Below are positions 1-64,000 of a DNA stretch of 64,000 bases, piece after piece. The first letter of the stretch is position 1; every line of letters starts with the position of its first letter. The position numbers and the translations under genes were made by a program. The notes beneath the pieces were generated by a model, which was not told where the DNA came from, did not search any database, and worked only from the letters and a program-made list of their open reading frames with translations. This DNA comes from Microthrixaceae bacterium (GTDB taxonomy: Bacteria > Actinomycetota > Acidimicrobiia > Acidimicrobiales > Poriferisodalaceae). The stretch covers positions 1 to 64,000 of the forward strand of contig WTFX01000007.1 in the NCBI GenBank assembly GCA_011523825.1. Reading direction: 5' to 3'.

Positions 1-83
1 ACTCCACACAGACGACACTACACCCCGCGAGTTATCTTATGACGGACCCTTAGCAGAACGCCCCAGCGAACGGGACGGCAGAT

Positions 84-194
84 CTAGCCGCTGGCCATCG
101 TCCAGCTCAGGACCAGCAGACAGCCGGCCAGCGCCACGGCAATGGCGAGCAGCCAATCGCCGGCGCGAGCCCGGGTCTCAGTCGAAGTGTCCAT
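84..194 (-). CDS. small single-span membrane protein
   Basis: A 36-residue frame too short for usual gene finders. It has a hydrophilic N-terminus (MDTSTETRARAGD) followed by one hydrophobic segment from about residue 14 to 34 (LLAIAVALAGCLLVLSW). A purine-rich GCGGAGA lies about 8 bases before the ATG. No homology is recognised. It is the leftmost frame and precedes about 80 bases with nothing identifiable. It could be a genuine small membrane peptide or a chance frame; the start motif plus the clean transmembrane segment favour the first. Confidence 0.4.
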   Translation of the reverse strand: MDTSTETRARAGDWLLAIAVALAGCLLVLSWTMASG

Positions 195-319
195 GGTGGT
201 ATCTCCGCTTTCGTGAAGCGTGCCCTAGAGGTGCACGTTGTCTTTCCCAGCAGTGCACCAGGGGGGTGTGACAACGAAGAGCTGCGGTCAGCGGTGACAG
301 CGAACGGCAGGCCGAGGCG

Positions 320-1138
320 TCACCACGTCGGCCGGGTGAGCACGCCGCCGTCGACCACCAGATCCACCCCGGTGATCCACCGCGCCAGGTCCGAGCAGAG
401 GAAGACGCATGCGTCGCCGACATCCGCGGCGGTGCCCAGCCGGCCGAGCGGCGCCGCTGCGTGCCAGCGGGCCACGCCCTCGGGCCAGTCGTCGGCCAGT
501 CCGGGACGGTCGATGAGTCCCGGCGAGATGCTGTTGACCCGGATGCCGTCGGGGCCGTAGGCGCCTGCGGCGGCCCGGGCATGCATGACGAGACCTGCCT
601 TGGCAACCGCGTAGTGGCCGTGCAGGTCGGTGGGCTGATGCCCTTCGATCGAGGCGATGTGCACCATCGACCCGCCGCTGCCCTGGGCTCGCATCGCCGC
701 CGCCGCGGCGTGGGTCAGCCGGTGCACGGCCGTCAGGTTGACATCGATCATCTCGGCCCACTCGGCATCGCTCAGTTCGGCGAAGTGCACGAGCGGCTGG
801 ATGGCAGCGTTGTTGACCAGCCCGTCGATGCGGCCGCACTCGGTCAGCGCGGCATCCACGACACGCTGGGGCGCATCGGGCTTGGCCAGGTCGGCCTGCA
901 CCGATGTCACGGGGTGCCCATCTGCGTCCACCAGATGATCGGTCGGCGACGAGCGGGTGTGGGCCACGACGGTGGCACCGGCGGCCATCAGCCGGCGGGC
1001 GATGCCGGTTCCGATGCCCCCGCCGGCGCCCGTGACCACGATGACCCGGCCATCGAGCCTGATCAGCTCGTCCGGCGGTGGCAGTTTGTCCTGCGGCGCC
1101 AGCTCGTACTGCGGCGCCAGCTCGTCCCGCTCAGCCAT
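320..1138 (-). CDS. SDR-family NAD(P)-dependent oxidoreductase
   Basis: Classical short-chain dehydrogenase of 272 residues. It shows the cofactor motif TGAGGGIG near residue 37, the structural NNAA motif, the catalytic serine in HIAS and the YAVAK active site (YxxxK). The C-terminus ends in VDGGVLTRP as in FabG-like enzymes. The substrate is unknown. The N-terminus carries a short degenerate repeat (ELAPQ twice). The ATG chosen overlaps the end of the upstream cupin gene, which suggests translational coupling; an ATG three codons further upstream is possible. It probably reduces or oxidises a small alcohol or ketone in the cytosol. Confidence 0.9.
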   Translation of the reverse strand: MAERDELAPQYELAPQDKLPPPDELIRLDGRVIVVTGAGGGIGTGIARRLMAAGATVVAHTRSSPTDHLVDADGHPVTSVQADLAKPDAPQRVVDAALTECGRIDGLVNNAAIQPLVHFAELSDAEWAEMIDVNLTAVHRLTHAAAAAMRAQGSGGSMVHIASIEGHQPTDLHGHYAVAKAGLVMHARAAAGAYGPDGIRVNSISPGLIDRPGLADDWPEGVARWHAAAPLGRLGTAADVGDACVFLCSDLARWITGVDLVVDGGVLTRPTW

Positions 1139-1592
1139 CGGCTGCATCTTCGCGGGTCAAGCGCGCAATGTCCTCCGCGGCCTCGGGGTATGCGGCTGAC
1201 AGCACCGTCCGATCGCCGAGCTCAAAGCCGGCCTCGTGGTAGCCGGGCGCCATCGTGGTGCCGACCAGCGACCAGTCCCCAGCCGTCTCCGCTCCCATCC
1301 AGGTGCCTGCCCCGACAACGACTATCGGCCGCTCGCCGGCCGTCAAGTCGGCCCCGAGCCGGGGGCGGCGCACCGACCCGCCGGGCTCCAGCAGCAGCAT
1401 GTCCACCGCCGCGCCCGCGTAGTGATGCCACAGCTCCACGCTGTCCAGCCGGTGCAGCGCCGAGAAGTCGTCGGGCCGCAGCAGGAAGTAGATGGCGGTC
1501 GAGTGCTCGTCGCGCCACGTCTGGGCCCACTGGCCGCCCTCGCCCGGGAGCGGCTCGAGGCCCAGCAGCCCGATCACCTCGTCCGCATCCAC
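1131..1592 (-). CDS. DUF985-type cupin protein
   Basis: A 153-residue protein of the Cupin_5/DUF985 family. Diagnostic segments are the N-terminal EGG-x-W with HSTAIYFLL, the WHHYAG strand, and GTWMGAETAGDWSLVGTTMAPGYH, which form the beta-barrel. The family is cytosolic and of unsettled function; sugar isomerase-like roles have been suggested. Its stop overlaps the start of the SDR gene, so the two are probably one transcript, perhaps together with the amidase gene 94 bases upstream. Confidence 0.8.
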   Translation of the reverse strand: MDADEVIGLLGLEPLPGEGGQWAQTWRDEHSTAIYFLLRPDDFSALHRLDSVELWHHYAGAAVDMLLLEPGGSVRRPRLGADLTAGERPIVVVGAGTWMGAETAGDWSLVGTTMAPGYHEAGFELGDRTVLSAAYPEAAEDIARLTREDAADG

Positions 1593-1686
1593 CGGCCCAA
1601 CGTAACCCTCTGGCTGGATCGAGGGTGTGCCCGCGAATGCGCCTCGAACCAGCTCCGGCCGGATTCCGGAGCGACGCGATCCGGCC

Positions 1687-3114
1687 TCAGTCGAGGTTCA
1701 GCTCAGGCGGGATGGGGTCCAGGCCCAGCAGATCCTCGAGCACGGCGGTCGTCTGCAGCACACCGACGTCGTCGGTCTGGTGGCCGAGCACGCTCAGGCC
1801 GATGGGCATGCCATCCGCCGTCAGGCCCGAGCACACCGTGCTGGCCGGGCGCCGCGTGAGGTTGGCCAGCGGAGTGAAGCGGACCCAGTTCTCGATCTCG
1901 ACGCCGTCGATGGTGCCGTCCCCTCCGACAACAGGTGTCTGGCCTGCCATGGTGGGCAGCACCATCACGTCGAATCCCGACATTGCCTCGCCGAGCTGCA
2001 CCGACAGCTCGCCGCATTGCTGGCGTGCCCGAGCCACGGTGTCCACGGTGATGTTCTCGAAGGCGTCTTCCAGCGCCACGGCCAGCCAGTCGGTGACGTC
2101 GTCCCATGCTGGAGTGCCCAGCAGCGGACGGAAGGCCGGTGCGATCAGCCCACCCAGAAACAGCGGCAAGAAAGCCTCGGTCACGATGCTGGCGGGTTCG
2201 AACAGCGATCCGGCCTCCACGACCTCGGCGCCTTCTGACGCGAGCCGCTCCACGGCGGCGACGCACGACGCCATGATCTCTGAATCGACGGGCTCGCCGT
2301 CGAACGACGGCACCCACAGCACGCGCTGCGGCAGCGGCGGATCATCCAGCGCCCGACGCCACGATTCCGTCGGCGCGGGCAGGCTCCGCAGATCCGAGGG
2401 ATGCGGCCCGATGACCGCGTCGAGGCAGTACGCCACGTCGCGGATGCGGCGGGCCATGGGGCCGACGCATGAGAGGTCCAGCAGTCCCGGCGGGGGCGGG
2501 CCGCTCGGCACACGCCCGTGGCTGGGCTTGAGGCCCGACATTCCGCACATGGCCGAGGGGATGCGGATGGAGCCACCACCGTCGGAGCCGGTGCCCACCG
2601 GCACCATGCCCGACGCAACCGCGGAGCTGGTGCCGCCAGATGATCCGCCGGGGGAGCGGCCGGACTGCCACGGGTTCCACGTGGGGCCGAAGACGTTGTT
2701 GTAGGTGTCGCCCATGCAGCCGAACTCGGGCGTGTTGGTCTTGCCCAAGATCACCGCTCCCGCCGTCCGCATGCGCGCCACTTCGGTGGAGTCAGCAGCG
2801 ACCGGCGGGGAGTCCCGCAGGTGCATCGCCCCGCGTGTGGTGACGAATCCGGCGGCGTCCGCCAAGTCCTTGACGCCAATCGGGATGCCCGCCAGAGGCC
2901 CCACGTTCTCGCCGGCGTCGAGCCGTTCGTCGATGGCTGCGGCCTGGCGGCGTGCATCCTCGGCGTTGAGCGCTACGAACGCATTGAGCTGCGGGTTCAG
3001 CGCCTCGATGCGCTCCAGCGCATGCTCGGTCACAGCAGCAGCCGTCAGCGTGCGGTCTCGCACCATCGCCGCCAGCGCCTCGACCGACACCGTCCGAAAG
3101 TCCGGTACCTCCAT
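1687..3114 (-). CDS. amidase signature enzyme
   Basis: 475-residue member of the amidase signature family, which hydrolyses amides through a Ser-cisSer-Lys triad. The catalytic lysine sits in GIPIGVKDL near residue 80. The glycine/serine-rich signature SPGGSSGGTSSA is near residue 150, followed by the nucleophile region GSDGGGSIRIPSA. This matches GatA-like amidases in length. No gatB or gatC is nearby, so it is more likely a catabolic amidase than part of the amidotransferase. It is transcribed divergently from the acyl-CoA dehydrogenase that starts about 100 bases away. Confidence 0.92.
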   Translation of the reverse strand: MEVPDFRTVSVEALAAMVRDRTLTAAAVTEHALERIEALNPQLNAFVALNAEDARRQAAAIDERLDAGENVGPLAGIPIGVKDLADAAGFVTTRGAMHLRDSPPVAADSTEVARMRTAGAVILGKTNTPEFGCMGDTYNNVFGPTWNPWQSGRSPGGSSGGTSSAVASGMVPVGTGSDGGGSIRIPSAMCGMSGLKPSHGRVPSGPPPPGLLDLSCVGPMARRIRDVAYCLDAVIGPHPSDLRSLPAPTESWRRALDDPPLPQRVLWVPSFDGEPVDSEIMASCVAAVERLASEGAEVVEAGSLFEPASIVTEAFLPLFLGGLIAPAFRPLLGTPAWDDVTDWLAVALEDAFENITVDTVARARQQCGELSVQLGEAMSGFDVMVLPTMAGQTPVVGGDGTIDGVEIENWVRFTPLANLTRRPASTVCSGLTADGMPIGLSVLGHQTDDVGVLQTTAVLEDLLGLDPIPPELNLD

Positions 3115-3212
3115 GGCTGTCTCCCCCTGTCCCGCTTGCCGCCGGACACTAGCGACCAGCCCCGCCGCCTTCGTCCCCGTCGTCGGCCTGAAGACGCCCC
3201 TACGCTGCGCGC

Positions 3213-4448
3213 ATGGCGAGCGTCGACGAGGTTCGTGACGAAGCCCGGACGTGGCTGGAAGAGCACTGGCACCGTGAGCGGCCGCTCATCGAGTGGCGCA
3301 ACCTGCTGGCCGACACCGGGTGGGGCACGCCGTCGTGGCCGACGGAGTGGCACGGGCGAGGCCTGCCGCCGTCCATGGATGCCGCGGTGGCCCGCGAGTT
3401 CGACGCGGTCGGAGCGGTGGGGGTGGCGGCTGGCGTCAGCATGTATCTCGTCGCGCCCACGCTGCTCGCCCACGCCGATGACGACCAGAAACAGCGTCAC
3501 CTGCGCCCGATCCTGACCGGCGAGCACAAGTGGTGCCAGCTGTTCTCTGAGCCCACCAACGGCTCGGACCTGGCGGGACTGGTGACCCGGGCCGACCGTG
3601 ACGGCGACGAGTGGATCGTCAATGGGCAGAAGGTCTGGAACTCCGGCGCGCACAAGGCCCGTTTCGGCATCCTGATGGCGCGCACCAACTGGGACGTGCC
3701 CAAGCACCAGGGCATCTCGTACTTCCTCATCCCGATGGATCAGCCCGGCGTCGAGGTGCGCCCGCTGCGCCAGATGAACGGCCATGCCACGTTCAACGAG
3801 GTGTTCTTCGAAGATGCCCGGGTGCCTGGCGACGAGCTGGTCGGCAACCCCGGCGACGGCTGGCGCATCGGCCTCACCACGCTGACGCACGAGCGGGCTG
3901 CGGTGGCCACGCGCCGTCCCCGCTACCCGGCCGACGGCGGGCCGACGGTCGAGCGGGCCAAGCAGGAGAGCGACGAGTACTTCGCCACCTACAAGTGGTA
4001 CCCGCAGCGGGCGGGTCGGGCGAACTTGGTCGTCCCCGAGGCGCAGCGCACCGGCCGGGTCACCGACCCCGTCGTCCGCCAGCAGATCGCCCGGGTCGAG
4101 ACGCTGCGACGGATCTCGTCGTGGACCACCCAGCGTGCCCGGGCTGCCCGTGCCGCCGGCAAGCCGCCCGGCCCGGAAGGCTCGCTCACCAAGCTGAACA
4201 TGTCGGTGACCGCCCGGGCCTGCCATGTGGCCCACACGATGATCGCCGGCTCCATGGGCATGCTCGTCGGCCCTGGCTCGAACGCCGACGGCATCGTGTC
4301 GGAGATCCTGATGTCCACGCCGGCCATGTCGATCGCCGGCGGCACCGACGAGATCCAGCGCAACATCATCGGCGAGCGGGTGCTGGGCCTGCCCAAGGAG
4401 CCCGACGACGCCAAGGACATCCCCTACAAGGACGCCCGCCGCAACTGA
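3213..4448 (+). CDS. acyl-CoA dehydrogenase family protein
   Basis: 411 residues with all three acyl-CoA dehydrogenase regions. The N-terminal helices are followed by the FAD-binding beta domain (CQLFSEPTNGSDLAGL, NGQKVWNSGAHKA) and the C-terminal helices ending in AGGTDEIQRNIIGERVLGLP. The position equivalent to the MCAD catalytic Glu is Gly in this AGGT motif, as is common in actinobacterial FadE paralogues, so the base lies elsewhere or the substrate is unusual. It stands alone on its strand ahead of a VOC gene, which may be cotranscribed. Confidence 0.92.
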   Translation: MASVDEVRDEARTWLEEHWHRERPLIEWRNLLADTGWGTPSWPTEWHGRGLPPSMDAAVAREFDAVGAVGVAAGVSMYLVAPTLLAHADDDQKQRHLRPILTGEHKWCQLFSEPTNGSDLAGLVTRADRDGDEWIVNGQKVWNSGAHKARFGILMARTNWDVPKHQGISYFLIPMDQPGVEVRPLRQMNGHATFNEVFFEDARVPGDELVGNPGDGWRIGLTTLTHERAAVATRRPRYPADGGPTVERAKQESDEYFATYKWYPQRAGRANLVVPEAQRTGRVTDPVVRQQIARVETLRRISSWTTQRARAARAAGKPPGPEGSLTKLNMSVTARACHVAHTMIAGSMGMLVGPGSNADGIVSEILMSTPAMSIAGGTDEIQRNIIGERVLGLPKEPDDAKDIPYKDARRN

Positions 4449-4505
4449 GCCCCGGCGGGCAGCCGCGTGCAGGCGGTGCATGGGCCGCTCGGTACGATCC
4501 GTCAC

Positions 4506-4979
4506 ATGGCCACGCTGGGCTTGCGACACGCGGTGCTGTGGGTGAGCGACCCCGAGGCTTCCGCCAGCTTCTACCACCAGGCGATCGGGCTTGAGGTCGT
4601 CAACCGCTACGGCACAGCAGTGTTCATGGCGTCACCCGACTCCAACACCGACCACGACCTCGGCTTGTTCGACGCCGCCGGCGAGGGCGCTCCCGCCCGC
4701 CACGTCGGCCTCTATCACCTGGCCTGGGAAGTGGCCACGCTGGCGGAGCTGGCCGAGGCCAAGACCCGGCTGTCCGAGATGGGCGTGCTCGTCGGCGAGA
4801 ACAACCACGGCGTCAGCCGCAGCCTGTACTGCCACGACCCCGACGGCATCGAGTTCGAGGTGATGTGGGAGGTGCCCCCGGAGCTTCACGACCCCGATGC
4901 GCCCCGCAACATCCCGCTCGACCTCGACGCCGACATGGCCCGCTGGGGCGCCGACTGCCTCAGCCGCGGCGCCCGCTAG
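4506..4979 (+). CDS. VOC-family (glyoxalase/extradiol dioxygenase) protein
   Basis: 157-residue vicinal-oxygen-chelate fold protein. Two beta-alpha-beta-beta-beta modules are visible: LRHAVLWVSDPEASASFY-type at the start, and YHLAWEV followed by YCHDPDGIEFEVMWE at the end. The His and Glu of these motifs are the usual metal ligands, which suggests a 2-His-1-carboxylate extradiol dioxygenase or related ring-cleavage enzyme. The ATG gives the expected family N-terminus; a GTG 13 codons upstream adds nothing alike. Its last four bases overlap the convergent amidohydrolase gene. Confidence 0.85.
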   Translation: MATLGLRHAVLWVSDPEASASFYHQAIGLEVVNRYGTAVFMASPDSNTDHDLGLFDAAGEGAPARHVGLYHLAWEVATLAELAEAKTRLSEMGVLVGENNHGVSRSLYCHDPDGIEFEVMWEVPPELHDPDAPRNIPLDLDADMARWGADCLSRGAR

Positions 4980-6151
4980 ACGTCGATCTTGTAGAGCTCT
5001 GCAGCGTTGTCCTGAAGGATCCGCTTCTGCACGGCGGGGTCGAGGCTGCCGATGGCGTCACGCACCCGCTCGACGCTCTTGGGGTACAGGCAGGTCGGGT
5101 GCGGGATGTCGGTCTCGAACATGATCTGGCTGGCCCCGATGTGGTCGATGGCCGGCGCCAGCGTCTGCGACTCGAACCAGAAGCAGCCGTAGAACTGCCG
5201 CCGGAAGTAGTCCGAGGGTTTCATCGACAGGTGGGCGAGGTGCTCGGGGGCGGTCTCGCCGCACTGGTAGTCGAGCGCGTCGAGCAGGAATGGGATCCAG
5301 CCGACGCCGCTCTCCACCGACACGAAGTTCAGATTCGGATAGCGCTCGGGCACGTCGCTGACCAGCAGGTTCACCATCCACCGAAGCTGGCCCAGGAAGA
5401 TCGCCGCGCCGCCGAGCGAGATCTTCACATCCCCCGACCACGTGTCGTACGGCACCTTGCCCGACCAGTCGATGTCGCCCTCCGAGGCGCCGATATGGAA
5501 GTTGACCGGCATCTCCAGCGCCTCGCAGATCTCCCAGAACGGCCGCCAGTCGGGCTGGGCGAAGTTGGGCATGCCCGAGTCGTGAGGGTTGGAGCACATC
5601 ACGATGCCCTTGGCGCCGTTGCGATGCGCCCGGTCCACCTCGAGCACGCTGGCGTCGATGTCCCACCACGGCACCAGCGCCATCGGCAGGATGCGGCCGC
5701 CCGAGCGGGCCTGCAGGTCGGCCATCCAGTCGTTGTAGATCTCCACGCAGGCGATGCGCAGTGCCCGGTCTTCCACCTTCAGGAAGTTCTGGTTCCCGAA
5801 GCCGCCGACGTTTGGGTACACGATGCCGTGCGACACGCCCATGGCATCCATCAGCTCGAGCCGGGCATCGCAGTCGTACGACGCCGCGTGCACCATCTCG
5901 ATGTCGTGCTTGAGGAACTTCAGCCCCAGCATCTTCTCGCCGTCGGGCAGGATCGCCGAGACCGCCGAGTCGCCCGCGATCGGGATGTCGCCGTTGACGA
6001 CCCACTTGCGCTTGCCGTCGTGCTCGCGGATCTGCGGCACCAGGTCGCGGTACTTGGCCGGGGCGAGGCTGGTCCACAGGTCGTGCGGCTCGGTCCAGTG
6101 CGTGTCCGAGTCGACGATCTTGATGCCCGGAAAGAACTCAGTGATCGGCAT
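4976..6151 (-). CDS. amidohydrolase 2 (TIM-barrel metal-dependent hydrolase)
   Basis: 391 residues of the amidohydrolase-2 type, as in ACMSD and related decarboxylases. The N-terminal metal motif appears as DSDTHWTEP near residue 15. Later segments such as LDALDYQ, VSVESGVGWIPF and MFETDIPHPT carry the barrel-end ligands. Such enzymes decarboxylate or hydrolyse aromatic and heterocyclic acids in the cytosol. Next to a VOC enzyme and a downstream catabolic operon, a role in aromatic-compound breakdown is a reasonable inference; the substrate cannot be read from sequence. Confidence 0.88.
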   Translation of the reverse strand: MPITEFFPGIKIVDSDTHWTEPHDLWTSLAPAKYRDLVPQIREHDGKRKWVVNGDIPIAGDSAVSAILPDGEKMLGLKFLKHDIEMVHAASYDCDARLELMDAMGVSHGIVYPNVGGFGNQNFLKVEDRALRIACVEIYNDWMADLQARSGGRILPMALVPWWDIDASVLEVDRAHRNGAKGIVMCSNPHDSGMPNFAQPDWRPFWEICEALEMPVNFHIGASEGDIDWSGKVPYDTWSGDVKISLGGAAIFLGQLRWMVNLLVSDVPERYPNLNFVSVESGVGWIPFLLDALDYQCGETAPEHLAHLSMKPSDYFRRQFYGCFWFESQTLAPAIDHIGASQIMFETDIPHPTCLYPKSVERVRDAIGSLDPAVQKRILQDNAAELYKIDV

Positions 6152-6318
6152 GGCGACGTAACCCCCTCGGCGCCCACCGGCACCTCGGTCGAAATTATCA
6201 CCGGACCCCGCCGACGGCCGGGGCTCGCACCGGTGCTGCGGCGGGCCGAGCCGGACCGCGCCGTCGGTGCGGCGGCCTCGACTGCGCGAAGCTCGCGCAA
6301 CGGCGAAGGAGGCGGACG

Positions 6319-7092
6319 ATGCTGCGACTCACGTTCCTGCTGCGGCGCAAGAAGGGCATGAGCCGGGCCGAGATGCAGGACTACTGGCTGAACATGCACG
6401 GGCCGCTGGTGGTATCGCACTCGGCGACCGCGAGGATGCTCCGCTACGTCCAGGTGCACACCACCGACGACGACCACAGCCGCCTGCCGGGACGGCGCGG
6501 CCAGATGGAGGAACCCTACGACGGTGTCGCGGAGGTCTGGTGGGAGTCGAAGGAGTCGATGCTGGAGGCCATGCGCACCGATGCCGGCCGCGAGTTCGAC
6601 CGGGTGCTCGTGGAAGACGAGCTCAACTTCGCCGACATCGAGAACTCCTCTGCGTACTACTGCTACGAGTACCCGCAGGTGAACCCCACGCCGGAGAACA
6701 TCGTGGCCACCGAGCGCTCCAGCCTGGTGAAGCTGTACTTCAGCTTCCGCCACCTGCCGTCGCTGAGCATCGACGAGGCGCAGTGGTACTGGCGCACCCA
6801 CCACGGGCCGGTCATCCGCCGCCAGGCCCAGTCGTCAGGCATCCTGCGCTACCAGCAGGTGCACGCCGACGAGCACTCCTTCACGTCGGCCGTCAACCGC
6901 TCGCGAGGCTCGACCGTCGAGCCCTACACCGGGCACGCCGAGGTCTGGATGGACCGCAGCGCCATGGGCAACGCGATCCCCGAGAACCGGGCTGCATCCC
7001 GCCGGGCCTACGAGGACGAAGCCAACTTCATCGACTTCGGCCGCTCGGTGATGTTCCTGGCCAAAGAGCACGTGATGGTCGACCACCGGTGA
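6319..7092 (+). CDS. EthD-domain protein with two EthD modules
   Basis: 257 residues built from two consecutive EthD-like ferredoxin-fold modules, roughly residues 1-115 and 130-245. Each begins with a similar core: FLLRRKKGMSRAEMQDYW-NMHGP and SFRHLPSLSIDEAQWYW-THHGP. EthD proteins accompany monooxygenases and are thought to handle reactive intermediates or help degrade the substrate. A strong AAGGAGG precedes the ATG. It is the first gene of a five-gene operon and overlaps the next gene by four bases. Confidence 0.85.
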   Translation: MLRLTFLLRRKKGMSRAEMQDYWLNMHGPLVVSHSATARMLRYVQVHTTDDDHSRLPGRRGQMEEPYDGVAEVWWESKESMLEAMRTDAGREFDRVLVEDELNFADIENSSAYYCYEYPQVNPTPENIVATERSSLVKLYFSFRHLPSLSIDEAQWYWRTHHGPVIRRQAQSSGILRYQQVHADEHSFTSAVNRSRGSTVEPYTGHAEVWMDRSAMGNAIPENRAASRRAYEDEANFIDFGRSVMFLAKEHVMVDHR

Positions 7093-8168
7093 GCCGGCCG
7101 CCCGCCGACGGCGTCGACCCCGCTGCCGCAGCCGATTGGGCTGCGCTGGCAGCAACCGACACCGAGGCGTGGCCGCCGCTGCCCGACGATGACGGGCCGT
7201 CCATCATGCCGCTGAGCTGGGACCGGGGACCCGAGCGGCTGTGGGGCACCTACGAGCGTGCGGAGCGAGACCACTACGGCTTGGCCGGCGAGGTCGATTG
7301 GGCTGCGCTCGCGCCTCACGACCTCTCGCCGGATGAGCGCCTCGGGCTGGCCTACTGGTTCACCATGCACGGCAGCTTCGAGGCCGCCGGCGTGCTGACG
7401 TTCGCACGGGCGCTCATCGCCGCCTATGAGGCGCAGGAACACGACGCCGTGCGGCGGATGCTGGTCACCGTCACCCGCGACGAGAACCACCACGACGAGA
7501 TGGCGATGCGCGTGTGCCGGGCCATGCACCCCACGTTCGGCAACGCCATGACTCCCGAGAACGAGCTGGAGCGGGCCGCGATGCGCAACATCGCCTGGGT
7601 GCAGTCGCAGATCAACCGCTACTGGCGCGGCTACCAGACCGCCCACCAGCGGTACCGGTTCGGCACGATCGTCTCGGCCTTCGCTGCGGGCGAGGCAGCG
7701 GGGACGTTCATGTTCGGGCAGCTCGGGCAGGACTCGACCCATCCGGTGCTGCGTGCGCTCATGCGGCTGGTGGCCCGCGACGAGTCACGCCACTTCAGCC
7801 TCGCCACCCATCTCATGCGTCGCTACCTGCCCAACATCTCACCCGACGAGCAGGCGGCCGTGCTGAAGAACCTGGTCGGCTCGCACGCCTACTTCTCGGT
7901 ATTCATGGACGAGCCGAACCCCCAGTTCTGGGGGCACCTCCCTGCAGGCTGGGTGGCGGCACACCACCGCCTCGAGGAGCTCGCTCGCCAAGCAGGTCTC
8001 GCCGTGCCCGAACCGGACCAGCGCACCGAGCTGTGGCGAGGCGCGTTCTTGCGGGTGAAGTCCATCGTGGACGATGTCGGGTTGGGCTTCCCGGCGATTC
8101 CGGCACTGGGCATCGACGGTGACGAGCTGGCCGTGTCGCCCGACGATGTGGTGGTGGCCGCGCTGTGA
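7089..8168 (+). CDS. ferritin-like diiron protein, putative oxygenase
   Basis: 359 residues. The GTG start makes a GTGA overlap with the preceding EthD gene. A four-helix ferritin-like core is indicated by paired iron-ligand motifs: an EAQEH helix near residue 117, RDENHHDE near 132 and ARDESRH near 230, the last resembling the DExRH motif of acyl-ACP desaturases and AurF-type N-oxygenases. It is therefore likely a soluble diiron oxidase or oxygenase. Neighbouring MaoC, crotonase and acyl-CoA ligase genes suggest it acts on an acyl-CoA or an aromatic acid. Exact family assignment is uncertain. Confidence 0.75.
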   Translation: MSRPPADGVDPAAAADWAALAATDTEAWPPLPDDDGPSIMPLSWDRGPERLWGTYERAERDHYGLAGEVDWAALAPHDLSPDERLGLAYWFTMHGSFEAAGVLTFARALIAAYEAQEHDAVRRMLVTVTRDENHHDEMAMRVCRAMHPTFGNAMTPENELERAAMRNIAWVQSQINRYWRGYQTAHQRYRFGTIVSAFAAGEAAGTFMFGQLGQDSTHPVLRALMRLVARDESRHFSLATHLMRRYLPNISPDEQAAVLKNLVGSHAYFSVFMDEPNPQFWGHLPAGWVAAHHRLEELARQAGLAVPEPDQRTELWRGAFLRVKSIVDDVGLGFPAIPALGIDGDELAVSPDDVVVAAL

Positions 8169-8197
8169 GCGGCTCAACGGACTGACAGGAGAGGGCG

Positions 8198-8662
8198 ATG
8201 CCAGAACCGCTGCTCATGCGCTACTTCGACGAGATCGAAGTCGGCGACACGCAGGTCACACGAGGGCGCACGATCACCGAGACCGATGTTGTGAACTGGT
8301 GCATGTTTACCGGCGACTGGTTCCTGCTGCACTCCGATGTCGTCACCTCCGCGGAGTCGATGTTCGGCCAGCGCATCGCCCCAGGGCTGATGGTGCAGGC
8401 CATCGCCGGCGGTCTGCTGCTGCCGGCCGACACACGCAGCGTCATCGCCAACTACGGCATGGATCGGCTGCGATTCCCGGTGCCGACCTTCATCGGCGAC
8501 ACGATCCACGTCGAGCTGGAGATCATCGAGAAGGAAGAACGGGAGGTCGGCGGGCTCGCCCACATCGAGTGGCGCGTGCTGAACCAGAACGGCACGCTCG
8601 TGCTGACGTGTGTGAACTTGGCCCTGTTCGCCCTGACCCGCCCCGAGGACGATCCCCGATGA
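8198..8662 (+). CDS. MaoC-like hotdog dehydratase
   Basis: 154-residue MaoC/hydratase-2 type hotdog protein. The start YFDEIEVGDTQVTRGRTITETDVVNW is the characteristic N-terminal strand plus the central helix, followed by GQRIAPGLMVQAIAGGL. Members hydrate enoyl-CoA thioesters or dehydrate hydroxyacyl substrates. Asp and His expected in the active site are present around residue 38-45 (TGDWFLLHSD). It is third in the operon and overlaps the following crotonase start by four bases (ATGA). Confidence 0.87.
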   Translation: MPEPLLMRYFDEIEVGDTQVTRGRTITETDVVNWCMFTGDWFLLHSDVVTSAESMFGQRIAPGLMVQAIAGGLLLPADTRSVIANYGMDRLRFPVPTFIGDTIHVELEIIEKEEREVGGLAHIEWRVLNQNGTLVLTCVNLALFALTRPEDDPR

Positions 8663-9471
8663 GCGCTGAGCACGACGAAACACCCGCCGACCCGACCGGC
8701 TACGAGACCATTGCGGTCGACGACGATGGCGGTATCCGCACCGTCACGCTGAACCGGCCCATCGCCATGAACGCCGCCAACCGGGCAATGCTCGCCGAGC
8801 TGTCGTCTGCGTTCGATGCCGCAGCGGCGAACGACAGCGTGCGTTGCCTGCTGCTGACCGGAGCCGGACGGGCGTTCTGCTCGGGCCGTGACCTGACCGA
8901 GGCCGAGCCCGGCGAGGACGCCTACGTCATCATCTCCGAGACGATCACGCCCGTTCTGGAGCAGCTCTGGGAGTTCGACAAACCCACCGTCGCGGCGGTG
9001 AACGGTGCTGCCATGGGTGTGGGCCTCGGCCTCGCGTTGAACTGCGATGTTGTCATCGCGGCGGACAATGCTCGTTTCAGCTCGCCGTTCGCGAACTTGG
9101 GCGTGGCGCTCGACTCGGGCGGGCACTACCACCTGCCCCGTCTGGTGGGCATGGGGCGGGCCCTCGAGATGATCTACACAGCCGACGTCATCCGGGGGCC
9201 GCAGGCGGCCGAGTGGGGGCTGGTGAACCGCTCCGTCGCGGGATCCCGCCTGATGGCGGTGGCCTCAGCGTTCGCCCAGCGCATCGCCGCCGGGCCCACG
9301 CTGGCGTTCCGCCGCCAGAAGGCGCTGCTGCGCAGGGCCACCGGCATGACGTGGGCCGAGGTCAACGAGGCCGAGGCGCGGCTGCAGGCTGAGCTGGTGC
9401 AGACCGACGACTATCGCGAGGGTCTGGCTGCGTTCGCTGAGAAGCGGCGGCCTCGCTTCAGCGGCCGATGA
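8659..9471 (+). CDS. enoyl-CoA hydratase/isomerase (crotonase) family protein
   Basis: 270 residues. The start chosen is the ATG that overlaps the MaoC stop, giving the normal crotonase length. Visible motifs are TVTLNRPIAMNA at the N-terminus, the oxyanion-hole segment GAGRAFCSGRDL, and the second oxyanion element VNGAAMGVGLGLALNCDVVIA. The crotonase glutamates are replaced around NLGVALDSGG, so it may be an isomerase or a hydrolase rather than a standard hydratase. It is coupled on both sides within the operon. Confidence 0.9.
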   Translation: MSAEHDETPADPTGYETIAVDDDGGIRTVTLNRPIAMNAANRAMLAELSSAFDAAAANDSVRCLLLTGAGRAFCSGRDLTEAEPGEDAYVIISETITPVLEQLWEFDKPTVAAVNGAAMGVGLGLALNCDVVIAADNARFSSPFANLGVALDSGGHYHLPRLVGMGRALEMIYTADVIRGPQAAEWGLVNRSVAGSRLMAVASAFAQRIAAGPTLAFRRQKALLRRATGMTWAEVNEAEARLQAELVQTDDYREGLAAFAEKRRPRFSGR

Positions 9472-10994
9472 GCACGTTGTGGGATCTGCTGCGTCGCACG
9501 GCGCGGCGGCGGGGCGATCATCCGGCGTACATCTACCCGGCGCAGGGCTTGCAGTTCTCCTGGGCCGAAGTCGCAGAACGGACTGAGCGCCTGGCCGCCG
9601 GACTGGCCGGAATGGGCGTGCGCCAGGGTGACCGGGTGGCCACGCTGTTTGCCGACGGGCCGCTTCACAACGAGGCAATCTTCGCGTTGGCCCGGCTGGG
9701 CGCCGTGCGGGTCGGCCTCAACTACCGCTACTCGCCGGCCGAGCTCGACACGCTGCTGCAGCACAGCGGGGCCGGCTACGGGCTGTGCAGCGAGGACTTC
9801 GCGCCGCTGGTGGCCGAGAGCTCGCTCGGCTTCGTCCGTTGCGGCGACGCAGCCACCGACTACGGCGAGCTGGCCGGAGCGATCGACGCCGCTGCAGAAG
9901 CGCCGGCAGCGGCGCCCTCCGAAGGCGACCTGTCGACCATCTGCTACACGACCGGCTCGACGGGGGCGCCGAAGGGTGCCCGCTGGACGCACCGCAACGT
10001 CACCCACGCGTTGGCGCACACGGCGATGGATGCCGAGATGCGTCCCACCGACATCTGGCTGCACTGCCTGCCCGGTGCCGGCGTGCCGGGCCTCCTTGGC
10101 ATCTGGCATGTGGTGCTGGGCTGGACGAATGTCGTCCTCGCGGCCTTCACGCCTCGCGACTGCCTCGATGCGATCTCGGGGCACGGCGTGACGGCGACGG
10201 TCTGGGTGCCCACGATGCTGGGTGCAGTGCTGGACGCACAGGAGTCGGCGCCGGCCGATTGCGCCAGCTTGCGCAAGGTGGTGTACGGGTCGGCGCCCAC
10301 CACGCCCGCCATGATCCGGCGCACCATGGCCACCTTTCCCGACGCAGAGATTGAGCAGTGGTACGGCTCCACGGAGGGCGCGGGCGGCTGGTTCACCCGG
10401 CTGTCGCACGCCGACCACCTGCGGGCGATGGCGGGCGAGGAGCACCTGCTGCGTTCGTGCGGCCGACCCATGCACCACGTCGAGCTGGACGCCGTTGCAC
10501 CGGACGGCACTGTGCTCGCGCCGGGCGAGCAGGGCGAGATCAGGGTGCAGAGCGCCTCGGTGATGGCCGGTTATCTCGATGAGCCCGAGCTGACGGCGGA
10601 AACGCTGCGCGGCGGCTGGCTGCACACGGGCGACCTCGGGTACGTGGACAGCGAGGGCTATGCGTACCTCGTCGATCGCAAGCAGTTCATGATCATCACC
10701 GGCGGGTACAACGTGTACCCCGTCGAGGTGGAGAACGCGCTGGCCGAGCACCCGGCCGTCGCCGATGTGTGCGTGTTCGGCGTGCCGGACGACCACTGGG
10801 GCGAGGCCGTCCACGCGCTGGTGGTGCTGCGCGACGGCCAGGCCGCCACGCCGACCGAACTCATCGAATTCAGCCGCGGATCGCTGGCGACCTTCAAAGT
10901 GCCCAAGGCCGTCGAGCTGCGCGCCGAGCTGCTCAAGGGGCCCACTGGAAAGGTGCTCAAGCGCGAGCACAAGGCCGAGTACTGGCCCGCATAG
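9468..10994 (+). CDS. acyl-CoA synthetase (AMP-forming)
   Basis: 508 residues of the ANL adenylate-forming superfamily. The P-loop-like motif CYTTGSTGAPKGARWTHRN is near residue 160. The second core motif WYGSTEGAG follows near residue 302. The hinge and C-terminal domain include GWLHTGDLGYVD, DRKQFMIITGGYNVYP and the catalytic lysine region near GPTGKVLKRE. It activates a carboxylic acid to its CoA thioester. As the last gene of the operon it probably makes the substrate that the MaoC and crotonase enzymes process. Confidence 0.93.
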   Translation: MSTLWDLLRRTARRRGDHPAYIYPAQGLQFSWAEVAERTERLAAGLAGMGVRQGDRVATLFADGPLHNEAIFALARLGAVRVGLNYRYSPAELDTLLQHSGAGYGLCSEDFAPLVAESSLGFVRCGDAATDYGELAGAIDAAAEAPAAAPSEGDLSTICYTTGSTGAPKGARWTHRNVTHALAHTAMDAEMRPTDIWLHCLPGAGVPGLLGIWHVVLGWTNVVLAAFTPRDCLDAISGHGVTATVWVPTMLGAVLDAQESAPADCASLRKVVYGSAPTTPAMIRRTMATFPDAEIEQWYGSTEGAGGWFTRLSHADHLRAMAGEEHLLRSCGRPMHHVELDAVAPDGTVLAPGEQGEIRVQSASVMAGYLDEPELTAETLRGGWLHTGDLGYVDSEGYAYLVDRKQFMIITGGYNVYPVEVENALAEHPAVADVCVFGVPDDHWGEAVHALVVLRDGQAATPTELIEFSRGSLATFKVPKAVELRAELLKGPTGKVLKREHKAEYWPA

Positions 10995-11007
10995 GCATCG
11001 CTCTTGC

Positions 11008-12627
11008 TCAGGTGTGATCTTGGCGGCGGACCACGAAGAACCACGTCAGCGCGAACGACAGCACCACAAGGATCACGCTCATCAGCCCGGCTTCGGCGAT
11101 GAACGCGTCCTCGAACGAGCCGAAGATCCTGGTGGTCAGCGTGGAGAAGTCCAGCGGCGACACGAACAGGCTGATCGGCAGCTCTTTCATCACCGACAGC
11201 AGCACCAGCCCGCCGGCTGCGCCGAGCGCGGGCCCCATCACCGGCATGTCCACGGTGAAGAAGCGCCGCACCGGCCCGGCCCCGAGCAGCCGGGCGGAGT
11301 CGTGCAGCCGGTCGGGCACGCTGCGCACCGCTACCACGCTGATGCCCATGGCGAGCGACCCGAAACGCACGATGTAGGCGAAGATCAATAGCACGGTGGT
11401 GTCGCCGAGCAGCTCCAGCACCACGTCGGTCCGCAGCACCCAGAAGCGCATCGACAAGGCGATCAGCAGGCCGGGCAGCGCGAACGTGCTGATGACCACG
11501 GCGTGCGCGAGCGATCCGGTGCGGGACCGGTGGCGCCCCACCAGCATGGCGATGGGCAGCACCGCCGCGACTGAGATGGCGGCGGCGACGACGCTCACCC
11601 ACACGGTGTTGAACGTGGCGTCCGCGATGCTGCCGTAGTCGACGGCGAGCGCCCGCTCGCCGGTCATCGAGCGCAGCACGCCTCGCTGCGCCCAGTCCAC
11701 GAGCGCGATGAAGGGCGCGGCGACGCTTGCGAACACCGTCAGCCCGACCGCGGCGGCGGCGACCGGCTTCCAGCGGCCTAAGCGGTAGTCGAGGGGCCGG
11801 TTCGAGCCCGAGCGTGCACCGTCGGGCAGCCGGCGCGAGAACCACCGCTCGGCCAGCACCACCACCGCTGCGAGCACCAGCAGCATCAGGCTGAGCGCCA
11901 GCGCCACCGGCGGGTTCGCCAGGTGGTTGGTGGCGATGGCGCGGGTCAGCGTGTCCGAGCGCATCAGCTGCACGGCGCCGAAGTCGCTCAGCGTGTACAG
12001 GAAGACCAGCAGCGTGCCCGCCCCGATGGCGGTGCCTGCATGGGGCAGGCAGATGCGGCGGAACACAGCGAACGCGCTGTCGCCGAGCATCCGGGCGCTC
12101 TCCTCGAGGCTGCCGGGGAGCTGGCGCAGCCGGGCGGCGACCGGCAGGTACACGTACGGGTAGGTCATCAGCAGCAGTACCAGCCAGGCGCCGAAGAACC
12201 CGCGCAGCTCGGGCACCTTCGCGATGCCGATCTTGGCGAGCAGGTCGTTGGCCAGGCCGCCCGGGTTGAGCGTGCGTATGAACGCCGCGGCGCCAACGAA
12301 GGTCGGGTACACGAGCGGCAGCGGCAGCAGCACCCGCCACAGCCGGCGCAGCGGCAGGTCGGTGCGCGCGGTGAGCCACGCCAGGCCGGTGCCCAGCACC
12401 AGCGCGCACGCCGAGACCGAGACAGCGAGGCGCAGCGACCGCCACAGCGGGCCCAGCGTGCGTGCGCTCCACAGCAGCCCGTCGGGGCCAGTGCCGTCGC
12501 GCAGCGCCCGGTACACCAAATAGACGCCAGGGAAGGCGAACAGGAATGCCAGCGCCACGCCGGCGAGGCGCAGCGCCGGCGGTGCCGTGCTGCGTCCCCG
12601 CCGGGTGGCGGTGATCATCTCAGCCAC
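11008..12627 (-). CDS. fbpB: iron(III)-type ABC transporter permease, fused two-domain form
   Basis: 539 residues with about twelve transmembrane helices arranged as two binding-protein-dependent permease modules. EAA-loop-like segments appear in each half (EESARMLGDSAFAVFRRICLP and HDSARLLGAGPVRRFFTVDMP). The fused arrangement is typical of FbpB/SfuB ferric-iron and of some thiamine or phosphonate systems. It lies 27 bases downstream of a matching FbpA-like lipoprotein. No ATPase follows, so the pair must borrow one encoded elsewhere. The start is GTG; an ATG three codons in is an alternative. Confidence 0.85.
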   Translation of the reverse strand: MAEMITATRRGRSTAPPALRLAGVALAFLFAFPGVYLVYRALRDGTGPDGLLWSARTLGPLWRSLRLAVSVSACALVLGTGLAWLTARTDLPLRRLWRVLLPLPLVYPTFVGAAAFIRTLNPGGLANDLLAKIGIAKVPELRGFFGAWLVLLLMTYPYVYLPVAARLRQLPGSLEESARMLGDSAFAVFRRICLPHAGTAIGAGTLLVFLYTLSDFGAVQLMRSDTLTRAIATNHLANPPVALALSLMLLVLAAVVVLAERWFSRRLPDGARSGSNRPLDYRLGRWKPVAAAAVGLTVFASVAAPFIALVDWAQRGVLRSMTGERALAVDYGSIADATFNTVWVSVVAAAISVAAVLPIAMLVGRHRSRTGSLAHAVVISTFALPGLLIALSMRFWVLRTDVVLELLGDTTVLLIFAYIVRFGSLAMGISVVAVRSVPDRLHDSARLLGAGPVRRFFTVDMPVMGPALGAAGGLVLLSVMKELPISLFVSPLDFSTLTTRIFGSFEDAFIAEAGLMSVILVVLSFALTWFFVVRRQDHT

Positions 12628-12654
12628 CCGATCGGGCCGGTATCAGGACCGGTG

Positions 12655-13785
12655 TCACTCGTTCAGGATGCCGCTGGCCTCGATGATCTCGGTGGACCGG
12701 GCGAATCCCTCGCCGAGCGAGTCGAAATCGATGCTTCCGACCTCGGGGCCGACGAGAGCCGGAAGGACATCGGCCGGCGCAATCCCTGCAGCCAGCGGGT
12801 ACTCGAGGGTCTCGCTGCTGAAGTACTGCTGCACGGGGGCGCTCAGCAGGTAGCCGATGAACTCGTTGGCTGTGTCTGTGTGCTCGCTGGCGGCCGTGAC
12901 CGTGGCAGCCGTGATGATGAGCAACGAGCCGATGTCGGAGCCAGCAAAGTCCCAGTTCGCCGCCCGGTGATCGTCGCCGATGGCCTCAGCCACTTGGTAC
13001 TGGTAGTAGTGATTCACGAGACCCATGTCGATCTCGCCGCGGCCGGCAGCCTCCACGATGGACCGGTTGTTGGGGTAGTAGCGGGCGTCGTTGGCCACCA
13101 TGTCGTCGAGCCATTGCGCGACGGCGTCGTCGCCGTACTGGTGACGGAAGACCGTGAACCAGTCCACGAACGAGCCATTGGTGGCAGGGATGGCCACCCG
13201 GCCGCGGTAGCGCTCGTCGGTGAGGTCGAAGACCGAGGCCGGCAGCTCGCTGTCGGCCACGTTGTCGACGTTGTAGACCAGCACCCGCTTGCGACCGGTG
13301 AATCCCACCCAAGTGCGCGTCCCAGAACGGTTCTCGCTGTCGACGAGGTCGGCGACGCCTGCGTCGACGGTGCCGAGCAGGCCCTTGTTCTCCAAGAAGC
13401 CCACTGGCCCGGGCGAACGAGACAGGAACACGTCAGCACTGGTGCGGTCGCCTTCCTCGGCCAGCAGCAGCGCCAGATCGGTCGAGGCGCCCCAGCGGAC
13501 CGCCACATCGACGCCGGTCTCGCACTCGAATGCGTCCAGCACGGGCTGGATCAGGTTCTCGGTGCGACCGGAGTACACGGTGAGCTGCCGGTCACCGGCA
13601 TCAGCGCAGTCACCGTCGTAGATCGCCGCCGCGGGACCCTCCAGCGTGCGCGCCGACCCGCAGGCGCTGGCGATCAAAACGACGCTGGTAACGAGCACAG
13701 CAGCACCAGCCAGTCGCCTGCAGCGACGTGATGCAGCAGGCGCGGTCGGGGTCCGGGGGGCGGAGGGGGATGGTGGCGTGAGCAT
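12655..13785 (-). CDS. fbpA: iron(III)-type ABC substrate-binding lipoprotein
   Basis: 376 residues. An arginine-rich n-region and hydrophobic stretch end in a lipobox (VVLIASAC), giving an extracytoplasmic lipoprotein. The mature part starts LTVYSGRTENLIQPVLDAFE, the signature of FbpA/FutA class ferric-binding proteins. A tyrosine-containing motif near NHYYQYQVAEA matches the C-terminal iron-binding tyrosine pair of that class. It is followed by the fused permease. An AT-rich partial iron-box lies 35-53 bases upstream of the ATG. Confidence 0.87.
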   Translation of the reverse strand: MLTPPSPSAPRTPTAPAASRRCRRLAGAAVLVTSVVLIASACGSARTLEGPAAAIYDGDCADAGDRQLTVYSGRTENLIQPVLDAFECETGVDVAVRWGASTDLALLLAEEGDRTSADVFLSRSPGPVGFLENKGLLGTVDAGVADLVDSENRSGTRTWVGFTGRKRVLVYNVDNVADSELPASVFDLTDERYRGRVAIPATNGSFVDWFTVFRHQYGDDAVAQWLDDMVANDARYYPNNRSIVEAAGRGEIDMGLVNHYYQYQVAEAIGDDHRAANWDFAGSDIGSLLIITAATVTAASEHTDTANEFIGYLLSAPVQQYFSSETLEYPLAAGIAPADVLPALVGPEVGSIDFDSLGEGFARSTEIIEASGILNE

Positions 13786-13819
13786 GGCGCCGCACTATAG
13801 CCACAGTTTCCGCAGTTTG

Positions 13820-13838
13820 TAAAGTGAACTTAACTAAC
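13820..13838. promoter_or_regulatory. possible iron-dependent repressor (IdeR/DtxR-like) site
   Basis: The 19 bases TAAAGTGAACTTAACTAAC agree with about 11 of 19 positions of the DtxR/IdeR consensus (TTAGGTTAG-C-CTAACCTAA). They sit 35-53 bases before the start codon of the FbpA-like gene, where a promoter-blocking repressor would bind. The match is partial, and the local AT-richness could also simply be the promoter. Confidence 0.25.
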
Positions 13839-13922
13839 TATGTGGAGCAGGCTGTCCAGGTCGGAGGTGTGCCGGTCAGAGAATCGGTTTTGTATAGGGT
13901 GAAGACGTGGCCCTAGGGTCAC

Positions 13923-13993
13923 TGGTGGAACTAGACGGAATCAAACCGTCCGAGGCGGGTCTGAGTCCAGCTCGGCGCACCAGCGCTAGTCCC
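13923..13993 (-). ncRNA. compact tRNA-like element with G3-U70
   Basis: On the minus strand these 71 bases begin GGGACTA and end TAGTTCC-A-CCA, which pair as a seven-base acceptor stem whose third pair is G-U, the alanine identity element. Directly before the 3' acceptor strand lies a perfect five-base T-stem (GACGG/CCGTC) closing a seven-base loop TTTGATT, close to TTCGANT. A GCGC-TGGT-GCGC hairpin takes the D-arm place. The middle has a CGAG/CTCG stem but no convincing anticodon arm. It is five bases shorter than an ordinary tRNA. It could be a degenerate tRNA-Ala, a tRNA-like regulatory RNA or a fragment of a tmRNA-like gene. Confidence 0.4.
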
Positions 13994-14027
13994 ACGAGAG
14001 CCGCACCTTCCGGGGTGCGGCTCTCGT
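13994..14027. terminator. 14-bp hairpin, probable bidirectional terminator
   Basis: A perfect 14-base stem (ACGAGAGCCGCACC with its complement) encloses the loop TTCCGG. There is no T-tract on either side. It lies 44 bases after the stop of the minus-strand SDR gene and abuts the tRNA-like element, so it most likely ends SDR transcription. Confidence 0.5.
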
Positions 14028-14070
14028 CATGCTGGCAGGTCGAACGTCGTTAACTTTCGTTATTTTCTGT

Positions 14071-15057
14071 TCAGACGAAGCGCAGCGGGTCGGCGGCGCT
14101 CCAGTCGACGGGCTGCTCGTCGAGGTTCAGCGCGAGCTGGTGCCAGACCAGCTCGACTGCCGGCGGACCCAGCGGGTCAGTCTCCTCGGCGGCGCTCACC
14201 ATCAGCTCGTACATGGCGCCGTCGGTCTCGTCGGTCGGGCGGGCCAGCAGCGCCATGAACGCCTCGGCCATCTCGCAGGGCTCCAGCATTCGCGGCTGCC
14301 AGCGTCCGAAGACCCGCTCGTTGCCGGCGTACTCATTGGTCATGCCGGTGCGGATGAACGGCAGCAGCAGCGTGAAGCACGTGACCAGGTCGGCGCTGCG
14401 GCCCAGGTTCACCTTCAGCACCTTGGGCAGCTGCAGCACGGCCCAGTTGCTGAGCGCATAGCCGGGCACTGCCGGTCCGGGGTCGACGGCCTGCCGTGAC
14501 GACACATACACGAACTGGGCTTGCTCGCCGGCATACACCGCCTCGCCCGCCCACAGGTGGGTCGATGCCAGGAAGCCGTCGACCTTGGTATCGAGCACCA
14601 GCCGTGACTGCTCCAGATTCTCGATGAAGGCCTGGCGCACCCGGGCCCGCCGCAGCGATGACGACTCGCCCTCGACTTGGCGCAGCGTGCGCCCGAGGTT
14701 GTAGCCCGATTCGGTCAGCCCTGAATTGCAGATCACCAGGTTCGGCGGCAGGCCGCCCATCTGGTCGATGACGTAGCTCCGGATGGCCCACAGGTCTCGA
14801 AGGTTGGTGACGTCGGCCTGCACCGGGAAGGCGTGCACGCCCTCGTCGCGCAAGCGATCGACCAGGTCGAACCCGTCCTCGTAGCTGCGATGGAAGTGAA
14901 TGCCGACCGAGTCGGCGCCGTTGAGCCCGGCGCTGAGCGCCATCGCCTGGCCGATGCCGCCGTCCTTGCCTGCACCGGTGATGAGCACCCGCTTGCCCTC
15001 TACCGCGGAGCGGAACTCATCGAACCTGAATGCGTCAGTCGGCGCGGTGTAGGCCAT
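14071..15057 (-). CDS. atypical SDR-family protein with YxxxN
   Basis: 328 residues with a clear Rossmann motif TGAGKDGGIGQ near residue 26 and the family NSG motif. At the active site the tyrosine occurs as PGYALSN: the catalytic lysine of YxxxK is Asn. The catalytic serines (YVSSRQ) are present. Such a change is seen in FabG-like domains of fatty-acid or mycolate enzymes and in inactive or redirected SDRs. It is longer than a standard SDR because of an insertion around residues 125-165. A GAGGAG site precedes the ATG. It is the last gene of a minus-strand cluster of aldolase, glpD and crotonase genes. Confidence 0.75.
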   Translation of the reverse strand: MAYTAPTDAFRFDEFRSAVEGKRVLITGAGKDGGIGQAMALSAGLNGADSVGIHFHRSYEDGFDLVDRLRDEGVHAFPVQADVTNLRDLWAIRSYVIDQMGGLPPNLVICNSGLTESGYNLGRTLRQVEGESSSLRRARVRQAFIENLEQSRLVLDTKVDGFLASTHLWAGEAVYAGEQAQFVYVSSRQAVDPGPAVPGYALSNWAVLQLPKVLKVNLGRSADLVTCFTLLLPFIRTGMTNEYAGNERVFGRWQPRMLEPCEMAEAFMALLARPTDETDGAMYELMVSAAEETDPLGPPAVELVWHQLALNLDEQPVDWSAADPLRFV

Positions 15058-15183
15058 GGCGTCGCTCCTCGTTGAGCTACGGGCTGAGCTGTCGGGTGCG
15101 GCCGGTTGGATATCCGCGTCGGGGGCAACCGGAGCAGACCGCGAGTCTGCCCTATGGACGGAGCGCTCAGAACGCCTCCGGGC

Positions 15184-15942
15184 TCAGCGGCCGGTCCAGA
15201 CGGGATCGCGCTTCTCGACGAACGCCCGTGGCCCCTCCAGGAAATCCTCGGTTCCGAGGATGTTGCGGAAGTGGTCCTTGGTGATCTCCCAGCCGTCGTC
15301 CTCGGAGCGTGCATGGCTTTCGAGCACCACGGCACGGCTCTCGCGCACGGCCTTGGGGGCGTTCGCGATGATCCGATCAGCGAGGGCCATCGCGGCGGGC
15401 ACCACCTCGCCCTCGGCGGCCATCTCGTTGACCAGCCCGAGCTGGTAGGCGCGCTCGGCCGAGATCGGGTCGCCGGTCATGGCCAGCTCCAGCGCCACGT
15501 TGCGGCCCACGACCTGCGGCAGCCGGAACAGCCCGCCCGCTGCGGCCACCAGCGACCGCTTCACCTCGGGAATGCCGAAGCGAGCCCGCGGCGAGGCCAC
15601 CACCAGGTCGCACGACAGCACGATCTCGAGTCCGCCGGCCAGCGCGGCCCCGTCCACTGCCGCGATCAGCGGCTTGGTGCGGGGGTAGCGAGCCAGCCCG
15701 GCAAAGCCGCCCTTCTCAGTCTCGATGGGCTTCTTGGCCGCAACCGACTTCAGGTCGGCCCCGGCGCTGAACACCGTGCCCGTGCCGGCCAGGATCCCGA
15801 CCCACACCTCGGGATCGGCTTCGAAGGTGTCGAGATGGGCTTCCATCTCCGACGACACCTCGTGGCTGATGGCATTGCGTGCTTCGGGCCGGTTCAGCGT
15901 GAAGATCGCCACCCGCCCCTGGACTTCGTAATCAACGACCAT
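15184..15942 (-). CDS. enoyl-CoA hydratase family protein
   Basis: 252-residue crotonase. It begins VAIFTLNRPEARNAI, has the first oxyanion element GTVFSAGADL, the second in VDGAALAGGLEIVLSCDLVVA, and a C-terminal helix region ending AFVEKRDPVW. This matches hydratases or isomerases of acyl-CoA degradation. The catalytic glutamates are not obvious; the GIPEVKRSL segment carries Glu at the site corresponding to Glu164. It is 26 bases from the glpD stop and may be cotranscribed with it. Confidence 0.9.
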   Translation of the reverse strand: MVVDYEVQGRVAIFTLNRPEARNAISHEVSSEMEAHLDTFEADPEVWVGILAGTGTVFSAGADLKSVAAKKPIETEKGGFAGLARYPRTKPLIAAVDGAALAGGLEIVLSCDLVVASPRARFGIPEVKRSLVAAAGGLFRLPQVVGRNVALELAMTGDPISAERAYQLGLVNEMAAEGEVVPAAMALADRIIANAPKAVRESRAVVLESHARSEDDGWEITKDHFRNILGTEDFLEGPRAFVEKRDPVWTGR

Positions 15943-15968
15943 CGCGTCAATCTAAAGAGTGATACGGC

Positions 15969-17813
15969 TCAGCGGCGGATGTCGGGGGCGCCGAGGCGTG
16001 CGGCGTCGGCGGTCTGGTCGTCGGGCCTTGTCTGGCTGTCCCGCTCGGCCTCCACCCGTGCCCGGTAGTGCCACACCTCGCGCTCGATGGTCTCGGTAGT
16101 CCAGCCGAGCTCAGCGCCCATCAGTTCGGCGGTGTCCTGCGCGGCGTCGACGCCGCGGTCGAACGATTCCACCGACAGCCGTGTCCGCCGGGTCAGCACG
16201 TCATCGAGATGCAGAGCGCCTTCGTGACGCACTGCGTGCACGACCTCTGCACGCAGGTACGGCAGCCCCTCTGCCAGCGCCCGGCCCAGATCGGGCCGCT
16301 CGGCAATCAGCTCGATCACCTCGTCGATCCGGTCGCCGTGGCGGTCCAGCAGATGCGCAGCCGCGGCGCGGCTCAGCCCCACACGGGCACCGAGCTCGTC
16401 GTGGCGCCGTCGCCGCTCCTCGTAGCCCTCGGCACCCACGAGCGGCGTGACCAGCGTGGCCGATCGGCGAGCGGCAGCGTCACGGCGGCGACGGGGAAGC
16501 TGCGGCGCCGTGCCGCCCCGGGCCGCCCACACCTCACCGAGCGCCATCTCCACCGTGTCGGCCGCCATGACCCGGTAGGTCGTGTACTTGCCGCCCGCAA
16601 CCGAGACAAGTCCCGGTGCCACCCGGGCGACGGTGTGCTCGCGGCTCAGCTTGGCGGACTGCTCGGCCGAATCCGGGGCATCGCCCGCCACCAGCGGGCG
16701 CAGGCCGGCATAGACGCCGCAGATGTCGTCGCGGCTGATCGGGTCGGCCAGCACGCCGTTGAGGCGTTCGAGCAGCAGGTCGATGTCGGCGCTGCTCGCG
16801 GCGGGATGGGCGTAGTCGAGATCCCAGTCGCTGTCGGTGGTGCCGATGATCCAGCGCTCGCCCCAGGGCACTACGAAGAGCACGCTGGGCGGTGTGGGCA
16901 CGATGAGCCCGCACTGCAGGTCGATCCGATCGCGCGGCACCAGCAGGTGGATCCCCTTCGATGCACGGATCCGGGTGCGGGGTCCTTCGGGGGGCTGCGT
17001 GCCGCGGTCGGCGAGCTGTTCGATCTGGCTCGTCCACACGCCGGTGGCGTTGATGACCGCGTCGGCGTCGAGCTTGAAGGTGCGGCCGGTCTCGCCGCAG
17101 TGTGCGATGACCCCACGGACCGCGCCGTCGGTAACCACCAGCTCCTGCACGCGGGTGGAGGTGAGGATGCGTGCGCCATGGGCGGCAGCCGTGCGGGCGA
17201 TGGCCACCACGAGCCGGGCGTCGTCGGTCTGGCCGTCCCAATAGGTGATGGCGCCCCGCACGACATCGGCGTCGAGGCCGGGCGCCAGGCGCTGGGTGCC
17301 GCGCGCCCCGAAATGGCGGTGCGAGCCGTGGGCGTGGCGTCCCCGGCCGGCCATCAAGCTGTACAGCGCGATGCCGAGCCCGGTGCGCAGCCGCTCGCGC
17401 CAGCCCCGCCGGATGGGATAGAGGAACTGGACGGGGCGCACCAGGTGCGGCGCCAACCGGCCCAGCAGCAGGCGGCGCTCGGCGAGCGACTCGCGCACCA
17501 GGCCGAACTCGAGGCGTTGCAGGTAGCGCAGACCCCCGTGGATCAGCTTCGACGAACGGCTCGAAGTGCCCGACGCAAGGTCGCGCTGCTCGAGCAGCGC
17601 CACGCTGTGGCCCCGCAGTGCCAGGTCGAGCGCACAGCCTGCTCCGGTGACACCGCCGCCGATGACCACGACGTCGACGCGGCCTTCACCCTGCCCGCCG
17701 CTCAGCTCGTCGAGCCATGCGGCGCGCTGCGCCGGACCCAGCCGGCTGTCACCTGCGGCGCCGGATTCTCGGAACTCAGCTTCGCCGTCGCCGATCGCGG
17801 CAGGGTCGCTCAC
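15969..17813 (-). CDS. glpD: glycerol-3-phosphate dehydrogenase (FAD-dependent)
   Basis: 614 residues of the GlpD family, which oxidises sn-glycerol-3-phosphate to dihydroxyacetone phosphate with electrons passed to quinone. The FAD site VVVIGGGVTGAGCALDLALRG is near residue 50, followed by the family signature SSRSSKLIHGGLRYL. Substrate and FAD contacts recur in WIIGTTDSDWD and the C-terminal capping domain begins near residue 430. The GTG start is three bases after the aldolase stop, so the two genes are coupled. It places glycerophosphate or polyol metabolism in this locus. Confidence 0.93.
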   Translation of the reverse strand: MSDPAAIGDGEAEFRESGAAGDSRLGPAQRAAWLDELSGGQGEGRVDVVVIGGGVTGAGCALDLALRGHSVALLEQRDLASGTSSRSSKLIHGGLRYLQRLEFGLVRESLAERRLLLGRLAPHLVRPVQFLYPIRRGWRERLRTGLGIALYSLMAGRGRHAHGSHRHFGARGTQRLAPGLDADVVRGAITYWDGQTDDARLVVAIARTAAAHGARILTSTRVQELVVTDGAVRGVIAHCGETGRTFKLDADAVINATGVWTSQIEQLADRGTQPPEGPRTRIRASKGIHLLVPRDRIDLQCGLIVPTPPSVLFVVPWGERWIIGTTDSDWDLDYAHPAASSADIDLLLERLNGVLADPISRDDICGVYAGLRPLVAGDAPDSAEQSAKLSREHTVARVAPGLVSVAGGKYTTYRVMAADTVEMALGEVWAARGGTAPQLPRRRRDAAARRSATLVTPLVGAEGYEERRRRHDELGARVGLSRAAAAHLLDRHGDRIDEVIELIAERPDLGRALAEGLPYLRAEVVHAVRHEGALHLDDVLTRRTRLSVESFDRGVDAAQDTAELMGAELGWTTETIEREVWHYRARVEAERDSQTRPDDQTADAARLGAPDIRR

Positions 17814-17816
17814 TGC

Positions 17817-18578
17817 TCAGGCGAACTCGTGGGGCAGGTGACGGCGTGCGGCCCAGCCGAACAGCGTCCAGCCGAAGTCGGCCCCGGTCAGGTCTTCCCG
17901 GGCGATGCGTGCCGACTCGGCCGAGATCGGGATCGCTTCGCGGGCCTTCATCTGCACCTCGGCAACGCGTTCGGCGAGCACGAACCAGCCGACGGCATCG
18001 GCCGGGCTTGCCCCGACGGTCAGCAGGCCGTGGTTGGCCAAGATGACGGTGCGGCAGTCGCCCAGCGCGGCGGCGATGCGCTTGCCGCCGTCCGTCGACA
18101 TGATCTGCACCTCTTCGTCATCGAAGAGGGCGTGGTCCTCGAAGAAGCAGGTGGCTTCCTGGTTGATGGGCTCGATCATGCGGCGCTCGGCCGAGAACGG
18201 CGTGCCCCACTGCGTGTGCGTATGGGCGGCAGCGCCGATGTCGGGCCTGGCCTCGTGGATCGGGTGATGGATGGTGTACGCGCTCTCGTTGATGGCCGCG
18301 GGCCGGCCCTGCTGGTCAGTAGCGGTGCCGTCGGGCGCCACCAGCACGAGGTCGCTGGCGCTGGCCCGCTCGAACGGCACGCCGTAGCGCAGCAGCCACA
18401 TGTGGTCGGGCTGGATCGGGTCGCGACAGGTGATGTGGCCGTCACCCAGCTCGCCCCAGCGCAGCACCCCGAACAGGCGGTACGCACGGGCCAGATCGTC
18501 CATCAGCCGGGCGCGTTCGGCGTGCGGATCGGATTCGAACGGTTCAACCGCTGCCGCGGCGATGTCGCGAGCATTCAC
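17817..18578 (-). CDS. class II aldolase/adducin family protein
   Basis: 253 residues from the GTG start. The zinc-binding histidines appear as AAHTHTQWG near residue 120 and in the later ILANHGLL motif; GHITCRD and the INES element are other family features. Members are L-fuculose/rhamnulose-phosphate aldolases, decarboxylases or ribulose-phosphate epimerases. It is first in a minus-strand operon with glpD, and its promoter region carries a LacI-type palindrome shared with the divergent sugar-ABC ATPase, so a sugar-phosphate substrate is plausible. Confidence 0.87.
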   Translation of the reverse strand: MNARDIAAAAVEPFESDPHAERARLMDDLARAYRLFGVLRWGELGDGHITCRDPIQPDHMWLLRYGVPFERASASDLVLVAPDGTATDQQGRPAAINESAYTIHHPIHEARPDIGAAAHTHTQWGTPFSAERRMIEPINQEATCFFEDHALFDDEEVQIMSTDGGKRIAAALGDCRTVILANHGLLTVGASPADAVGWFVLAERVAEVQMKAREAIPISAESARIAREDLTGADFGWTLFGWAARRHLPHEFA

Positions 18579-18613
18579 AGCGCGAAGTCTGCCACGCCGC
18601 CTCCCCACGACCC

Positions 18614-18633
18614 GTCCGCAATCGCTTGCGGAC
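18614..18633. promoter_or_regulatory. LacI-family operator between aldolase and ABC ATPase genes
   Basis: GTCCGCAATCGCTTGCGGAC is an inverted repeat with one mismatch across its axis. Its core GCAA-TCGC-TTGC follows the LacI/GalR operator pattern. It lies 36 bases upstream of the aldolase start and 43 bases upstream of the divergent ATPase start, so one repressor could silence both. Two similar sites occur near the LacI gene itself. Confidence 0.7.
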
Positions 18634-18676
18634 TAGCCTCGGCCGCGCAGGTGTGCGTGCCTGAGATGGGGGTCAT

Positions 18677-19837
18677 ATGGCGACCGTCACCCTCGACCGG
18701 CTGACGAAGCAGTACCCGAACGGCTTCGTCGCCGTCACCGATCTGAATATCGACATCGCCGACGGCGAGTTCCTGGTGCTCGTCGGGCCGTCGGGCTGCG
18801 GCAAGTCCACGGCTCTGCGGATGGTGGCTGGGCTCGAGGAGATCAGCGACGGGGACTTGCTGATCGGCGACGAGCGCATGAACGACGTGGAGCCCAAGGA
18901 CCGCAACATCGCCATGGTGTTCCAGAGCTATGCGCTGTATCCCCACCTCGACGTGGCCCGCAACATCGGCTTCCCCCTGAAGCTCGCGGGAGTGCCCAAG
19001 GCCGAGATCGAAAAGCGCGTGACCGAGGCCGCCCGGCTGCTCGAGCTGGAGCCGCTGCTGGGCAACAAGCCGGCGCAACTGTCGGGTGGCCAGCGCCAAC
19101 GCGTGGCGATGGGCCGGGCGATCGTGCGCGACCCAGCGGTCTTCTTGATGGACGAGCCGCTGTCGAACCTCGACGCAAAGCTGCGGGTGCAAATGCGGGC
19201 CGAGATCACGGCGCTGCAGCACCGGCTGGGCGCCACCACCATCTACGTCACCCACGACCAGGTCGAAGCCATGACCATGGGCGATCGGGTCGCCGTGCTG
19301 AAGGACGGCGTGCTGCAGCAGGTGGACGGCCCGACCGACCTCTACGAGCACCCCGACAATCTCTTCGTGGCCGGATTCATCGGCGCACCGTCGATGAACC
19401 TGCGCACGGCCCGACTCACCTCCAGCACTGATGGCTGGCGGCTGCAGCTGGGCTCGCAAGTGCTGGAGCTATCCGAGCGTGTTCTGGATGCGCGACCGGC
19501 GCTGCGTGCCTACGACGGCGCCGACGTGGTGGTGGGCATCCGGCCCGAAGCGTTTGAGGACGCCTCAGTCGCAGGCGAGAACGGCAGGCCGCGCCTGTCA
19601 GCAGAGGTGTCGCTGTCCGAGGCCCTGGGCTCGGACCTGCTGCTGCACTTCCCGCTGGATGCGCCCTCGGTGGAGGCGGGCGATCCCGACGCGCTCGAAG
19701 GGATTGAGGATCGCATGGTGATTGCCAGGGTTCACCCGCGCAGCACCGCCCGCCCCGGCTCGGCGATCGAACTCAGCGTGGACGTCGACGAGCTGCACTT
19801 TTTCGACTCTGAGACCGAGGCTGCCATCCGGTCCTGA
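18677..19837 (+). CDS. CUT1 sugar ABC transporter ATPase (MsmK/UgpC type)
   Basis: 386 residues. The nucleotide-binding domain has Walker A GPSGCGKST, Q-loop FQSYALYPH, signature LSGGQRQR, Walker B VFLMDEPLSNLDAK and switch YVTHDQ. The C-terminal part from about residue 240 carries the MOI/TOBE regulatory fold typical of MalK/UgpC-class ATPases, which energise CUT1 sugar importers. No permease is adjacent on this strand. The orphan permease and binding-protein genes at 23.0-27.2 kb lack an ATPase and share a related operator, so this is the probable partner. Confidence 0.93.
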   Translation: MATVTLDRLTKQYPNGFVAVTDLNIDIADGEFLVLVGPSGCGKSTALRMVAGLEEISDGDLLIGDERMNDVEPKDRNIAMVFQSYALYPHLDVARNIGFPLKLAGVPKAEIEKRVTEAARLLELEPLLGNKPAQLSGGQRQRVAMGRAIVRDPAVFLMDEPLSNLDAKLRVQMRAEITALQHRLGATTIYVTHDQVEAMTMGDRVAVLKDGVLQQVDGPTDLYEHPDNLFVAGFIGAPSMNLRTARLTSSTDGWRLQLGSQVLELSERVLDARPALRAYDGADVVVGIRPEAFEDASVAGENGRPRLSAEVSLSEALGSDLLLHFPLDAPSVEAGDPDALEGIEDRMVIARVHPRSTARPGSAIELSVDVDELHFFDSETEAAIRS

Positions 19838-19841
19838 GTTC

Positions 19842-20912
19842 TCAGGGGTTCCAGAGCTTGCGGTGCGGCATGGTCTGCAGCACCAGTTGGCCGAAGAGGT
19901 CGCATTCGGCGATGTGGGGGTAGCCGGACAGGATGAACGCGTCGATGCCTGCGTCCCGGTAGGCGTCGAGCTTGGCGGCGACCTCGTCGGGGTCACCCAC
20001 GATGGCTGCGCCGGCACCGCTGCGGGCCCGGCCGATGCCCGTCCACAGGCCTGCTTCGGCGAAGCCGTCGTCGTCGGCGCTGTCGCGTAGTTGGGCTTGC
20101 CGCTGCACGCCGACGGAAGCCGAATCGAGCGCTCGGGCTCGGATCGATGCGCCGGTGTCGTCGTCGAGCTGGCTGACGAGCCGGCGGGTGGCGTCGATGG
20201 CCTCCGAGTTTGTGGGGCGCACGATCACGTGGGATCGCAGGCCGAACTTCAGCGCGCGCCCCACCGCGCTCGCCCGGTCTCGCATCTCGCTCACCGTTGC
20301 CGCAACGCCTGCCACGGTGTCGGGCCAGGTGAGGAACACATCGGCGGCGACCGCAGCGGTGTGCTTGGCGTCGTCGGAGAAACCCCCGAAGTAGAACGGC
20401 GGGCAGCGGCCGCTGACCGTGCCGACGCGCGGCGGGTCAAGCTGCACCGAGACGAACTCGCCGTCGAAGTCCACCGGCTGGCCGTCGAGCAGCCTCCGCA
20501 GCACCTCCATGTACTCGCGGGTGCGCTGGTAACGGGGGCCTGAGGGCAGCGGCGCGCCGGGCAGGTCGCTGGAGATGATGTTGATGGTGAGCCGCCCACC
20601 GGCCATCTGGTCGATGGAGGCGAGCTGGCGCGCCAACTGCGGCGGCCACAGCTCGCCCATGCGCACCGCGAGCAACAGGTTGATGCGCTGGGTGCGCGTG
20701 GCGATGCCGGCAGCGAACGCGGTGGCGTCGATGCCCAGCGTGTAGCCCGAGGGCAGCAGCACGTTGTCAAAGCCGTTGCGCTCAGCCGTGGTGACGATGT
20801 CGGCGCAGTGCTCCCACGTGCTGGCCAAAGTTGGGTCCGGCACGCCCAGGAACTCGTAGTCGTCGTCGCACAGCGCCGAGAACCAGGCGATCTCCGGCGG
20901 GGCTGTGCTCAT
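19842..20912 (-). CDS. LLM-class flavin-dependent monooxygenase (SsuD-like)
   Basis: 356-residue luciferase-like TIM barrel. The segments WEHCADIVTTAERNGFDNVLLPSGYTLG-type, INIISSDLPGAPLPSG and PFYFGGFSDDAKHTAA are typical of FMNH2-dependent alkanesulfonate monooxygenases and close relatives. These oxidise sulfonates or other small molecules and need a separate flavin reductase, none of which is adjacent. It converges with the ABC ATPase gene with four bases between their ends and lies 28 bases downstream of a Gfo/Idh oxidoreductase on its own strand. Confidence 0.87.
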   Translation of the reverse strand: MSTAPPEIAWFSALCDDDYEFLGVPDPTLASTWEHCADIVTTAERNGFDNVLLPSGYTLGIDATAFAAGIATRTQRINLLLAVRMGELWPPQLARQLASIDQMAGGRLTINIISSDLPGAPLPSGPRYQRTREYMEVLRRLLDGQPVDFDGEFVSVQLDPPRVGTVSGRCPPFYFGGFSDDAKHTAAVAADVFLTWPDTVAGVAATVSEMRDRASAVGRALKFGLRSHVIVRPTNSEAIDATRRLVSQLDDDTGASIRARALDSASVGVQRQAQLRDSADDDGFAEAGLWTGIGRARSGAGAAIVGDPDEVAAKLDAYRDAGIDAFILSGYPHIAECDLFGQLVLQTMPHRKLWNP

Positions 20913-20940
20913 GGCTGCGGCTCCGCAAGCTGGGCCGCAG

Positions 20941-22104
20941 TCACTGGCCCAGCTCCGCGGCGGTGAGCAGCTCGCTCATCTGCACGGGCCGACCTTCGTC
21001 AATCGAGATGTGGGCGGCGCGGCCGATGGCCACGGACCACAGCCCGTCGGCCAGGGTGCACTCCGCCGGGCTCGACGTGAGCACGGCATCACGGAAGCGC
21101 TCCAGCTCGATGTACGACGAGCCGTGGTGATGGCCGGTCACGGGCGCGGTGCTGGTGATCTGCTGCTCGGTCACGCTGCCGATCGAGTCGCGTTCGCGCA
21201 CGCCGATTCGCAGCACATCGTCGGGGATCAGCGCTTCGAGCTTGCCGTCATCGCCCACCACCGACAGCTCTTCCTGGTTGCGGGTGGCATCGGCGAACAT
21301 GCACAGGTCCAGCAGCGCCCGAGCGCCCGAGGCGAAGTCGACGATCACGAAAGCGTTGTCCAAGATGTCGGGCGTCTCGTCGCCGTAGCGCTCGTCGAGG
21401 TGGTTCAGATCCTGCGCTCCCGATGCCATGACGCGCACCGGCTCGCTCGGAACGATGACCCGCATGAGGTCGAAGAAGTGGCAGCACTTCTCCACCAGCG
21501 TCCCGCCGGTATTGCGATTGAACCGGTTCCAGTCGCGCACCTTCGGCTGGAACGGGAAGCGGTGCTCGCGGATGGCCACCATGCGGATCTGACCGACCGC
21601 CCCGGCGTGCGCTTGGGAGATCAGCGCGGCCACGGGTGCCATGTAGCGGTACTCCAACCCCACCCACACCAGCGGTGCTTCAGCCCCGAGCGCCCCGACG
21701 CCGTCGATGATGCGGCGGCAGTCATCCAGCGTGGTGGCCAGCGGCTTCTCGACGAGCTGGGGCACGCCGGCATCCGCCACGTCCAGGACGATGTCGGTGT
21801 GCAGGTGGTTCGGCGTTGCGACCACCACGGCATCGCACAGCCCTGCGTCCAGGAGCTCCCGGTGGTCGTCGAAGCACGGCACCGGGTCGAGCCCGCTGCA
21901 GGCCAGCTCGTGCTGGGCCGCCTTGAGCGACGGCTCCCAGTTGTCGCACAAGGCCGCGACCTCGGCGCCGTCGAGCGCGATCACGTTGGCTATGTGCTCG
22001 ACGCCCATCATGCCGGTGCCGACGACGCCGAGGCGCATCGGTTCACGGGCCGCTCCGGCCACGGCTTCGCCTTCGGTCTCAGCCTCTTGGGTGCCGTCGC
22101 TCAC
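20941..22104 (-). CDS. Gfo/Idh/MocA-family oxidoreductase
   Basis: 387 residues starting at a GTG that overlaps the preceding aldo-keto reductase stop by four bases (GTGA). The Rossmann motif MRLGVVGTGMMGVEHI appears after a 23-residue acidic leader. The EKP motif of this family is represented by VEKPLATT near residue 125 with the following dinucleotide-contact residues. These enzymes oxidise sugars or inositols with NAD(P). Its position directly downstream of a CUT1 sugar transporter fits a role in processing the imported sugar. Confidence 0.9.
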   Translation of the reverse strand: MSDGTQEAETEGEAVAGAAREPMRLGVVGTGMMGVEHIANVIALDGAEVAALCDNWEPSLKAAQHELACSGLDPVPCFDDHRELLDAGLCDAVVVATPNHLHTDIVLDVADAGVPQLVEKPLATTLDDCRRIIDGVGALGAEAPLVWVGLEYRYMAPVAALISQAHAGAVGQIRMVAIREHRFPFQPKVRDWNRFNRNTGGTLVEKCCHFFDLMRVIVPSEPVRVMASGAQDLNHLDERYGDETPDILDNAFVIVDFASGARALLDLCMFADATRNQEELSVVGDDGKLEALIPDDVLRIGVRERDSIGSVTEQQITSTAPVTGHHHGSSYIELERFRDAVLTSSPAECTLADGLWSVAIGRAAHISIDEGRPVQMSELLTAAELGQ

Positions 22105-23024
22105 GGCAATGGCTGACCTTCGGAGGCTTCGACAAGGTCGTACATGTCGTTGCGATCGAGCTGCACGCTGAGCGCTGCCTGCATTGCTTCGAGCCGTTCG
22201 GGTTGCTGGCTGCCGACGATGGCCACCGGAGCGGTCGGGTGCGCGAGCACGAAGGCCACGCACACTGCGGCGCGGTCGACGCCCTCCCGCTCGGCCAGAC
22301 GATCCAGCGTGGCCAGCAGTTCCGGTCGTACCCCACTGTCCTCGCCCGCATGTGCCATGAGTCGCCCGCCTGCCAGCGGGCTCCATGCCAGCGGCACCAT
22401 GCCCATCTCCGAGCACAGGTCCAGCGTGCCGTCGCGCAGCGGGTCCAGGCAGGCGGCCGAGTATTCGGGCTGGGTGCTCACGAGCGGTGCATCCAGGTGG
22501 GCTGCCAGGGCCCGGGTCTGCGCGGGCGTGTAGTTGGAGACCCCGACGGCTCCGGCGAGCCCATCGGCAACCAGCCCGTCGAGCGCGGCGGCCACCTCGG
22601 CTGGGTGCGTGAACATGTCGGGTCGGTGCACCTGGTACAGGTCGACGCGGTCGGTCCCCAGCCGGGCCAGCGAGGCTTCACACGCCGACCGCATGGCGGC
22701 AGCGCCCGAGTCATACGGCACGGGCGGCACGATGCCGCCCTTGGTGGCGAGCACCATGCGATCGCGCAGGTCTGGCCGGGCTCGCAGCACCGCACCCAGG
22801 TTCTCCTCGCAGCTGCCGAAGCCGGTGCCGCCCCAGTCCAGGCCGTACACGTCGGCGATGTCGACCAGGTTCATGCCGAGCTCCAGACCGGCTTCGATCA
22901 GCGCCGCGTTCTGCCCGACGTCGGTGCCGGTGAAACGCCAGAGGCCCAGCGCCAGCGGCCCGACCTCGACACCGCCCGGTCCGAGCCCTCGTGGGCCCGT
23001 GCGCACCAGGTTCGAGGCGTCCAC
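22101..23024 (-). CDS. aldo-keto reductase
   Basis: 307-residue (alpha/beta)8 barrel. The catalytic tetrad is seen as Asp and Tyr in VDIADVYG, Lys in VLATKGGI and His in LYQVHRPD. The cofactor segment VGVSNYTPAQ follows. The GTG chosen lies six bases past the permease stop; a TTG nine bases earlier would overlap that stop by four bases and is equally possible. It likely reduces or oxidises an aldose or keto sugar brought in by the neighbouring transporter. Confidence 0.87.
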   Translation of the reverse strand: MDASNLVRTGPRGLGPGGVEVGPLALGLWRFTGTDVGQNAALIEAGLELGMNLVDIADVYGLDWGGTGFGSCEENLGAVLRARPDLRDRMVLATKGGIVPPVPYDSGAAAMRSACEASLARLGTDRVDLYQVHRPDMFTHPAEVAAALDGLVADGLAGAVGVSNYTPAQTRALAAHLDAPLVSTQPEYSAACLDPLRDGTLDLCSEMGMVPLAWSPLAGGRLMAHAGEDSGVRPELLATLDRLAEREGVDRAAVCVAFVLAHPTAPVAIVGSQQPERLEAMQAALSVQLDRNDMYDLVEASEGQPLP

Positions 23025-23029
23025 CGCCG

Positions 23030-24025
23030 TCAAGACTTCACCGAGCCGGCCAGCAGCCCGCGCACGAAGAACCGCTGCAGGAAGAAGAACACCAGCATCG
23101 GCACGCCCGCCTGCACGAAGGCACCCGCCGACAGCAGGTGTTCGCGCAGGCCGAATTCTCCCGCCATCGAGGCGATCTTGATGGTGGCGGGGTAGTTCTC
23201 GCCTGCCGCGCCGAGCATCGTCAGGGCGATCAGGTAGTCGTTCCAGGTCCACAGGAACTGGAAGATGGCGAAGGCCGCCAGGGCGGGAACCGACAGCGGC
23301 ACGACGATGCGCCAGAAGATGGTGAAGTGGTCGGCGCCGTCGATGCGGGCGGCCTCGAACAGCTCGCCGGGCAGCGTCGAGATGTAGTTGTGCAGCAGGA
23401 AGATGGCGAACGGCAAGGCGAAGGCCGTATGCGTCAGCCAGACCGCGGTTGCGGTGCCGGCGAGGCTGAAGTCCGGGAACAGCGTGACGACGATCTCGGT
23501 GCCGGGCAGGGTCCAGTGCGCACCGCCGGCGAACATCTGCAGCAACGGCAGCAAGGCGACCTGGTTGGGCAGGGCCAGCAGCGAGACCGTGCCGATGAAC
23601 AGCCACTCGCGGCCCCGGAACGGGATCCACGCGAACGCATACGCCGCCAGCGCGGCGATGGCGATCGGGATGATCGTCGCCGGAATCGCGATGGCGAAGG
23701 AGTTGAGCAGCGCCTGCCACAGCCCGCCGGTCTGCTCGCCCGATGACAGCACATCGGCGTAGTTCTCCAGCGTCCAGTTGCCTTCGGTGAACGACGTCCA
23801 CCAGCCCGAGGCGCGCTGATCGTCACGATGCCGGAACGAGTTGAGGAACAGGCTGCCGGTGGGAACGCTCCAGACGATCACCATCAGCCACAGCACCCAG
23901 GCAGGTATCGAGCGCAGGAAGCGGTACACCGCCCGCCCGACACGGTCGGGGCCGCGCCGCCCGCGCTGCGCCGAACCGCTGCCTGCCGGCCCTGCGGCCG
24001 CTGCGGTCTCGGTGGCGCTACTCAC
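23030..24025 (-). CDS. CUT1 sugar ABC permease, MalG type
   Basis: 331 residues, six predicted transmembrane helices. The EAA loop EAARIDGADHFTIFWRIVVPL is near residue 230. An N-terminal soluble arm of about 35 residues is Ala/Gly/Arg-rich. The family pattern of one N-terminal helix followed by five and a cytosolic contact to the ATPase is met. The start overlaps the end of the MalF-type permease by eight bases, indicating a coupled heterodimer. Confidence 0.9.
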   Translation of the reverse strand: MSSATETAAAAGPAGSGSAQRGRRGPDRVGRAVYRFLRSIPAWVLWLMVIVWSVPTGSLFLNSFRHRDDQRASGWWTSFTEGNWTLENYADVLSSGEQTGGLWQALLNSFAIAIPATIIPIAIAALAAYAFAWIPFRGREWLFIGTVSLLALPNQVALLPLLQMFAGGAHWTLPGTEIVVTLFPDFSLAGTATAVWLTHTAFALPFAIFLLHNYISTLPGELFEAARIDGADHFTIFWRIVVPLSVPALAAFAIFQFLWTWNDYLIALTMLGAAGENYPATIKIASMAGEFGLREHLLSAGAFVQAGVPMLVFFFLQRFFVRGLLAGSVKS

Positions 24026-25640
24026 CGCGCTGCATCCGTCTGATGTTGAGGCCCATGACGGGCACCACGCCCAGGAACAGCACCACCGCCAGGGCCGAAC
24101 CCAGCCCCAGGTTGAACTCGGTGAAGCTGCGCTGCCACATCTCGTTGGCGATGACCTGCGTGCCGAAGTTGCCGTTGGTCATCACCCGCACGATGTCGAA
24201 CACCTTCATGACCAGCACGATCATGGCGGTCATGACCACCGTGATGGTGGGCACGATGGTGGGCAGCGTCACCCCGAAGAACACCTGGCGCTCGTCGGCG
24301 CCGTCGACGCGGGCCGCCTCGATCAGGTCGGCCGGCACGGCCTTGATCGCCGCCGACAGGATCACCATGGCGAATCCCGTCTGTATCCAGATGAGCACCA
24401 CCATCAACCACACGTTGTTGAAGGGCGATTCCTGGACGAACAGGATGGTCCCCGCGATCGGCTCGTCATTGGGACCGAGCGCCGAGCCGCCCACGCCGGG
24501 ACCCAGGAAGCGGTAGATCAGCCACAGCAGCGGGATGGCCGCAACCGCCGACCCCACAGCGATCGCCGACTGCCGCCGCCGCACGCCGAACGCGCACAGC
24601 GCGGTGAGCAAGACAGTGACGGCGGCCAGCACAGCAACGGCGATCCACGCGCCGCCGGTGGACGGCCTCAGCGTGCCCAGCCAGACCCAGATGGCGTTCA
24701 TCAGCCCGGTCTGGGATTTCTGCGGCGGCCGGGCGATGTACATGAAGCGCCAGATGATCCCCGCTCCGACGAAGGAGATCGCCATCGGCAGGAAGATCAG
24801 GCTCTTGGCGAACGACTCGCGCTTGGTGCGGTCGGCGATCACTGCGGCCAGCAGGCCCAGCGCCGTGGACAGGAAGGTGACCGCCACCACCCACCACAGG
24901 TTGTTCATCACGGTGCCGCGCAGGTTGGCGAACACGGCGAAGCTCAGCAGCAGGCCGCCGCCGAGCCCGATCCCGATGGTGCTGGCCGACACGTCAGCCC
25001 TGACGCCGCGACTGCGGCCCCGACTCATCGCGATGAGGGTTGCAATGGCGAACAGAATGAGGCTGCCCCAGAACAAGCGGCTGCCGAAGATGCCGGCCCA
25101 GCCCGACAGATCCACACTCTGCGCGTTGGTGAATATCTCGCCGTAGTTGGCGAGCCCGCGGAAGCTCTCGCCCGCCTTGTCGAACAGCGACAGGTAGATG
25201 GTGCGCAGCAGCGGCACAATCAGCCCCAGCGCGACGAACAGCAGGGCGGGTCCCACGAACGTGAGCGCTCGCAGCCGGCCCTGCAGCGTGGCGATGCGGT
25301 CACCGGCAGGAGACCGCCTCACACCGGCTGCCGCACCCGCCAGCCCGAACACAGCAGCTCCGATGACAATCCACATGAGGGTCGGGCTGATCCACCCGAA
25401 TGAGGGACCGTCCAGCAGCGGCGTGCACTCATCGTTGCGGGAACCCTCGACTGCGACGCATCTGCGGAGTCCCGCCGCCACCGCGCCCGCGCCTGCGCCG
25501 ACGAGCACACCCGCCACCGCCGCCACGACGGCCCAGCGGCGCTCGACCAGTCCGAACAGCCGGTGGGTGCCCCAGAACACGGCGGCACTGGCGCCGACGG
25601 AGATCACGATGCCCAGAAAGGCACCCCACAGCGCTGCCAT
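24018..25640 (-). CDS. CUT1 sugar ABC permease, MalF type (long)
   Basis: 540 residues, longer than a simple UgpA-type subunit because of two to three additional N-terminal helices and a periplasmic segment before the conserved module, as in MalF. The EAA loop IEAARVDGADERQVFFGVTLP is near residue 435. It is the partner of the following MalG-type gene and probably imports an alpha-glucoside or oligosaccharide. A stable hairpin separates it from the binding-protein gene upstream. Confidence 0.88.
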   Translation of the reverse strand: MAALWGAFLGIVISVGASAAVFWGTHRLFGLVERRWAVVAAVAGVLVGAGAGAVAAGLRRCVAVEGSRNDECTPLLDGPSFGWISPTLMWIVIGAAVFGLAGAAAGVRRSPAGDRIATLQGRLRALTFVGPALLFVALGLIVPLLRTIYLSLFDKAGESFRGLANYGEIFTNAQSVDLSGWAGIFGSRLFWGSLILFAIATLIAMSRGRSRGVRADVSASTIGIGLGGGLLLSFAVFANLRGTVMNNLWWVVAVTFLSTALGLLAAVIADRTKRESFAKSLIFLPMAISFVGAGIIWRFMYIARPPQKSQTGLMNAIWVWLGTLRPSTGGAWIAVAVLAAVTVLLTALCAFGVRRRQSAIAVGSAVAAIPLLWLIYRFLGPGVGGSALGPNDEPIAGTILFVQESPFNNVWLMVVLIWIQTGFAMVILSAAIKAVPADLIEAARVDGADERQVFFGVTLPTIVPTITVVMTAMIVLVMKVFDIVRVMTNGNFGTQVIANEMWQRSFTEFNLGLGSALAVVLFLGVVPVMGLNIRRMQRGE

Positions 25641-25728
25641 CGTCGCAGTCTTACAGGCGACCGGCCGGCGGGGAGAGCCGTGAGTCGGCGCACCTCCCCG
25701 GGGGGCTCAACGGATGTCCGTACGCGCC

Positions 25729-25760
25729 GGAGGCCGGCCCACGTCGGCGGGCCGGCCTCC
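25729..25760. terminator. 12-bp intercistronic hairpin between binding protein and permeases
   Basis: A perfect stem GGAGGCCGGCCC with its complement encloses an eight-base loop. It is located in the 166-base gap after the binding-protein stop and before the MalF-type start, with no T-tract on the minus strand. Hairpins at this place commonly stabilise the upstream message or allow partial termination so that binding protein exceeds permease. Confidence 0.55.
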
Positions 25761-25806
25761 GTTCACGCATGTTGTTGCTCAGCCGTCCTCGAACGACTGC
25801 CGCCGC

Positions 25807-27249
25807 CTACTGCGGCCAGCTGTCGTCGATGGCTTGCGTTGCCTCGGCAACGGTCTTGTCGCCATTGACGACGGCGGTGCCCTCGGTCCAGAAGGTGCCG
25901 GCGCCGACTTCGGCAGGCATCAGGTCTGAACCGTCGAAGCGCACGACATCGGCGTTCTGCAGGATGTCGAGGAACGACTGCTCGAGCGGCTGGTACACGC
26001 TCGGGTCCTGGTTCGTCGCTGCCGACAGGAAGCCGGACAGGCCACCGCCCTTGCGCTCGGTCTGTGCCTGCTGGCGCACCTCGGCGTACTCGGAGCTGGC
26101 GAAGTACTTCATGACTTCCCACACCTCAGGAGCGTCGCGGAAGGCGCCCACCAGGGTGCCGGCGCCCAGCACAGGCTGGTCGCCCTTGACCGACGGGAAG
26201 TAGAAGGTGTCCACGGCATCGGCCGAGCCGTCGGCGAATGCGGTTCCCTCCGGGATGAACGCCGCGTAGAAGGACGCCTGACGGTGCATCATGCAGTCGT
26301 CGTCGACCAGCGGCTGGCCGTTGTCGCCGAATGGAGTGGCGGCGATGGAGCCGCCCGCGGCGAACACCATGCCCGGCGTGTTCCACAGGTCGAGCACCTC
26401 GGTGAACACACCGCTCACCTTGTCGCTGGAGAAGGCCAGTTCGCCGGCGACCCACGCGTCGTAGTCCTCAGGCGTGTGGAAGCGCAGCATCAGGTCCTCC
26501 ACCCAGTCGGTGAAGGTCCAGCCGGTGGCCGGACCGCTCTCGATGCCGATGCAGAACGGGGTGTCGCCGTTGGCGATCATCTCGGCCGACAGCGCCTTGA
26601 GCTCGTCCCAGGTGCCGGGCACCGAGTAGCCCTTCGACTCGAACAGCGCCGGCTTGTACCAGACCAGCGACTTCAGGTCCGACTTGTTCGGAATGCCGTA
26701 CTGGGTTCCGTCGACATCGCCGAACGCCGTCCACGCAGGCGTCCAGTGCTCGTTCATGGCTGCGATGACATCGTCTGGCAGCGCGATGAGGTGGCCGTCA
26801 CGTGCGAAGTCGGCCAGCTTGCCCGGCTGCGGGAAGATGAAGATGTCCGGCGGGTTGCCGCCGGCAGCTTGCGCATTGATCTGGTCTGCAGCGTCGCGGG
26901 CACCGGTGTAGCTGATCTCGATGCCGGTCTGGGCAGCGAAGTGGTCGAGCGCATCTCGCAGCGCGCCGGCCTCCTCGTCGCTGGACTCGGGACCGAAGAC
27001 GGTCACCTTGGTGCCCGACAGGTCCATCATGTCGTCGGACATGTCGTCATCCATGGAGTCGTCCATCGACTCGTCATCCATGGAGTCGTCCATCGACTCT
27101 TCGGCCATCGCTTCGGTTGCGGCCGGCGCCTCTTCGGCGTCTCCGTCGTCATCGCTGCCGCACGCCGCCGCGATGAGTCCGAAGGCCAGCGCGATGGCCA
27201 GAAGACGCGCCCAGCGGAGTCGGGTGCGTCTGTTGCTGTGGTCTTTCAT
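25807..27249 (-). CDS. CUT1 sugar ABC substrate-binding lipoprotein
   Basis: 480 residues. The start chosen has a strong GGGAGGA eight bases upstream. A signal peptide ends in the lipobox LIAAAC. The mature protein begins with an extended acidic linker of repeated MDDSMDDE units up to about residue 75, then the class 1 extracellular solute-binding fold (VTVFGPESSDEEAGALRDAL, YTGARDAADQI, PDIFIFPQPG). This is the AglE/GacH alpha-glucoside class of protein. An LacI operator lies 45-58 bases upstream. It is the first gene of the transporter operon. Confidence 0.9.
   Translation of the reverse strand: MKDHSNRRTRLRWARLLAIALAFGLIAAACGSDDDGDAEEAPAATEAMAEESMDDSMDDESMDDSMDDDMSDDMMDLSGTKVTVFGPESSDEEAGALRDALDHFAAQTGIEISYTGARDAADQINAQAAGGNPPDIFIFPQPGKLADFARDGHLIALPDDVIAAMNEHWTPAWTAFGDVDGTQYGIPNKSDLKSLVWYKPALFESKGYSVPGTWDELKALSAEMIANGDTPFCIGIESGPATGWTFTDWVEDLMLRFHTPEDYDAWVAGELAFSSDKVSGVFTEVLDLWNTPGMVFAAGGSIAATPFGDNGQPLVDDDCMMHRQASFYAAFIPEGTAFADGSADAVDTFYFPSVKGDQPVLGAGTLVGAFRDAPEVWEVMKYFASSEYAEVRQQAQTERKGGGLSGFLSAATNQDPSVYQPLEQSFLDILQNADVVRFDGSDLMPAEVGAGTFWTEGTAVVNGDKTVAEATQAIDDSWPQ
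27045..27098. repeat. 27-bp perfect tandem duplication in the lipoprotein linker
   Basis: Two identical 27-base units encode the acidic DSMDDESMD repeats just after the lipid anchor of the sugar-binding protein. The perfect identity and multiple-of-three length point to recent slippage that lengthens a flexible tether without breaking the frame. Confidence 0.8.
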
Positions 27250-27293
27250 GTGTTCCTCCCTGGGGGGACGCAAATCGGTGCGCCCGTGCACGT

Positions 27294-27307
27294 TGCAAGC
27301 GCTTGCA
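27294..27307. promoter_or_regulatory. LacI-family operator upstream of the sugar-binding protein
   Basis: TGCAAGCGCTTGCA is a perfect 14-base palindrome of the LacI/GalR/CcpA class (central CG). It lies between the lacI-type gene and the binding-protein gene, where it can block transcription of the transporter operon. Confidence 0.85.
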
Positions 27308-27361
27308 GACGCGGTTGCCGAAGCCTAGCCGACGGTCGATTGGACGCGCCCGCCGGGGATC

Positions 27362-28375
27362 TCACGGCGAACCCACTGAGTCACGGACGATCAGTTCGGT
27401 GTCGAGCTGGATGTGCTGGGGTGCAGGCGTGGCGGTCTCCAGCGACCGCAGCACCAGCTCCGCAGCGGCGACACCCTGGTCGGCGACGTGCTGCCGCACC
27501 GTCGTCAAGCCCACGAGGCGGCTCTGGTCGTGGTCATCGACGCCGACGAGCGACAGATCGTCACCGACACGCAGGCCCAGATCGCGCGCCGCGAGCATGG
27601 CGCCGAACGCCTGCTCGTCGCACATGGCGAAGATCGCACTCGGCGGCTCCGCGGCCCCGAGCAGCACGTGGGCCGCACGTCGTGCCTCGGCCCAGCTGTT
27701 GCTTGTCGAAACGGTCATCGCCGGATCCGGCGTCAGCCCCGCTGCGCTGTGCGCCCGGGCATAGCCCTCCGCTCGCTGGCTGGGGATGGAGAAGTTGAGC
27801 GAATCCCCGCTGCTGAGGCTGAGCAGCCCGATGCGACGGTGACCGTTGTCGAGCAGGAGCTCGGTGGCGGTGCGGCCGACCGCCACGTTGTCCACCGTCA
27901 CCGAGCTGAGCGCCGCCGTCCGGAAGCCGACCGTGACCGCACAGCCGCCTTGCGCCACGAAGGCGCTCGCCACATCAGGTCCCACGGCGACGTCGATCAG
28001 CACCACCGCATCGCTGCGGCCCGATCTCACGCCGTTCAGCTCGATGAAGCGACGGCGTTCGTCGGAGTTGGCGACGCCCGACAGCAGCAGGTCGTATCCC
28101 GCTGCGGTCGTGTGACGGCCCAGCGCACCCACGATGGTCGCGTTGAACCAGGCGGCTGGGTCGGGCACCGCCGCGGCAATCGTGTTGGTCGTCCCTGCGG
28201 CCAGCCGCGCTGCGGGCAGGTTGGGCCGGTAGTCGAGTTCGGCAGCGGCCGTGAGCACTCTCTGCCGTGTGGCGGAGGCGACATGCGGCAACCCCCGCAA
28301 TGCCCGGCTGACCGTCGCAGTGGATACTCCCGCGGCTCGGGCGACGTCGCCGATCCGAACCATGGGACCCGTCAT
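27362..28375 (-). CDS. LacI-family transcriptional regulator
   Basis: 337 residues from the ATG that overlaps the glucosidase stop (ATGA). The N-terminal helix-turn-helix and hinge are clear: VRIGDVARAAGVSTATVSRAL followed by LDYRPNLPAARLAAG. The rest is the periplasmic-binding-like sensor domain (VDNVAVGRTATELLLDNGHRRIGLLS and FAMCDEQAFGAML). It is cotranscribed with the alpha-glucosidase and sits directly before the transporter operon, so it most likely represses the sugar genes and is released by an imported or processed sugar. Three matching palindromes occur in the window. Confidence 0.93.
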   Translation of the reverse strand: MTGPMVRIGDVARAAGVSTATVSRALRGLPHVASATRQRVLTAAAELDYRPNLPAARLAAGTTNTIAAAVPDPAAWFNATIVGALGRHTTAAGYDLLLSGVANSDERRRFIELNGVRSGRSDAVVLIDVAVGPDVASAFVAQGGCAVTVGFRTAALSSVTVDNVAVGRTATELLLDNGHRRIGLLSLSSGDSLNFSIPSQRAEGYARAHSAAGLTPDPAMTVSTSNSWAEARRAAHVLLGAAEPPSAIFAMCDEQAFGAMLAARDLGLRVGDDLSLVGVDDHDQSRLVGLTTVRQHVADQGVAAAELVLRSLETATPAPQHIQLDTELIVRDSVGSP

Positions 28376-30135
28376 TCCTGCCACACCACCGCGCTAGCCG
28401 GTGCGAGCAGGTAGGTCCCGTTCGACTGGCTTGACCCTGCGGCCGCTCCGGGTTCGGCCGCCCCGTCATAGGGATGGGGACATGCTGCCGACGAGTCGTA
28501 CAGCACGGTGGCAGTGGCCGGGATCTCCACTTCGTGCGAGGCCTCGCCAACGCTCGCAGCGACACCGATGCGGCCCCGGCGGTACGAGATGACCGGTCCG
28601 CGGCCGCTGTCGATCCACTCCACCGCTTCCTCGCCGTCAGCAGACCCATTCGAGAGCACGGACCGCACCCGCTGCTGGGTGTCGAGCAGCGCCCGGTACG
28701 CCCCCAGCCACGACCGCTTGTCGTTGGACTGCGCAGCGGCTGTCTCGCCTGAGGGACGCGCGGCAGAGCGCAGCCACGGCTCGGCGGCCGAGAAACCGTT
28801 GTGCGGGCCGTCGCCCCACGGCATCGGGGTGCGGCAGCCGTCCCGGCCGGCGCTCACGTCATCGTCGGGACCGACGGGATCCAGCTTGTCCTCCGCAGCG
28901 ACCTCGCCGTCAGCCAGGCCGAGCTCCTCGCCCTGGTACAGCACCAGGGTGCCGGGCAGGAACGCGGCGAGCACGTTGAAGGCAAGGGTGCGCGCTGCAC
29001 CCCAATGCTGCGAGGTCCCCGTGGCGCGGTCGGCGTCGGGCGCCGACGCGAAGCGGGTCGGCGCTCGCGGCATGTCGTGGCTGCTCATCGCCCACACCAG
29101 GCGGTCGGCCAGGGCGCTCGACGGGCCGCGGAGCGTTCTGCGGATCTCCCCGGCGTCCCAGTCGATGTGCATCGGCGCGAACCAGTAGCCGCCGTGCATG
29201 CCGTCGGGCGGCAGCAGGTCGTCCATGCCCCGCGGATCTAGGTGGTAGGTCTCCCCGTGCAGGAACGCCCCGTATTCGTCGCAGATCTTGCGCCAGCGCC
29301 GGAATACGTCCTGGCTCTCGGGCTGGAAGACGTCATAGAGATGCTCGAAGCAGTCCCACTGCTCCCAGCGGGACGCTCGGGGCGGGATGGGAAGGAGCTG
29401 CGGATTCGAGCGCAGCTTGGCGTCCTTGACCAGGCCGCCGGCCACGTCGACCCGGAAGCCGGCGACGCCGCGGTCCAGCCAGAAGCGCAATATGTCGTCC
29501 CACTCGTCGGCCACCGCTGGATTGCGCCAATTCAGATCTGGCTGCGAGGTCAGGAACAGGTGAAGGTAGTACTGGCCGGACTCCGGCTCCAGCGTCCATG
29601 CCGGGCCGCCGAAATAGCCCACCCAGTTGTTCGGCGGACCGCCGTCGGGGGCAGGGTCGCGCCAGATGTAGTAATCGCGGTAGCGAGCCCGCTCAGCCTC
29701 GCCGGCGTTGCCCAGAGCCGCTTGGAACCATCGGTGATCGCTGCTCGTGTGGTTGGGCACCAGGTCGGTCACGACGCGGATGCCGCGGCCTGCGGCATCG
29801 GCCACCAGCGCGTCGAAGGCGGCGAGATCGCCGAACAGCGGGTCGACGTCGCAGTAGTCAGCAACGTCGTAGCCCCAGTCGTGTCCGGGCGTGGGATAGA
29901 AGGGCGTCACCCAGATGAAGTCGACCCCGAGGTCGCTCAGGTAGCCGAGCTTGGAGCGGATGCCGGCCAGGTCGCCGACGCCGTCGTTGTTCGAATCGGC
30001 GAAGGATCGCAGATACACCTGGTAGCCGACTGCGTCGGTCCACCATGGCGAAGTCAATTGGGGCGAAGTCAATTGGGGCGAAGACGGGCGGCGGTCCGAT
30101 GTCGGGCTGTCAGGCGTCACGCCGTCTCCAGTCAT
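28372..30135 (-). CDS. GH13 alpha-glucosidase/alpha-amylase family enzyme
   Basis: 587 residues from the ATG chosen; an upstream in-frame extension would run through the operator and is unlikely to be translated. GH13 barrel motifs are present in order: DAVGYQVYLRSFADSNNDG, VTDLVPNHTS, nucleophile region GFRVDVAGG (Asp near residue 228), acid/base LHGETYH (Glu near 290) and SHDMPR in place of the usual NHD (Asp near 353). A C-terminal beta domain follows. It cleaves alpha-glucosides in the cytosol after import by the adjacent transporter. Confidence 0.92.
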   Translation of the reverse strand: MTGDGVTPDSPTSDRRPSSPQLTSPQLTSPWWTDAVGYQVYLRSFADSNNDGVGDLAGIRSKLGYLSDLGVDFIWVTPFYPTPGHDWGYDVADYCDVDPLFGDLAAFDALVADAAGRGIRVVTDLVPNHTSSDHRWFQAALGNAGEAERARYRDYYIWRDPAPDGGPPNNWVGYFGGPAWTLEPESGQYYLHLFLTSQPDLNWRNPAVADEWDDILRFWLDRGVAGFRVDVAGGLVKDAKLRSNPQLLPIPPRASRWEQWDCFEHLYDVFQPESQDVFRRWRKICDEYGAFLHGETYHLDPRGMDDLLPPDGMHGGYWFAPMHIDWDAGEIRRTLRGPSSALADRLVWAMSSHDMPRAPTRFASAPDADRATGTSQHWGAARTLAFNVLAAFLPGTLVLYQGEELGLADGEVAAEDKLDPVGPDDDVSAGRDGCRTPMPWGDGPHNGFSAAEPWLRSAARPSGETAAAQSNDKRSWLGAYRALLDTQQRVRSVLSNGSADGEEAVEWIDSGRGPVISYRRGRIGVAASVGEASHEVEIPATATVLYDSSAACPHPYDGAAEPGAAAGSSQSNGTYLLAPASAVVWQE

Positions 30136-30191
30136 GTTCCGGGCAACGCCACCACCTGCGGCAACGCGCCTGCGGTCAGTCTGCCCCGATT

Positions 30192-30207
30192 CTGCAACCG
30201 ATTGCAG
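30192..30207. promoter_or_regulatory. LacI-family operator upstream of the alpha-glucosidase
   Basis: CTGCAACCGATTGCAG is a palindrome with one mismatch and a central CG. It ends 57 bases before the chosen glucosidase ATG. With the sites at 18.6 and 27.3 kb it forms a set with the common core GCAA-N-CG-N-TTGC. Confidence 0.75.
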
Positions 30208-30236
30208 GATCAGATCATGCGGCGGCCGCGCCGTGC

Positions 30237-30291
30237 AACCCAAAGACCGGCCCGCAGGTGCGGGCCGGTCCTTGGTCTGTCAGTTTGGGTT
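30237..30291. repeat. nested inverted repeat between divergent genes
   Basis: An inner 11-base stem (GACCGGCCCGC with complement) around AGGT is enclosed by an outer 8-base pair of arms, AACCCAAA and TTTGGGTT. It lies in the 280-base gap between the glucosidase and the PEBP gene and belongs to no recognised gene. It may be a terminator for an undetected transcript, an attenuator or a protein-binding site. Confidence 0.5.
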
Positions 30292-30419
30292 GTGTGATGT
30301 GCGGCTCGGAGTTCACACCCCGAGCGGTGAACACACGGCTTGTCTAGCGCAGTGCAACGAATAGTGTCAACTGTCCAAGCGCAGCCGCCCCAGGGCAGGC
30401 GAACAGAAAGACGCCGGTG

Positions 30420-30956
30420 ATGCCACAACCTCCCAGCCCCTATGACTTCCTTCCTGCAGTTGCCTCGTTCGAGGTGCGAAGCGACGACGTAGCTGACGGT
30501 CAGATGCTGCCGATGCCGCAGGTCTCGGGCATATTCGGCGCCGGCGGCGAGGACCGGTCCCCGCACCTGGCGTGGTCGGGTGCGCCTGAAGGCACCCAGA
30601 GCTACGCGGTGACCTGCTTCGACCCCGATGCGCCGACCGGCAGCGGATTCTGGCACTGGGTGGTGTACGACATCCCCGCTTCGTGCGCTGAGCTGGCTTC
30701 GGGTGCTGGTGACGCCGAGGGCAGCGGGCTGCCGGGCGGCGCCAAGCAGCTTCGCAACGACGCAGGACTGTCCGGTTACCTGGGCTCAGCGCCGCCCGCG
30801 GGCCATGGCCCGCACCGCTACATGTTTGCCGTGCATGCGCTGAACGTTGCCTCGCTGCCGATCGACGAGAGCGTTTCGCCCGCGATCTGCGGCTTCAACA
30901 TGTTCGGCACCACGCTGGCCCGGGCACTTATCACGCCCATCTACGAACAGGGCTAG
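30420..30956 (+). CDS. YbhB/YbcL-family PEBP protein
   Basis: 178 residues of the bacterial phosphatidylethanolamine-binding-protein family. The ligand site motifs are visible: SPHLAWSGAPEGTQSYAVTCFDPDAP near residue 45-70 and HWVVYDIPA. The family-typical YMFAVHALNV strand is near residue 130. There is no signal peptide, so it is probably cytosolic. The ATG one codon after a GTG is preferred. Function in bacteria is unsettled; a role in lipid or inhibitor binding is only inferred from the family. Confidence 0.9.
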   Translation: MPQPPSPYDFLPAVASFEVRSDDVADGQMLPMPQVSGIFGAGGEDRSPHLAWSGAPEGTQSYAVTCFDPDAPTGSGFWHWVVYDIPASCAELASGAGDAEGSGLPGGAKQLRNDAGLSGYLGSAPPAGHGPHRYMFAVHALNVASLPIDESVSPAICGFNMFGTTLARALITPIYEQG

Positions 30957-31079
30957 CCGTGGCAGTCGGAGTGCCCCTGCGGCATTCCGGACCCGCAGCC
31001 TCCCGCGAGTGGCGGTGCCCGTTCGCCGTCTCGCTCGCACTGACGACGTGGGGGAGACGTGCTTGAGGAAGATCACGAC

Positions 31080-32858
31080 GTGACCGACGATGATCTTGCC
31101 GCTCTCGAGGTGATCTACCGCGTCATGTGGGAAGACGAGGGCTCCGGGCTGCACAAGCATGTTGCCCGCAGCTTTCGGACGTGGGCCCAGATCCAGCACC
31201 CGCACCTTGACGTTGCTGACGTCGAAGGTGACAACGGGGATGGCGGCCACATTGCACAGGAGAACGGAACCCGCGTCGACCTGACGCGGGCCACCCGCAC
31301 CAACGGCGGCGTCACCACGACGACGCTGGAACTCGCCCAGCACGCTGCGCTGGGCAGGTCGGTGGTCAGAATCCGCGTGCTCAGCGGCAACGGCGAAGCG
31401 TGGGTGTGGGTGGATGTCGAGGCACCTCCTCTTGCTGCAGTGCCGGTGAGCCTGGGCTCAGTCGATCCGGGAGTCTCCGCTGCGGCCGGCTCGGACTCGG
31501 GGCAGTCGCGCTGGGCACAACTCCGCTCGACAGGGGCTGAGTCGCTCGTGTCCGAGCTGCTCGACACTGCCCACCGGCGGGGCGGACGGCCCCACCTCGG
31601 CCGCGAACCGCTGACCACGTCACCGGTGCCCATCCGTGATGCCGAGCACGCCAAGGCGATCCGCAATGCGGTGCTGTCGCCCGACCGTCCGGTCCCGTAC
31701 CTGGTCCTGGCGTGGGATCCCATCAATCCCAACACGGCACTCGGCGACATGACCCGGCGAGCGCAGAGCGCAGCGTCCCAAGTCGCCGGTCTGGCCCGCG
31801 TCTTCGTCATGCCGCTGGAGACGCTGACGCCGTTCCAGCGCCTGATCGGCGGCGAGATGGACCTGGAACCCGGCGAGGCCCGGCTGTACCTGCCAGGTCA
31901 GCACGAGCCGCACCGGCACCGCACCCTCGCCAAGGAGGTGGTGCGTTCGGACCCGCATCAAGCCGGACGCTGGGCAAGTCAGCTGCTGAGTCTTGCCATG
32001 GTCGAGCGTGAGCCGCCCACCCTCTTCAGCCAGTCTCAGGCCGAGCTCGGCAGCCAGCGCAGGGCGCCCGAGCTGGCGTCTGGGTCCGGTCTTCAGGAGC
32101 GCATCGAGGCGCTCGAGTCCGAGCGTGACGATCTGTGGGAAGCGCTGTTCGAGACACGGGAGCAGCGACAGGCAGCCCGGGATCAGCGCGACGAGATGTC
32201 CCAGCAGGTCCTCGACATGCAGGACGAGCTCGAACTGGCGCAGCTTCGCACCGAGGAGCTGCAGGAGAAGCTCATCGACAAGGAAGACCAGATGGTGGAG
32301 ATGCTGGTCCGAGTCGGTGAAGCCGGCACCCCGATGGTCACCGATGCCGCAGGGAGGAAGTACCCGCCGGTGACGTCGGTGAGCCACGCGCTGCAGCTCG
32401 CTCGGGCCAACCTCGTCAAGGTCGAGATCCCGCCCGAGATCGACCAGCACGTCGCCGAGCTGGACAACTCGATCGAGGCGCGGTCATGGGCCCGCAGCGT
32501 GTTCGACGGGCTGCTCGCACTGGAGGCCTACGCACACTCAGGTGCCGACTTCGGCGATTTCCGGGACTGGTGCAAGTCGAGCAAGCATCCGCGCAAGTGG
32601 TTTGCGAACTCGAAGAAGCTGGCCATGCGCGAGTCCGAAGAGGTGATGAGACGACCCGAGCTGCGACGCCTGCGGGAGATGCCGGTGTCGGCCCGGGTCA
32701 GCGACGCAGGCCACATCGTCATGGAAGCGCATCTCAAGCTGTCCAACGGCGGGCTCGCACCGAGGCTCTACTTCCACGACGACACCGGCCGCAACACCGG
32801 CAAGGTGCATGTCGGCTACGTCGGCCCGCACCTGCCCACCAAGCGCTTCAGGTCCTGA
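31080..32858 (+). CDS. orphan coiled-coil protein of unknown function
   Basis: 592 residues from the GTG that follows GAGGAAG by eight bases; a GTG 21 bases upstream is poorly spaced. Residues about 1-240 are globular; residues about 340-430 are a strongly heptad-patterned coiled coil (ERIEALESERDDLWEALFETREQ and following). The C-terminal region contains ARSVFDGLLALEAYA and a beta-rich end RLYFHDDTGRNTGKVHVGYVG. No enzymatic motif is recognised and the last segment resembles a conserved terminal module of unnamed actinobacterial proteins. It stands alone between a PEBP gene and a convergent gene, with no operon partner. Confidence 0.8.
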   Translation: MTDDDLAALEVIYRVMWEDEGSGLHKHVARSFRTWAQIQHPHLDVADVEGDNGDGGHIAQENGTRVDLTRATRTNGGVTTTTLELAQHAALGRSVVRIRVLSGNGEAWVWVDVEAPPLAAVPVSLGSVDPGVSAAAGSDSGQSRWAQLRSTGAESLVSELLDTAHRRGGRPHLGREPLTTSPVPIRDAEHAKAIRNAVLSPDRPVPYLVLAWDPINPNTALGDMTRRAQSAASQVAGLARVFVMPLETLTPFQRLIGGEMDLEPGEARLYLPGQHEPHRHRTLAKEVVRSDPHQAGRWASQLLSLAMVEREPPTLFSQSQAELGSQRRAPELASGSGLQERIEALESERDDLWEALFETREQRQAARDQRDEMSQQVLDMQDELELAQLRTEELQEKLIDKEDQMVEMLVRVGEAGTPMVTDAAGRKYPPVTSVSHALQLARANLVKVEIPPEIDQHVAELDNSIEARSWARSVFDGLLALEAYAHSGADFGDFRDWCKSSKHPRKWFANSKKLAMRESEEVMRRPELRRLREMPVSARVSDAGHIVMEAHLKLSNGGLAPRLYFHDDTGRNTGKVHVGYVGPHLPTKRFRS

Positions 32859-32909
32859 GTTCGAGACTGAGCCGCCGGAGTCCCGCGTCTCGGCGCCGAT
32901 GCCGGGCCG

Positions 32910-34037
32910 TCAGTTCGACGCCCCTTGGGCGGTCTGGCGGTCGCCCTGGGGATCGCGGCGCGACACGAAGCCGTTGAGGTCGCAGGCCTCGCGCACCGGC
33001 GCGGACATGTCGTAGGTGCCTGGATCCAGCGGGGTGCCGGTGCCGTCGGCCACGCGGGTCATCATGTGGAAGTTGGCGCTGACGGCGACCGCGTCGACCA
33101 TGACGTCGGGGCCGGCCGCCTCAGTGAGGGCGGCCCTGGCTGCCGCCATCTCGGCGGGATCGCCTTCCCACATCGCCTCGGCGATCCGGGCCAGCAGGGC
33201 GCCGTGGGGCACGCCGCCGTCACCATTGCCCGAGCCGTTGACGGCCTCGTAGCTGACGTCCAGGTCCTTGCTTTGGCCGCTCAGACCGAGCAGCAACGCA
33301 TGTGCAGAAGTTCAGTAGAAGCACTCGTTGAGCTTGGACGTGCGCGCCGCCAGCACTTCGATCTGCGGGCGAGTCAGCGAGTTGCGGTCGGACACCACGT
33401 CGCCCCGTACGCGCTCCATGGGCACGTACTGGGCGTCGGACAGGATGAACAGTGCTTCGTTCTCGGCCGGCACGGCGCTGAGCGCCTTGATGACGTTGGG
33501 CATCTTGAGTTCGGCCGTGGGAACCCAGTGGTACTTGACCGCCGCCGGCGCCCCCTCCCGCCCCGGCGGGCCGTCGGTGGGCTCGTCCAGCTCGATGCGA
33601 GGCAGCTCGAGTGCGTCGGCGAACCGGTCCACGCAGTTGGACTGGGCGACCAGGCCCACCAGCTCCACGTAGGCCAGCGGATCCACGCCGCGGTCGATGA
33701 TCGACTGATACCAGTCCTCGGTCAGCGTGCCGGGGTGATTGGTGATGCGCCAGATGGCGTCGACGGCTGCGGTGGGCAGCGGGCCATCGGGATCGACGAG
33801 GCCATCGATGCTGCTGGGCTGCACCCACGGCGGCAGCGAGCCGCCGTCGTCGGTGCGATGGTCGCGTGCTGCACGCACCTGGCGGACGATCTCGGCACGC
33901 TGGGCCCCAGTCCACCAGGTACCCGGCCGCGACCAGCGCGCAGCGATCTCGCCGTGAGCAGCCGCCAGATCGTCCCTGATGGGCAGCGCGACGTCATACG
34001 GGCGGGCCGGTGTAGCCGGTGCAGTCGCGATGCTCAT
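32910..34037 (-). CDS. AhpD-like (carboxymuconolactone decarboxylase fold) candidate selenoprotein with in-frame UGA
   Basis: If the in-frame TGA at 33312-33314 is read as selenocysteine, the gene encodes 375 residues. The start has GGAGAAG six bases upstream. Two AhpD-type helical modules are visible; in the second the catalytic motif reads E238-C239-F-Y-U242-T-S-A-H246, exactly E-C-x-x-C-x-x-x-H with the second Cys as UGA. The downstream part (LLLGLSGQSKDLDV, ARIAEAMWEGDPAE, VDAVAVSANFHMMTR) continues the same frame and family. AhpD-like redox proteins reduce peroxides or disulfides. It is divergent from a DyP-type peroxidase. A pseudogene with a nonsense mutation is the alternative. Confidence 0.8.
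33270..33314 (-). promoter_or_regulatory. SECIS-like hairpin immediately after the UGA
   Basis: In the message, 24 bases after the UGA, an apical loop GGUCU is closed by the six-pair stem CUGCUC/GAGCGG, extended by UUG/CAA past one bulged C and two more pairs past a mismatch. Loop sequence with two leading G residues, bulge and distance fall in the bacterial SECIS range known from fdhF-type elements. This would recruit SelB to decode the UGA. Confidence 0.65.
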
Positions 34038-34259
34038 GGGTGCTTCTCCGCTGGTCGTGGCCGTCAAGTGCGAAGGCCGATTGCATCATGCTGGCACAGC
34101 GTGAGCCAGCGTTCAGCAGTCGGGCAGCAGCGGCAGAAGCGAGGGTGCGCGTGGCGCGTTGGTTGGCCTACGATCAGCCCCGGCAGTCACGCCGAGGCGC
34201 CCCGCGGCGTCCGGCGCGGCCGCTTCACGTCGCACCAATCACACCCTCAAGGAGCAACG

Positions 34260-35189
34260 ATGCCGACGCCGCAGAAGGCCATCTTCAACGAGATGGGCGC
34301 CAACCAGTGGTATGTCCACCTGAGTCGCGTCGAGGGCGCTGACCTCGGTGTCATCAAGTCCGTCATCGCGGCCACCAGGGCTGCCGCAGACGAACAGGGC
34401 ATCAACCTGACCGTCGGCATCGGTCCCGGCCTGCTGCCGGATCTGACCGACGACGTGCCCGACGACTTCCAGGAGTACGTGACCGTCAAGTCTGAGGATG
34501 GCTCGGGGCGCGAGGCCAAGGGCACGCAGGAAGAGCTGCTGCTGTGGCTGAACCACGACGACAAGGACAAGGTGTGGAAGGTGCAGTACGACGCCCGCAC
34601 CGCGCTGGCCGGCCACATGGCCGTCGCTCGTGAGACGCCCACGTTCATCTACGGCGACTCGCTGGACATGACCGGCTTCAAGGACGGCACCGGCAACCCC
34701 GCCGACGAGGACCAGCCCGCCGTGGCCATCGTGCCCGACGGCGATCCCGGAGCGGGCGGCAGCCACATCATCGCCCAGCGCTGGGTGCACGACCTCGACG
34801 GCTGGAACGCCCTGTCGGACGATCAGCAGGAGAAGAACTTCGGGCGCAAGAAGTATCCCGAGACCGACAAGACCGACACGCAGGAGCCCTACAGCCACCT
34901 CAGCCACGTTGAGCTGCGTGCGGATGGCAACCACGGCAACGAGGGCAGCGACAAGATCAACGAGATCGCCCGCCGCTCCACGCCGTATGCATTCCATGAC
35001 GGCACCGTGGGGCTGTACTTCATGGCGTTCTGCAAGGACCAGGCCCCGCTGCGCCGCCGCCTACGCCGGATGTACGGGCTCGACGACGCCAATGGCGTGC
35101 GCGACGCCATCACCGACTTCTCGAACCCGGCCTCGGGCTCGTTCTACTTCGCCCCCAGCGAAGAGACGCTCGACGCCATCACGGGCTGA
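34260..35189 (+). CDS. DyP-type haem peroxidase
   Basis: 309 residues from an ATG preceded by AAGGAG. The diagnostic GxxDG motif is GFKDGTGNP near residue 139, and the proximal haem His is in SHLSHVEL near residue 215; a distal Arg follows. There is no Tat signal, so it is the cytosolic form. DyP peroxidases use hydrogen peroxide to oxidise dyes, phenols or other donors. Its divergence from the AhpD-like selenoprotein candidate over a 222-base promoter gap suggests a shared oxidative-stress response. Confidence 0.93.
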   Translation: MPTPQKAIFNEMGANQWYVHLSRVEGADLGVIKSVIAATRAAADEQGINLTVGIGPGLLPDLTDDVPDDFQEYVTVKSEDGSGREAKGTQEELLLWLNHDDKDKVWKVQYDARTALAGHMAVARETPTFIYGDSLDMTGFKDGTGNPADEDQPAVAIVPDGDPGAGGSHIIAQRWVHDLDGWNALSDDQQEKNFGRKKYPETDKTDTQEPYSHLSHVELRADGNHGNEGSDKINEIARRSTPYAFHDGTVGLYFMAFCKDQAPLRRRLRRMYGLDDANGVRDAITDFSNPASGSFYFAPSEETLDAITG

Positions 35190-35211
35190 GAACACAATCG
35201 CCGAGGCGCTC

Positions 35212-36000
35212 CTAGGCGTTGTCGGGCGATTGGTCGCGGAACCACTCGCGGGCTGACATCGAGGCGATTGCTTCCAGGGCGAGGCCGGTGTGCAGGTCGT
35301 CGGCCATGGCGCGCCGCAGCGGGCGCACCAAGGCGTGGCGTGTGTTGCGCAGCAGGATCGGATTCAGCTTGGCCAGGTCAGCGGCGATTTCCTGCGCGCG
35401 GGCCATCAGGCTGTCGGCGGGCAGCACTTCGCCGACTATGCCCAACTCGTGGGCTTCGGCGGCGTCGATCTGCTGGCCGGTGAGCAGGAAGTAGCGCCCC
35501 CGATTCGGGCCCAGCAGCATCGGCCACACGATCTGCATGCTGTCGCCGGGCACCAATCCGCCGGGAAAGTGGGGCGCGTCCTGGAAGTAGGCGCCCTCGG
35601 CGGCCAGCACGATGTCGCACAACACGGCCAGCTCGGAGTGCACCGTCACGGGGCCGTTCACGGCAGCGATCATCGGCACCTCGATGTCGAGCATCTGGTC
35701 GACCAGCCGGTTGCCCTCCCAGATGATGCGGTCCCACACGGTTGCGTTGGCGCGCCCTTCGGCGAGCGCGTTGACCTCGTCGGGCAGCTCGATGAACGAG
35801 TCTCCGGTTCCGGTGAGGATCACCACCTTGATGTCCCGGTCGGATGCCAGGGCCATGAACAGCTCGGGCAGCTCACGGTGCGGACGTCCGCCCCACTGCA
35901 GCGGCCCGCCGCGGGTGTTCATGCGAACGGTCACCACGCCGGCGTCGTCGCGGGTCACCTCCGCGGTCCGGTATCGGTCTGCGTACTCGTGAAACTCCAT
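35212..36000 (-). CDS. crotonase-superfamily hydrolase, 6-oxocamphor-hydrolase-like
   Basis: 262 residues with the crotonase fold (VVTVRMNTRGGPLQWGG, VVILTGTGDSF, MIAAVNGPVTVHSELAVLCDIVLAAEG). The His in VHSE and the segment APHFPGGLVPGDSMQ with a conserved Asp match 6-oxocamphor hydrolase-like members, which cleave beta-diketones by a retro-Claisen reaction. Acyl-CoA hydratase activity is the alternative. It converges with the DyP gene at 23 bases and is divergent from the dioxygenase gene, without obvious operon mates. Confidence 0.82.
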   Translation of the reverse strand: MEFHEYADRYRTAEVTRDDAGVVTVRMNTRGGPLQWGGRPHRELPELFMALASDRDIKVVILTGTGDSFIELPDEVNALAEGRANATVWDRIIWEGNRLVDQMLDIEVPMIAAVNGPVTVHSELAVLCDIVLAAEGAYFQDAPHFPGGLVPGDSMQIVWPMLLGPNRGRYFLLTGQQIDAAEAHELGIVGEVLPADSLMARAQEIAADLAKLNPILLRNTRHALVRPLRRAMADDLHTGLALEAIASMSAREWFRDQSPDNA

Positions 36001-36092
36001 GGGCTCATGCTCGCAGAGCCGAGCCGTGCACGAGAGAGCCGGCGGGCTGCCCGATTACCATCGTTGTGACGGGGCTTGCCTGGGGGAATGCG

Positions 36093-37280
36093 ATGACTGA
36101 CGTTGCGGATCCGGTACGGACGGCTGACACGCCGACGAGAGCCGAGCATCTCGCCGAGATGGCCGACTACCTCGCCGGGGGAGTGCAGCGCGCACACGAC
36201 ACCGGCAACCGGGGGCCGGTCCGGTTCGGCCCCGACGGCAAGCTGCACCCCGACATCCTGGCTGACTTCTGGAAGCACGGCTTCTATGTGTTCACCGGCG
36301 TGGTCGATGCCGACGAGATCGCCGAACTGCGGGCCGACGTGGCCGAGGTCATCGAGGGAGCGCCCGTGCGCAAGGGCGCCGACGTGGACAAGCACGGCCG
36401 GCCTGCGCTGGGGCGGGACTGCGCAGTAGAGCCGTACATCCACGTTGCGCCGCTCTCGGACCCGTGGGGTGGCACCAGCGCGTTGGCGGGTCGACACCAG
36501 GTGCAGATGGACCAGCCCATGCCCGATGCCGACGCCCCGCCCGATGTCGTGTACCTGATCTTCGGCATGTGCCAGTCGATGCCCTCAGCACTGCGGCTGT
36601 ACGGCCATCCTGACTTGATGTCCATTGCGGAGAGCATCAACGGCTCCGATTTCGTCCCCTACAACGACGCGATCTTTGTGAAGGAACCCGGGCTGGGCGG
36701 CTCGGTGTCGTGGCACCAGGACGGCGTGACCCACTGGGACAACCCCGACTGGGACATGGGCATCCACGGCTTCAACTTCCAGGTGCAGCTGTATGAGACC
36801 ACGGCGGCGAATGCCCTGTGGGTCGTGCCGGGTTCGCACACCGCGGGGCGCATCGACCTGCGAGCCAAAGTGGCCGACAACGGCGGCAGCGTGATGCTGC
36901 CCGACGCCATCCCGCTGCTGTGCGAGCCGGGCGATGCGACGGTGGTGAACCGTCACATGATCCACGGCTCGTACGCCAACACCTCGGCGGACCCGCGGAT
37001 CTCGATCACGTTCGGCTTCCACCGGCGGTCGTCGGTGGTGGGCGTGGCCGGCCAGCTGCGGGTGCACGAGCGCGACGCAGCGGTTGTCTACGACGAAGAG
37101 CGGGTGTTCAAGCGGTCATCGGTGATCGCGGTGGCCATCGACGCCCGGGCGCAGCACCGCCCCGGCGAGCGCCGCTACACCTATGCGCCCTTCGTCGGCC
37201 TCGAGGACGACTTCCGCTTCAACGACGAGACCTTCGAGCGCGTCATCCGCGACTACAACCTCAACGACCTCGCCATCTGA
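36093..37280 (+). CDS. phytanoyl-CoA dioxygenase family protein
   Basis: 395 residues from an ATG with GGGGGAA upstream. It is a Fe(II)/2-oxoglutarate oxygenase: the iron-binding HxD is WHQDGVTHWDN near residue 208, the distal His is in RHMIHGSYANTS near residue 290, and an Arg for 2-oxoglutarate follows (DPRISI). The N-terminal region matches the PhyH fold (FWKHGFYVFTGVVDADEIAELR). The substrate is unknown; members hydroxylate lipids, ectoine or natural products. It converges with the LysR gene. Confidence 0.9.
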   Translation: MTDVADPVRTADTPTRAEHLAEMADYLAGGVQRAHDTGNRGPVRFGPDGKLHPDILADFWKHGFYVFTGVVDADEIAELRADVAEVIEGAPVRKGADVDKHGRPALGRDCAVEPYIHVAPLSDPWGGTSALAGRHQVQMDQPMPDADAPPDVVYLIFGMCQSMPSALRLYGHPDLMSIAESINGSDFVPYNDAIFVKEPGLGGSVSWHQDGVTHWDNPDWDMGIHGFNFQVQLYETTAANALWVVPGSHTAGRIDLRAKVADNGGSVMLPDAIPLLCEPGDATVVNRHMIHGSYANTSADPRISITFGFHRRSSVVGVAGQLRVHERDAAVVYDEERVFKRSSVIAVAIDARAQHRPGERRYTYAPFVGLEDDFRFNDETFERVIRDYNLNDLAI

Positions 37281-37301
37281 GGCGCCGCCAAGATCGACGA
37301 T

Positions 37302-38198
37302 TCAGTCCGGTGGCACTGGGCCGTAGAGCTCGGCCACGACGTCGAGGGCCTGGGTCGCCAGCGGCAGCGGCTCGCCTGAGCGGGTGAGCAGCAGCAGCGG
37401 GACCGAGGCCGCGGCGTCGCTGATGGGCACGTAGTACAGGCCAGGCGGCTGGAACGTCTGCACGCTCGCTGGCACGATGGCGACGCCCTCGCCCGCCGCC
37501 ACGAATCCGAGGATGGTGGTGTATTCCGTCGCTTCGATCGTCGGGTCATAGGCGACGCCTTGGGCGCTGAGCATCCCGGCGAGCACGGCGTGCAGGCTGG
37601 GGGACACATTGCGGTCGAATCCGATGATCGGCTCACCGGCAAGATCTCCCAGGTACGCGGCACCGGATGCGGCGAGGCGGTGGGACGCGCTGGCTGCCAG
37701 CAGCAGCCGCTCGTGCATGACGAGGGTTGCCTCCACGCCGTCGGCGTCGGCAGCGGCGCGGCCGATGCCCAGATCGATGCGTCCGGCCCGCAGGGCCTGC
37801 ACCTGCTCGTCGGAGCTCAGCGTGTGCAGCTCGAAGTCGACCTTGGGCCGGCGGCGGCGGTACTCGGCCAGCACGCGCGGCATCACCTCGTAGGCCGCGG
37901 AGTCGACGAAACCCACCCGCAGCGTTCCCGCCTGGCCGTGCCTGCGCTGTTCCATGAGGCGTTCCACACCGTCCGCGGCAGCCAGCAGGCGGACAGCCTC
38001 GGGGTACAGGAACGTTCCGGCGTCGGTGAGCGTGACCCGTCGCGTGCTGCGGTCGAACAGGGTGGTGTCCAGCTCGTGCTCGAGCAGGCGGATCTGCTGG
38101 CTCAGCGGAGGCTGGGACATGTGCAGGCGATCAGCGGCCCGTCCGAAGTGGAGTTCTTCGGCCACGGCGGCGAAGTAGCGCAGACGTTTGAGATTCAC
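37302..38198 (-). CDS. LysR-family transcriptional regulator
   Basis: 298 residues. The N-terminal winged helix is a textbook LysR domain: LRYFAAVAEELHFGRAADRL followed by MSQPPLSQQIRLLEHEL and LTDAG. The effector-binding domain follows from about residue 90. Start is GTG. It is divergent from the sarcosine oxidase operon, the usual arrangement for a LysR activator of neighbouring genes, and two inverted repeats lie in the 95-base gap. Confidence 0.93.
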   Translation of the reverse strand: MNLKRLRYFAAVAEELHFGRAADRLHMSQPPLSQQIRLLEHELDTTLFDRSTRRVTLTDAGTFLYPEAVRLLAAADGVERLMEQRRHGQAGTLRVGFVDSAAYEVMPRVLAEYRRRRPKVDFELHTLSSDEQVQALRAGRIDLGIGRAAADADGVEATLVMHERLLLAASASHRLAASGAAYLGDLAGEPIIGFDRNVSPSLHAVLAGMLSAQGVAYDPTIEATEYTTILGFVAAGEGVAIVPASVQTFQPPGLYYVPISDAAASVPLLLLTRSGEPLPLATQALDVVAELYGPVPPD

Positions 38199-38202
38199 GG
38201 AA

Positions 38203-38254
38203 TTGCACCTGCTGCAAATAATATGGACAAGCTCCTAATCAATCCTAGATTGAT
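38203..38254. promoter_or_regulatory. divergent promoter with two inverted repeats (LysR sites)
   Basis: TTGCACCTGCTGCAA at 38203-38217 and ATCAATCCTAGATTGAT at 38238-38254 are inverted repeats; the latter has perfect seven-base arms and fits the T-N11-A LysR pattern. They lie between the LysR start and soxB, as recognition and activation sites would. Confidence 0.6.
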
Positions 38255-38293
38255 ACTTTTCGTCACCGGGAACCCTGCCTAACCTGCTCGGTG

Positions 38294-39604
38294 ATGAGGA
38301 GGAACGGCCGGCTCGGACGGAAGCGTCCGCCGAAGTACTCGGCCGCAGCGCTGGCCTGGAAGGGCTTCCGGGGCGAATCGTGGCCCCGCGTGTGGCGCGA
38401 CTGTGACCTGAAGCGTTCTTATGACGCCGTGGTGATCGGCGGCGGGGTGCACGGCCTGGCCACCGCCTACTACCTGGCCCGCAACCACGGCATCACCGAC
38501 GTGGCCGTGCTGGACAAGGCCTATCTGGGCAGCGGCGGCTCGGGGCGCAATACGGCGATCGTGCGCTCCAACTACCTCACCCCTGAAGGGGTGGCCTTCT
38601 ACGACCGGTCAGTGCATCTGTATGAGCAGATGGCTGTCGAACTGAACATCAACGTGATGTTCAGCCAGCGAGGCCACCTCACGCTGGCTCACTCCGATGC
38701 CTCGCTGCGCACGATGCACTGGCGCGCCGAGGTCAACAAGCTGGGCGGCGTCAACTCCAGCGTGATCGGCCCCGACGAGATCAAGAAGGAGTGCCCAAGC
38801 CTCGACACCTCCGACCACCCCCGCTACCCGATCCAAGGCGCCTTGTATCACCCGCCCGGCGGCGTCGTGCGCCACGACGCAGTGGTGTGGGGCTACGCCC
38901 GTGCCGCCGATCACATGGGCGTCGAGATGCACCAGAAGACCGAGGTCACCGACATCTTGTGCGACGGCGGGGACGGGCCCGACGGCAAGGGCGCCGGTGG
39001 GCGCGTCACCGGGGTGCGCACGAACCGGGGAGACATCTCCACGCCGATCGTCATCAACTGCACCGCCGGCTGGGCGTCGCTCATCTCGACGATGGCCGGG
39101 GTGCGGCTGCCGATCACCACCCACCCGCTGCAGGCCGCCGTCACCGAACCGGTGAAGATGTTCCTGCCGACGGTGGTGGTGTCGGGCTCGCTGCACGTGT
39201 ACGTCAGCCAAACCGACCGTGGCGAGCTGGTGTTCGGTGCGTCGGTGGACCCCTACGCCAACTACTCAGTGCGCGGCTCGCTGGAGTTCACCGAAGGGCT
39301 GGCCGGCCACGTGCTCGAGCTGATGCCCGGCGTTTCCCGCATGCGGATTCTGCGCCAGTGGTCCGGGCTGTGCGACATGACGCCCGACTACTCGCCGGTG
39401 ATGGGATTCACGCCCGTCGACGGCTTCCTGGTGGATGTGGGCTGGGGCACCTATGGATTCAAGGCTGCCCCCGTGTCGGGTGAGCAGATGGCCGAAGCCG
39501 CTGCTACGGGCCGCACGCCGAAGCTGATCGAAGCCTTCGCCCTCAGCCGTTTCGACAACGGCGAACTCGTGGGCGAAAAGGGCGCTGCATCGGTAGGTCA
39601 TTGA
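38294..39604 (+). CDS. soxB: sarcosine oxidase beta subunit
   Basis: 436 residues. The FAD-binding motif AVVIGGGVHGLATAYYLARNHG is near residue 45, followed by the family-typical LGSGGSGRNTAIVRSNYLTPEG; the covalent FMN-binding histidine is expected around THPLQAAV. The enzyme oxidatively demethylates sarcosine to glycine and formaldehyde (or methylene-THF) with hydrogen peroxide. No Shine-Dalgarno is visible, so translation may be nearly leaderless; a GTG just before the ATG is possible. It is first of soxBDAG. Confidence 0.93.
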   Translation: MRRNGRLGRKRPPKYSAAALAWKGFRGESWPRVWRDCDLKRSYDAVVIGGGVHGLATAYYLARNHGITDVAVLDKAYLGSGGSGRNTAIVRSNYLTPEGVAFYDRSVHLYEQMAVELNINVMFSQRGHLTLAHSDASLRTMHWRAEVNKLGGVNSSVIGPDEIKKECPSLDTSDHPRYPIQGALYHPPGGVVRHDAVVWGYARAADHMGVEMHQKTEVTDILCDGGDGPDGKGAGGRVTGVRTNRGDISTPIVINCTAGWASLISTMAGVRLPITTHPLQAAVTEPVKMFLPTVVVSGSLHVYVSQTDRGELVFGASVDPYANYSVRGSLEFTEGLAGHVLELMPGVSRMRILRQWSGLCDMTPDYSPVMGFTPVDGFLVDVGWGTYGFKAAPVSGEQMAEAAATGRTPKLIEAFALSRFDNGELVGEKGAASVGH

Positions 39605-39876
39605 TGCTGCTTGTCCCGTGCCCCAACTGCGGCCCGCGCAATTCGACCGACCTCCGGTACGGGGGAGAGTCGCATGCTCGTCCCGATCCCAACACGGCCT
39701 CGCCTTCCGAATGGCGTGCGTATCTCTACCTGCGAGACAACCCAGCGGGCTGGCTGCGCGAAAACTGGTACTGCGCGTCGGGCTGCCGCCGCTGGTTCTC
39801 GATCGAACGCAACACCGCCACCAACGAATTCCGCAACCCGCCCCTCCCAGGCGACAAGAGAGGCGGTGCGGCATGA
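39604..39876 (+). CDS. soxD: sarcosine oxidase delta subunit
   Basis: 90 residues beginning LLVPCPNCGPRN, with a C-terminal CASGCRRWFSIERNT. The paired CxxC and the C-x3-C with a nearby His are the zinc-binding site of the delta subunit, which organises the heterotetramer. The start overlaps the soxB stop by one base, and the stop overlaps soxA by four. Length is normal for SoxD. Confidence 0.92.
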   Translation: MLLVPCPNCGPRNSTDLRYGGESHARPDPNTASPSEWRAYLYLRDNPAGWLRENWYCASGCRRWFSIERNTATNEFRNPPLPGDKRGGAA

Positions 39877-42734
39877 CGATGAGCCGCCAGGGCGTGCAGC
39901 CCAACGAGGTCATCGACCGCTCCACCAAGCTGCGCTTCCGCTGGAACGGCAAGCGTTTCAGCGGGTTCGAGGGCGACACGATCGCATCGGCGCTGGCGGC
40001 CTCGGGCGAGCAGATCTTCTCCCGCTCCATGAAGTACCACCGGCCCCGGGGGATCCTCACCGCCGACTTCTGGGACCCGAACCTGATGGTCCAGGTGGGC
40101 GACGACCCCAATGTCCGGGCCGGCCACCGCCGGCTGGAATCGGGCATGGACGTCCGCGCGCAGAACGCATGGCCCTCGCTGAACCGCGACCTGAAGGCGG
40201 CGAACAGCTTGCTCGGCCGCTTCCTGACAGCCGGCTTCTACTACAAGACGTTCATGCGGCCGCAGTGGCTGTGGCCCACCTACGAGCGGGTGCTCGCCAC
40301 CTTCGCTCCGGGCGGCAAGATCGACCTCGACACCCCGCACGCCTACCATGACAAGCGCTACACCCATCCTGATGTGGTGGTGGCCGGCGCCGGCCCGGCT
40401 GGCATTGAGGCTGCGCTGGCGGCCAGCAGCGAGGGCGCCAGCGTGCTGCTGGTCGAACACGAGCACGCGGTGGGCGGCCACCTGCGCTATTCGAGCGACG
40501 CCGGCGATCAGGCGGCGCTTACCGATCTGCGTGCTGCGCTGGATGCTTCCGACGTCGAGGTACTCACCGACTCGACCGTGACCGGTCGGTATGAGGACAA
40601 CTGGCTCGGCATCGTCCAGCGCAACCACCCCATCGCGGTCGAGCGTCTCATCAAGGCTCGCGCCAAGACGCTGGTGGCAGCGCCCGGCCTGATCGAGCGA
40701 CCGTACGTGTTCGAGGGCAACGACCGGCCCGGCGTCATCACCTCGGGGGCTGCCCGGCGCCTGATCAACCTGTGGGGCGTCAAGCCGGGCGAGCGGGCGG
40801 TGGTGTTCAGTGCCAATGCCGACGGCGACGCAGCCGTCGCCGACCTGGAACGGGTGGGCACCGAGATCGCTGCCGTCATCGACGGCCGCACCGGCGGCAG
40901 CGTGAGCTTGACAGCGGGATCGTCGCGGGCCGTCGAGGCCGTGATGGTCAACGGCACCAATGGCGCCGAGCGAATCGACGCCGACCTGCTCGTGGTAGCA
41001 GCCGGCTGGACGGCGCCGACATCGCTGCTCAACATGGCAGGCGACCGTCCCATCTATGACCCCGCCGCAGCCAGGTTCTTCCCGTCCGACCCCCCCAGCA
41101 ATGTGCTGGCGACGGGCGGGCTCGCCGGCGACGCTGATCTTGACGGGCTGCGTCAGCACGGTGCCGCCACCGGTCGCCTTGCCGCAGCCCGTGCCGCGGC
41201 GGTCCGCCATCGGCTGCAGTCCCGCACCGCTCGGGCCCTGCCGGTCGACGGCGACGAGCCCGCCTGGGCACCCGACGAGCGAGCACCGCTCGGCCGCGAC
41301 CCCCATCCCGAGCTCTACCGCGCCGACACCCACGGCATGGTGGACATGTCCGAGGACATCAGCTCCAAGGACCTGGTCGCTGCTGCGCACGAGGGGTACG
41401 ACTCGGTGGAGCTGGCCAAGCGCTACACCACAGCCACGATGGGTCCCTCGCAGGGCAAGCTCGAGACGGTCAACACCGTCGCAGCCATTGCCGAGGCGCG
41501 TGGCGAGACGATCAGCGAGGTCGGCACCACCGTGTGGCGGCCCCCCTACGCGCCGCTCACGCTCGGCGCGCTCGCCGGTCGGATGTTCGAGCCGGTGCGG
41601 GTGTCGTCGATCCAGCCTTGGCACGAGGCCAACAACGTCTCCATCATCCAGGCCGGCCAGTGGCTGCGTCCCGATCACTACGGCGACCCTGCAGCCGAGG
41701 TGCGCAATGTCCGCGAGAACGTCGGGCTCATCGACGTCACCCCGCTGGGCAAGCTCGACCTGCGCGGCACCGACGTGCCCAAGCTGCTCAGCCTGCTCTA
41801 TGTCAACAAGTGGATGAAGCTGGGCGTGGGCCGGGTGCGCTACGGGATGATGTGCGCCGAGGACGGCGTGGTGCTCGACGACGGGGTCACCGGTCGCCTC
41901 GGCGAAGACCACTACATGATGTCCACCACCAGCTCGGGTGCCGGCGGCGTCTGGGAATGGGTGGAGAACTGGCTCCAGACCGAGCGCCCGGACTGGCAGG
42001 TGCACGTCACCCCCGTCACCACCGCGTACGCCAGCATCAACGTGGCCGGGCCCAAGTCCCGGGAGCTCATGAGCAGGGTCTGCGAGGGCGTCGACCTCGA
42101 CGCTGAGGCATTCCCGTATATGACCGTCCGAGAAGCCACGGTGGCGGGCGTGGAGGGCTGCTTCATGTGGCGCATCGGCTTCACCGGCGAGCTGTCGTTC
42201 GAACTGCACGTGCCCGCCGGCCACGGCCTGCATGTCTGGGAAGCCCTCATGGACGCCGGCAGCGATCTCGGCGTGGGACCGTTCGGCCTCGAAGGCCAGC
42301 GCATCATGCGCCTCGAGAAGGGGCACTTCATCGTGGGCCAGGACACTGACGGCCTGACGTTGGGACCCAGCACCGGCTTGGGGTCGCTCATCAAGCTCGA
42401 CAAGGACGACTTCGCCGGCAAGCCCGAACTGGCCTGGGCGGCCGACCGGTCGCTCCCGATGGTCGTGGCCATCCAGCCCGACAATCCCGACGTGGTGCCC
42501 GAAGAGGCCGCACAGATCGTGCGGGGTGACACCAACGAGATCTTGGGCCGCATCACGTCGTCGCGGTATTCGCCGACGCTGAACCGCTCGATCTGCCTGG
42601 GGCAAGTAGAGCCGGACCTGGCCGCAGGAGGCACGAAGCTGACGGTGCTGCTCGAATCGGGCGAGCGCATCGGCGCCACCGTGATCGACCATCACGCCCA
42701 TTTCGACCCGGCAGGGGAGCGCCTCCGTGGCTGA
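39873..42734 (+). CDS. soxA: sarcosine oxidase alpha subunit
   Basis: 953 residues from the ATG overlapping the soxD stop (ATGA). Domains are a ferredoxin-like N-terminus (STKLRFRWNGKRFSGFEGDTIASALAASG), an NAD(P)-binding dinucleotide fold (VVVAGAGPAGIEAALAAS) near residue 170 and a C-terminal GcvT-like folate-binding half (FTGELSFELHVPAGHGLHVW, near residue 770). This is the full alpha subunit with noncovalent FAD, NAD and tetrahydrofolate sites. Confidence 0.95.
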   Translation: MTMSRQGVQPNEVIDRSTKLRFRWNGKRFSGFEGDTIASALAASGEQIFSRSMKYHRPRGILTADFWDPNLMVQVGDDPNVRAGHRRLESGMDVRAQNAWPSLNRDLKAANSLLGRFLTAGFYYKTFMRPQWLWPTYERVLATFAPGGKIDLDTPHAYHDKRYTHPDVVVAGAGPAGIEAALAASSEGASVLLVEHEHAVGGHLRYSSDAGDQAALTDLRAALDASDVEVLTDSTVTGRYEDNWLGIVQRNHPIAVERLIKARAKTLVAAPGLIERPYVFEGNDRPGVITSGAARRLINLWGVKPGERAVVFSANADGDAAVADLERVGTEIAAVIDGRTGGSVSLTAGSSRAVEAVMVNGTNGAERIDADLLVVAAGWTAPTSLLNMAGDRPIYDPAAARFFPSDPPSNVLATGGLAGDADLDGLRQHGAATGRLAAARAAAVRHRLQSRTARALPVDGDEPAWAPDERAPLGRDPHPELYRADTHGMVDMSEDISSKDLVAAAHEGYDSVELAKRYTTATMGPSQGKLETVNTVAAIAEARGETISEVGTTVWRPPYAPLTLGALAGRMFEPVRVSSIQPWHEANNVSIIQAGQWLRPDHYGDPAAEVRNVRENVGLIDVTPLGKLDLRGTDVPKLLSLLYVNKWMKLGVGRVRYGMMCAEDGVVLDDGVTGRLGEDHYMMSTTSSGAGGVWEWVENWLQTERPDWQVHVTPVTTAYASINVAGPKSRELMSRVCEGVDLDAEAFPYMTVREATVAGVEGCFMWRIGFTGELSFELHVPAGHGLHVWEALMDAGSDLGVGPFGLEGQRIMRLEKGHFIVGQDTDGLTLGPSTGLGSLIKLDKDDFAGKPELAWAADRSLPMVVAIQPDNPDVVPEEAAQIVRGDTNEILGRITSSRYSPTLNRSICLGQVEPDLAAGGTKLTVLLESGERIGATVIDHHAHFDPAGERLRG

Positions 42735-43311
42735 TGCAGCGGCGTTCGAGAGCCCAGTCGTCCGGAACTATCCGGCTTCGGAGGGCGGCAACCTGACGCT
42801 GACCGACGCCAGCGCCACCACGAAGTGGCTGGTGCGAGCCGGCGTCGAAGGGCCCACGGCGGACCGGCTCGGTGCCCGCTTCGGGTCGTCGCAGATGGCA
42901 CCGGGCGGCGCGCTCGTGCTGGGCTCACGCCCCGGTGAGTGGATCATCGTGGGCACTCCGGGCGAGGTGGCCGCAGCGGTCGCCGACCTCGCCGGGCTCA
43001 GCGAGCAAGAGTTCATGACGGCGCTGGACTGGACCCACAGCCGGGCGATGTTCCGCGTTACCGGCGCAGATGCGGCACGCATGCTGGAGAAGGTGTGCGG
43101 CATCGACTGGAGCGACCACATGACTCCCGACGGTGCGGTGCTCTCAGCCTCGGTGGCCCTGACCACCTGCGACCTCGCCCGCAACGACGTCAACGGCACA
43201 CCCTCCTACCTGATCTTCTGCGACCGATCCTTCGGCCAGTACCTCTTCGACGCCCTCATCGACGCCGGCAACGAATTCGGCCTCACCGTCACCGCGAGCA
43301 GCGCGTTCTGA
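42727..43311 (+). CDS. soxG: sarcosine oxidase gamma subunit
   Basis: 194 residues from a GTG overlapping soxA by eight bases. It matches the SoxG family by the GcvT-like segments ALDWTHSRAMFRVTGADAARMLEKVCGIDW and the C-terminal FCDRSFGQYLFDALIDAGNEFGL. It completes the heterotetramer. A degraded copy of its 3' end occurs about 1.4 kb downstream. Confidence 0.92.
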   Translation: MADAAAFESPVVRNYPASEGGNLTLTDASATTKWLVRAGVEGPTADRLGARFGSSQMAPGGALVLGSRPGEWIIVGTPGEVAAAVADLAGLSEQEFMTALDWTHSRAMFRVTGADAARMLEKVCGIDWSDHMTPDGAVLSASVALTTCDLARNDVNGTPSYLIFCDRSFGQYLFDALIDAGNEFGLTVTASSAF

Positions 43312-43635
43312 TCAGTCTTGGCGCAGATCACCCAGGATCGTCTCGAGGTCTTGGGCATAGGCGAGGAGGCGGACTACGTCGACGTGATCCACACGCTCGA
43401 AGTAGAACCAGCCGCAGGGGAACCGTGGCAGTCGTCGCGACCGCAAGCCATCGACGGCGCACAGTTCGCCGATTCGCGGTGAACCGGTGCCGGGCATGCG
43501 CTCGATCTCTCGCAACGACCCGATCGCCGCGTCAAAGAAGCGTCGTCCGAGGTCATCGCCACCCTCGGACCTGTAGTACTCGCTGCGTTCAATGAGGTCG
43601 AGTTCGGCGAGCGGGCGCAGTCGGACTTCGCTCAC
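43312..43635 (-). CDS. parE: ParE-family toxin
   Basis: 107 residues of the RelE/ParE superfamily: VRLRPLAELDLIERSEYY at the start, GDDLGRRFFDAAIGSLREIERMPGTGSPR in the helical core and FPCGWFYFERVDHVDVVRLLAYAQD at the end. ParE toxins poison DNA gyrase. Its start overlaps the antitoxin stop by four bases, so the two are translated together. Confidence 0.85.
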   Translation of the reverse strand: MSEVRLRPLAELDLIERSEYYRSEGGDDLGRRFFDAAIGSLREIERMPGTGSPRIGELCAVDGLRSRRLPRFPCGWFYFERVDHVDVVRLLAYAQDLETILGDLRQD

Positions 43636-43883
43636 ACCCTTCGACTGAACGCTCGCGCACGGAGATCATCGACGATGTCAGATGTCAATGGACGGCCTTC
43701 ACCTGACTCGACCCCGTCTGCAATCAACTGGCGGAAGCGACGTGCTGCTTCGGCTAGCTGGTCGCGCCGGATGAGATCGCGCAGGTACTCGCTGGTGTTG
43801 CCGTACTCCCCGCCTCGGACACGCTCGTCGATGTAGTTCCGCATCGAGGGGGGAAGTGCGAAGCTCATGGTGTTCCGGCTCAT
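43632..43883 (-). CDS. parD: ParD-family antitoxin
   Basis: 83 residues from the ATG chosen: MSRNTMSFALPPSMRNYIDERV is the ribbon-helix-helix N-terminus of ParD, with YGNTSEYLRDLIRRDQ in the helices. The C-terminal half binds the toxin. Starting five codons further upstream is possible. An operator palindrome sits immediately upstream, consistent with autoregulation. Confidence 0.85.
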   Translation of the reverse strand: MSRNTMSFALPPSMRNYIDERVRGGEYGNTSEYLRDLIRRDQLAEAARRFRQLIADGVESGEGRPLTSDIVDDLRARAFSRRV

Positions 43884-43899
43884 ATGGCCAGTCTGCATG

Positions 43900-43920
43900 T
43901 GTTGACAACAGTTGTCAACA
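43900..43920. promoter_or_regulatory. parDE operator
   Basis: Perfect inverted repeat with ten-base arms (TGTTGACAAC) around a single central A, directly upstream of the parD start. It overlaps TTGACA, the -35-like element. The ParD ribbon-helix-helix is expected to bind here and repress the module. Confidence 0.8.
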
Positions 43921-44058
43921 GGGCACAGCCACCTCGGCCGTGACTCGACAACCCGAGTCTCTACAGAACACTGGGTGATTCAGATTCATCTACACCTTCC
44001 TCGCATGGCACCCCCAGAACCCGTGGTTCGTGTGTTGGCCAGAGGGGCATGGGTCGTG

Positions 44059-44637
44059 TCACCACAGTTCGCGGAGTGGCGGGCGCGGCGACTGCATCGC
44101 TTCAGTCATCTCTTCGGCCTCAAAATGCTCGGAGTCGAATCCGAGCGGCAGCCACTCCGTCAGCTCTGCGTGCTGCGGGTGGCGCGGGTCCGCCACCGCT
44201 TCTAGGAGATTCGCATAGCCCCATGTCCCGCCGCAGTCCTCCGGAGGACAAGCACGCCGACCGGTGACGCATCGCGGGTAGCTGCCTGCCGGGTCGGCGG
44301 GCTCGACCGCTTCGACCATGACGTCGTGCTCCCAGCTGTCGCCGAAATCGTAGTCCCAGCGCCCCTTTTCGCCAACGAGAGCAAGCACCTCGCCGAGCCG
44401 GTGCTTGGACTCATCCAGCGGTCGACGGCCGAAAGGGAAATCGTCGAACGGCGTGGGCTCCTGGTAGCTGGCATCCCCGATCTCGAAGCCGTGCAGGTGG
44501 TAGCCCTCCCAGCCCATCGCAGCTTCGAGAATTGCCGCGAGACGGTCGAGCGTCGTGTCCGAGCGGACCTCGATGCGACGCCAGATGGGCGGTCGGACGC
44601 CCTTCAGCGTGACCTTGAGCCTGTGAACTGTCGGCAT
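44059..44637 (-). CDS. plasmid pRiA4b ORF-3 family protein
   Basis: 192 residues. It begins VHRLKVTLKGVRPPIWRRIEVRSDTTLDRLA, the signature of the pRiA4b ORF-3 family, followed by the GWEGYHLHGFEIG module and WDYDFGDSWEHDVMVE. Function unknown; the genes are frequent on plasmids and in accessory regions. A purine run GAGGGG is near the ATG. A truncated relative is found at 58.2 kb. Confidence 0.88.
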   Translation of the reverse strand: MPTVHRLKVTLKGVRPPIWRRIEVRSDTTLDRLAAILEAAMGWEGYHLHGFEIGDASYQEPTPFDDFPFGRRPLDESKHRLGEVLALVGEKGRWDYDFGDSWEHDVMVEAVEPADPAGSYPRCVTGRRACPPEDCGGTWGYANLLEAVADPRHPQHAELTEWLPLGFDSEHFEAEEMTEAMQSPRPPLRELW

Positions 44638-44670
44638 CAGCGCCCCTCTCTGACGACAGCGACCTGTTGA

Positions 44671-44766
44671 GGCTACGTCAGCCTGACCTTCTGCGGCCGG
44701 TCCTTCGGCCCGTTCCTCTTCGACGCCGACGACGAGTTCGGCTTGACATTGCTGGCTGCTGTCTAA
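44671..44766 (+). pseudogene. degraded 3' end of a second soxG
   Basis: A frame of 31 codons reads SLTFCGRSFGPFLFDADDEFGL and ends in a stop. It aligns with the intact SoxG C-terminus (SYLIFCDRSFGQYLFDAL...NEFGL), with small in-frame deletions and many synonymous changes. The upstream part is missing. It is a fragment, not a gene, and lies downstream of the parDE and pRiA4b genes. Confidence 0.65.
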
Positions 44767-44774
44767 GCCATACT

Positions 44775-44802
44775 CATACATATCTGCTGCCGTATATGTA
44801 TG
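44775..44802. promoter_or_regulatory. palindrome over the vapB start, likely TA operator
   Basis: Nine-base arms CATACATAT and ATATGTATG flank ten bases; the second arm ends in the ATG of the vapB frame. The AT-rich sequence in a GC-rich region and its location match antitoxin autoregulatory operators. Confidence 0.6.
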
Positions 44803-45030
44803 GCAAGCAAGACCACAGTCAACTTCGACGACGAGATGGAAGCAGCGCTCGAGGAGTTCGTCGCGATTGACGGCACCAAGAAGCTGGCCATCAAGCGGTC
44901 GCTGCTCGCTGAGGTCAGGCGTCGGCGGCGCAGTCAGGCGCTGCTGGACATGATCGCCTCCTAGGAGGCACAGCAAGGGCCGATCGACCAAGAGCATCTC
45001 GATTGGGCCGACACGGTGCTCGACCGCCAG
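44800..45030 (+). pseudogene. VapB-like antitoxin interrupted by an amber codon
   Basis: From the ATG a 54-residue frame MASKTTVNFDDEMEAALEEF continues to AEVRRRRRSQALLDMIAS and then hits TAG at 44962. The same frame continues after the stop with EAQQGPIDQEHLDWADTVLDRQ, typical of the C-terminal toxin-binding tail. The antitoxin is therefore probably truncated; the N-terminal ribbon-helix-helix may still be made. Confidence 0.6.
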
Positions 45031-45040
45031 GGTATCGGTC

Positions 45041-45334
45041 GTTATCACCCATCCTGTCCTGGCCCAAGTGCGGCGAGACGGTGGCCAGCAGGCAAGTCTC
45101 GCACGGGCGTCGCGCCACTTCGACGTTCACCCGCTCGACGAGCAGATCTCGGTCGGTCAACGGTTGGCAGCATCGGGCACCTTTGATGTCGTGGACGCAC
45201 ACCTCGCCGTGGTTGCCGAGCATCTCGGCACCTTCATCCCCTCGACAGACGGCGACGACATGTCACGGCTGGGCGCCCGATATGAGCTCTACTGGCGGTT
45301 CCGGCTGTCATGTCACACTGTCGCGCGAGGCTGA
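45041..45334 (+). pseudogene. C-terminal remnant of a VapC (PIN-domain) toxin
   Basis: The frame begins VITHPVLAQVRRDGG and runs to VDAHLAVVAEHLGTFIPSTDGDD, the second half of a PIN-domain ribonuclease. The N-terminal half with the first catalytic Asp residues is absent. Together with the stop in the antitoxin frame, the module is decayed. Confidence 0.65.
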
Positions 45335-45375
45335 GCGGGGCGACTGGCCCTGAGCAAGACATGTGAGGTGCATCG

Positions 45376-46110
45376 ATGGTGTTGAAGAGGTTGCAGAGGC
45401 TGTTCGGCGGCGATCCGGCAGCGGAGGCACGCGAAGCGCTGGCACGGACGCATCGCGAGGCGCTGGAGCGTCGTCGCGAGTGGGAGAACGAGTGCTCCGA
45501 ACTGGCCGATGAGATCGAGGCGTTCCGTTCCTATGAGGACTTGGCCGATGAGACCGATCCGGAGTGCCCGATCATCACCAAGCGGGGCGAAGAGGTGCTG
45601 CTGGTGTGTCACGGGCCGATGCTCACAGAGACTCGGCGCGCTCCCAAGGCGCGCTATGGGGGCTCTTCCCATGGTTTGTCGATCAAGATCGCCAAGGGCG
45701 TGTACTACCGGCCGAGCGTGCATCGCGGCACTATCGAGCAGGCGCCCGAGGAGACCCGTGTGATCGACGGTGAGGACGGTGACGGCGTCTTCGTGGTCTC
45801 CAACCTGCGTGCCGTGTTCCGGGGGAACCTGCACTCTCGGGAGTTCCGCTGGGACAAGCTGGTATCGGTATCGCCCGAGCAGGTTGGCGGTTCTTGGGTG
45901 CTGATGATGCCGGTGGAGAACCGCCAGCGCGTCTCGGGGGTGTACGTCGGCACGTCCTCAGATGCCGATTTCGTCATGCGTCGCATCCTGTTCGGCGTCG
46001 CGCTGCACCAAGACCGCGGCGACGAGTTCATCGACCGTCTTGAAGGCGAGGTCGCCGATCTGCTGGCCAGCCCGCCATCCGTTCCGGAGTTGATCTCACC
46101 GACGGCATAG
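45376..46110 (+). CDS. hypothetical protein with possible PH-like fold
   Basis: 244 residues with a charged helical N-terminus (residues about 1-65, LERRREWENECSELADEIEAF) and a beta-rich remainder. Segments such as VLLVCHGPMLTET, GVFVVSNLRAVFRGNLHSREFRWDKLVSVSPEQ and the following strands look like a bacterial PH-like domain, which is often membrane-associated or a signalling module. No catalytic residues are seen. It is the first intact gene after the decayed TA locus. Confidence 0.7.
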   Translation: MVLKRLQRLFGGDPAAEAREALARTHREALERRREWENECSELADEIEAFRSYEDLADETDPECPIITKRGEEVLLVCHGPMLTETRRAPKARYGGSSHGLSIKIAKGVYYRPSVHRGTIEQAPEETRVIDGEDGDGVFVVSNLRAVFRGNLHSREFRWDKLVSVSPEQVGGSWVLMMPVENRQRVSGVYVGTSSDADFVMRRILFGVALHQDRGDEFIDRLEGEVADLLASPPSVPELISPTA

Positions 46111-46138
46111 GCCTCGCCGAGCACTGCGGATCGCCGGT

Positions 46139-46582
46139 CTACGGGTCGGCGGGGGTGTCGGTCTCACCGCTGGGGGGCCGACCGCTGATGCCGAGCGTCG
46201 TCTCGATACGCGCCAGCCGGTCGGTGTGGTCCATCAGTACGGCGTTGACCTGGTCGAACTTCCGGTCCACCTCGGCGAAGCGGGCGTTCATCTCGCTGCG
46301 CAGGCTGCCGATCTCGTCGTGCATCTCGCTGCGGAGGGCGCTGATTTCGTCGCGCACGTCGTCGATGGCCGAGATCATGAACAGGAACATGCCGCCGAGC
46401 AAAGCGGTGATGATGGCACCGAAGACGGTGACGACGACCGTCATGGAACGCTGCGCGGTTGCGGTCTGGGGGTTGACCGGTGCCATGACCTGCGCCGCGA
46501 CGGGCGGCGAGATCGGCAGAGCAGTCTCCGGCTCGGCGGCCTGTGCTTCGCCGCTGTCGGTCACGGTGTCGATGGTAGCCAT
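46139..46582 (-). CDS. membrane-anchored coiled-coil protein
   Basis: 147 residues. The N-terminal third is disordered, then one transmembrane helix (VVVTVFGAIITALLGGMFLFM, about 50-70), then a heptad coiled coil with repeated LRSEMHDEIGSLRSEMNARF. It resembles DUF1640-like tail proteins. It is located downstream of the methyltransferase on the same strand with 197 bases between, so cotranscription is doubtful. Confidence 0.7.
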   Translation of the reverse strand: MATIDTVTDSGEAQAAEPETALPISPPVAAQVMAPVNPQTATAQRSMTVVVTVFGAIITALLGGMFLFMISAIDDVRDEISALRSEMHDEIGSLRSEMNARFAEVDRKFDQVNAVLMDHTDRLARIETTLGISGRPPSGETDTPADP

Positions 46583-46779
46583 GCATGCCCTGCGGGTCGT
46601 CACTGGCGGTGAGTGTCCGCCGACGTGAACGTAGGCAGGCACCAGGCTCGCAGCAAGCCGATTTTTCGAGGCGGACGAAACACAGCGTTGTCTCATGGCG
46701 CGGCTTGCATCGGCTGTGACGCCGGTCGGTCGGCCGGCCGGTGAGGGACTGCTTGGCGCGCGGCTCGGCTATGGGCCGT

Positions 46780-49536
46780 TCAGTCGTCTGGCGGGTCATG
46801 CCAGGCGTCTGGGCCGATGACGGTGTTCATCTCTGCGCCGGTGTCGATGATGACCTTGACGGCGATGGGGCGGCCGTCGGGCGGGATGGCGAATGGCTTG
46901 GACTGGAAGGTGATGATCTGCGCTTCGGCGTCGGGCGCGAGGTCGCCGGCCAGCGATCGCATGGCGGCCTTCAGGCCGGCGTCGTTGCGCAGGCCGTTGG
47001 GGAAGTGGGTGAGGCGGGCGACGAAGCTCATCTGGTCGTGGTCGGTGTCGACCATCCAGCAGTCGATGCGGTCCAGGTTGGCCTCGCGCACCTGGCCGGA
47101 CTGCGGGTCGTAGGTGTCGCAGCCCCGCAGCCGCACAATCAGCGAGGTGCCGTCGGAGGTGCGGCGCACCTCGCAGTCGGGCTCGCCGAGCAGGGTGAAC
47201 GTGCCGCCGTCAGGGTTCTTGGCGAGTTCGGGAATCTGGAGGTCCTTGGAGGCGATCACCCGGTGGACGGTGCAGGCGCCGACGTTGGCGGGAACATCGG
47301 GGTCGAAGGCGAAGCCGACAGCGATCAGGTCGGCGCAGTCGGGCGCGTTCTGGCGGGCTTCGACGGCGGCGCGGGCGACCTGCGCGGCGGTGACGGTGGC
47401 GTCGGGCGCGGCGATCATGAGTCCGGCGGTGGTGTGCGTGTCGCGCCCGGGCCGTGCGCAGGTGACGCCGTGGGAGGCGAGATGGGTGCCGGGCCAGCGC
47501 TCGTGGTCGACCACATGTAGCAGCGCAGCGCCCGAAGGGTCGCAGACGGGCGAGCGGTACAGCGCGTCGATGATCGACTGCTCGCCCTCGCCGCTGGCGA
47601 TCCCCAGCAGCAGACTCGCGTCGGCTCGCCCGGCCGTGCTGTCGGCGCCGACAGGTGCGGCGTCGAAGGGCAGGTACGAGTAAGGCGAGTGCGACTCGAC
47701 GGTGAACGGGCTGGCGAGACGTACCCGCTTCGGCTCGGCCTCGGTCTGGTCGACGAGCTTGATGACGTTGTCGGGATGGTCCCAGTCGGTGTTCGGGTCG
47801 GCCAGGCGGCCGGCGGACACCTTGGGCATCTGCTTGCACACGAAATCGGCTGCCGGGTCGGCACCGCCGTCGGTGGTGCGGTGCCATGTGTACACAGAGG
47901 TGGCGAGCTTCTGGCGGGCAACGGCGATGGCGACGCGGCTCACATCGATGGTGACCCAGCGCCGCCCCCACTCCTCAGCCACATCGGCGGTGACCCCTGA
48001 CCCGCAGGTCGGATCCAGCACCAGATCCCCCGGATCGGTCGTCATCAGCATGCAGCGCTCGATGATCGACGCTGAAGTCTGGACCACGTAGCGCCTAGTC
48101 CGGCCGGCTACGAGGCTCATTCGATGCCAGACGTTGTCAACGCGCCGACCGGGAACCTCTGACTCGTACCACTTCCACTGCAGCGTTCGACCGCTGTCGT
48201 CAATGCGATTGCTCCAGCCGAGCCAGCACAGACCGCATGGCTCCGGGTCGGGACACGGAGGCGAAGCCTCCGTGCGCGCTCCATTGTTTGCCGGTGGGGT
48301 GCACACTGGCGCGTCTCCGTCATGGACGGAGACGCGCCATTGTTTCCCGGTCCCGCAGAAGTAGGTCTGGCCATCGTATTCGACCGTGCGCGTGCGGCCG
48401 GTGGTGGACGAACCCGCAGAAGTCAGGTTCATTCGCCGGTACAGAACTGCACCCTCTGGAAAGGCCTGGTTTGGCTGGTTTCGCTCAGTCGCCGTTAGCG
48501 GACGCGCAGGTTCGTCTTGTGTCTGAAGCATCGCATGCCAGCTGAATAACTCGATGACGCCGGCTCTGTCGAGTGGTTCGTACGGCTGTCGGTACTTGCA
48601 TCGCTGCTTTTCCTTGGCGTACCACAGCAGGTACGAGGCGCTCTCAGGCAGGGTTCTGGCTGACGATCCGGCAGTCGGGCGCCAGGTGATGGTGGCGACT
48701 CGGTTCTCGGGGCCGAACACTTCGTCGAGCACGAGGGCCAGCCGGTGGACGTTGATGTCGCCGATCTGGACGAACAGCGAGCCGGTGTCGGTGAGCAGTT
48801 CTCGGGCCAGCACGGCTCGTTCGTGGATGCCGTCGAGGTACGAGTGGATGCCGTTGCGGTAGCTGTCTCTGAAGGCTCGCAGCGGCATGGTGTCGCCGAC
48901 GGGCAGGCCGTCGAGCTTCTCGGGGGTTTCGAGCTTGGCGACCGAGGTCTGGAAGTTGGACTTGAAGTTCTGGCCATACGGCGGGTCGAAGTAGATCATC
49001 TGGACTTGGTCGCGCAGGCGGTCCTTGGCGAGCAGCGACTGCATCACCGCAGCGGAGTCGCCGTGGATGAGGCGGTTCTGCCAGTGACCGGCATGCTGGT
49101 ACCACTCCCATTCGAGTGCGTCGTCGCCGAGCCCGTCGAAGTCGAGCTGCATGACCCTGCTGGTGTCACCGCGGCGCAGCTGCTCCACCAGCAGCGCGGG
49201 GGTGACCTTCTCGCGGGTGTACAGCGGCACGCCGGCGAAGGCGTGCGCGGCGTCGGCTTCGGCGTCGCCGTTGATCTGCGAGGTGACGCCTTGGCGGTCC
49301 CACGCCAGCACCGGGTGGGTGCGCAGGTCGCGGTCGAGGTTCACGTCGCTGAGCTCGACTGCCTGGTCGTAGGCGTCGGCGACGGCCTGCGGCAGGCGTC
49401 GTGCCACGTCGAACGCGACCGGCGCACGGTCGTCGTCGCTCATCAGCGGCGAGGTCTCCGCGGTGGGCTGGTTCGGCCGCTGCGCCGAGGCATGGTCGTA
49501 GGAGCGAGGCCCAGCGTCATTCGGCGGCGGTGTCAC
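46780..49536 (-). CDS. mod: type III-like DNA methyltransferase (Mod)
   Basis: 918 residues from a GTG with GAGGAG upstream, overlapping the region just after the res stop. The catalytic motif DPPYGQNF is near residue 184 and the AdoMet motif DPTCGSGV near 508, i.e. beta-class order as in type III Mod and similar N6-adenine methylases. Between them is a cysteine-rich insertion (about residues 394-437) with several Cys pairs. The C-terminal third of 350 residues has no clear motif and may provide target recognition or partner contact. It is paired with the preceding Res gene. Confidence 0.9.
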   Translation of the reverse strand: MTPPPNDAGPRSYDHASAQRPNQPTAETSPLMSDDDRAPVAFDVARRLPQAVADAYDQAVELSDVNLDRDLRTHPVLAWDRQGVTSQINGDAEADAAHAFAGVPLYTREKVTPALLVEQLRRGDTSRVMQLDFDGLGDDALEWEWYQHAGHWQNRLIHGDSAAVMQSLLAKDRLRDQVQMIYFDPPYGQNFKSNFQTSVAKLETPEKLDGLPVGDTMPLRAFRDSYRNGIHSYLDGIHERAVLARELLTDTGSLFVQIGDINVHRLALVLDEVFGPENRVATITWRPTAGSSARTLPESASYLLWYAKEKQRCKYRQPYEPLDRAGVIELFSWHAMLQTQDEPARPLTATERNQPNQAFPEGAVLYRRMNLTSAGSSTTGRTRTVEYDGQTYFCGTGKQWRVSVHDGDAPVCTPPANNGARTEASPPCPDPEPCGLCWLGWSNRIDDSGRTLQWKWYESEVPGRRVDNVWHRMSLVAGRTRRYVVQTSASIIERCMLMTTDPGDLVLDPTCGSGVTADVAEEWGRRWVTIDVSRVAIAVARQKLATSVYTWHRTTDGGADPAADFVCKQMPKVSAGRLADPNTDWDHPDNVIKLVDQTEAEPKRVRLASPFTVESHSPYSYLPFDAAPVGADSTAGRADASLLLGIASGEGEQSIIDALYRSPVCDPSGAALLHVVDHERWPGTHLASHGVTCARPGRDTHTTAGLMIAAPDATVTAAQVARAAVEARQNAPDCADLIAVGFAFDPDVPANVGACTVHRVIASKDLQIPELAKNPDGGTFTLLGEPDCEVRRTSDGTSLIVRLRGCDTYDPQSGQVREANLDRIDCWMVDTDHDQMSFVARLTHFPNGLRNDAGLKAAMRSLAGDLAPDAEAQIITFQSKPFAIPPDGRPIAVKVIIDTGAEMNTVIGPDAWHDPPDD

Positions 49537-49549
49537 GGCGTTCTCCTCG

Positions 49550-52500
49550 TCATGGTCCTGCGTCGGCGGGGTCGGCTTCGCGGGAGGCGAGATCGTCGAG
49601 GCGGCGGGGCAGGTGGCTGGCGTCGGTGATGACCTCATATGCCCAGCGGCGCAGGTCGCCGGGCACCTCGGGCGTTCCCGCCACTGCAGGGATCCAGTGG
49701 TCGCGGGTCCAGCGCTCGGCCGCGAGCGCCTTCGGGTCCACGATGCCCTTGCATTCGATGACCACGTTCAGCCCGTTTGCGAGGCGGGCCACGAAGTCAG
49801 GCTCGTAGCGGCGCCACGCTCCGTCGAAGTGGTACGGCAGCGACCAGTCGAGTCCGAAGTTGCGGACCCAGGCCGCTACCGCCGGGTGGCGGTCGAGAAT
49901 GCGGGCAGCGTCGAGCTCAAGCCGCGAGTGGCACGCCGCGTGCGACAGCTCGCTGTGCTTCGCGGCCGTGATGTGGCGCAGCGTGGTCTCGAACCGGACC
50001 CCGGCCGTGTCGTCGAGCGGCGGCCGGGCGAGCACCGCGATCTGCCGCGGGGGGGGGGTCGCCGCTGCGGGCGTGCCGAAATCGCACGCGGCGATCAGCT
50101 GGGCGTAGAAGTCGCGCTTGTTGCGGTGCCGCAGCAGCACCGATGCGCTGGCGCAGTCGACGTCCGGGTGTGCGAGCCAGTCGCGCAGGGCCCGGTACGC
50201 GGCGCCGAACAACGAGCATCGCCCGGCGCCGCCCAGACCTGCCTCGTCGGATTGGTCGCCGTCGTGGCCCGCGTCTGTTGCGGTGCCGCCGTCGGAGCTC
50301 GCGTGAGCGTGCGGTGCAACGCCTACGTCCTCCTGCGGCTCGTCATCGGCCGACTGACGGTTAGTCGCCAGGGGAGGCTTCAGCGAATCGTGGCCCCTCA
50401 GTGTGAGCAGGTTGGCGACCTCCGCGGCGCAGCGCACGCGGGCGGCCTTGTCGCGCAGCAGATCGTCGGGAGACAGCTCGATCATCTTCCCGGCCACGCC
50501 CGCCATTTCGACTCGCTCCGCGGAGGCATCCTCGGACACCTTGGCGGGCCGCACTGCCTCTGGGCGGAGCCGGAAGCCCGCCTGCGTGGCGACGGTTCGG
50601 TACTCGACCACCTGCGGCCAGACGACCCGCAGCGCTGAGCGTCCGCGCACTGAGTGCACCTCGGTGCGGTCGGGCGGCGGCGGGCCGGTGCGGGTGCCGC
50701 GCAGCGGCATGAACTCGAACGGTATGCCCAGCACCTCGGCGTACTCGGGCATCAGCAGGTGCGCTTTGCCGGGCTCGTCGCGGAACGACTCGTACGAGGT
50801 GCGCCGCAGCGCCCGCCCGGTGACCTGCTCGCACAGCAGCTGCGAGCTGAACGCCCGGAAGCCTACGATCTGGGTGACTGTGCGGGCATCCCAGCCCTCA
50901 GTGAGCATCGACACCGAGATCACGCAGCGCACCCCGGCGCCGAGCCGCCCCTGCTTGCCGACCGTGTTCAGCGCCTCGCGGATCGCATCGGCGGGCACGT
51001 CGTCGCCCATGTGTGCCGCCTGTTCGCGCAGCAGCTTCGCGAACCGGGCGGTGATGGCGTCATCGTCGTCGGGGCGTGAATGGACGAGCAGCGTGCGCGG
51101 GTCGCTGCGCCACTGGGCCGGCCCGCCCGTGGGGTGCTCGACGACGTTGGAGAACTCCTCGAACCGGCCCGCGATGACTTGGGAGACGTCCCGGCCCTCG
51201 TCGGCGGTCTGCCGCTCGCAGCCGGCGATGTGCTCGTACAGTGCAACGGCGTTGTCGATGGTGTTGGCCACCACGATCATCACCGGCGGCGTCTGCTGCT
51301 GCCGATCCTGTGCCGCAGCGAACGAGCGGCGCCATTCGCCCGCTGCGGCTGTCAGGGCGTCTTCCAGCGGCTGCGGCAGCACGGCCGCCGGGTCGTCGGA
51401 GCGTTTGGGCAGCTTCTTGGTGGGCGTGGCCTCGTACAGCCGTCGCCACGCCGTGCGGGTCCCGGGCGTGTCGTCGCCGACCGGCACGCGGGGCACCTTC
51501 ACCAGGCCCGACTCGATGGCGTCCATCAGCCCGAAGTCCGACGCCACCCATTCGAACATCGGCGAACCCTCGCCGCGGGCGGCACGGCCGATCCACATCG
51601 GCGTCGCCGAGAAGTCGTACACCGGCGACGCCTGCCCGCCGAACCGGTCACGCTCGCCGAGCGCACCCATGTCTCGCAGCGTCCGCACGGCGTTGAACCA
51701 CACCGCGGCCACCTTGTTCTCGCTGCGCTCCTCGGCAGTCTGCTTGGCGCCAGCAGTCTCGCCGGCAGTGGCGTCGGGCGGCAGGTAGCAGTGATGGGCC
51801 TCGTCGTTGATGACCACCAAGTCGCCGTGTGCGCCTCGGCGCGCCAGCAGGTCTCCCACCATCCGGCGCATCATCGCCTGCGGCGATTCGGTCTGGTCGA
51901 TCCGCGACTCGCCCAGCAGCGCCTTCTGCGCGCCGCTCGACTCGGAAGGATCGCGCTGGCGGAACGCCTGGAAGTTCACCACCGTCACGCGAGCTGCCGT
52001 CAGGTCGCCACGGAGCTCGGCGGGCACCAGCCCGAGCTCCCCGTACACGTTGTCGGGTGCGCTCGGCGCCAGCACCGCCAGCCGGTCGCGCACCGTCAGC
52101 CCCGGCGTCAGCACCAAGAACCGCGACGAGTGCTGCAGGTTGCGCTGACGATGCGAGCGCACGGCGTTCAGCGTCTGCCAGGCGATCAGCATGCCCATCA
52201 CGGCGGTTTTGCCGGTGCCAGTGGCCATCTTGGCGCAGTAGCGCACGATGCCGTCGTTGGCCGCTCGCGACGCAGCCTCGAGGTCGCGCCGCTCGGGCGT
52301 GTCACGCCGGGCCGCCTCGCGCAGCCAGATCAGCGTCTCGATGGCCTCGCGCTGCGCGAAGAACGGGCGCAGCTGCCGATGCGAGGTGTCGTCGGCCCAG
52401 TGCACCAGCAGCTTGCGCGTCACCGACGTGACGCCGGGCCAGCCATCTGCGCGCCATGCGCGGACTCGTTCGCGGATGTCGTTGATGAGTTCGTTCTCGG

Positions 52501-52714
52501 TATCGGTACCGCCGAGATCCATGGACATGGTCGCGGTGGCGTCGTCGTCGGGCACAGGCCTCAGCAGCGCCGAGCGCCGCCGACCCGGTAGCGGCGCCGC
52601 TCCCGCCTTCGCCCGCCCCGCCCGGTCGAGATCCCAATGCCGATCCGGCTCCTCGTACGGCGAGCACACGATCGGATCGACCGCCGGATCGAACTCAGCC
52701 GAAGGCTCAGGCAC
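49550..52714 (-). CDS. res: type III-like restriction helicase-nuclease (Res)
   Basis: 1054 residues with an SF2 helicase core: Walker A MATGTGKT at 163-170, DEAH at 304-307, SAT at 369-371 and a C-terminal motif QVTGRALRRTSY. At the C-terminus, a PD-(D/E)XK nuclease is indicated by PD at about 972-973 and ECK at 987-989. The combination is the Res subunit of type III systems. The order res then mod, with the mod start 13 bases after the res stop, is reversed from the classical mod-res order. Confidence 0.9.
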   Translation of the reverse strand: MPEPSAEFDPAVDPIVCSPYEEPDRHWDLDRAGRAKAGAAPLPGRRRSALLRPVPDDDATATMSMDLGGTDTENELINDIRERVRAWRADGWPGVTSVTRKLLVHWADDTSHRQLRPFFAQREAIETLIWLREAARRDTPERRDLEAASRAANDGIVRYCAKMATGTGKTAVMGMLIAWQTLNAVRSHRQRNLQHSSRFLVLTPGLTVRDRLAVLAPSAPDNVYGELGLVPAELRGDLTAARVTVVNFQAFRQRDPSESSGAQKALLGESRIDQTESPQAMMRRMVGDLLARRGAHGDLVVINDEAHHCYLPPDATAGETAGAKQTAEERSENKVAAVWFNAVRTLRDMGALGERDRFGGQASPVYDFSATPMWIGRAARGEGSPMFEWVASDFGLMDAIESGLVKVPRVPVGDDTPGTRTAWRRLYEATPTKKLPKRSDDPAAVLPQPLEDALTAAAGEWRRSFAAAQDRQQQTPPVMIVVANTIDNAVALYEHIAGCERQTADEGRDVSQVIAGRFEEFSNVVEHPTGGPAQWRSDPRTLLVHSRPDDDDAITARFAKLLREQAAHMGDDVPADAIREALNTVGKQGRLGAGVRCVISVSMLTEGWDARTVTQIVGFRAFSSQLLCEQVTGRALRRTSYESFRDEPGKAHLLMPEYAEVLGIPFEFMPLRGTRTGPPPPDRTEVHSVRGRSALRVVWPQVVEYRTVATQAGFRLRPEAVRPAKVSEDASAERVEMAGVAGKMIELSPDDLLRDKAARVRCAAEVANLLTLRGHDSLKPPLATNRQSADDEPQEDVGVAPHAHASSDGGTATDAGHDGDQSDEAGLGGAGRCSLFGAAYRALRDWLAHPDVDCASASVLLRHRNKRDFYAQLIAACDFGTPAAATPPPRQIAVLARPPLDDTAGVRFETTLRHITAAKHSELSHAACHSRLELDAARILDRHPAVAAWVRNFGLDWSLPYHFDGAWRRYEPDFVARLANGLNVVIECKGIVDPKALAAERWTRDHWIPAVAGTPEVPGDLRRWAYEVITDASHLPRRLDDLASREADPADAGP

Positions 52715-52741
52715 GAGCTGATCGCATCGACGCTGCGCCCG

Positions 52742-53149
52742 CTAGCGCTTGCGTGCCGGCATCCGGAGGGGCTGCCAAGCCAGGAAACGCACGCCTGCCG
52801 ACGTGCCATAGGAGTTGAGTCCGCCGAACGCGATCATGCCGACGGCGTTGACACCGCCGAAGGACACGATCCCGATGCTGTTCAGCCCGCCGATGGCGAC
52901 GATGCCGACAGCGTTGGCGCCGCCGATGGAAACGATGCCGACGGCGTTCCATCCTCCGAAGGCCACGACGCCGATGCCGTTGCTGGCGCCGACCGCGATG
53001 GCGGCGATGTCGCCCATCGGCACGTCGTCCACGAGCCCCCATTGCGTCAAGGCGAACATCAGCGTCGTGCCGCCGACTACTGCCAGCACCCACAGGAACG
53101 TGAGCCCGCGCATCTTGTCGAGTTCATGCTGGTCTGCGTCAGCAGTCAT
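52742..53149 (-). CDS. membrane protein with glycine-rich decapeptide repeats
   Basis: 135 residues. After one or two hydrophobic segments (LTFLWVLAVVGGTTLMFALTQ) come about six ten-residue repeats of the type GG-x-N-x-V-G-I-V-x, e.g. GGWNAVGIVS, GGANAVGIVA, GGLNSIGIVS, GGVNAVGMIA. Such regular beta-forming repeats can build a solenoid or line a membrane channel. The gene ends 27 bases before res and may belong to the same transcript. No family recognised. Confidence 0.7.
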   Translation of the reverse strand: MTADADQHELDKMRGLTFLWVLAVVGGTTLMFALTQWGLVDDVPMGDIAAIAVGASNGIGVVAFGGWNAVGIVSIGGANAVGIVAIGGLNSIGIVSFGGVNAVGMIAFGGLNSYGTSAGVRFLAWQPLRMPARKR

Positions 53150-53282
53150 CCCCATCCCCCGTGCAACCGTGTCTGAACCTACACCGGTCGGCAGCGCACG
53201 TCCCGCCCGGCCAAAGCCAGCAGGCACGCCCTACGCACAAATTGATTTCATTGGCAGCAGAACGCTGAAGTACTCTGCTGTC

Positions 53283-53576
53283 GTGGCCGATGAGGAAGTG
53301 CCTGATGCGTTGCCCCCGGTGGGCGAGGCTCTTGATGCCGCGTTCGAGGTCCAGCGCTCGGCGCTGCGACGAATCGAGCAGTCGCAGCGCGAGCTGCGGG
53401 GCTCGGTGGGCGAGCTGCAGGCATCGCAGCGCGAGTTGCAGGGCTCGGTGGGCGAGCTGCGGGGCTCGGTGGGCGAGCTGCAGGCATCGCAACGCGAGAT
53501 CGCCGAGGTGCTGACGGGTCACTCCGAGCTGTTGCTGGGGATCGCTGAGAAAGTCGACAAGCTCAGCTCTGGATGA
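53283..53576 (+). CDS. small heptad-repeat coiled-coil protein
   Basis: 97 residues, GTG start. From residue 20 it is a continuous amphipathic helix with repeated ELRGSVGELQASQ units. No other motif. It lies opposite the membrane repeat gene. Plus-strand location between minus-strand genes leaves its expression unclear, but the regular heptads argue for real coding. Confidence 0.55.
   Translation: MADEEVPDALPPVGEALDAAFEVQRSALRRIEQSQRELRGSVGELQASQRELQGSVGELRGSVGELQASQREIAEVLTGHSELLLGIAEKVDKLSSG
53392..53481. repeat. 21-bp heptad-encoding tandem units
   Basis: Copies of GCTCGGTGGGCGAGCTGC occur at 53401, 53443 and 53464, spaced by multiples of 21 bases, together with alternating GCAGGCATCGCA units. 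Each step adds one heptad to the coiled coil. Confidence 0.75.
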
Positions 53577-53617
53577 TCCCGGCGGGACGCTTGGCCGGCC
53601 TCGCCGGACTAGCGCCC

Positions 53618-53899
53618 TCAAGCGTCGAGGCAGGCGGTCATGGGGCCGCAGCCATGGTTCGGGTCTGCGGCGGGCGGACTGGAAGCCGGATACCACATCG
53701 CCAGTACCCACAGCCACGCGATCACCAGTGTTGCGCTGATGCTGAGCGTCAGCAGCAGGGTCAACGCGGCCTCGGCCAGCTTGGCGCGCTTGGCAGTCGC
53801 CACCGCAACGCCGCTTGGGTTGCCGGCTCTGCCTGCTGAGTTCCGCTGCGCCGGTCGGCGCTCTGTCGCAGCGGCTTCGCGCTCAGATGTAGTCGGCAT
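53618..53899 (-). CDS. small single-span membrane protein
   Basis: 93 residues. A basic N-terminal half is followed by a long hydrophobic helix (LLLTLSISATLVIAWLWVLAM, about 50-75) and a short tail with a Cys pair. The start overlaps the end of the upstream gene by 17 bases and uses a GGGAGA inside it. No family recognised. It is the downstream partner of two membrane genes with shared tails. Confidence 0.55.
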   Translation of the reverse strand: MPTTSEREAAATERRPAQRNSAGRAGNPSGVAVATAKRAKLAEAALTLLLTLSISATLVIAWLWVLAMWYPASSPPAADPNHGCGPMTACLDA

Positions 53900-54323
53900 C
53901 GTCGGTCTCCCACGATTCGGCGCGGTGGTGCCGGTCTCGCCTGGGCCGGTGGTAGGGCTCGTCGTCATCGAAGTCCCATCGGTCATCGCCCCAGTCGTCG
54001 TCGAGGTCATCGAGGTTGTCGGGCACGTACCGCGGCCTTGGCCCAGCGCGACGCGGAGGTGCGGGCGCGGGCCGAGGCCGCGGGAGTTCCCGAGAGCGGC
54101 TGGCGCGCTGGTGGTGAGGCAGACTCGCCGCTGACCGTCGCCTGCGGGAGCGCCGTTCGTTGCGGCCACCGAACCAGCCATGCAACGCAGCGACGACCAT
54201 GCAGAGCAGGAGGAACCCCACGGCTGACAGTCTCAGCATTCCGGCGATGACGAGACAGACGAGGACGCCTGCGATGTCGGGTCCCCACGGTTCTCTGGTT
54301 CTGCGATTCGGTCGATCAGACAT
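53883..54323 (-). CDS. membrane protein with acidic tail ending SWETDDADYI
   Basis: 146 residues. Two hydrophobic segments (about residues 17-50, IAGVLVCLVIAGMLRL and VGFLLLCMVVAALHGW) precede a basic stretch and then an Asp/Trp-rich tail (DDLDDDWGDDRWDFDDDEP). The last ten residues SWETDDADYI are almost those of the next gene upstream (SWETDDGDYI). The ATG gives the expected membrane start. Function unknown. Confidence 0.65.
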   Translation of the reverse strand: MSDRPNRRTREPWGPDIAGVLVCLVIAGMLRLSAVGFLLLCMVVAALHGWFGGRNERRSRRRRSAASLPHHQRASRSRELPRPRPAPAPPRRAGPRPRYVPDNLDDLDDDWGDDRWDFDDDEPYHRPRRDRHHRAESWETDDADYI

Positions 54324-54369
54324 GTGTGCAGCTTCGCGCTGGGGTGTCACATGATTCGAATTCGGCCGC

Positions 54370-55533
54370 TCAGATGTAGTCGCCGTCGTCGGTTTCCCAA
54401 GACGGCCCGCGGCCGCGCCCGCGCGACGCTGATCTCCGAGGCGGTTCATCGTCGTCCCAGTCGTCGTTGCGGTCCCATTCGCTGTCCGCATCGCCCCATT
54501 CGTCGTCGGGGACCCATTCGTCGGCCCGGTCTCGCCGACTGTGTTCCGCGGAGTCTCGTTCGCTGTAGGCCCAGAACCTTCGGTCTTCGCGCTCCCACTC
54601 GTCTTCGCGCCGTTCGACTCGGTCCCATTCGTCGGCATGATCCCACTCGCTGTCGTCGCGGTCTCCTGCGTCGTCCCAGTCCAGGTCGTCGTCACTCCAG
54701 TCGTCGCTGTCCGGGCGTTGACGTGACGTCGCGCCGCCGTGCCGCCCGCCACGCGGCCGGTCGGCAGGTCGTGGGGTTGCCTGCCGCCGGGCAGCGCGTC
54801 GGCGTGCGAGCACCAGGATCCCGCCGATGATGAGCAGAGCACCGATGTCCGCGCCGGAGAAGACCATCAGGGTTCCCACAGCGATCGCACCGACAGCGAC
54901 GCCTCTGCTCAGCAGTGCACGACTCGTCTTGCTCAGCAGCGGTCCCACCGTGCTGCCCGGATCGGCCTCGCCCGGCTGGTTGGCCGCCGTCGCGCGACCA
55001 GGCGACGCATGCAGGGGCGTTACGGAACCCGCCGCTTCGGCTACCGTCCACCAGTCCAGCTTCCACCGTCGCATCTCTGCAAGGTCGATGACATGGCAGG
55101 GCTTCTGGCGGTCGTCGATCTGCCGCTGGAGATCAGGGCTGAGCCCCTCGGCGGTGTGGATCAGCATGCGGGCTCGAAACTGCGCCGAATCGGATGCCTC
55201 CAGGAACGCCTCGACATCCCGCTTCGAGACGAGCCGGCTGCCGCTGGAGCAGCGGCACTGGATGGCGACGGCGTCATCGTCGCGAGCGCTGTTGCGGTGC
55301 GCGACGAGGCCGATGCCGCCGCCCGGGCCCTCGCGGCCCGCCCAGTCGTCCCACCGATCGACGCGGTCGAACACCCTCCGACCGTCGCCGTCTCTCAGCG
55401 CGCCCAGCACGCCTTGGCACATCCGCTCGAATCTGCTGGCGAAATCCGCGCGATCGTGCGCCTGACGGCGCATCTCGCTCAGTACATCGTCGAGATGCGA
55501 GTCGTCTGAGCCTCGTGGCGCCCGGTTGAACAC
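54370..55533 (-). CDS. degenerate nuclease-like membrane protein with acidic tail ending SWETDDGDYI
   Basis: 387 residues, GTG start. Residues about 30-140 follow the restriction-endonuclease-like module seen at the N-terminus of some phage-defence helicases (FERMCQGVL, WDDWAGREGPGGGIGLVA, AIQCRC, VSKRDVEAFLEAS), but the active-site Asp is Gly75 and the Lys of QCK is Arg94. Two transmembrane segments follow near 213-250, then a long Asp/Trp/Arg-rich acidic tail. It may be a non-catalytic DNA-binding or sensor protein at the membrane. Confidence 0.7.
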   Translation of the reverse strand: MFNRAPRGSDDSHLDDVLSEMRRQAHDRADFASRFERMCQGVLGALRDGDGRRVFDRVDRWDDWAGREGPGGGIGLVAHRNSARDDDAVAIQCRCSSGSRLVSKRDVEAFLEASDSAQFRARMLIHTAEGLSPDLQRQIDDRQKPCHVIDLAEMRRWKLDWWTVAEAAGSVTPLHASPGRATAANQPGEADPGSTVGPLLSKTSRALLSRGVAVGAIAVGTLMVFSGADIGALLIIGGILVLARRRAARRQATPRPADRPRGGRHGGATSRQRPDSDDWSDDDLDWDDAGDRDDSEWDHADEWDRVERREDEWEREDRRFWAYSERDSAEHSRRDRADEWVPDDEWGDADSEWDRNDDWDDDEPPRRSASRGRGRGPSWETDDGDYI

Positions 55534-55586
55534 GCTCGAAGTATCGCGCTGGCATGTGACACGTCAGCAGTCCGGCACGGCAGCGC

Positions 55587-56570
55587 TCAGGCGATCACGA
55601 CCACCGGGGTGCCGATGGGGGCCCATGTGTAGAGGCGCTCGGCTTTGTCGTCGCGTTGGCGCACGCAGCCCAGCGACCCGAACTCGCCCAGTTCGGCTTC
55701 GGTCTGCACGGGCGTGTCCCGCCAGCCGCGGGGAATCGAATGGAAGCCGATCAAGTCTCCCTCGGAGTCGGTGGTGAAGCGCACCATGTGCTCCATGGTG
55801 ACCAGCCAGTTGTAGGAGATGGCGTCCTCCGATTTCGACGTGACCGCATAGCGACCCGGCACCGGCGATTCGGCATGTCCGCTGACCGGATAGTTGTCCA
55901 CCATGGCCCCGTCGGCGTCGATGAGCCAGACCCATTGGCTGCCTCGGTCGTAGATGACATGGCGCGCGCCCACGATTCCGACATCGGGCGCAGTGTTGCC
56001 GCTGCGCCACAGCGTTCGTCCCAGCGGCGTGACGACGGACAGGGTGCCGTCGTTGCCGAGTTGCAGCGACGCGGCCGGATCGCTGCGGGTGTCCGCAGTC
56101 CACAGTCGTGCCCGGTCGCCGTCAGATGCCGTGGCCCCGAACCCAGGATGGGCGGTGTCGTAGAGCACGAGGTCGCCGTTCGTGCGCATCACCAGCAGCG
56201 GCACCGCTTCTGAGGCCGGCTCGGTCGACCACAGGACGGCTCGCAGACCCAGGCCGTCGTCGGTGGCGCGCAGCACCAGCCGTCCGTCGGGCTCGAGGGT
56301 CAGCCGGTACCAGCCGTTCGGCGACATCGCCGACTCGCCCGCAGCCAGATACTCGCCGGGACCCAGCACGGTGGTTGCGGGCGGGGCCTCGGGCATCCCC
56401 TCGGGCACGCTGACGGTCGTGCCGCCGCCGTCTGGGTGCCAGGCTGCATCAAAATCGAGATGCCAGCGCTGCGACGGCTCAGCGCCCAGATCAGTGACAA
56501 CGCCGGCAGCGGACGCCGGACGCAGCGGCAGCACCGCAAGCAGCGCGGCCATGCCGAGCCCGACAGCCAT
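55587..56570 (-). CDS. secreted B-lectin / L,D-transpeptidase-like protein
   Basis: 327 residues from the ATG giving a signal peptide (MAVGLGMAALLAVLPLRPASA). Residues about 70-190 resemble a bulb-type mannose-binding lectin (GRLVLRATDDG, GDLVLYDTAHPG, GTLSVV). The C-terminal 130 residues match the YkuD fold: GFHSIPRG and the active-site SLGCVRQRD, where the canonical SHGCVR has Leu instead of His. It may crosslink peptidoglycan or have lost activity. A longer start is possible but lacks a signal peptide. Confidence 0.75.
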   Translation of the reverse strand: MAVGLGMAALLAVLPLRPASAAGVVTDLGAEPSQRWHLDFDAAWHPDGGGTTVSVPEGMPEAPPATTVLGPGEYLAAGESAMSPNGWYRLTLEPDGRLVLRATDDGLGLRAVLWSTEPASEAVPLLVMRTNGDLVLYDTAHPGFGATASDGDRARLWTADTRSDPAASLQLGNDGTLSVVTPLGRTLWRSGNTAPDVGIVGARHVIYDRGSQWVWLIDADGAMVDNYPVSGHAESPVPGRYAVTSKSEDAISYNWLVTMEHMVRFTTDSEGDLIGFHSIPRGWRDTPVQTEAELGEFGSLGCVRQRDDKAERLYTWAPIGTPVVVIA

Positions 56571-56681
56571 GCGCAGATGCGTCCTCGAAGCGAGCACGCA
56601 TGACGAGAGTACGGCAGCATCCACGACGAGCGCAACGACAGCCGGCACCATCCAAGCCAGCCGGCACTGTGTATTGCTGGT

Positions 56682-56726
56682 CTACGGATCGGTGGTGGTG
56701 TCGGTCCCACCGTCGACGGGAGGTAT
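56682..56726 (-). pseudogene. short C-terminal remnant similar to the coiled-coil protein at 46.1 kb
   Basis: The frame ends PPVDGGTDTTTDP-stop, close to PPSGETDTPADP-stop of the gene at 46139, with nucleotide similarity over about 45 bases. Nothing else of that gene is visible here. The remaining 160-base gap shows no other feature. Confidence 0.3.
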
Positions 56727-56733
56727 GGCGTGC

Positions 56734-58095
56734 TCAGGGAAAGCGAAGCGGTGGACTGGCGGGCGGAACGGGCGAGCCGGTCATTGCCCGCCGGAGTTCT
56801 CGCAGAGAGTCGCGGGCAGAGTTGAGATTCGCTTGAAGCAGTTCGTCGTTGTGGCCGCGTCGCTCGGCTGCCAGCCGCAGCCACCGCGGAAATGCAGCGT
56901 CGAGCGTCGCGAGCCACTCGTCGCTCGGCTCGAAGCCATATTCGACGGTCTTCCGATAGTCCGCCGAGTCCATGTGGGCACCGTTGCTCTCAAAGCCGAA
57001 GTTCGGTATCCACTGTTCTAGGAATATCTTCACTCTCGGCGGGTTCCAGCGGAACACGTCGTCGATCCAGCATGAATTGGCGAACATCGCGGCAATCAGG
57101 ACCAGGTCACCCAGATCGGAGGAATCTTCGGCGAACGAGCGGTCGGCGACGAACCGCTCGACGGCCTCGGCGAACTGGCGGTCGGTGCTCGGGTCGTCGC
57201 CGATCATGTGCCGGGATGCAGCGGGCGCGACGACTTCGGGCAGTTCGCCGCCGCTCGGCAGCAGGCGCACGAAGCATCCGATGAGCGCACGCCGGCAGAT
57301 GTCGTCGTCCGCTTCGCCCCAGGCCGGATCATCGTCGAGTTCGTCGGCTGCCTCGACGCGGCGCAGGCTCGCCCGATCGAACTCGGCGAGCCCATGTTCC
57401 ATCAGTGCCCGAGCTTCGGCGAGGCTGATGTCTGTGACGCGATGCCCCTCCGCGACATCGCGATGCTCTGCCGCTGTCGCCGGACGGACAGCCAACCCGT
57501 GCGCTGCACCCCAGGCGTGCGGGTGGAAGGCTGCGTTCATCTCTTGGACCGTGCCGTCGGGACGCCGATAGTCGACGACGATCGACACGTACTCGTCCCA
57601 TTGATCGCGGATCATCACGGCATCGACAGGCTCGGCTGCCCCGAGGTCGTGCACCCACTCAGGCACCTCGATGCCGTCGTCGACCAGGCGCTGCAGCTGT
57701 GCGCGCGCCTTGGGCTGGACGGTCGGCTCGCCGAACGCGGCAAGCACGGCCACCGCAATGGCACCCGGGGTACCGCCGATGGCAGCCAAATGCCGGAGCG
57801 CGACACCGGGATGGTCTCCATAGGGGTTCCACGGTGTCTCCACAGCGGACATGACCGCCGCAGCGAGGTTCTCCTCGATGTCGGCGAACGACGCACCTTC
57901 GGAAATTTCGAGATTCGCGGCCACGTCGCTGACGAGTGACGACATGCGCATGCGCACATAGTCCGTAGGCGCCGAAGACCGCAGGACTCGGTCGGCCACA
58001 CCGCCCGAGCCCTTGGGCGTCACACGGCGGCTGCTGCCAGCCGCAGCCCGCGGATTGCCCCTTGAGCCGGGCTTGCGCTTTCGCTTGCTCGCCAC
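56734..58095 (-). CDS. hypothetical protein with basic N-terminus
   Basis: 453 residues, GTG start with GGAGGG five bases upstream. The first 35 residues are Arg/Lys/Ser-rich (SKRKRKPGSRGNPRAAAG), then a long alpha-helical region with conserved-looking WNPYGDHPGVALRHLAAIGG and DEYVSIVVDYRRPDGTVQEM. No catalytic signature. It resembles the helical partner proteins often encoded next to pRiA4b family genes, a remnant of which lies just upstream. Confidence 0.75.
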   Translation of the reverse strand: MASKRKRKPGSRGNPRAAAGSSRRVTPKGSGGVADRVLRSSAPTDYVRMRMSSLVSDVAANLEISEGASFADIEENLAAAVMSAVETPWNPYGDHPGVALRHLAAIGGTPGAIAVAVLAAFGEPTVQPKARAQLQRLVDDGIEVPEWVHDLGAAEPVDAVMIRDQWDEYVSIVVDYRRPDGTVQEMNAAFHPHAWGAAHGLAVRPATAAEHRDVAEGHRVTDISLAEARALMEHGLAEFDRASLRRVEAADELDDDPAWGEADDDICRRALIGCFVRLLPSGGELPEVVAPAASRHMIGDDPSTDRQFAEAVERFVADRSFAEDSSDLGDLVLIAAMFANSCWIDDVFRWNPPRVKIFLEQWIPNFGFESNGAHMDSADYRKTVEYGFEPSDEWLATLDAAFPRWLRLAAERRGHNDELLQANLNSARDSLRELRRAMTGSPVPPASPPLRFP

Positions 58096-58187
58096 GTCTG
58101 CCCTCCGGTTGCTTGTGCCGCTGCCGCAGCGGCCTCAACCTACGAGCCGGTGCCGCCTTGGTCGCGGCAGCGGCCCGCCGTGAGGCG

Positions 58188-58319
58188 TCACCACTGTTCA
58201 GCCAGCGGCGGGAACTGCATCGCTTGGGTTGCCTCATCGGCGTCAAAATGCTCGGCGTCGAAATCGGCCGGGCGCCATTCGGTCAGTTCCATGTGCTCGT
58301 CATGGCCCGGATCGGCGAG
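58188..58319 (-). pseudogene. C-terminal fragment of a pRiA4b ORF-3 family gene
   Basis: About 43 codons reading LADPGHDEHMELTEW and FDAEHFDADEATQAMQ before the stop, clearly similar to the intact protein at 44.1 kb (VADPRHPQHAELTEW, FDSEHFEAEEMTEAMQ). No upstream part is found; the next 115 bases show nothing. Confidence 0.75.
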
Positions 58320-58435
58320 GGGGAAAGTTGTCCACGACGTTCTCGCCGGTGTCGGCCGATGTGCCCCGTCGCTGCCTCGCACACTGTAGGCATAGGATCC
58401 GCTGGTTGACCGATTCCGGCGGGCACGCGTACACC

Positions 58436-58580
58436 ATGTCGATGAAGGGAATGGAAGACGGCCAGGTGCTGTCGTTCAATCAGCAGATCATCGCCGAGTT
58501 CCGGGAGAACCAAGGACGCTGCGGCGGCAGGTTCGAGGGCAATCCGATGTTGCTGATGACGATGCCGCGCCGTGCCGCGG
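58436..58580 (+). pseudogene. N-terminal fragment of a deazaflavin-dependent nitroreductase
   Basis: The frame reads VLSFNQQIIAEFRENQG then FEGNPMLLM, the start of DDN-type F420 oxidoreductases. It then loses similarity; a shifted frame shows GEVLPSP, suggesting a frameshift followed by truncation at the adjoining tandem repeat. It supports an actinobacterial background. Confidence 0.6.
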
Positions 58581-58594
58581 CGAGGTGCTCCCGA

Positions 58595-58634
58595 GCCCAC
58601 CGTCATGCAGGCTGGCCCACCGTCATGCAGGCTG
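58595..58634. repeat. 20-bp tandem duplication at the SDR 3' end
   Basis: GCCCACCGTCATGCAGGCTG occurs twice in direct succession. It contains the stop of the minus-strand SDR gene and extends that protein by a repeated ACMTVG-like peptide. Confidence 0.85.
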
Positions 58635-59379
58635 ACAGGCCGCCGTCCACCGGCAGGTCCACCCCGTTGACCCAGTTGCTGTCGCCGGCCAGCAGCCACG
58701 CGATCACCTCGGCCTGATCGTCTGCGGTGCCGACCCTGCCGACCTGCTCGTTCATCCATGCCATCAGTTCCGCACCGGCCTCCTGTTCGAAGTGCGGGAA
58801 CAGGGGTGTGTCGACCGGGCCGGGACTGACTGAGTTCACCCGGATGCCCCGACTTGCCAGCCGTCCCGCCAGGTGCTTCGTGTACGACACCACCCATTCC
58901 TTGGACAGCATGTAGGCATCGGGCCCGCTTCGTTCATAGGACTGGGCCACTTTGATGCCGGCAGCGAAATCTTCGGCGGCGTCGAGCTCTGCGATGCGGT
59001 CGAGATGGCCGCTCCACGCCATCCCCGCCAGCGATGCGATGTTCACGATGGATGCCCCGTCGCGGAGCTTGCCTGCTGCCAGCAGCGTCTCAGTGATGTG
59101 GCGCAGGCCGTACACGTTGACGCGCAGCACCAACTCGGCGCCCATGCTGCCCGCCACGCCGGCGATGTTGCCGAGCCCGTCGAATGAGCCGTCCAGACCG
59201 GCGACGACCTCGTCGATGGAGGCAGGTTCGGACAAGTCGCAGTGACGGTGCTCAGCGGCGCCCTCGGGGGCGTCCTTCACATCGACGCTCACCACCTCGT
59301 GGCCGGCGGCGGCAAGCCGCTGCAGGGTCGCGTTCCCGATTCCCGTCGACGCTCCGGTGAGCAGGATGCGCTTGGCCAT
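58603..59379 (-). CDS. SDR-family oxidoreductase (3-alpha-HSD-like)
   Basis: 258 residues. Motifs TGASTGIG near residue 8, NIAGVAG in place of NNAG, the catalytic Ser in NIASLAG and YMLSK. A large insertion between the Ser and Tyr (about residues 119-150) is typical of 3-alpha-hydroxysteroid dehydrogenase and related enzymes. Its C-terminus is extended by the 20-base tandem duplication (ACMTVGQPA). It is upstream-neighboured by a CoA transferase on the same strand. Confidence 0.9.
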   Translation of the reverse strand: MAKRILLTGASTGIGNATLQRLAAAGHEVVSVDVKDAPEGAAEHRHCDLSEPASIDEVVAGLDGSFDGLGNIAGVAGSMGAELVLRVNVYGLRHITETLLAAGKLRDGASIVNIASLAGMAWSGHLDRIAELDAAEDFAAGIKVAQSYERSGPDAYMLSKEWVVSYTKHLAGRLASRGIRVNSVSPGPVDTPLFPHFEQEAGAELMAWMNEQVGRVGTADDQAEVIAWLLAGDSNWVNGVDLPVDGGLSACMTVGQPA

Positions 59380-59464
59380 GGCGGTCCCTTCGGCATGAGG
59401 TGCGAACTGGGGCGTGTCCGACAGTCTGGCGCAAAGAGTCTGGCGGCAGCGAGATTACGGCCGG

Positions 59465-60691
59465 TCAGGTGATCGCGCCGTCGATCTTGAGCTGGATCAG
59501 CTCGTCGTCGGTTCGGCCGAGGCTGCGGATGATCTCGTCGGTGTGCTCAGCGAACTGCGGAGCGCGGCTGATCGCAAAGGGCTGCTCGTCGAACTGGACC
59601 GGGCTGGAGGCGAGCTGTCGTTCCTTGCCGTTCCCGTCGAGGACCGACAGGATGTAGTTGTTGGCTCGGACTTGGGGGTCGGCGGCGACCTCAAGAGGGG
59701 TCTGCACGAGCGCCCACTGGCCGTCGAGGGTCCGGAAGCGCTCGGCCCAGTAGGCAAAGGGCTGCGATGCGATGGCGTCGGCGACGATCTGCCCTGCGTC
59801 GGCGGCGTTGTGCATCAGGCTCTCGACGTTGGCGAAACGGGGGTCGTCGATGGCGTCGGGCCGGTCGATATGCCGACACACGTCGGCCCAGTGCCGGCCG
59901 GCTTGGATCATGGTCAGGTTGACGAAGCGGTCGTCGGCCGTCCGGAACGTTCCGACGATGGGGTTGAACCGCATCCAGTGAGGTCCGTCGAGGGCCTCGG
60001 GAGCGGGGTCTTTCCCCAGCAGGAGGGCACTGTTGACGGCGAGCGAGGTGGCCCAGACGGCGGTGGACAGCAGCGAGACGTCGACGATGCTGGGCTCGCC
60101 GGTGCGCTCGCGTCGCAGGAGCGCCGCGGCGATGCCGCCGGCGATGGTCATGCCGCCCATGGCGTCGCCGTATGCGCCGGCAGGCATGCTCGCTATCCGT
60201 GGCGATCCGCCCGGTGTCGCACCGTACGCGCTGCCGCCGCGGCACCAGAACACGCTGAGGTCGTAGCCGCCGTTCTCAGCCTCTGGGCCTTGGGGGCCCA
60301 GCGCGGACCCGCGGGCATAGATGATGCTGGGGTTCACGGCTCGGATGTCGTCGGGTTCGAGGCGGAGCTTGCGCCGGGCAGCGGGCAGGAAGTTGGTGAC
60401 GAACACGTCGCACTCGGCGATGAGGTCGTCGAGAAGCGCCCGTCCGCCCTCGGTCTCGAGCGCCAGACCGACGCTGCGCTTGCCCCGGTTCGGGTTCTCC
60501 ATGAGCGGATGAAACGAGCCCGCAGCGGCGCCGCCGGTGCCCAGCGTGAGCCCGCGCTGGGCGTCGCCGCGAAACGCATGCTCCACCTTGATCACCTCGG
60601 CGCCCCAGTCCGCGAGCACGGCGCCCGCAGCGGGCGCGAACGTGAACTCGGCCACCTCCAGCACCTTCACGCCGCTCATCGGTTCGCTCAT
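59465..60691 (-). CDS. family III CoA-transferase (CaiB/BaiF)
   Basis: 408 residues. The start used is the ATG with GAGAGGGG five bases upstream. The N-terminal MSGVKVLEVAEFTFAPAAGAVLADWGAEVIKVEH is diagnostic, with the catalytic Asp expected in the usual region (NPSIIYARGSALGPQGPEAENGGYDLSVFW). It transfers CoA between organic acids. Divergent from an acyl-CoA dehydrogenase, it probably activates the same substrate. Confidence 0.9.
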   Translation of the reverse strand: MSEPMSGVKVLEVAEFTFAPAAGAVLADWGAEVIKVEHAFRGDAQRGLTLGTGGAAAGSFHPLMENPNRGKRSVGLALETEGGRALLDDLIAECDVFVTNFLPAARRKLRLEPDDIRAVNPSIIYARGSALGPQGPEAENGGYDLSVFWCRGGSAYGATPGGSPRIASMPAGAYGDAMGGMTIAGGIAAALLRRERTGEPSIVDVSLLSTAVWATSLAVNSALLLGKDPAPEALDGPHWMRFNPIVGTFRTADDRFVNLTMIQAGRHWADVCRHIDRPDAIDDPRFANVESLMHNAADAGQIVADAIASQPFAYWAERFRTLDGQWALVQTPLEVAADPQVRANNYILSVLDGNGKERQLASSPVQFDEQPFAISRAPQFAEHTDEIIRSLGRTDDELIQLKIDGAIT

Positions 60692-60731
60692 CGGCACCCC
60701 TCTCAGCGCACGGGCGCTGATCGATCTGCAA

Positions 60732-60750
60732 GAAACTAGGTTAGTATTTC
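60732..60750. promoter_or_regulatory. inverted repeat in the CoA-transferase/acyl-CoA dehydrogenase divergent promoter
   Basis: GAAACTAGGTTAGTATTTC contains ACTA-GGT-TAGT with flanking GAAA and TTTC. It lies in the 101-base gap between divergent start codons. It may be the site of the GntR-type regulator encoded 1.2 kb to the right, or simply AT-rich promoter sequence. Confidence 0.35.
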
Positions 60751-60792
60751 TCGCGGCTCGCCGTCAGCGGGCGAATCACTATCCTCTTTGTC

Positions 60793-61977
60793 GTGTTGGA
60801 TGTCGAGGAGTTCCGCCTCAGCGTGCGGGCTTGGCTCGAGGACCGCTACGACGTGCTGCCTCCCGACGCCGATGACGAGCGGCTGGATGTGATCGTGCGT
60901 ACCCCCGACGGCCACGAGGCAGCGGCAAGAGCGGCGAAGCGGTTCCAGCGGGAGCTGCATGCAGCAGGCTTCGCCGGGGTCGATCTGGCGGAGGAGTACG
61001 GCGGGCGGGGACTGAGCCGGGCGCACGCCCGAGCGTTGTCGCAGGAGCTGATGCGCCACGACACGCCGTCGTTGCGTCCTCTCGGGGTGGGCCCGACCTT
61101 GGCGAAGGCCACCCTGCTTGCCTCGGGGAGCGAGGAGCAGAAGCGGCGCTTCCTGCCGGGCATCGCGAGCGGCGCCGAGCAGTGGTGCCAGCTGTTCTCC
61201 GAGCCCGACGCCGGCTCGGATCTGGTGTCGCTGCGAACCAGCGCCGTCGGTGACGGCGACGAGTGGGTCATCGACGGTCAGAAGGTGTGGTCGTCGTACG
61301 CGGCGGACGCCGACTTCGGGATGCTGCTGGCCCGCACTGATCCTGATGCGGCGCGCCCTCACGCCGGCATCACCATGTTCATCCTGCCGATGGACGCCGA
61401 CGGGGTCCAGGTGCGGCCGCTCGTGGACGTCACGGGGGGGCGGCACTTCAATGAGGTGTTCATCGAGGGGGCGCGCGTCGCCGCAGAGGCGGTGCTCGGC
61501 GAGGTCAACAACGGCTGGGCAGTGTCGTCGGGAACGCTGAGCGGCGAGCGCTCGGGCTACATGGGCGGCTCAGGCAGCGGCCGCCGCCGCCGGCAGGTGA
61601 TCAGCGCAGCGCGAGCAGGGGGAAGGGTCGACGACCCGGTGGCTCGGCAGCGGATCGCCCGTGTGGTCAGCGCCGAGCGGATCCTCGAGTTCCTCCGGGG
61701 CCGGTACGTGAGCCGGACCTTGTGCGACGGCAGCGGCCCAGCCGGGTCGATGCTGAAGCTGGCCGCAGGCTCGCTGGAGCAAGAGGCGGCAGAGCTGGTG
61801 GCCGACCTGCGCGGAGCGGCAGCGCAGGCGTGGCCGACGGCCGCTCGCGACGGCGATGTCGCATGCCACGGAGTCAATGCGGCGAGGCAGAGCACCATCG
61901 CCGGCGGCACGCACCAGATTCAGCAGAACTTGCTGGGCGAGCGGGTGCTCGGCCTTCCCCGCGAGCCTCGAGCCTGA
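60793..61977 (+). CDS. acyl-CoA dehydrogenase family protein
   Basis: 394 residues, GTG start. Same organisation as the enzyme at 3.2 kb: QWCQLFSEPDAGSDLVSLRT, DGQKVWSSYAADADFG, and C-terminal AGGTHQIQQNLLGERVLGLPREP. The Glu position of the classical YEGT motif is Gly. It lies beside a family III CoA transferase and a FadR-like regulator, forming a small acyl-CoA catabolic unit. Confidence 0.92.
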   Translation: MLDVEEFRLSVRAWLEDRYDVLPPDADDERLDVIVRTPDGHEAAARAAKRFQRELHAAGFAGVDLAEEYGGRGLSRAHARALSQELMRHDTPSLRPLGVGPTLAKATLLASGSEEQKRRFLPGIASGAEQWCQLFSEPDAGSDLVSLRTSAVGDGDEWVIDGQKVWSSYAADADFGMLLARTDPDAARPHAGITMFILPMDADGVQVRPLVDVTGGRHFNEVFIEGARVAAEAVLGEVNNGWAVSSGTLSGERSGYMGGSGSGRRRRQVISAARAGGRVDDPVARQRIARVVSAERILEFLRGRYVSRTLCDGSGPAGSMLKLAAGSLEQEAAELVADLRGAAAQAWPTAARDGDVACHGVNAARQSTIAGGTHQIQQNLLGERVLGLPREPRA

Positions 61978-61978
61978 C

Positions 61979-62011
61979 CCTTGCCCCGGCGGCGCCCTCA
62001 GGCGGGCAAGG
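61979..62011. terminator. weak hairpin between convergent genes
   Basis: Eight-base arms CCTTGCCC and GGGCAAGG flank a GC-rich 17-base spacer; the right arm overlaps the last codons of the GntR gene. It may end transcription from both sides. No T-tract. Confidence 0.35.
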
Positions 62012-62735
62012 TGATCGGCGCCTTGTTGGACGTTCGTCGGCTGGTGAAGGTCATTTGCGACCGCCAGTGCTCGGTGGCGCCGATCACGTCGCCGTCTTCG
62101 ATGTAGTCGACCAGCGCCCGGTACGACCGGACGGCTCGCCGCATCATGCGCTGTGATGTCGCTGCGGCACGGTCTTCGTAGTAGCGGCTGACCAGCTCGT
62201 GCAGCAGCCGGGAGATGATGGCCAGCGCCGGGTTCGCGCTGCGCTCGATGAGGGTCTCGTGCATGCGGGCCGCCGCCTCGCCGAATGCGGAGGTGTCGCT
62301 GGCCTCTGCGGCGATGTGGGCAGCTTCGATCGCTGTGCTCAGCGCTTCGAGGTCGGCCGGGGAGTGCCTGTGGGCCAGCTTGCCCGCAGCGCTCGGCTCG
62401 ATCATCATGCGCACTTCGGTGAGGTCGCCAACGGTGGCGCGCTCGAGTTGGAAGGCGACGGCCAGCGCTGTGCGTGCGGGAGCGAGATCGGGCTGCGTCA
62501 CCACCGGCCCGCCTCCCCGCCCTCGTCGAACCTCGATGAGGCCTTGGGACTCGAGCACTCGCAGCGCTTCACGCAGCGTCGTGCGGGCGATGCCGAAGAG
62601 CTGGTTCAGCTCGTCTTCGGGGGGCAGCCTTTCGCCGACGGCGAGTTCGCCGGTCACGATGAGCCGGCGCAGCTCGTCGGCGACGAGCTCATGGGTCTTC
62701 TTGTCGGTCTCGGTCGGCAGGGTCAGCTCGATCAC
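61998..62735 (-). CDS. GntR-family regulator with FCD domain
   Basis: 245 residues. The winged helix has THELVADELRRLIVTGELAVGERLPPEDELNQLFGIARTTLREALRVLESQGLIEVRRG; the C-terminal FCD domain with helices starting VGDLTEVRMMIEP carries the metal-binding His/Asp pattern. It probably controls the neighbouring acyl-CoA and aldehyde dehydrogenase genes in response to a carboxylate or acyl-CoA. Confidence 0.92.
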   Translation of the reverse strand: MIELTLPTETDKKTHELVADELRRLIVTGELAVGERLPPEDELNQLFGIARTTLREALRVLESQGLIEVRRGRGGGPVVTQPDLAPARTALAVAFQLERATVGDLTEVRMMIEPSAAGKLAHRHSPADLEALSTAIEAAHIAAEASDTSAFGEAAARMHETLIERSANPALAIISRLLHELVSRYYEDRAAATSQRMMRRAVRSYRALVDYIEDGDVIGATEHWRSQMTFTSRRTSNKAPITLPA

Positions 62736-62794
62736 GGTGCTCCTTGACTGCCTCGGTCAGGGGTACTGGCATCGCGGCCGACGACGCCGGCCTC

Positions 62795-64000
62795 CTATGC
62801 AGGCGTCGACAGCGAGGTGAGCTCCATGAGCTCGTCGAATCCTTCGACGCCCCATTGGCGCCCGATCCCGCTGTGCTTGTGGCCGCCGAAGGGCATCTCG
62901 CAGCGGTAGCCCACGGCGCCGTTGACATCGATGGTCCCGGTCCGGATCTGTCGGGCGACGCTCTCGCCACGTGCCTGGTCCGCGGAGGCAACCGACCCGC
63001 TGAGCCCGTAGACAGAGTCGTTGGCGATGCGCACAGCGTCGTCGTCGCCGTCGTGGGGGATGACGGCCAGCACCGGACCGAAGATCTCCTCCTGGGCGAT
63101 CGTCATCGAGTTGTCGACATCGACGAACAGCGTTGGCTCGACATAGAACCCGGTGTCGAATCCGTCGGGCCTGCCGCCGCCGACCAGCAGCCGCGCCCCT
63201 TCGCCGACGCCTCGGGCGATATAGGCGAGGACCCGATCGCGCTGCGCTGCGCTGATGAGGGGCCCCGCCATGTTGGCGGGATCGGTCGGGTCGCCGAAGG
63301 GGATCCGGCGCCACACGGCTTCGAGGATCTGCAACGCCTCGTCGTAGCGGCTGCGCGGCACCAGCAGCCGCGTCGGCAGCGCGCAGCCCTGGCCGGCGTG
63401 GATGCAGGTCATCACCGAGCCGCCGAGTGCGGCGGGGAAGTCGGCATCGTCGAGCAGGATCGACGCGGACTTGCCGCCGAGTTCGAGGAAGACCTTGGTG
63501 ATGTTGCGGGCGGCAACCTCCATCACCCGCCGTCCCGTGGCCGTCGAACCGGTGAAGGCCACCAAGTCGATGTCGGGCGAGCCGGCGAGGGTCTCGCCGA
63601 CGAGGTGGTCCGAGGAGGTGATGATGTTGATGACGCCGGGGGGAAGGTCGGTCTGTGCGGCCAGCTCGCCGAGGCGCAGGCTGTTGAGCGGGGTGTCGGG
63701 GGCGGCCTTGATGACGACGGTATTGCCTGTGGCGATGATCGGGCCCAGCTTGGACATGGTGATCTCCACGGGAAAGTTCCACGGGATGATCGCGCCCACG
63801 ACCCCGATGGGGCGCTTGAGAACGGTCCGTCGAGCGCCGTCGTGGACGCCGCGGTCGATCTCCCATTCGTAGGCGTCCATCAAGCGCAGGGGAGTGCCGA
63901 GCCCGAAGTCGATGGTCCAGTCCAGCTGGAACAGGTGCGTCCACATGATCGGGGTGCCGGTCTCGGCCACGAGCTCATGCCGCCATGTGTCGGCGTAGTC
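62795..64000 (-). CDS. aldehyde dehydrogenase, 5' end outside the window
   Basis: At least 401 residues; the frame continues off the right edge, so the N-terminus is missing. Motifs are VVGAIIPWNFP, FTGSTATGR, the catalytic Glu in FLELGGKSASILLDDAD, the active-site Cys in AGQGCALPTRL, QEEIFGPVLAVI and the C-terminal PFGGHKHSGIGRQWG. It oxidises an aldehyde to a carboxylate with NAD(P)+. The GntR gene follows downstream, 59 bases away. Confidence 0.93.
   Translation of the reverse strand, partial: DYADTWRHELVAETGTPIMWTHLFQLDWTIDFGLGTPLRLMDAYEWEIDRGVHDGARRTVLKRPIGVVGAIIPWNFPVEITMSKLGPIIATGNTVVIKAAPDTPLNSLRLGELAAQTDLPPGVINIITSSDHLVGETLAGSPDIDLVAFTGSTATGRRVMEVAARNITKVFLELGGKSASILLDDADFPAALGGSVMTCIHAGQGCALPTRLLVPRSRYDEALQILEAVWRRIPFGDPTDPANMAGPLISAAQRDRVLAYIARGVGEGARLLVGGGRPDGFDTGFYVEPTLFVDVDNSMTIAQEEIFGPVLAVIPHDGDDDAVRIANDSVYGLSGSVASADQARGESVARQIRTGTIDVNGAVGYRCEMPFGGHKHSGIGRQWGVEGFDELMELTSLSTPA

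Follow-up and report, generated by a model that had tools for sequence, protein, structure and literature searches.

Described AhpD-like and Sestrin Proteins

AhpD-like proteins contain a proton relay in which the two cysteines of a CxxC motif take part. In PA0269 of P. aeruginosa, the relay comprises Glu36, Cys48, Tyr50, Cys51, and His55, and in M. tuberculosis AhpD it comprises Glu118, Cys130, His132, Cys133, and His137, as listed in PMC3141380. Forms with selenocysteine have been catalogued. A 2026 review (PMC13188914) includes the family NF041238 as "AhpD-related protein (hypothetical protein 1, Sargasso Sea metagenome)" with a CxxU motif, and it also describes some members of TIGR01926, the single-domain peroxidase-related AhpD family, as CxxU selenoproteins. 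The Sargasso Sea "hypothetical protein 1" family was reported as four sequences with a possible redox role (PMC1088965), and the available text of these two articles gives no function for NF041238.

A second group of described relatives are the Sestrins, in which two AhpD-like domains are present in one chain. The redox Cys is located in the N-terminal domain, and the C-terminal domain has an acidic hinge (DDYDY) where an active site would otherwise be (PMC11429811, PMC4674687). Bacteria also have Sestrin-like fused AhpD proteins, of which those from Corynebacterium ureicelerivorans and Comamonas aquatica have been described (PMC11429811); the words selenoprotein and selenocysteine are absent from the available text of that article. 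We found no literature that links Poriferisodal- names with selenoproteins.

The Gene and Its Family

In the 64-kb stretch of DNA analyzed in this study (the window), the minus strand is open from an ATG at 34037 to a TGA stop at 32910–32912 and is interrupted by a single internal TGA at 33312–33314. Re-reading of this strand bore out the proposal of an earlier note that two frames, separated only by this TGA, form a single frame. The product (32910–34037) has 375 residues, and the TGA is codon 242 in the sequence N-E-C-F-Y-U-T-S-A-H. It is very likely that this gene encodes a predicted two-domain AhpD-related protein in which the UGA is decoded as Sec by SelA, SelB, SelD, and tRNA-Sec, guided by a conserved predicted SECIS hairpin. 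What is directly observed is the open frame, the match to the family profile, the presence of selABCD, and the fixation of the UGA and the hairpin in relatives.

When scored with Cys in place of Sec, the protein matches the equivalog NF041238 (AhpD_rel_CFYUT) with 350.4 bits as compared with a cut-off of 175. The match extends from residue 20 to residue 358, corresponding to positions 1–356 of the 357 in the profile, and therefore spans the UGA, with the CFYUT motif of the family at residues 239–243. Together with an alignment of 22 members, it confirms that homology continues on both sides of the UGA. The Pfam CMD profile gives a sub-threshold score of 18.8 of 23 bits. In a comparison of the family profile with the PDB, AhpD-like structures are the first matches (7.9e-16 for 6k40 and 0.0064 for M. 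tuberculosis AhpD, 1gu9).

Judged by its sequence, the protein is a new member of a catalogued selenoprotein family. The selenoprotein reading of the earlier note is supported, with the correction that the protein is not of a new kind: NF041238 already names the CFYUT motif and the family is listed in PMC13188914. The protein shares this motif and the CxxU arrangement with the rest of NF041238, and nothing sets it apart beyond a head-to-head gene for a DyP-type peroxidase. As compared with TIGR01926, its C-terminal domain is related and the position of Sec is the same, but its score is 43 bits, which is under the cut-off of 81.8, and it has an extra N-terminal domain.

The same genome has another gene (L210, G000:C31:394517-395026, minus) that matches TIGR01926 with 129.6 bits and has one in-frame TGA, at NDCHY*VVHH. 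This TGA is followed by a hairpin, CGGCGC-GGUCU-GCGCCG, with the same apical loop as that in the gene for the 375-residue protein; L210 is a candidate for a second AhpD-like selenoprotein of the genome.

Active Site and Proposed Chemistry

Glu227 (codon at 33357–33359), Cys239 (33321–33323), residue 242 as Sec or Cys, and His246 (33300–33302; all on the minus strand) are invariant across the 22 aligned members. In sequence, the AhpD relay is represented by Glu227, Cys239, Tyr241, Sec242 (for Cys), and His246, with Glu227 located 12 residues before Cys239, as Glu36 is before Cys48 in PA0269, and with His246 located 4 residues after Sec242, as His55 is after Cys51. The complete spacing of 12, 2, 1, and 4 is identical in this protein, PA0269, and M. 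tuberculosis AhpD, and Sec242 thus takes the place of Cys51 in the former and Cys133 in the latter. The earlier note had assigned the UGA to the "resolving or peroxidatic" Cys and to the second catalytic position of CxxC; the UGA is at the second position of this motif, that of Cys51 and Cys133 by spacing. The Glu-x11-Cys-x-Tyr/His-(Cys or Sec)-x3-His spacing is common to all three proteins, as is the two-helix motif, represented here by predicted helices 223–236 and 240–256. In contrast to the two described proteins, Sec replaces the second Cys and two AhpD-like domains are predicted per chain: the N-terminal domain (residues 20–147, 33597–33980 on the minus strand) that lacks a CxxC motif and the C-terminal domain (residues 167–347, 32997–33539 on the minus strand) that holds the CxxU motif.

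By analogy with AhpD chemistry, the protein is a predicted peroxide-reducing enzyme. Sec242 would be the peroxidatic residue of the C239-x-x-U242 pair, and Glu227, Tyr241, and His246 would constitute the proton relay; reduction of organic hydroperoxides would lead to a selenenylsulfide with Cys239 that would be resolved by a dithiol donor. It is possible, if somewhat unlikely, that the protein is a selenoprotein but no peroxidase, acting instead as a dehalogenase-like reductase or as a thiol-disulfide oxidoreductase with proteins or small thiols as its substrates; the exact match of the five proton-relay positions to the spacing in PA0269 and M. tuberculosis AhpD argues against this and for the predicted peroxide reduction.

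Homologues with Cys at residue 242, which the earlier note had proposed should be sought, were found. TGC or TGT is present at the Sec position in L082 and L100–L104. Microbulbifer contributes two of these six loci, a Pseudomonadales MAG and a genome of the class contribute one each, and the remaining two are from Acidimicrobiia-type MAGs. L082 (genome G247) has TGC and no hairpin in a genome with SelA, and of the five genomes whose Cys forms are closest, those of Microbulbifer (two) lack SelA and the other three (those of L102, L103, and L104) have it. Because Cys forms also occur in genomes with SelA, the fold does not depend on Sec. These Sec/Cys exchanges (L082, L103, and L100–L102) provide natural comparisons for assessing the benefit of selenium.

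The sequence from one Acidimicrobiia MAG (L103:404-1294) has TGC at the Sec position and keeps the hairpin core, GCTCCGGGCGAGC, in a genome with SelA. It is the sole sequence to keep the core among 100 Cys-type sequences from 80 loci in named genomes (63 with TGC and 37 with TGT, most of them other AhpD-like proteins), of which the other 99 lack it, and it may represent a recent change from Sec to Cys.

The Hairpin after the UGA

On the minus strand, positions 33294–33276 form a predicted bacterial SECIS hairpin of 7 pairs (GCUGCUC/GAGCGGC) with the apical loop GGUCU at 33283–33287, the loop starting 25 nt after the UGA. The stem-loop with an apical GGUCU that had been noticed previously on the 3' side of the UGA is therefore present, and, as in bacterial selenoproteins, it is located just 3' of the UGA and has a small apical loop that holds a G. 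SelB would bind this hairpin through the apical GGUCU, with G as the second base of the loop, and Sec would thereby be placed at residue 242.

The stability of the single sequence is not unusual as compared with shuffled sequences (z = 0.08 for a 60-nt fold and −1.43 for a 31-nt piece); the hairpin is distinguished from chance by its conservation in relatives and not by this stability. Of the 80 Sec loci of the class, 79 have the core CTC-N-G-(G/T)-NN-GAG in an identical location, and the second base of the apical loop is G in all 78 aligned class sequences. Synonymous constraint was evaluated in 80 Sec genes and 315 codon columns by comparing third-base uniformity in each column with draws from the synonymous codons of each gene; the draws ignore relatedness, which is shared by all 315 columns. 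The six highest z values are at codons +8 (12.9), +9 (10.3), +11 (9.0), +10 (8.7), +6 (6.8), and +12 (6.4) after the UGA, and the third bases of all of these codons are inside the hairpin; the seventh highest, 5.4, is at codon +59. At +8, all 80 Sec genes use CTC for Leu, whereas elsewhere in these genes CTC accounts for 993 of 2366 Leu codons.

The hairpin shows weak covariation. The score is 0.107 as compared with 0.083 in shuffles, 2 of 500 of which reach 0.107, but it is exceeded by a control in which the pairing partner was slid by +3 (0.130), and a slide of −1 gives 19 cells changed on both sides as compared with 15. Positions 22 and 38 fail to pair in 48 of the 78 aligned sequences. None of the Rfam matches near the hairpin is up to a gathering score.

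If the UGA were a real stop, the product would be a 241-residue protein, perhaps accompanied by another protein produced through reinitiation at a TTG 3' of the UGA (33296). A frame from this TTG exists and the N-terminal part is present alone in public annotations; however, termination at the UGA would cut predicted helix 240–256 and part Cys239 from His246, it conflicts with a profile match that spans the UGA, and it leaves the constraint on the hairpin unexplained. We consider it very improbable and retain the reading of the UGA as Sec.

Conservation of the UGA

Matches to NF041238 that exceed the cut-off are present in 74 of 395 genomes of the class and in 37 of 39 genomes of the same taxonomic family, yet these proteins are without a recorded function in the available text of the articles cited above. 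The class survey includes 81 loci, consisting of the copies listed over the cut-off and one below it (G223). The codon at the U position of CxxU is TGA in 80 of these and TGC in the remaining one; 78 of the TGA loci were identified by one motif search, and the other 2, whose motifs are CHY and CRF, were included manually. Both the TGA and the hairpin are also present in all 30 fetched loci of the same family that have a full match, a number that excludes the locus under study and includes L199, with an N in the preceding codon, and L230. Close relatives therefore have the same TGA and not random frameshifts, as the earlier note had made its reading depend on. The stretch 3' of the TGA evolves like coding DNA: in nine sequences from the same genus, it has 156, 128, and 913 differences at codon positions 1, 2, and 3, respectively.

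If the TGA were due to an error in sequencing or to a nonsense mutation of recent origin, the gene would be a mis-assembled Cys gene or a pseudogene. This explanation would agree with public gene callers, which stop at the TGA so that most of the closest matches have 237 residues, but it is rejected by the conservation of the TGA in the class and family loci, is at odds with the coding-type pattern 3' of it, and has almost no likelihood.

One additional copy in the same family (L229, G405:C30:4600-6800) has a 345-residue frame without any stop and lacks the whole CxxU stretch. It is perhaps a natural copy devoid of an active site or perhaps an assembly artefact; the G405 genome also carries a second copy with the TGA.

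Five database relatives named Candidatus Poriferisodalis are 73–88% identical to the N-terminal 62–64% of the protein; four have 237 residues and one has 276. These matches suggest a placement of the window's genome near Candidatus Poriferisodalis and within the Acidimicrobiia. Because most of the closest public relatives are cut at the UGA, the public records lack the catalytic end of the protein. In two public proteins, P0122 and P0123, the part that follows Sec is fused to a PF12697/PF00561 domain, which we take to be an alpha/beta hydrolase, and a third, P0085, looks like an N-terminal piece of the gene behind them.

Selenocysteine Machinery

The source genome (3.32 Mb in 31 contigs, 95% complete) contains a full set of genes for selenocysteine insertion, which the earlier note had expected to be encoded outside the window. 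SelA was matched with 327.7 bits, SelB with 275.2 bits, over the cut-off and with a C-terminal match in the same frame, and SelD with 359.8 bits; tRNA-Sec was found with an Rfam score of 66.3 bits and the anticodon TCA by ARAGORN. With this set, the Cys homologues, and the same TGA in close relatives, the selenoprotein reading is supported on each of these points.

Of the 74 class genomes that are over the cut-off for NF041238, 67 contain SelA (E <= 0.001), including G323, in which it was matched only at 7e-4; the 7 genomes in which it was not matched are 56–90% complete. It is present in 200 of 321 other class genomes, a difference with a Fisher p of 8e-7 that does not control for relatedness.

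A genome-wide reassignment of UGA to Trp, Cys, or Gly, for which nothing was found apart from the open frame itself, is scarcely credible, given the tRNA-Sec and SelA/B/D genes and the general use of TGA as a stop in the window, where it ends 30 of 36 long non-overlapping frames (some of which may not be genes) as well as the frame of this gene.

SelD is itself a candidate selenoprotein (L010, G000:C28:31140-32090, minus), with one in-frame TGA in GAG-U-ACK and its own hairpin after the UGA.

Neighboring Genes and Comparison with Sestrins

A gene for a DyP-type peroxidase (34260–35189, plus strand; TIGR01413, 143.8 bits) is head-to-head with the selenoprotein gene at a distance of 222 bp. The two are adjacent in 9 of 9 other loci from the same genus (L200–L207 and L230), a count that does not include the tenth genome of the genus, G422, which has no NF041238 match over the cut-off. 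They are adjacent in 1 of 21 other loci of the same family (L208), and no such adjacency is seen in the 80 class loci from genomes other than this one. The DyP neighbor that had been pointed out earlier is therefore present, but it is a trait of the lineage; its distribution suggests a lineage-specific redox pair and not a family-wide partner.

A different head-to-head arrangement is observed in 15 genomes of sister genera (L212–L226), in which a second copy of the NF041238 gene is paired with a short AhpD-like gene and both have TGA at CxxU. These represent 15 of 17 loci fetched, the 15 having been chosen because both genes were listed there; L227 and L228, from the genus of the window's own genome, show no such partner. 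The short gene has up to three TGA codons, and in one case a TAG, within its match.

Structure prediction gives a second AhpD-like domain, devoid of CxxC, in the N-terminal half, which would pack with the C-terminal half as a pseudo-dimer, as in Sestrin2. The presence of two AhpD-like domains in one chain, as in Sestrins, is thus seen in the predicted structure only, and the layout is different: CxxU and the helix pair are in the C-terminal domain, whereas in human Sestrin2, which is 9% identical, the redox Cys belongs to the N-terminal half and the C-terminal half serves another function. The predicted tandem build ties the family to the Sestrins and raises the question of how fusion of two AhpD units can free one of them for a different role. 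A speculative and rather doubtful extension is that the protein is a selenium-armed bacterial counterpart of Sestrins, with two fused AhpD units as a pseudo-dimer, of which the N-terminal one, having lost its redox motif, would bind a ligand or partner and the Cys-x-x-Sec of the C-terminal half would reduce organic hydroperoxides, working with the head-to-head DyP in this sponge-symbiont-like lineage and with the second head-to-head AhpD selenoprotein in sister genera. The tandem, Sestrin-like architecture and both head-to-head arrangements are the results that merit further study.

On the other side of the selenoprotein gene and convergent with it, the plus strand has a 599-residue frame (31059–32858) with a coiled-coil-like middle.
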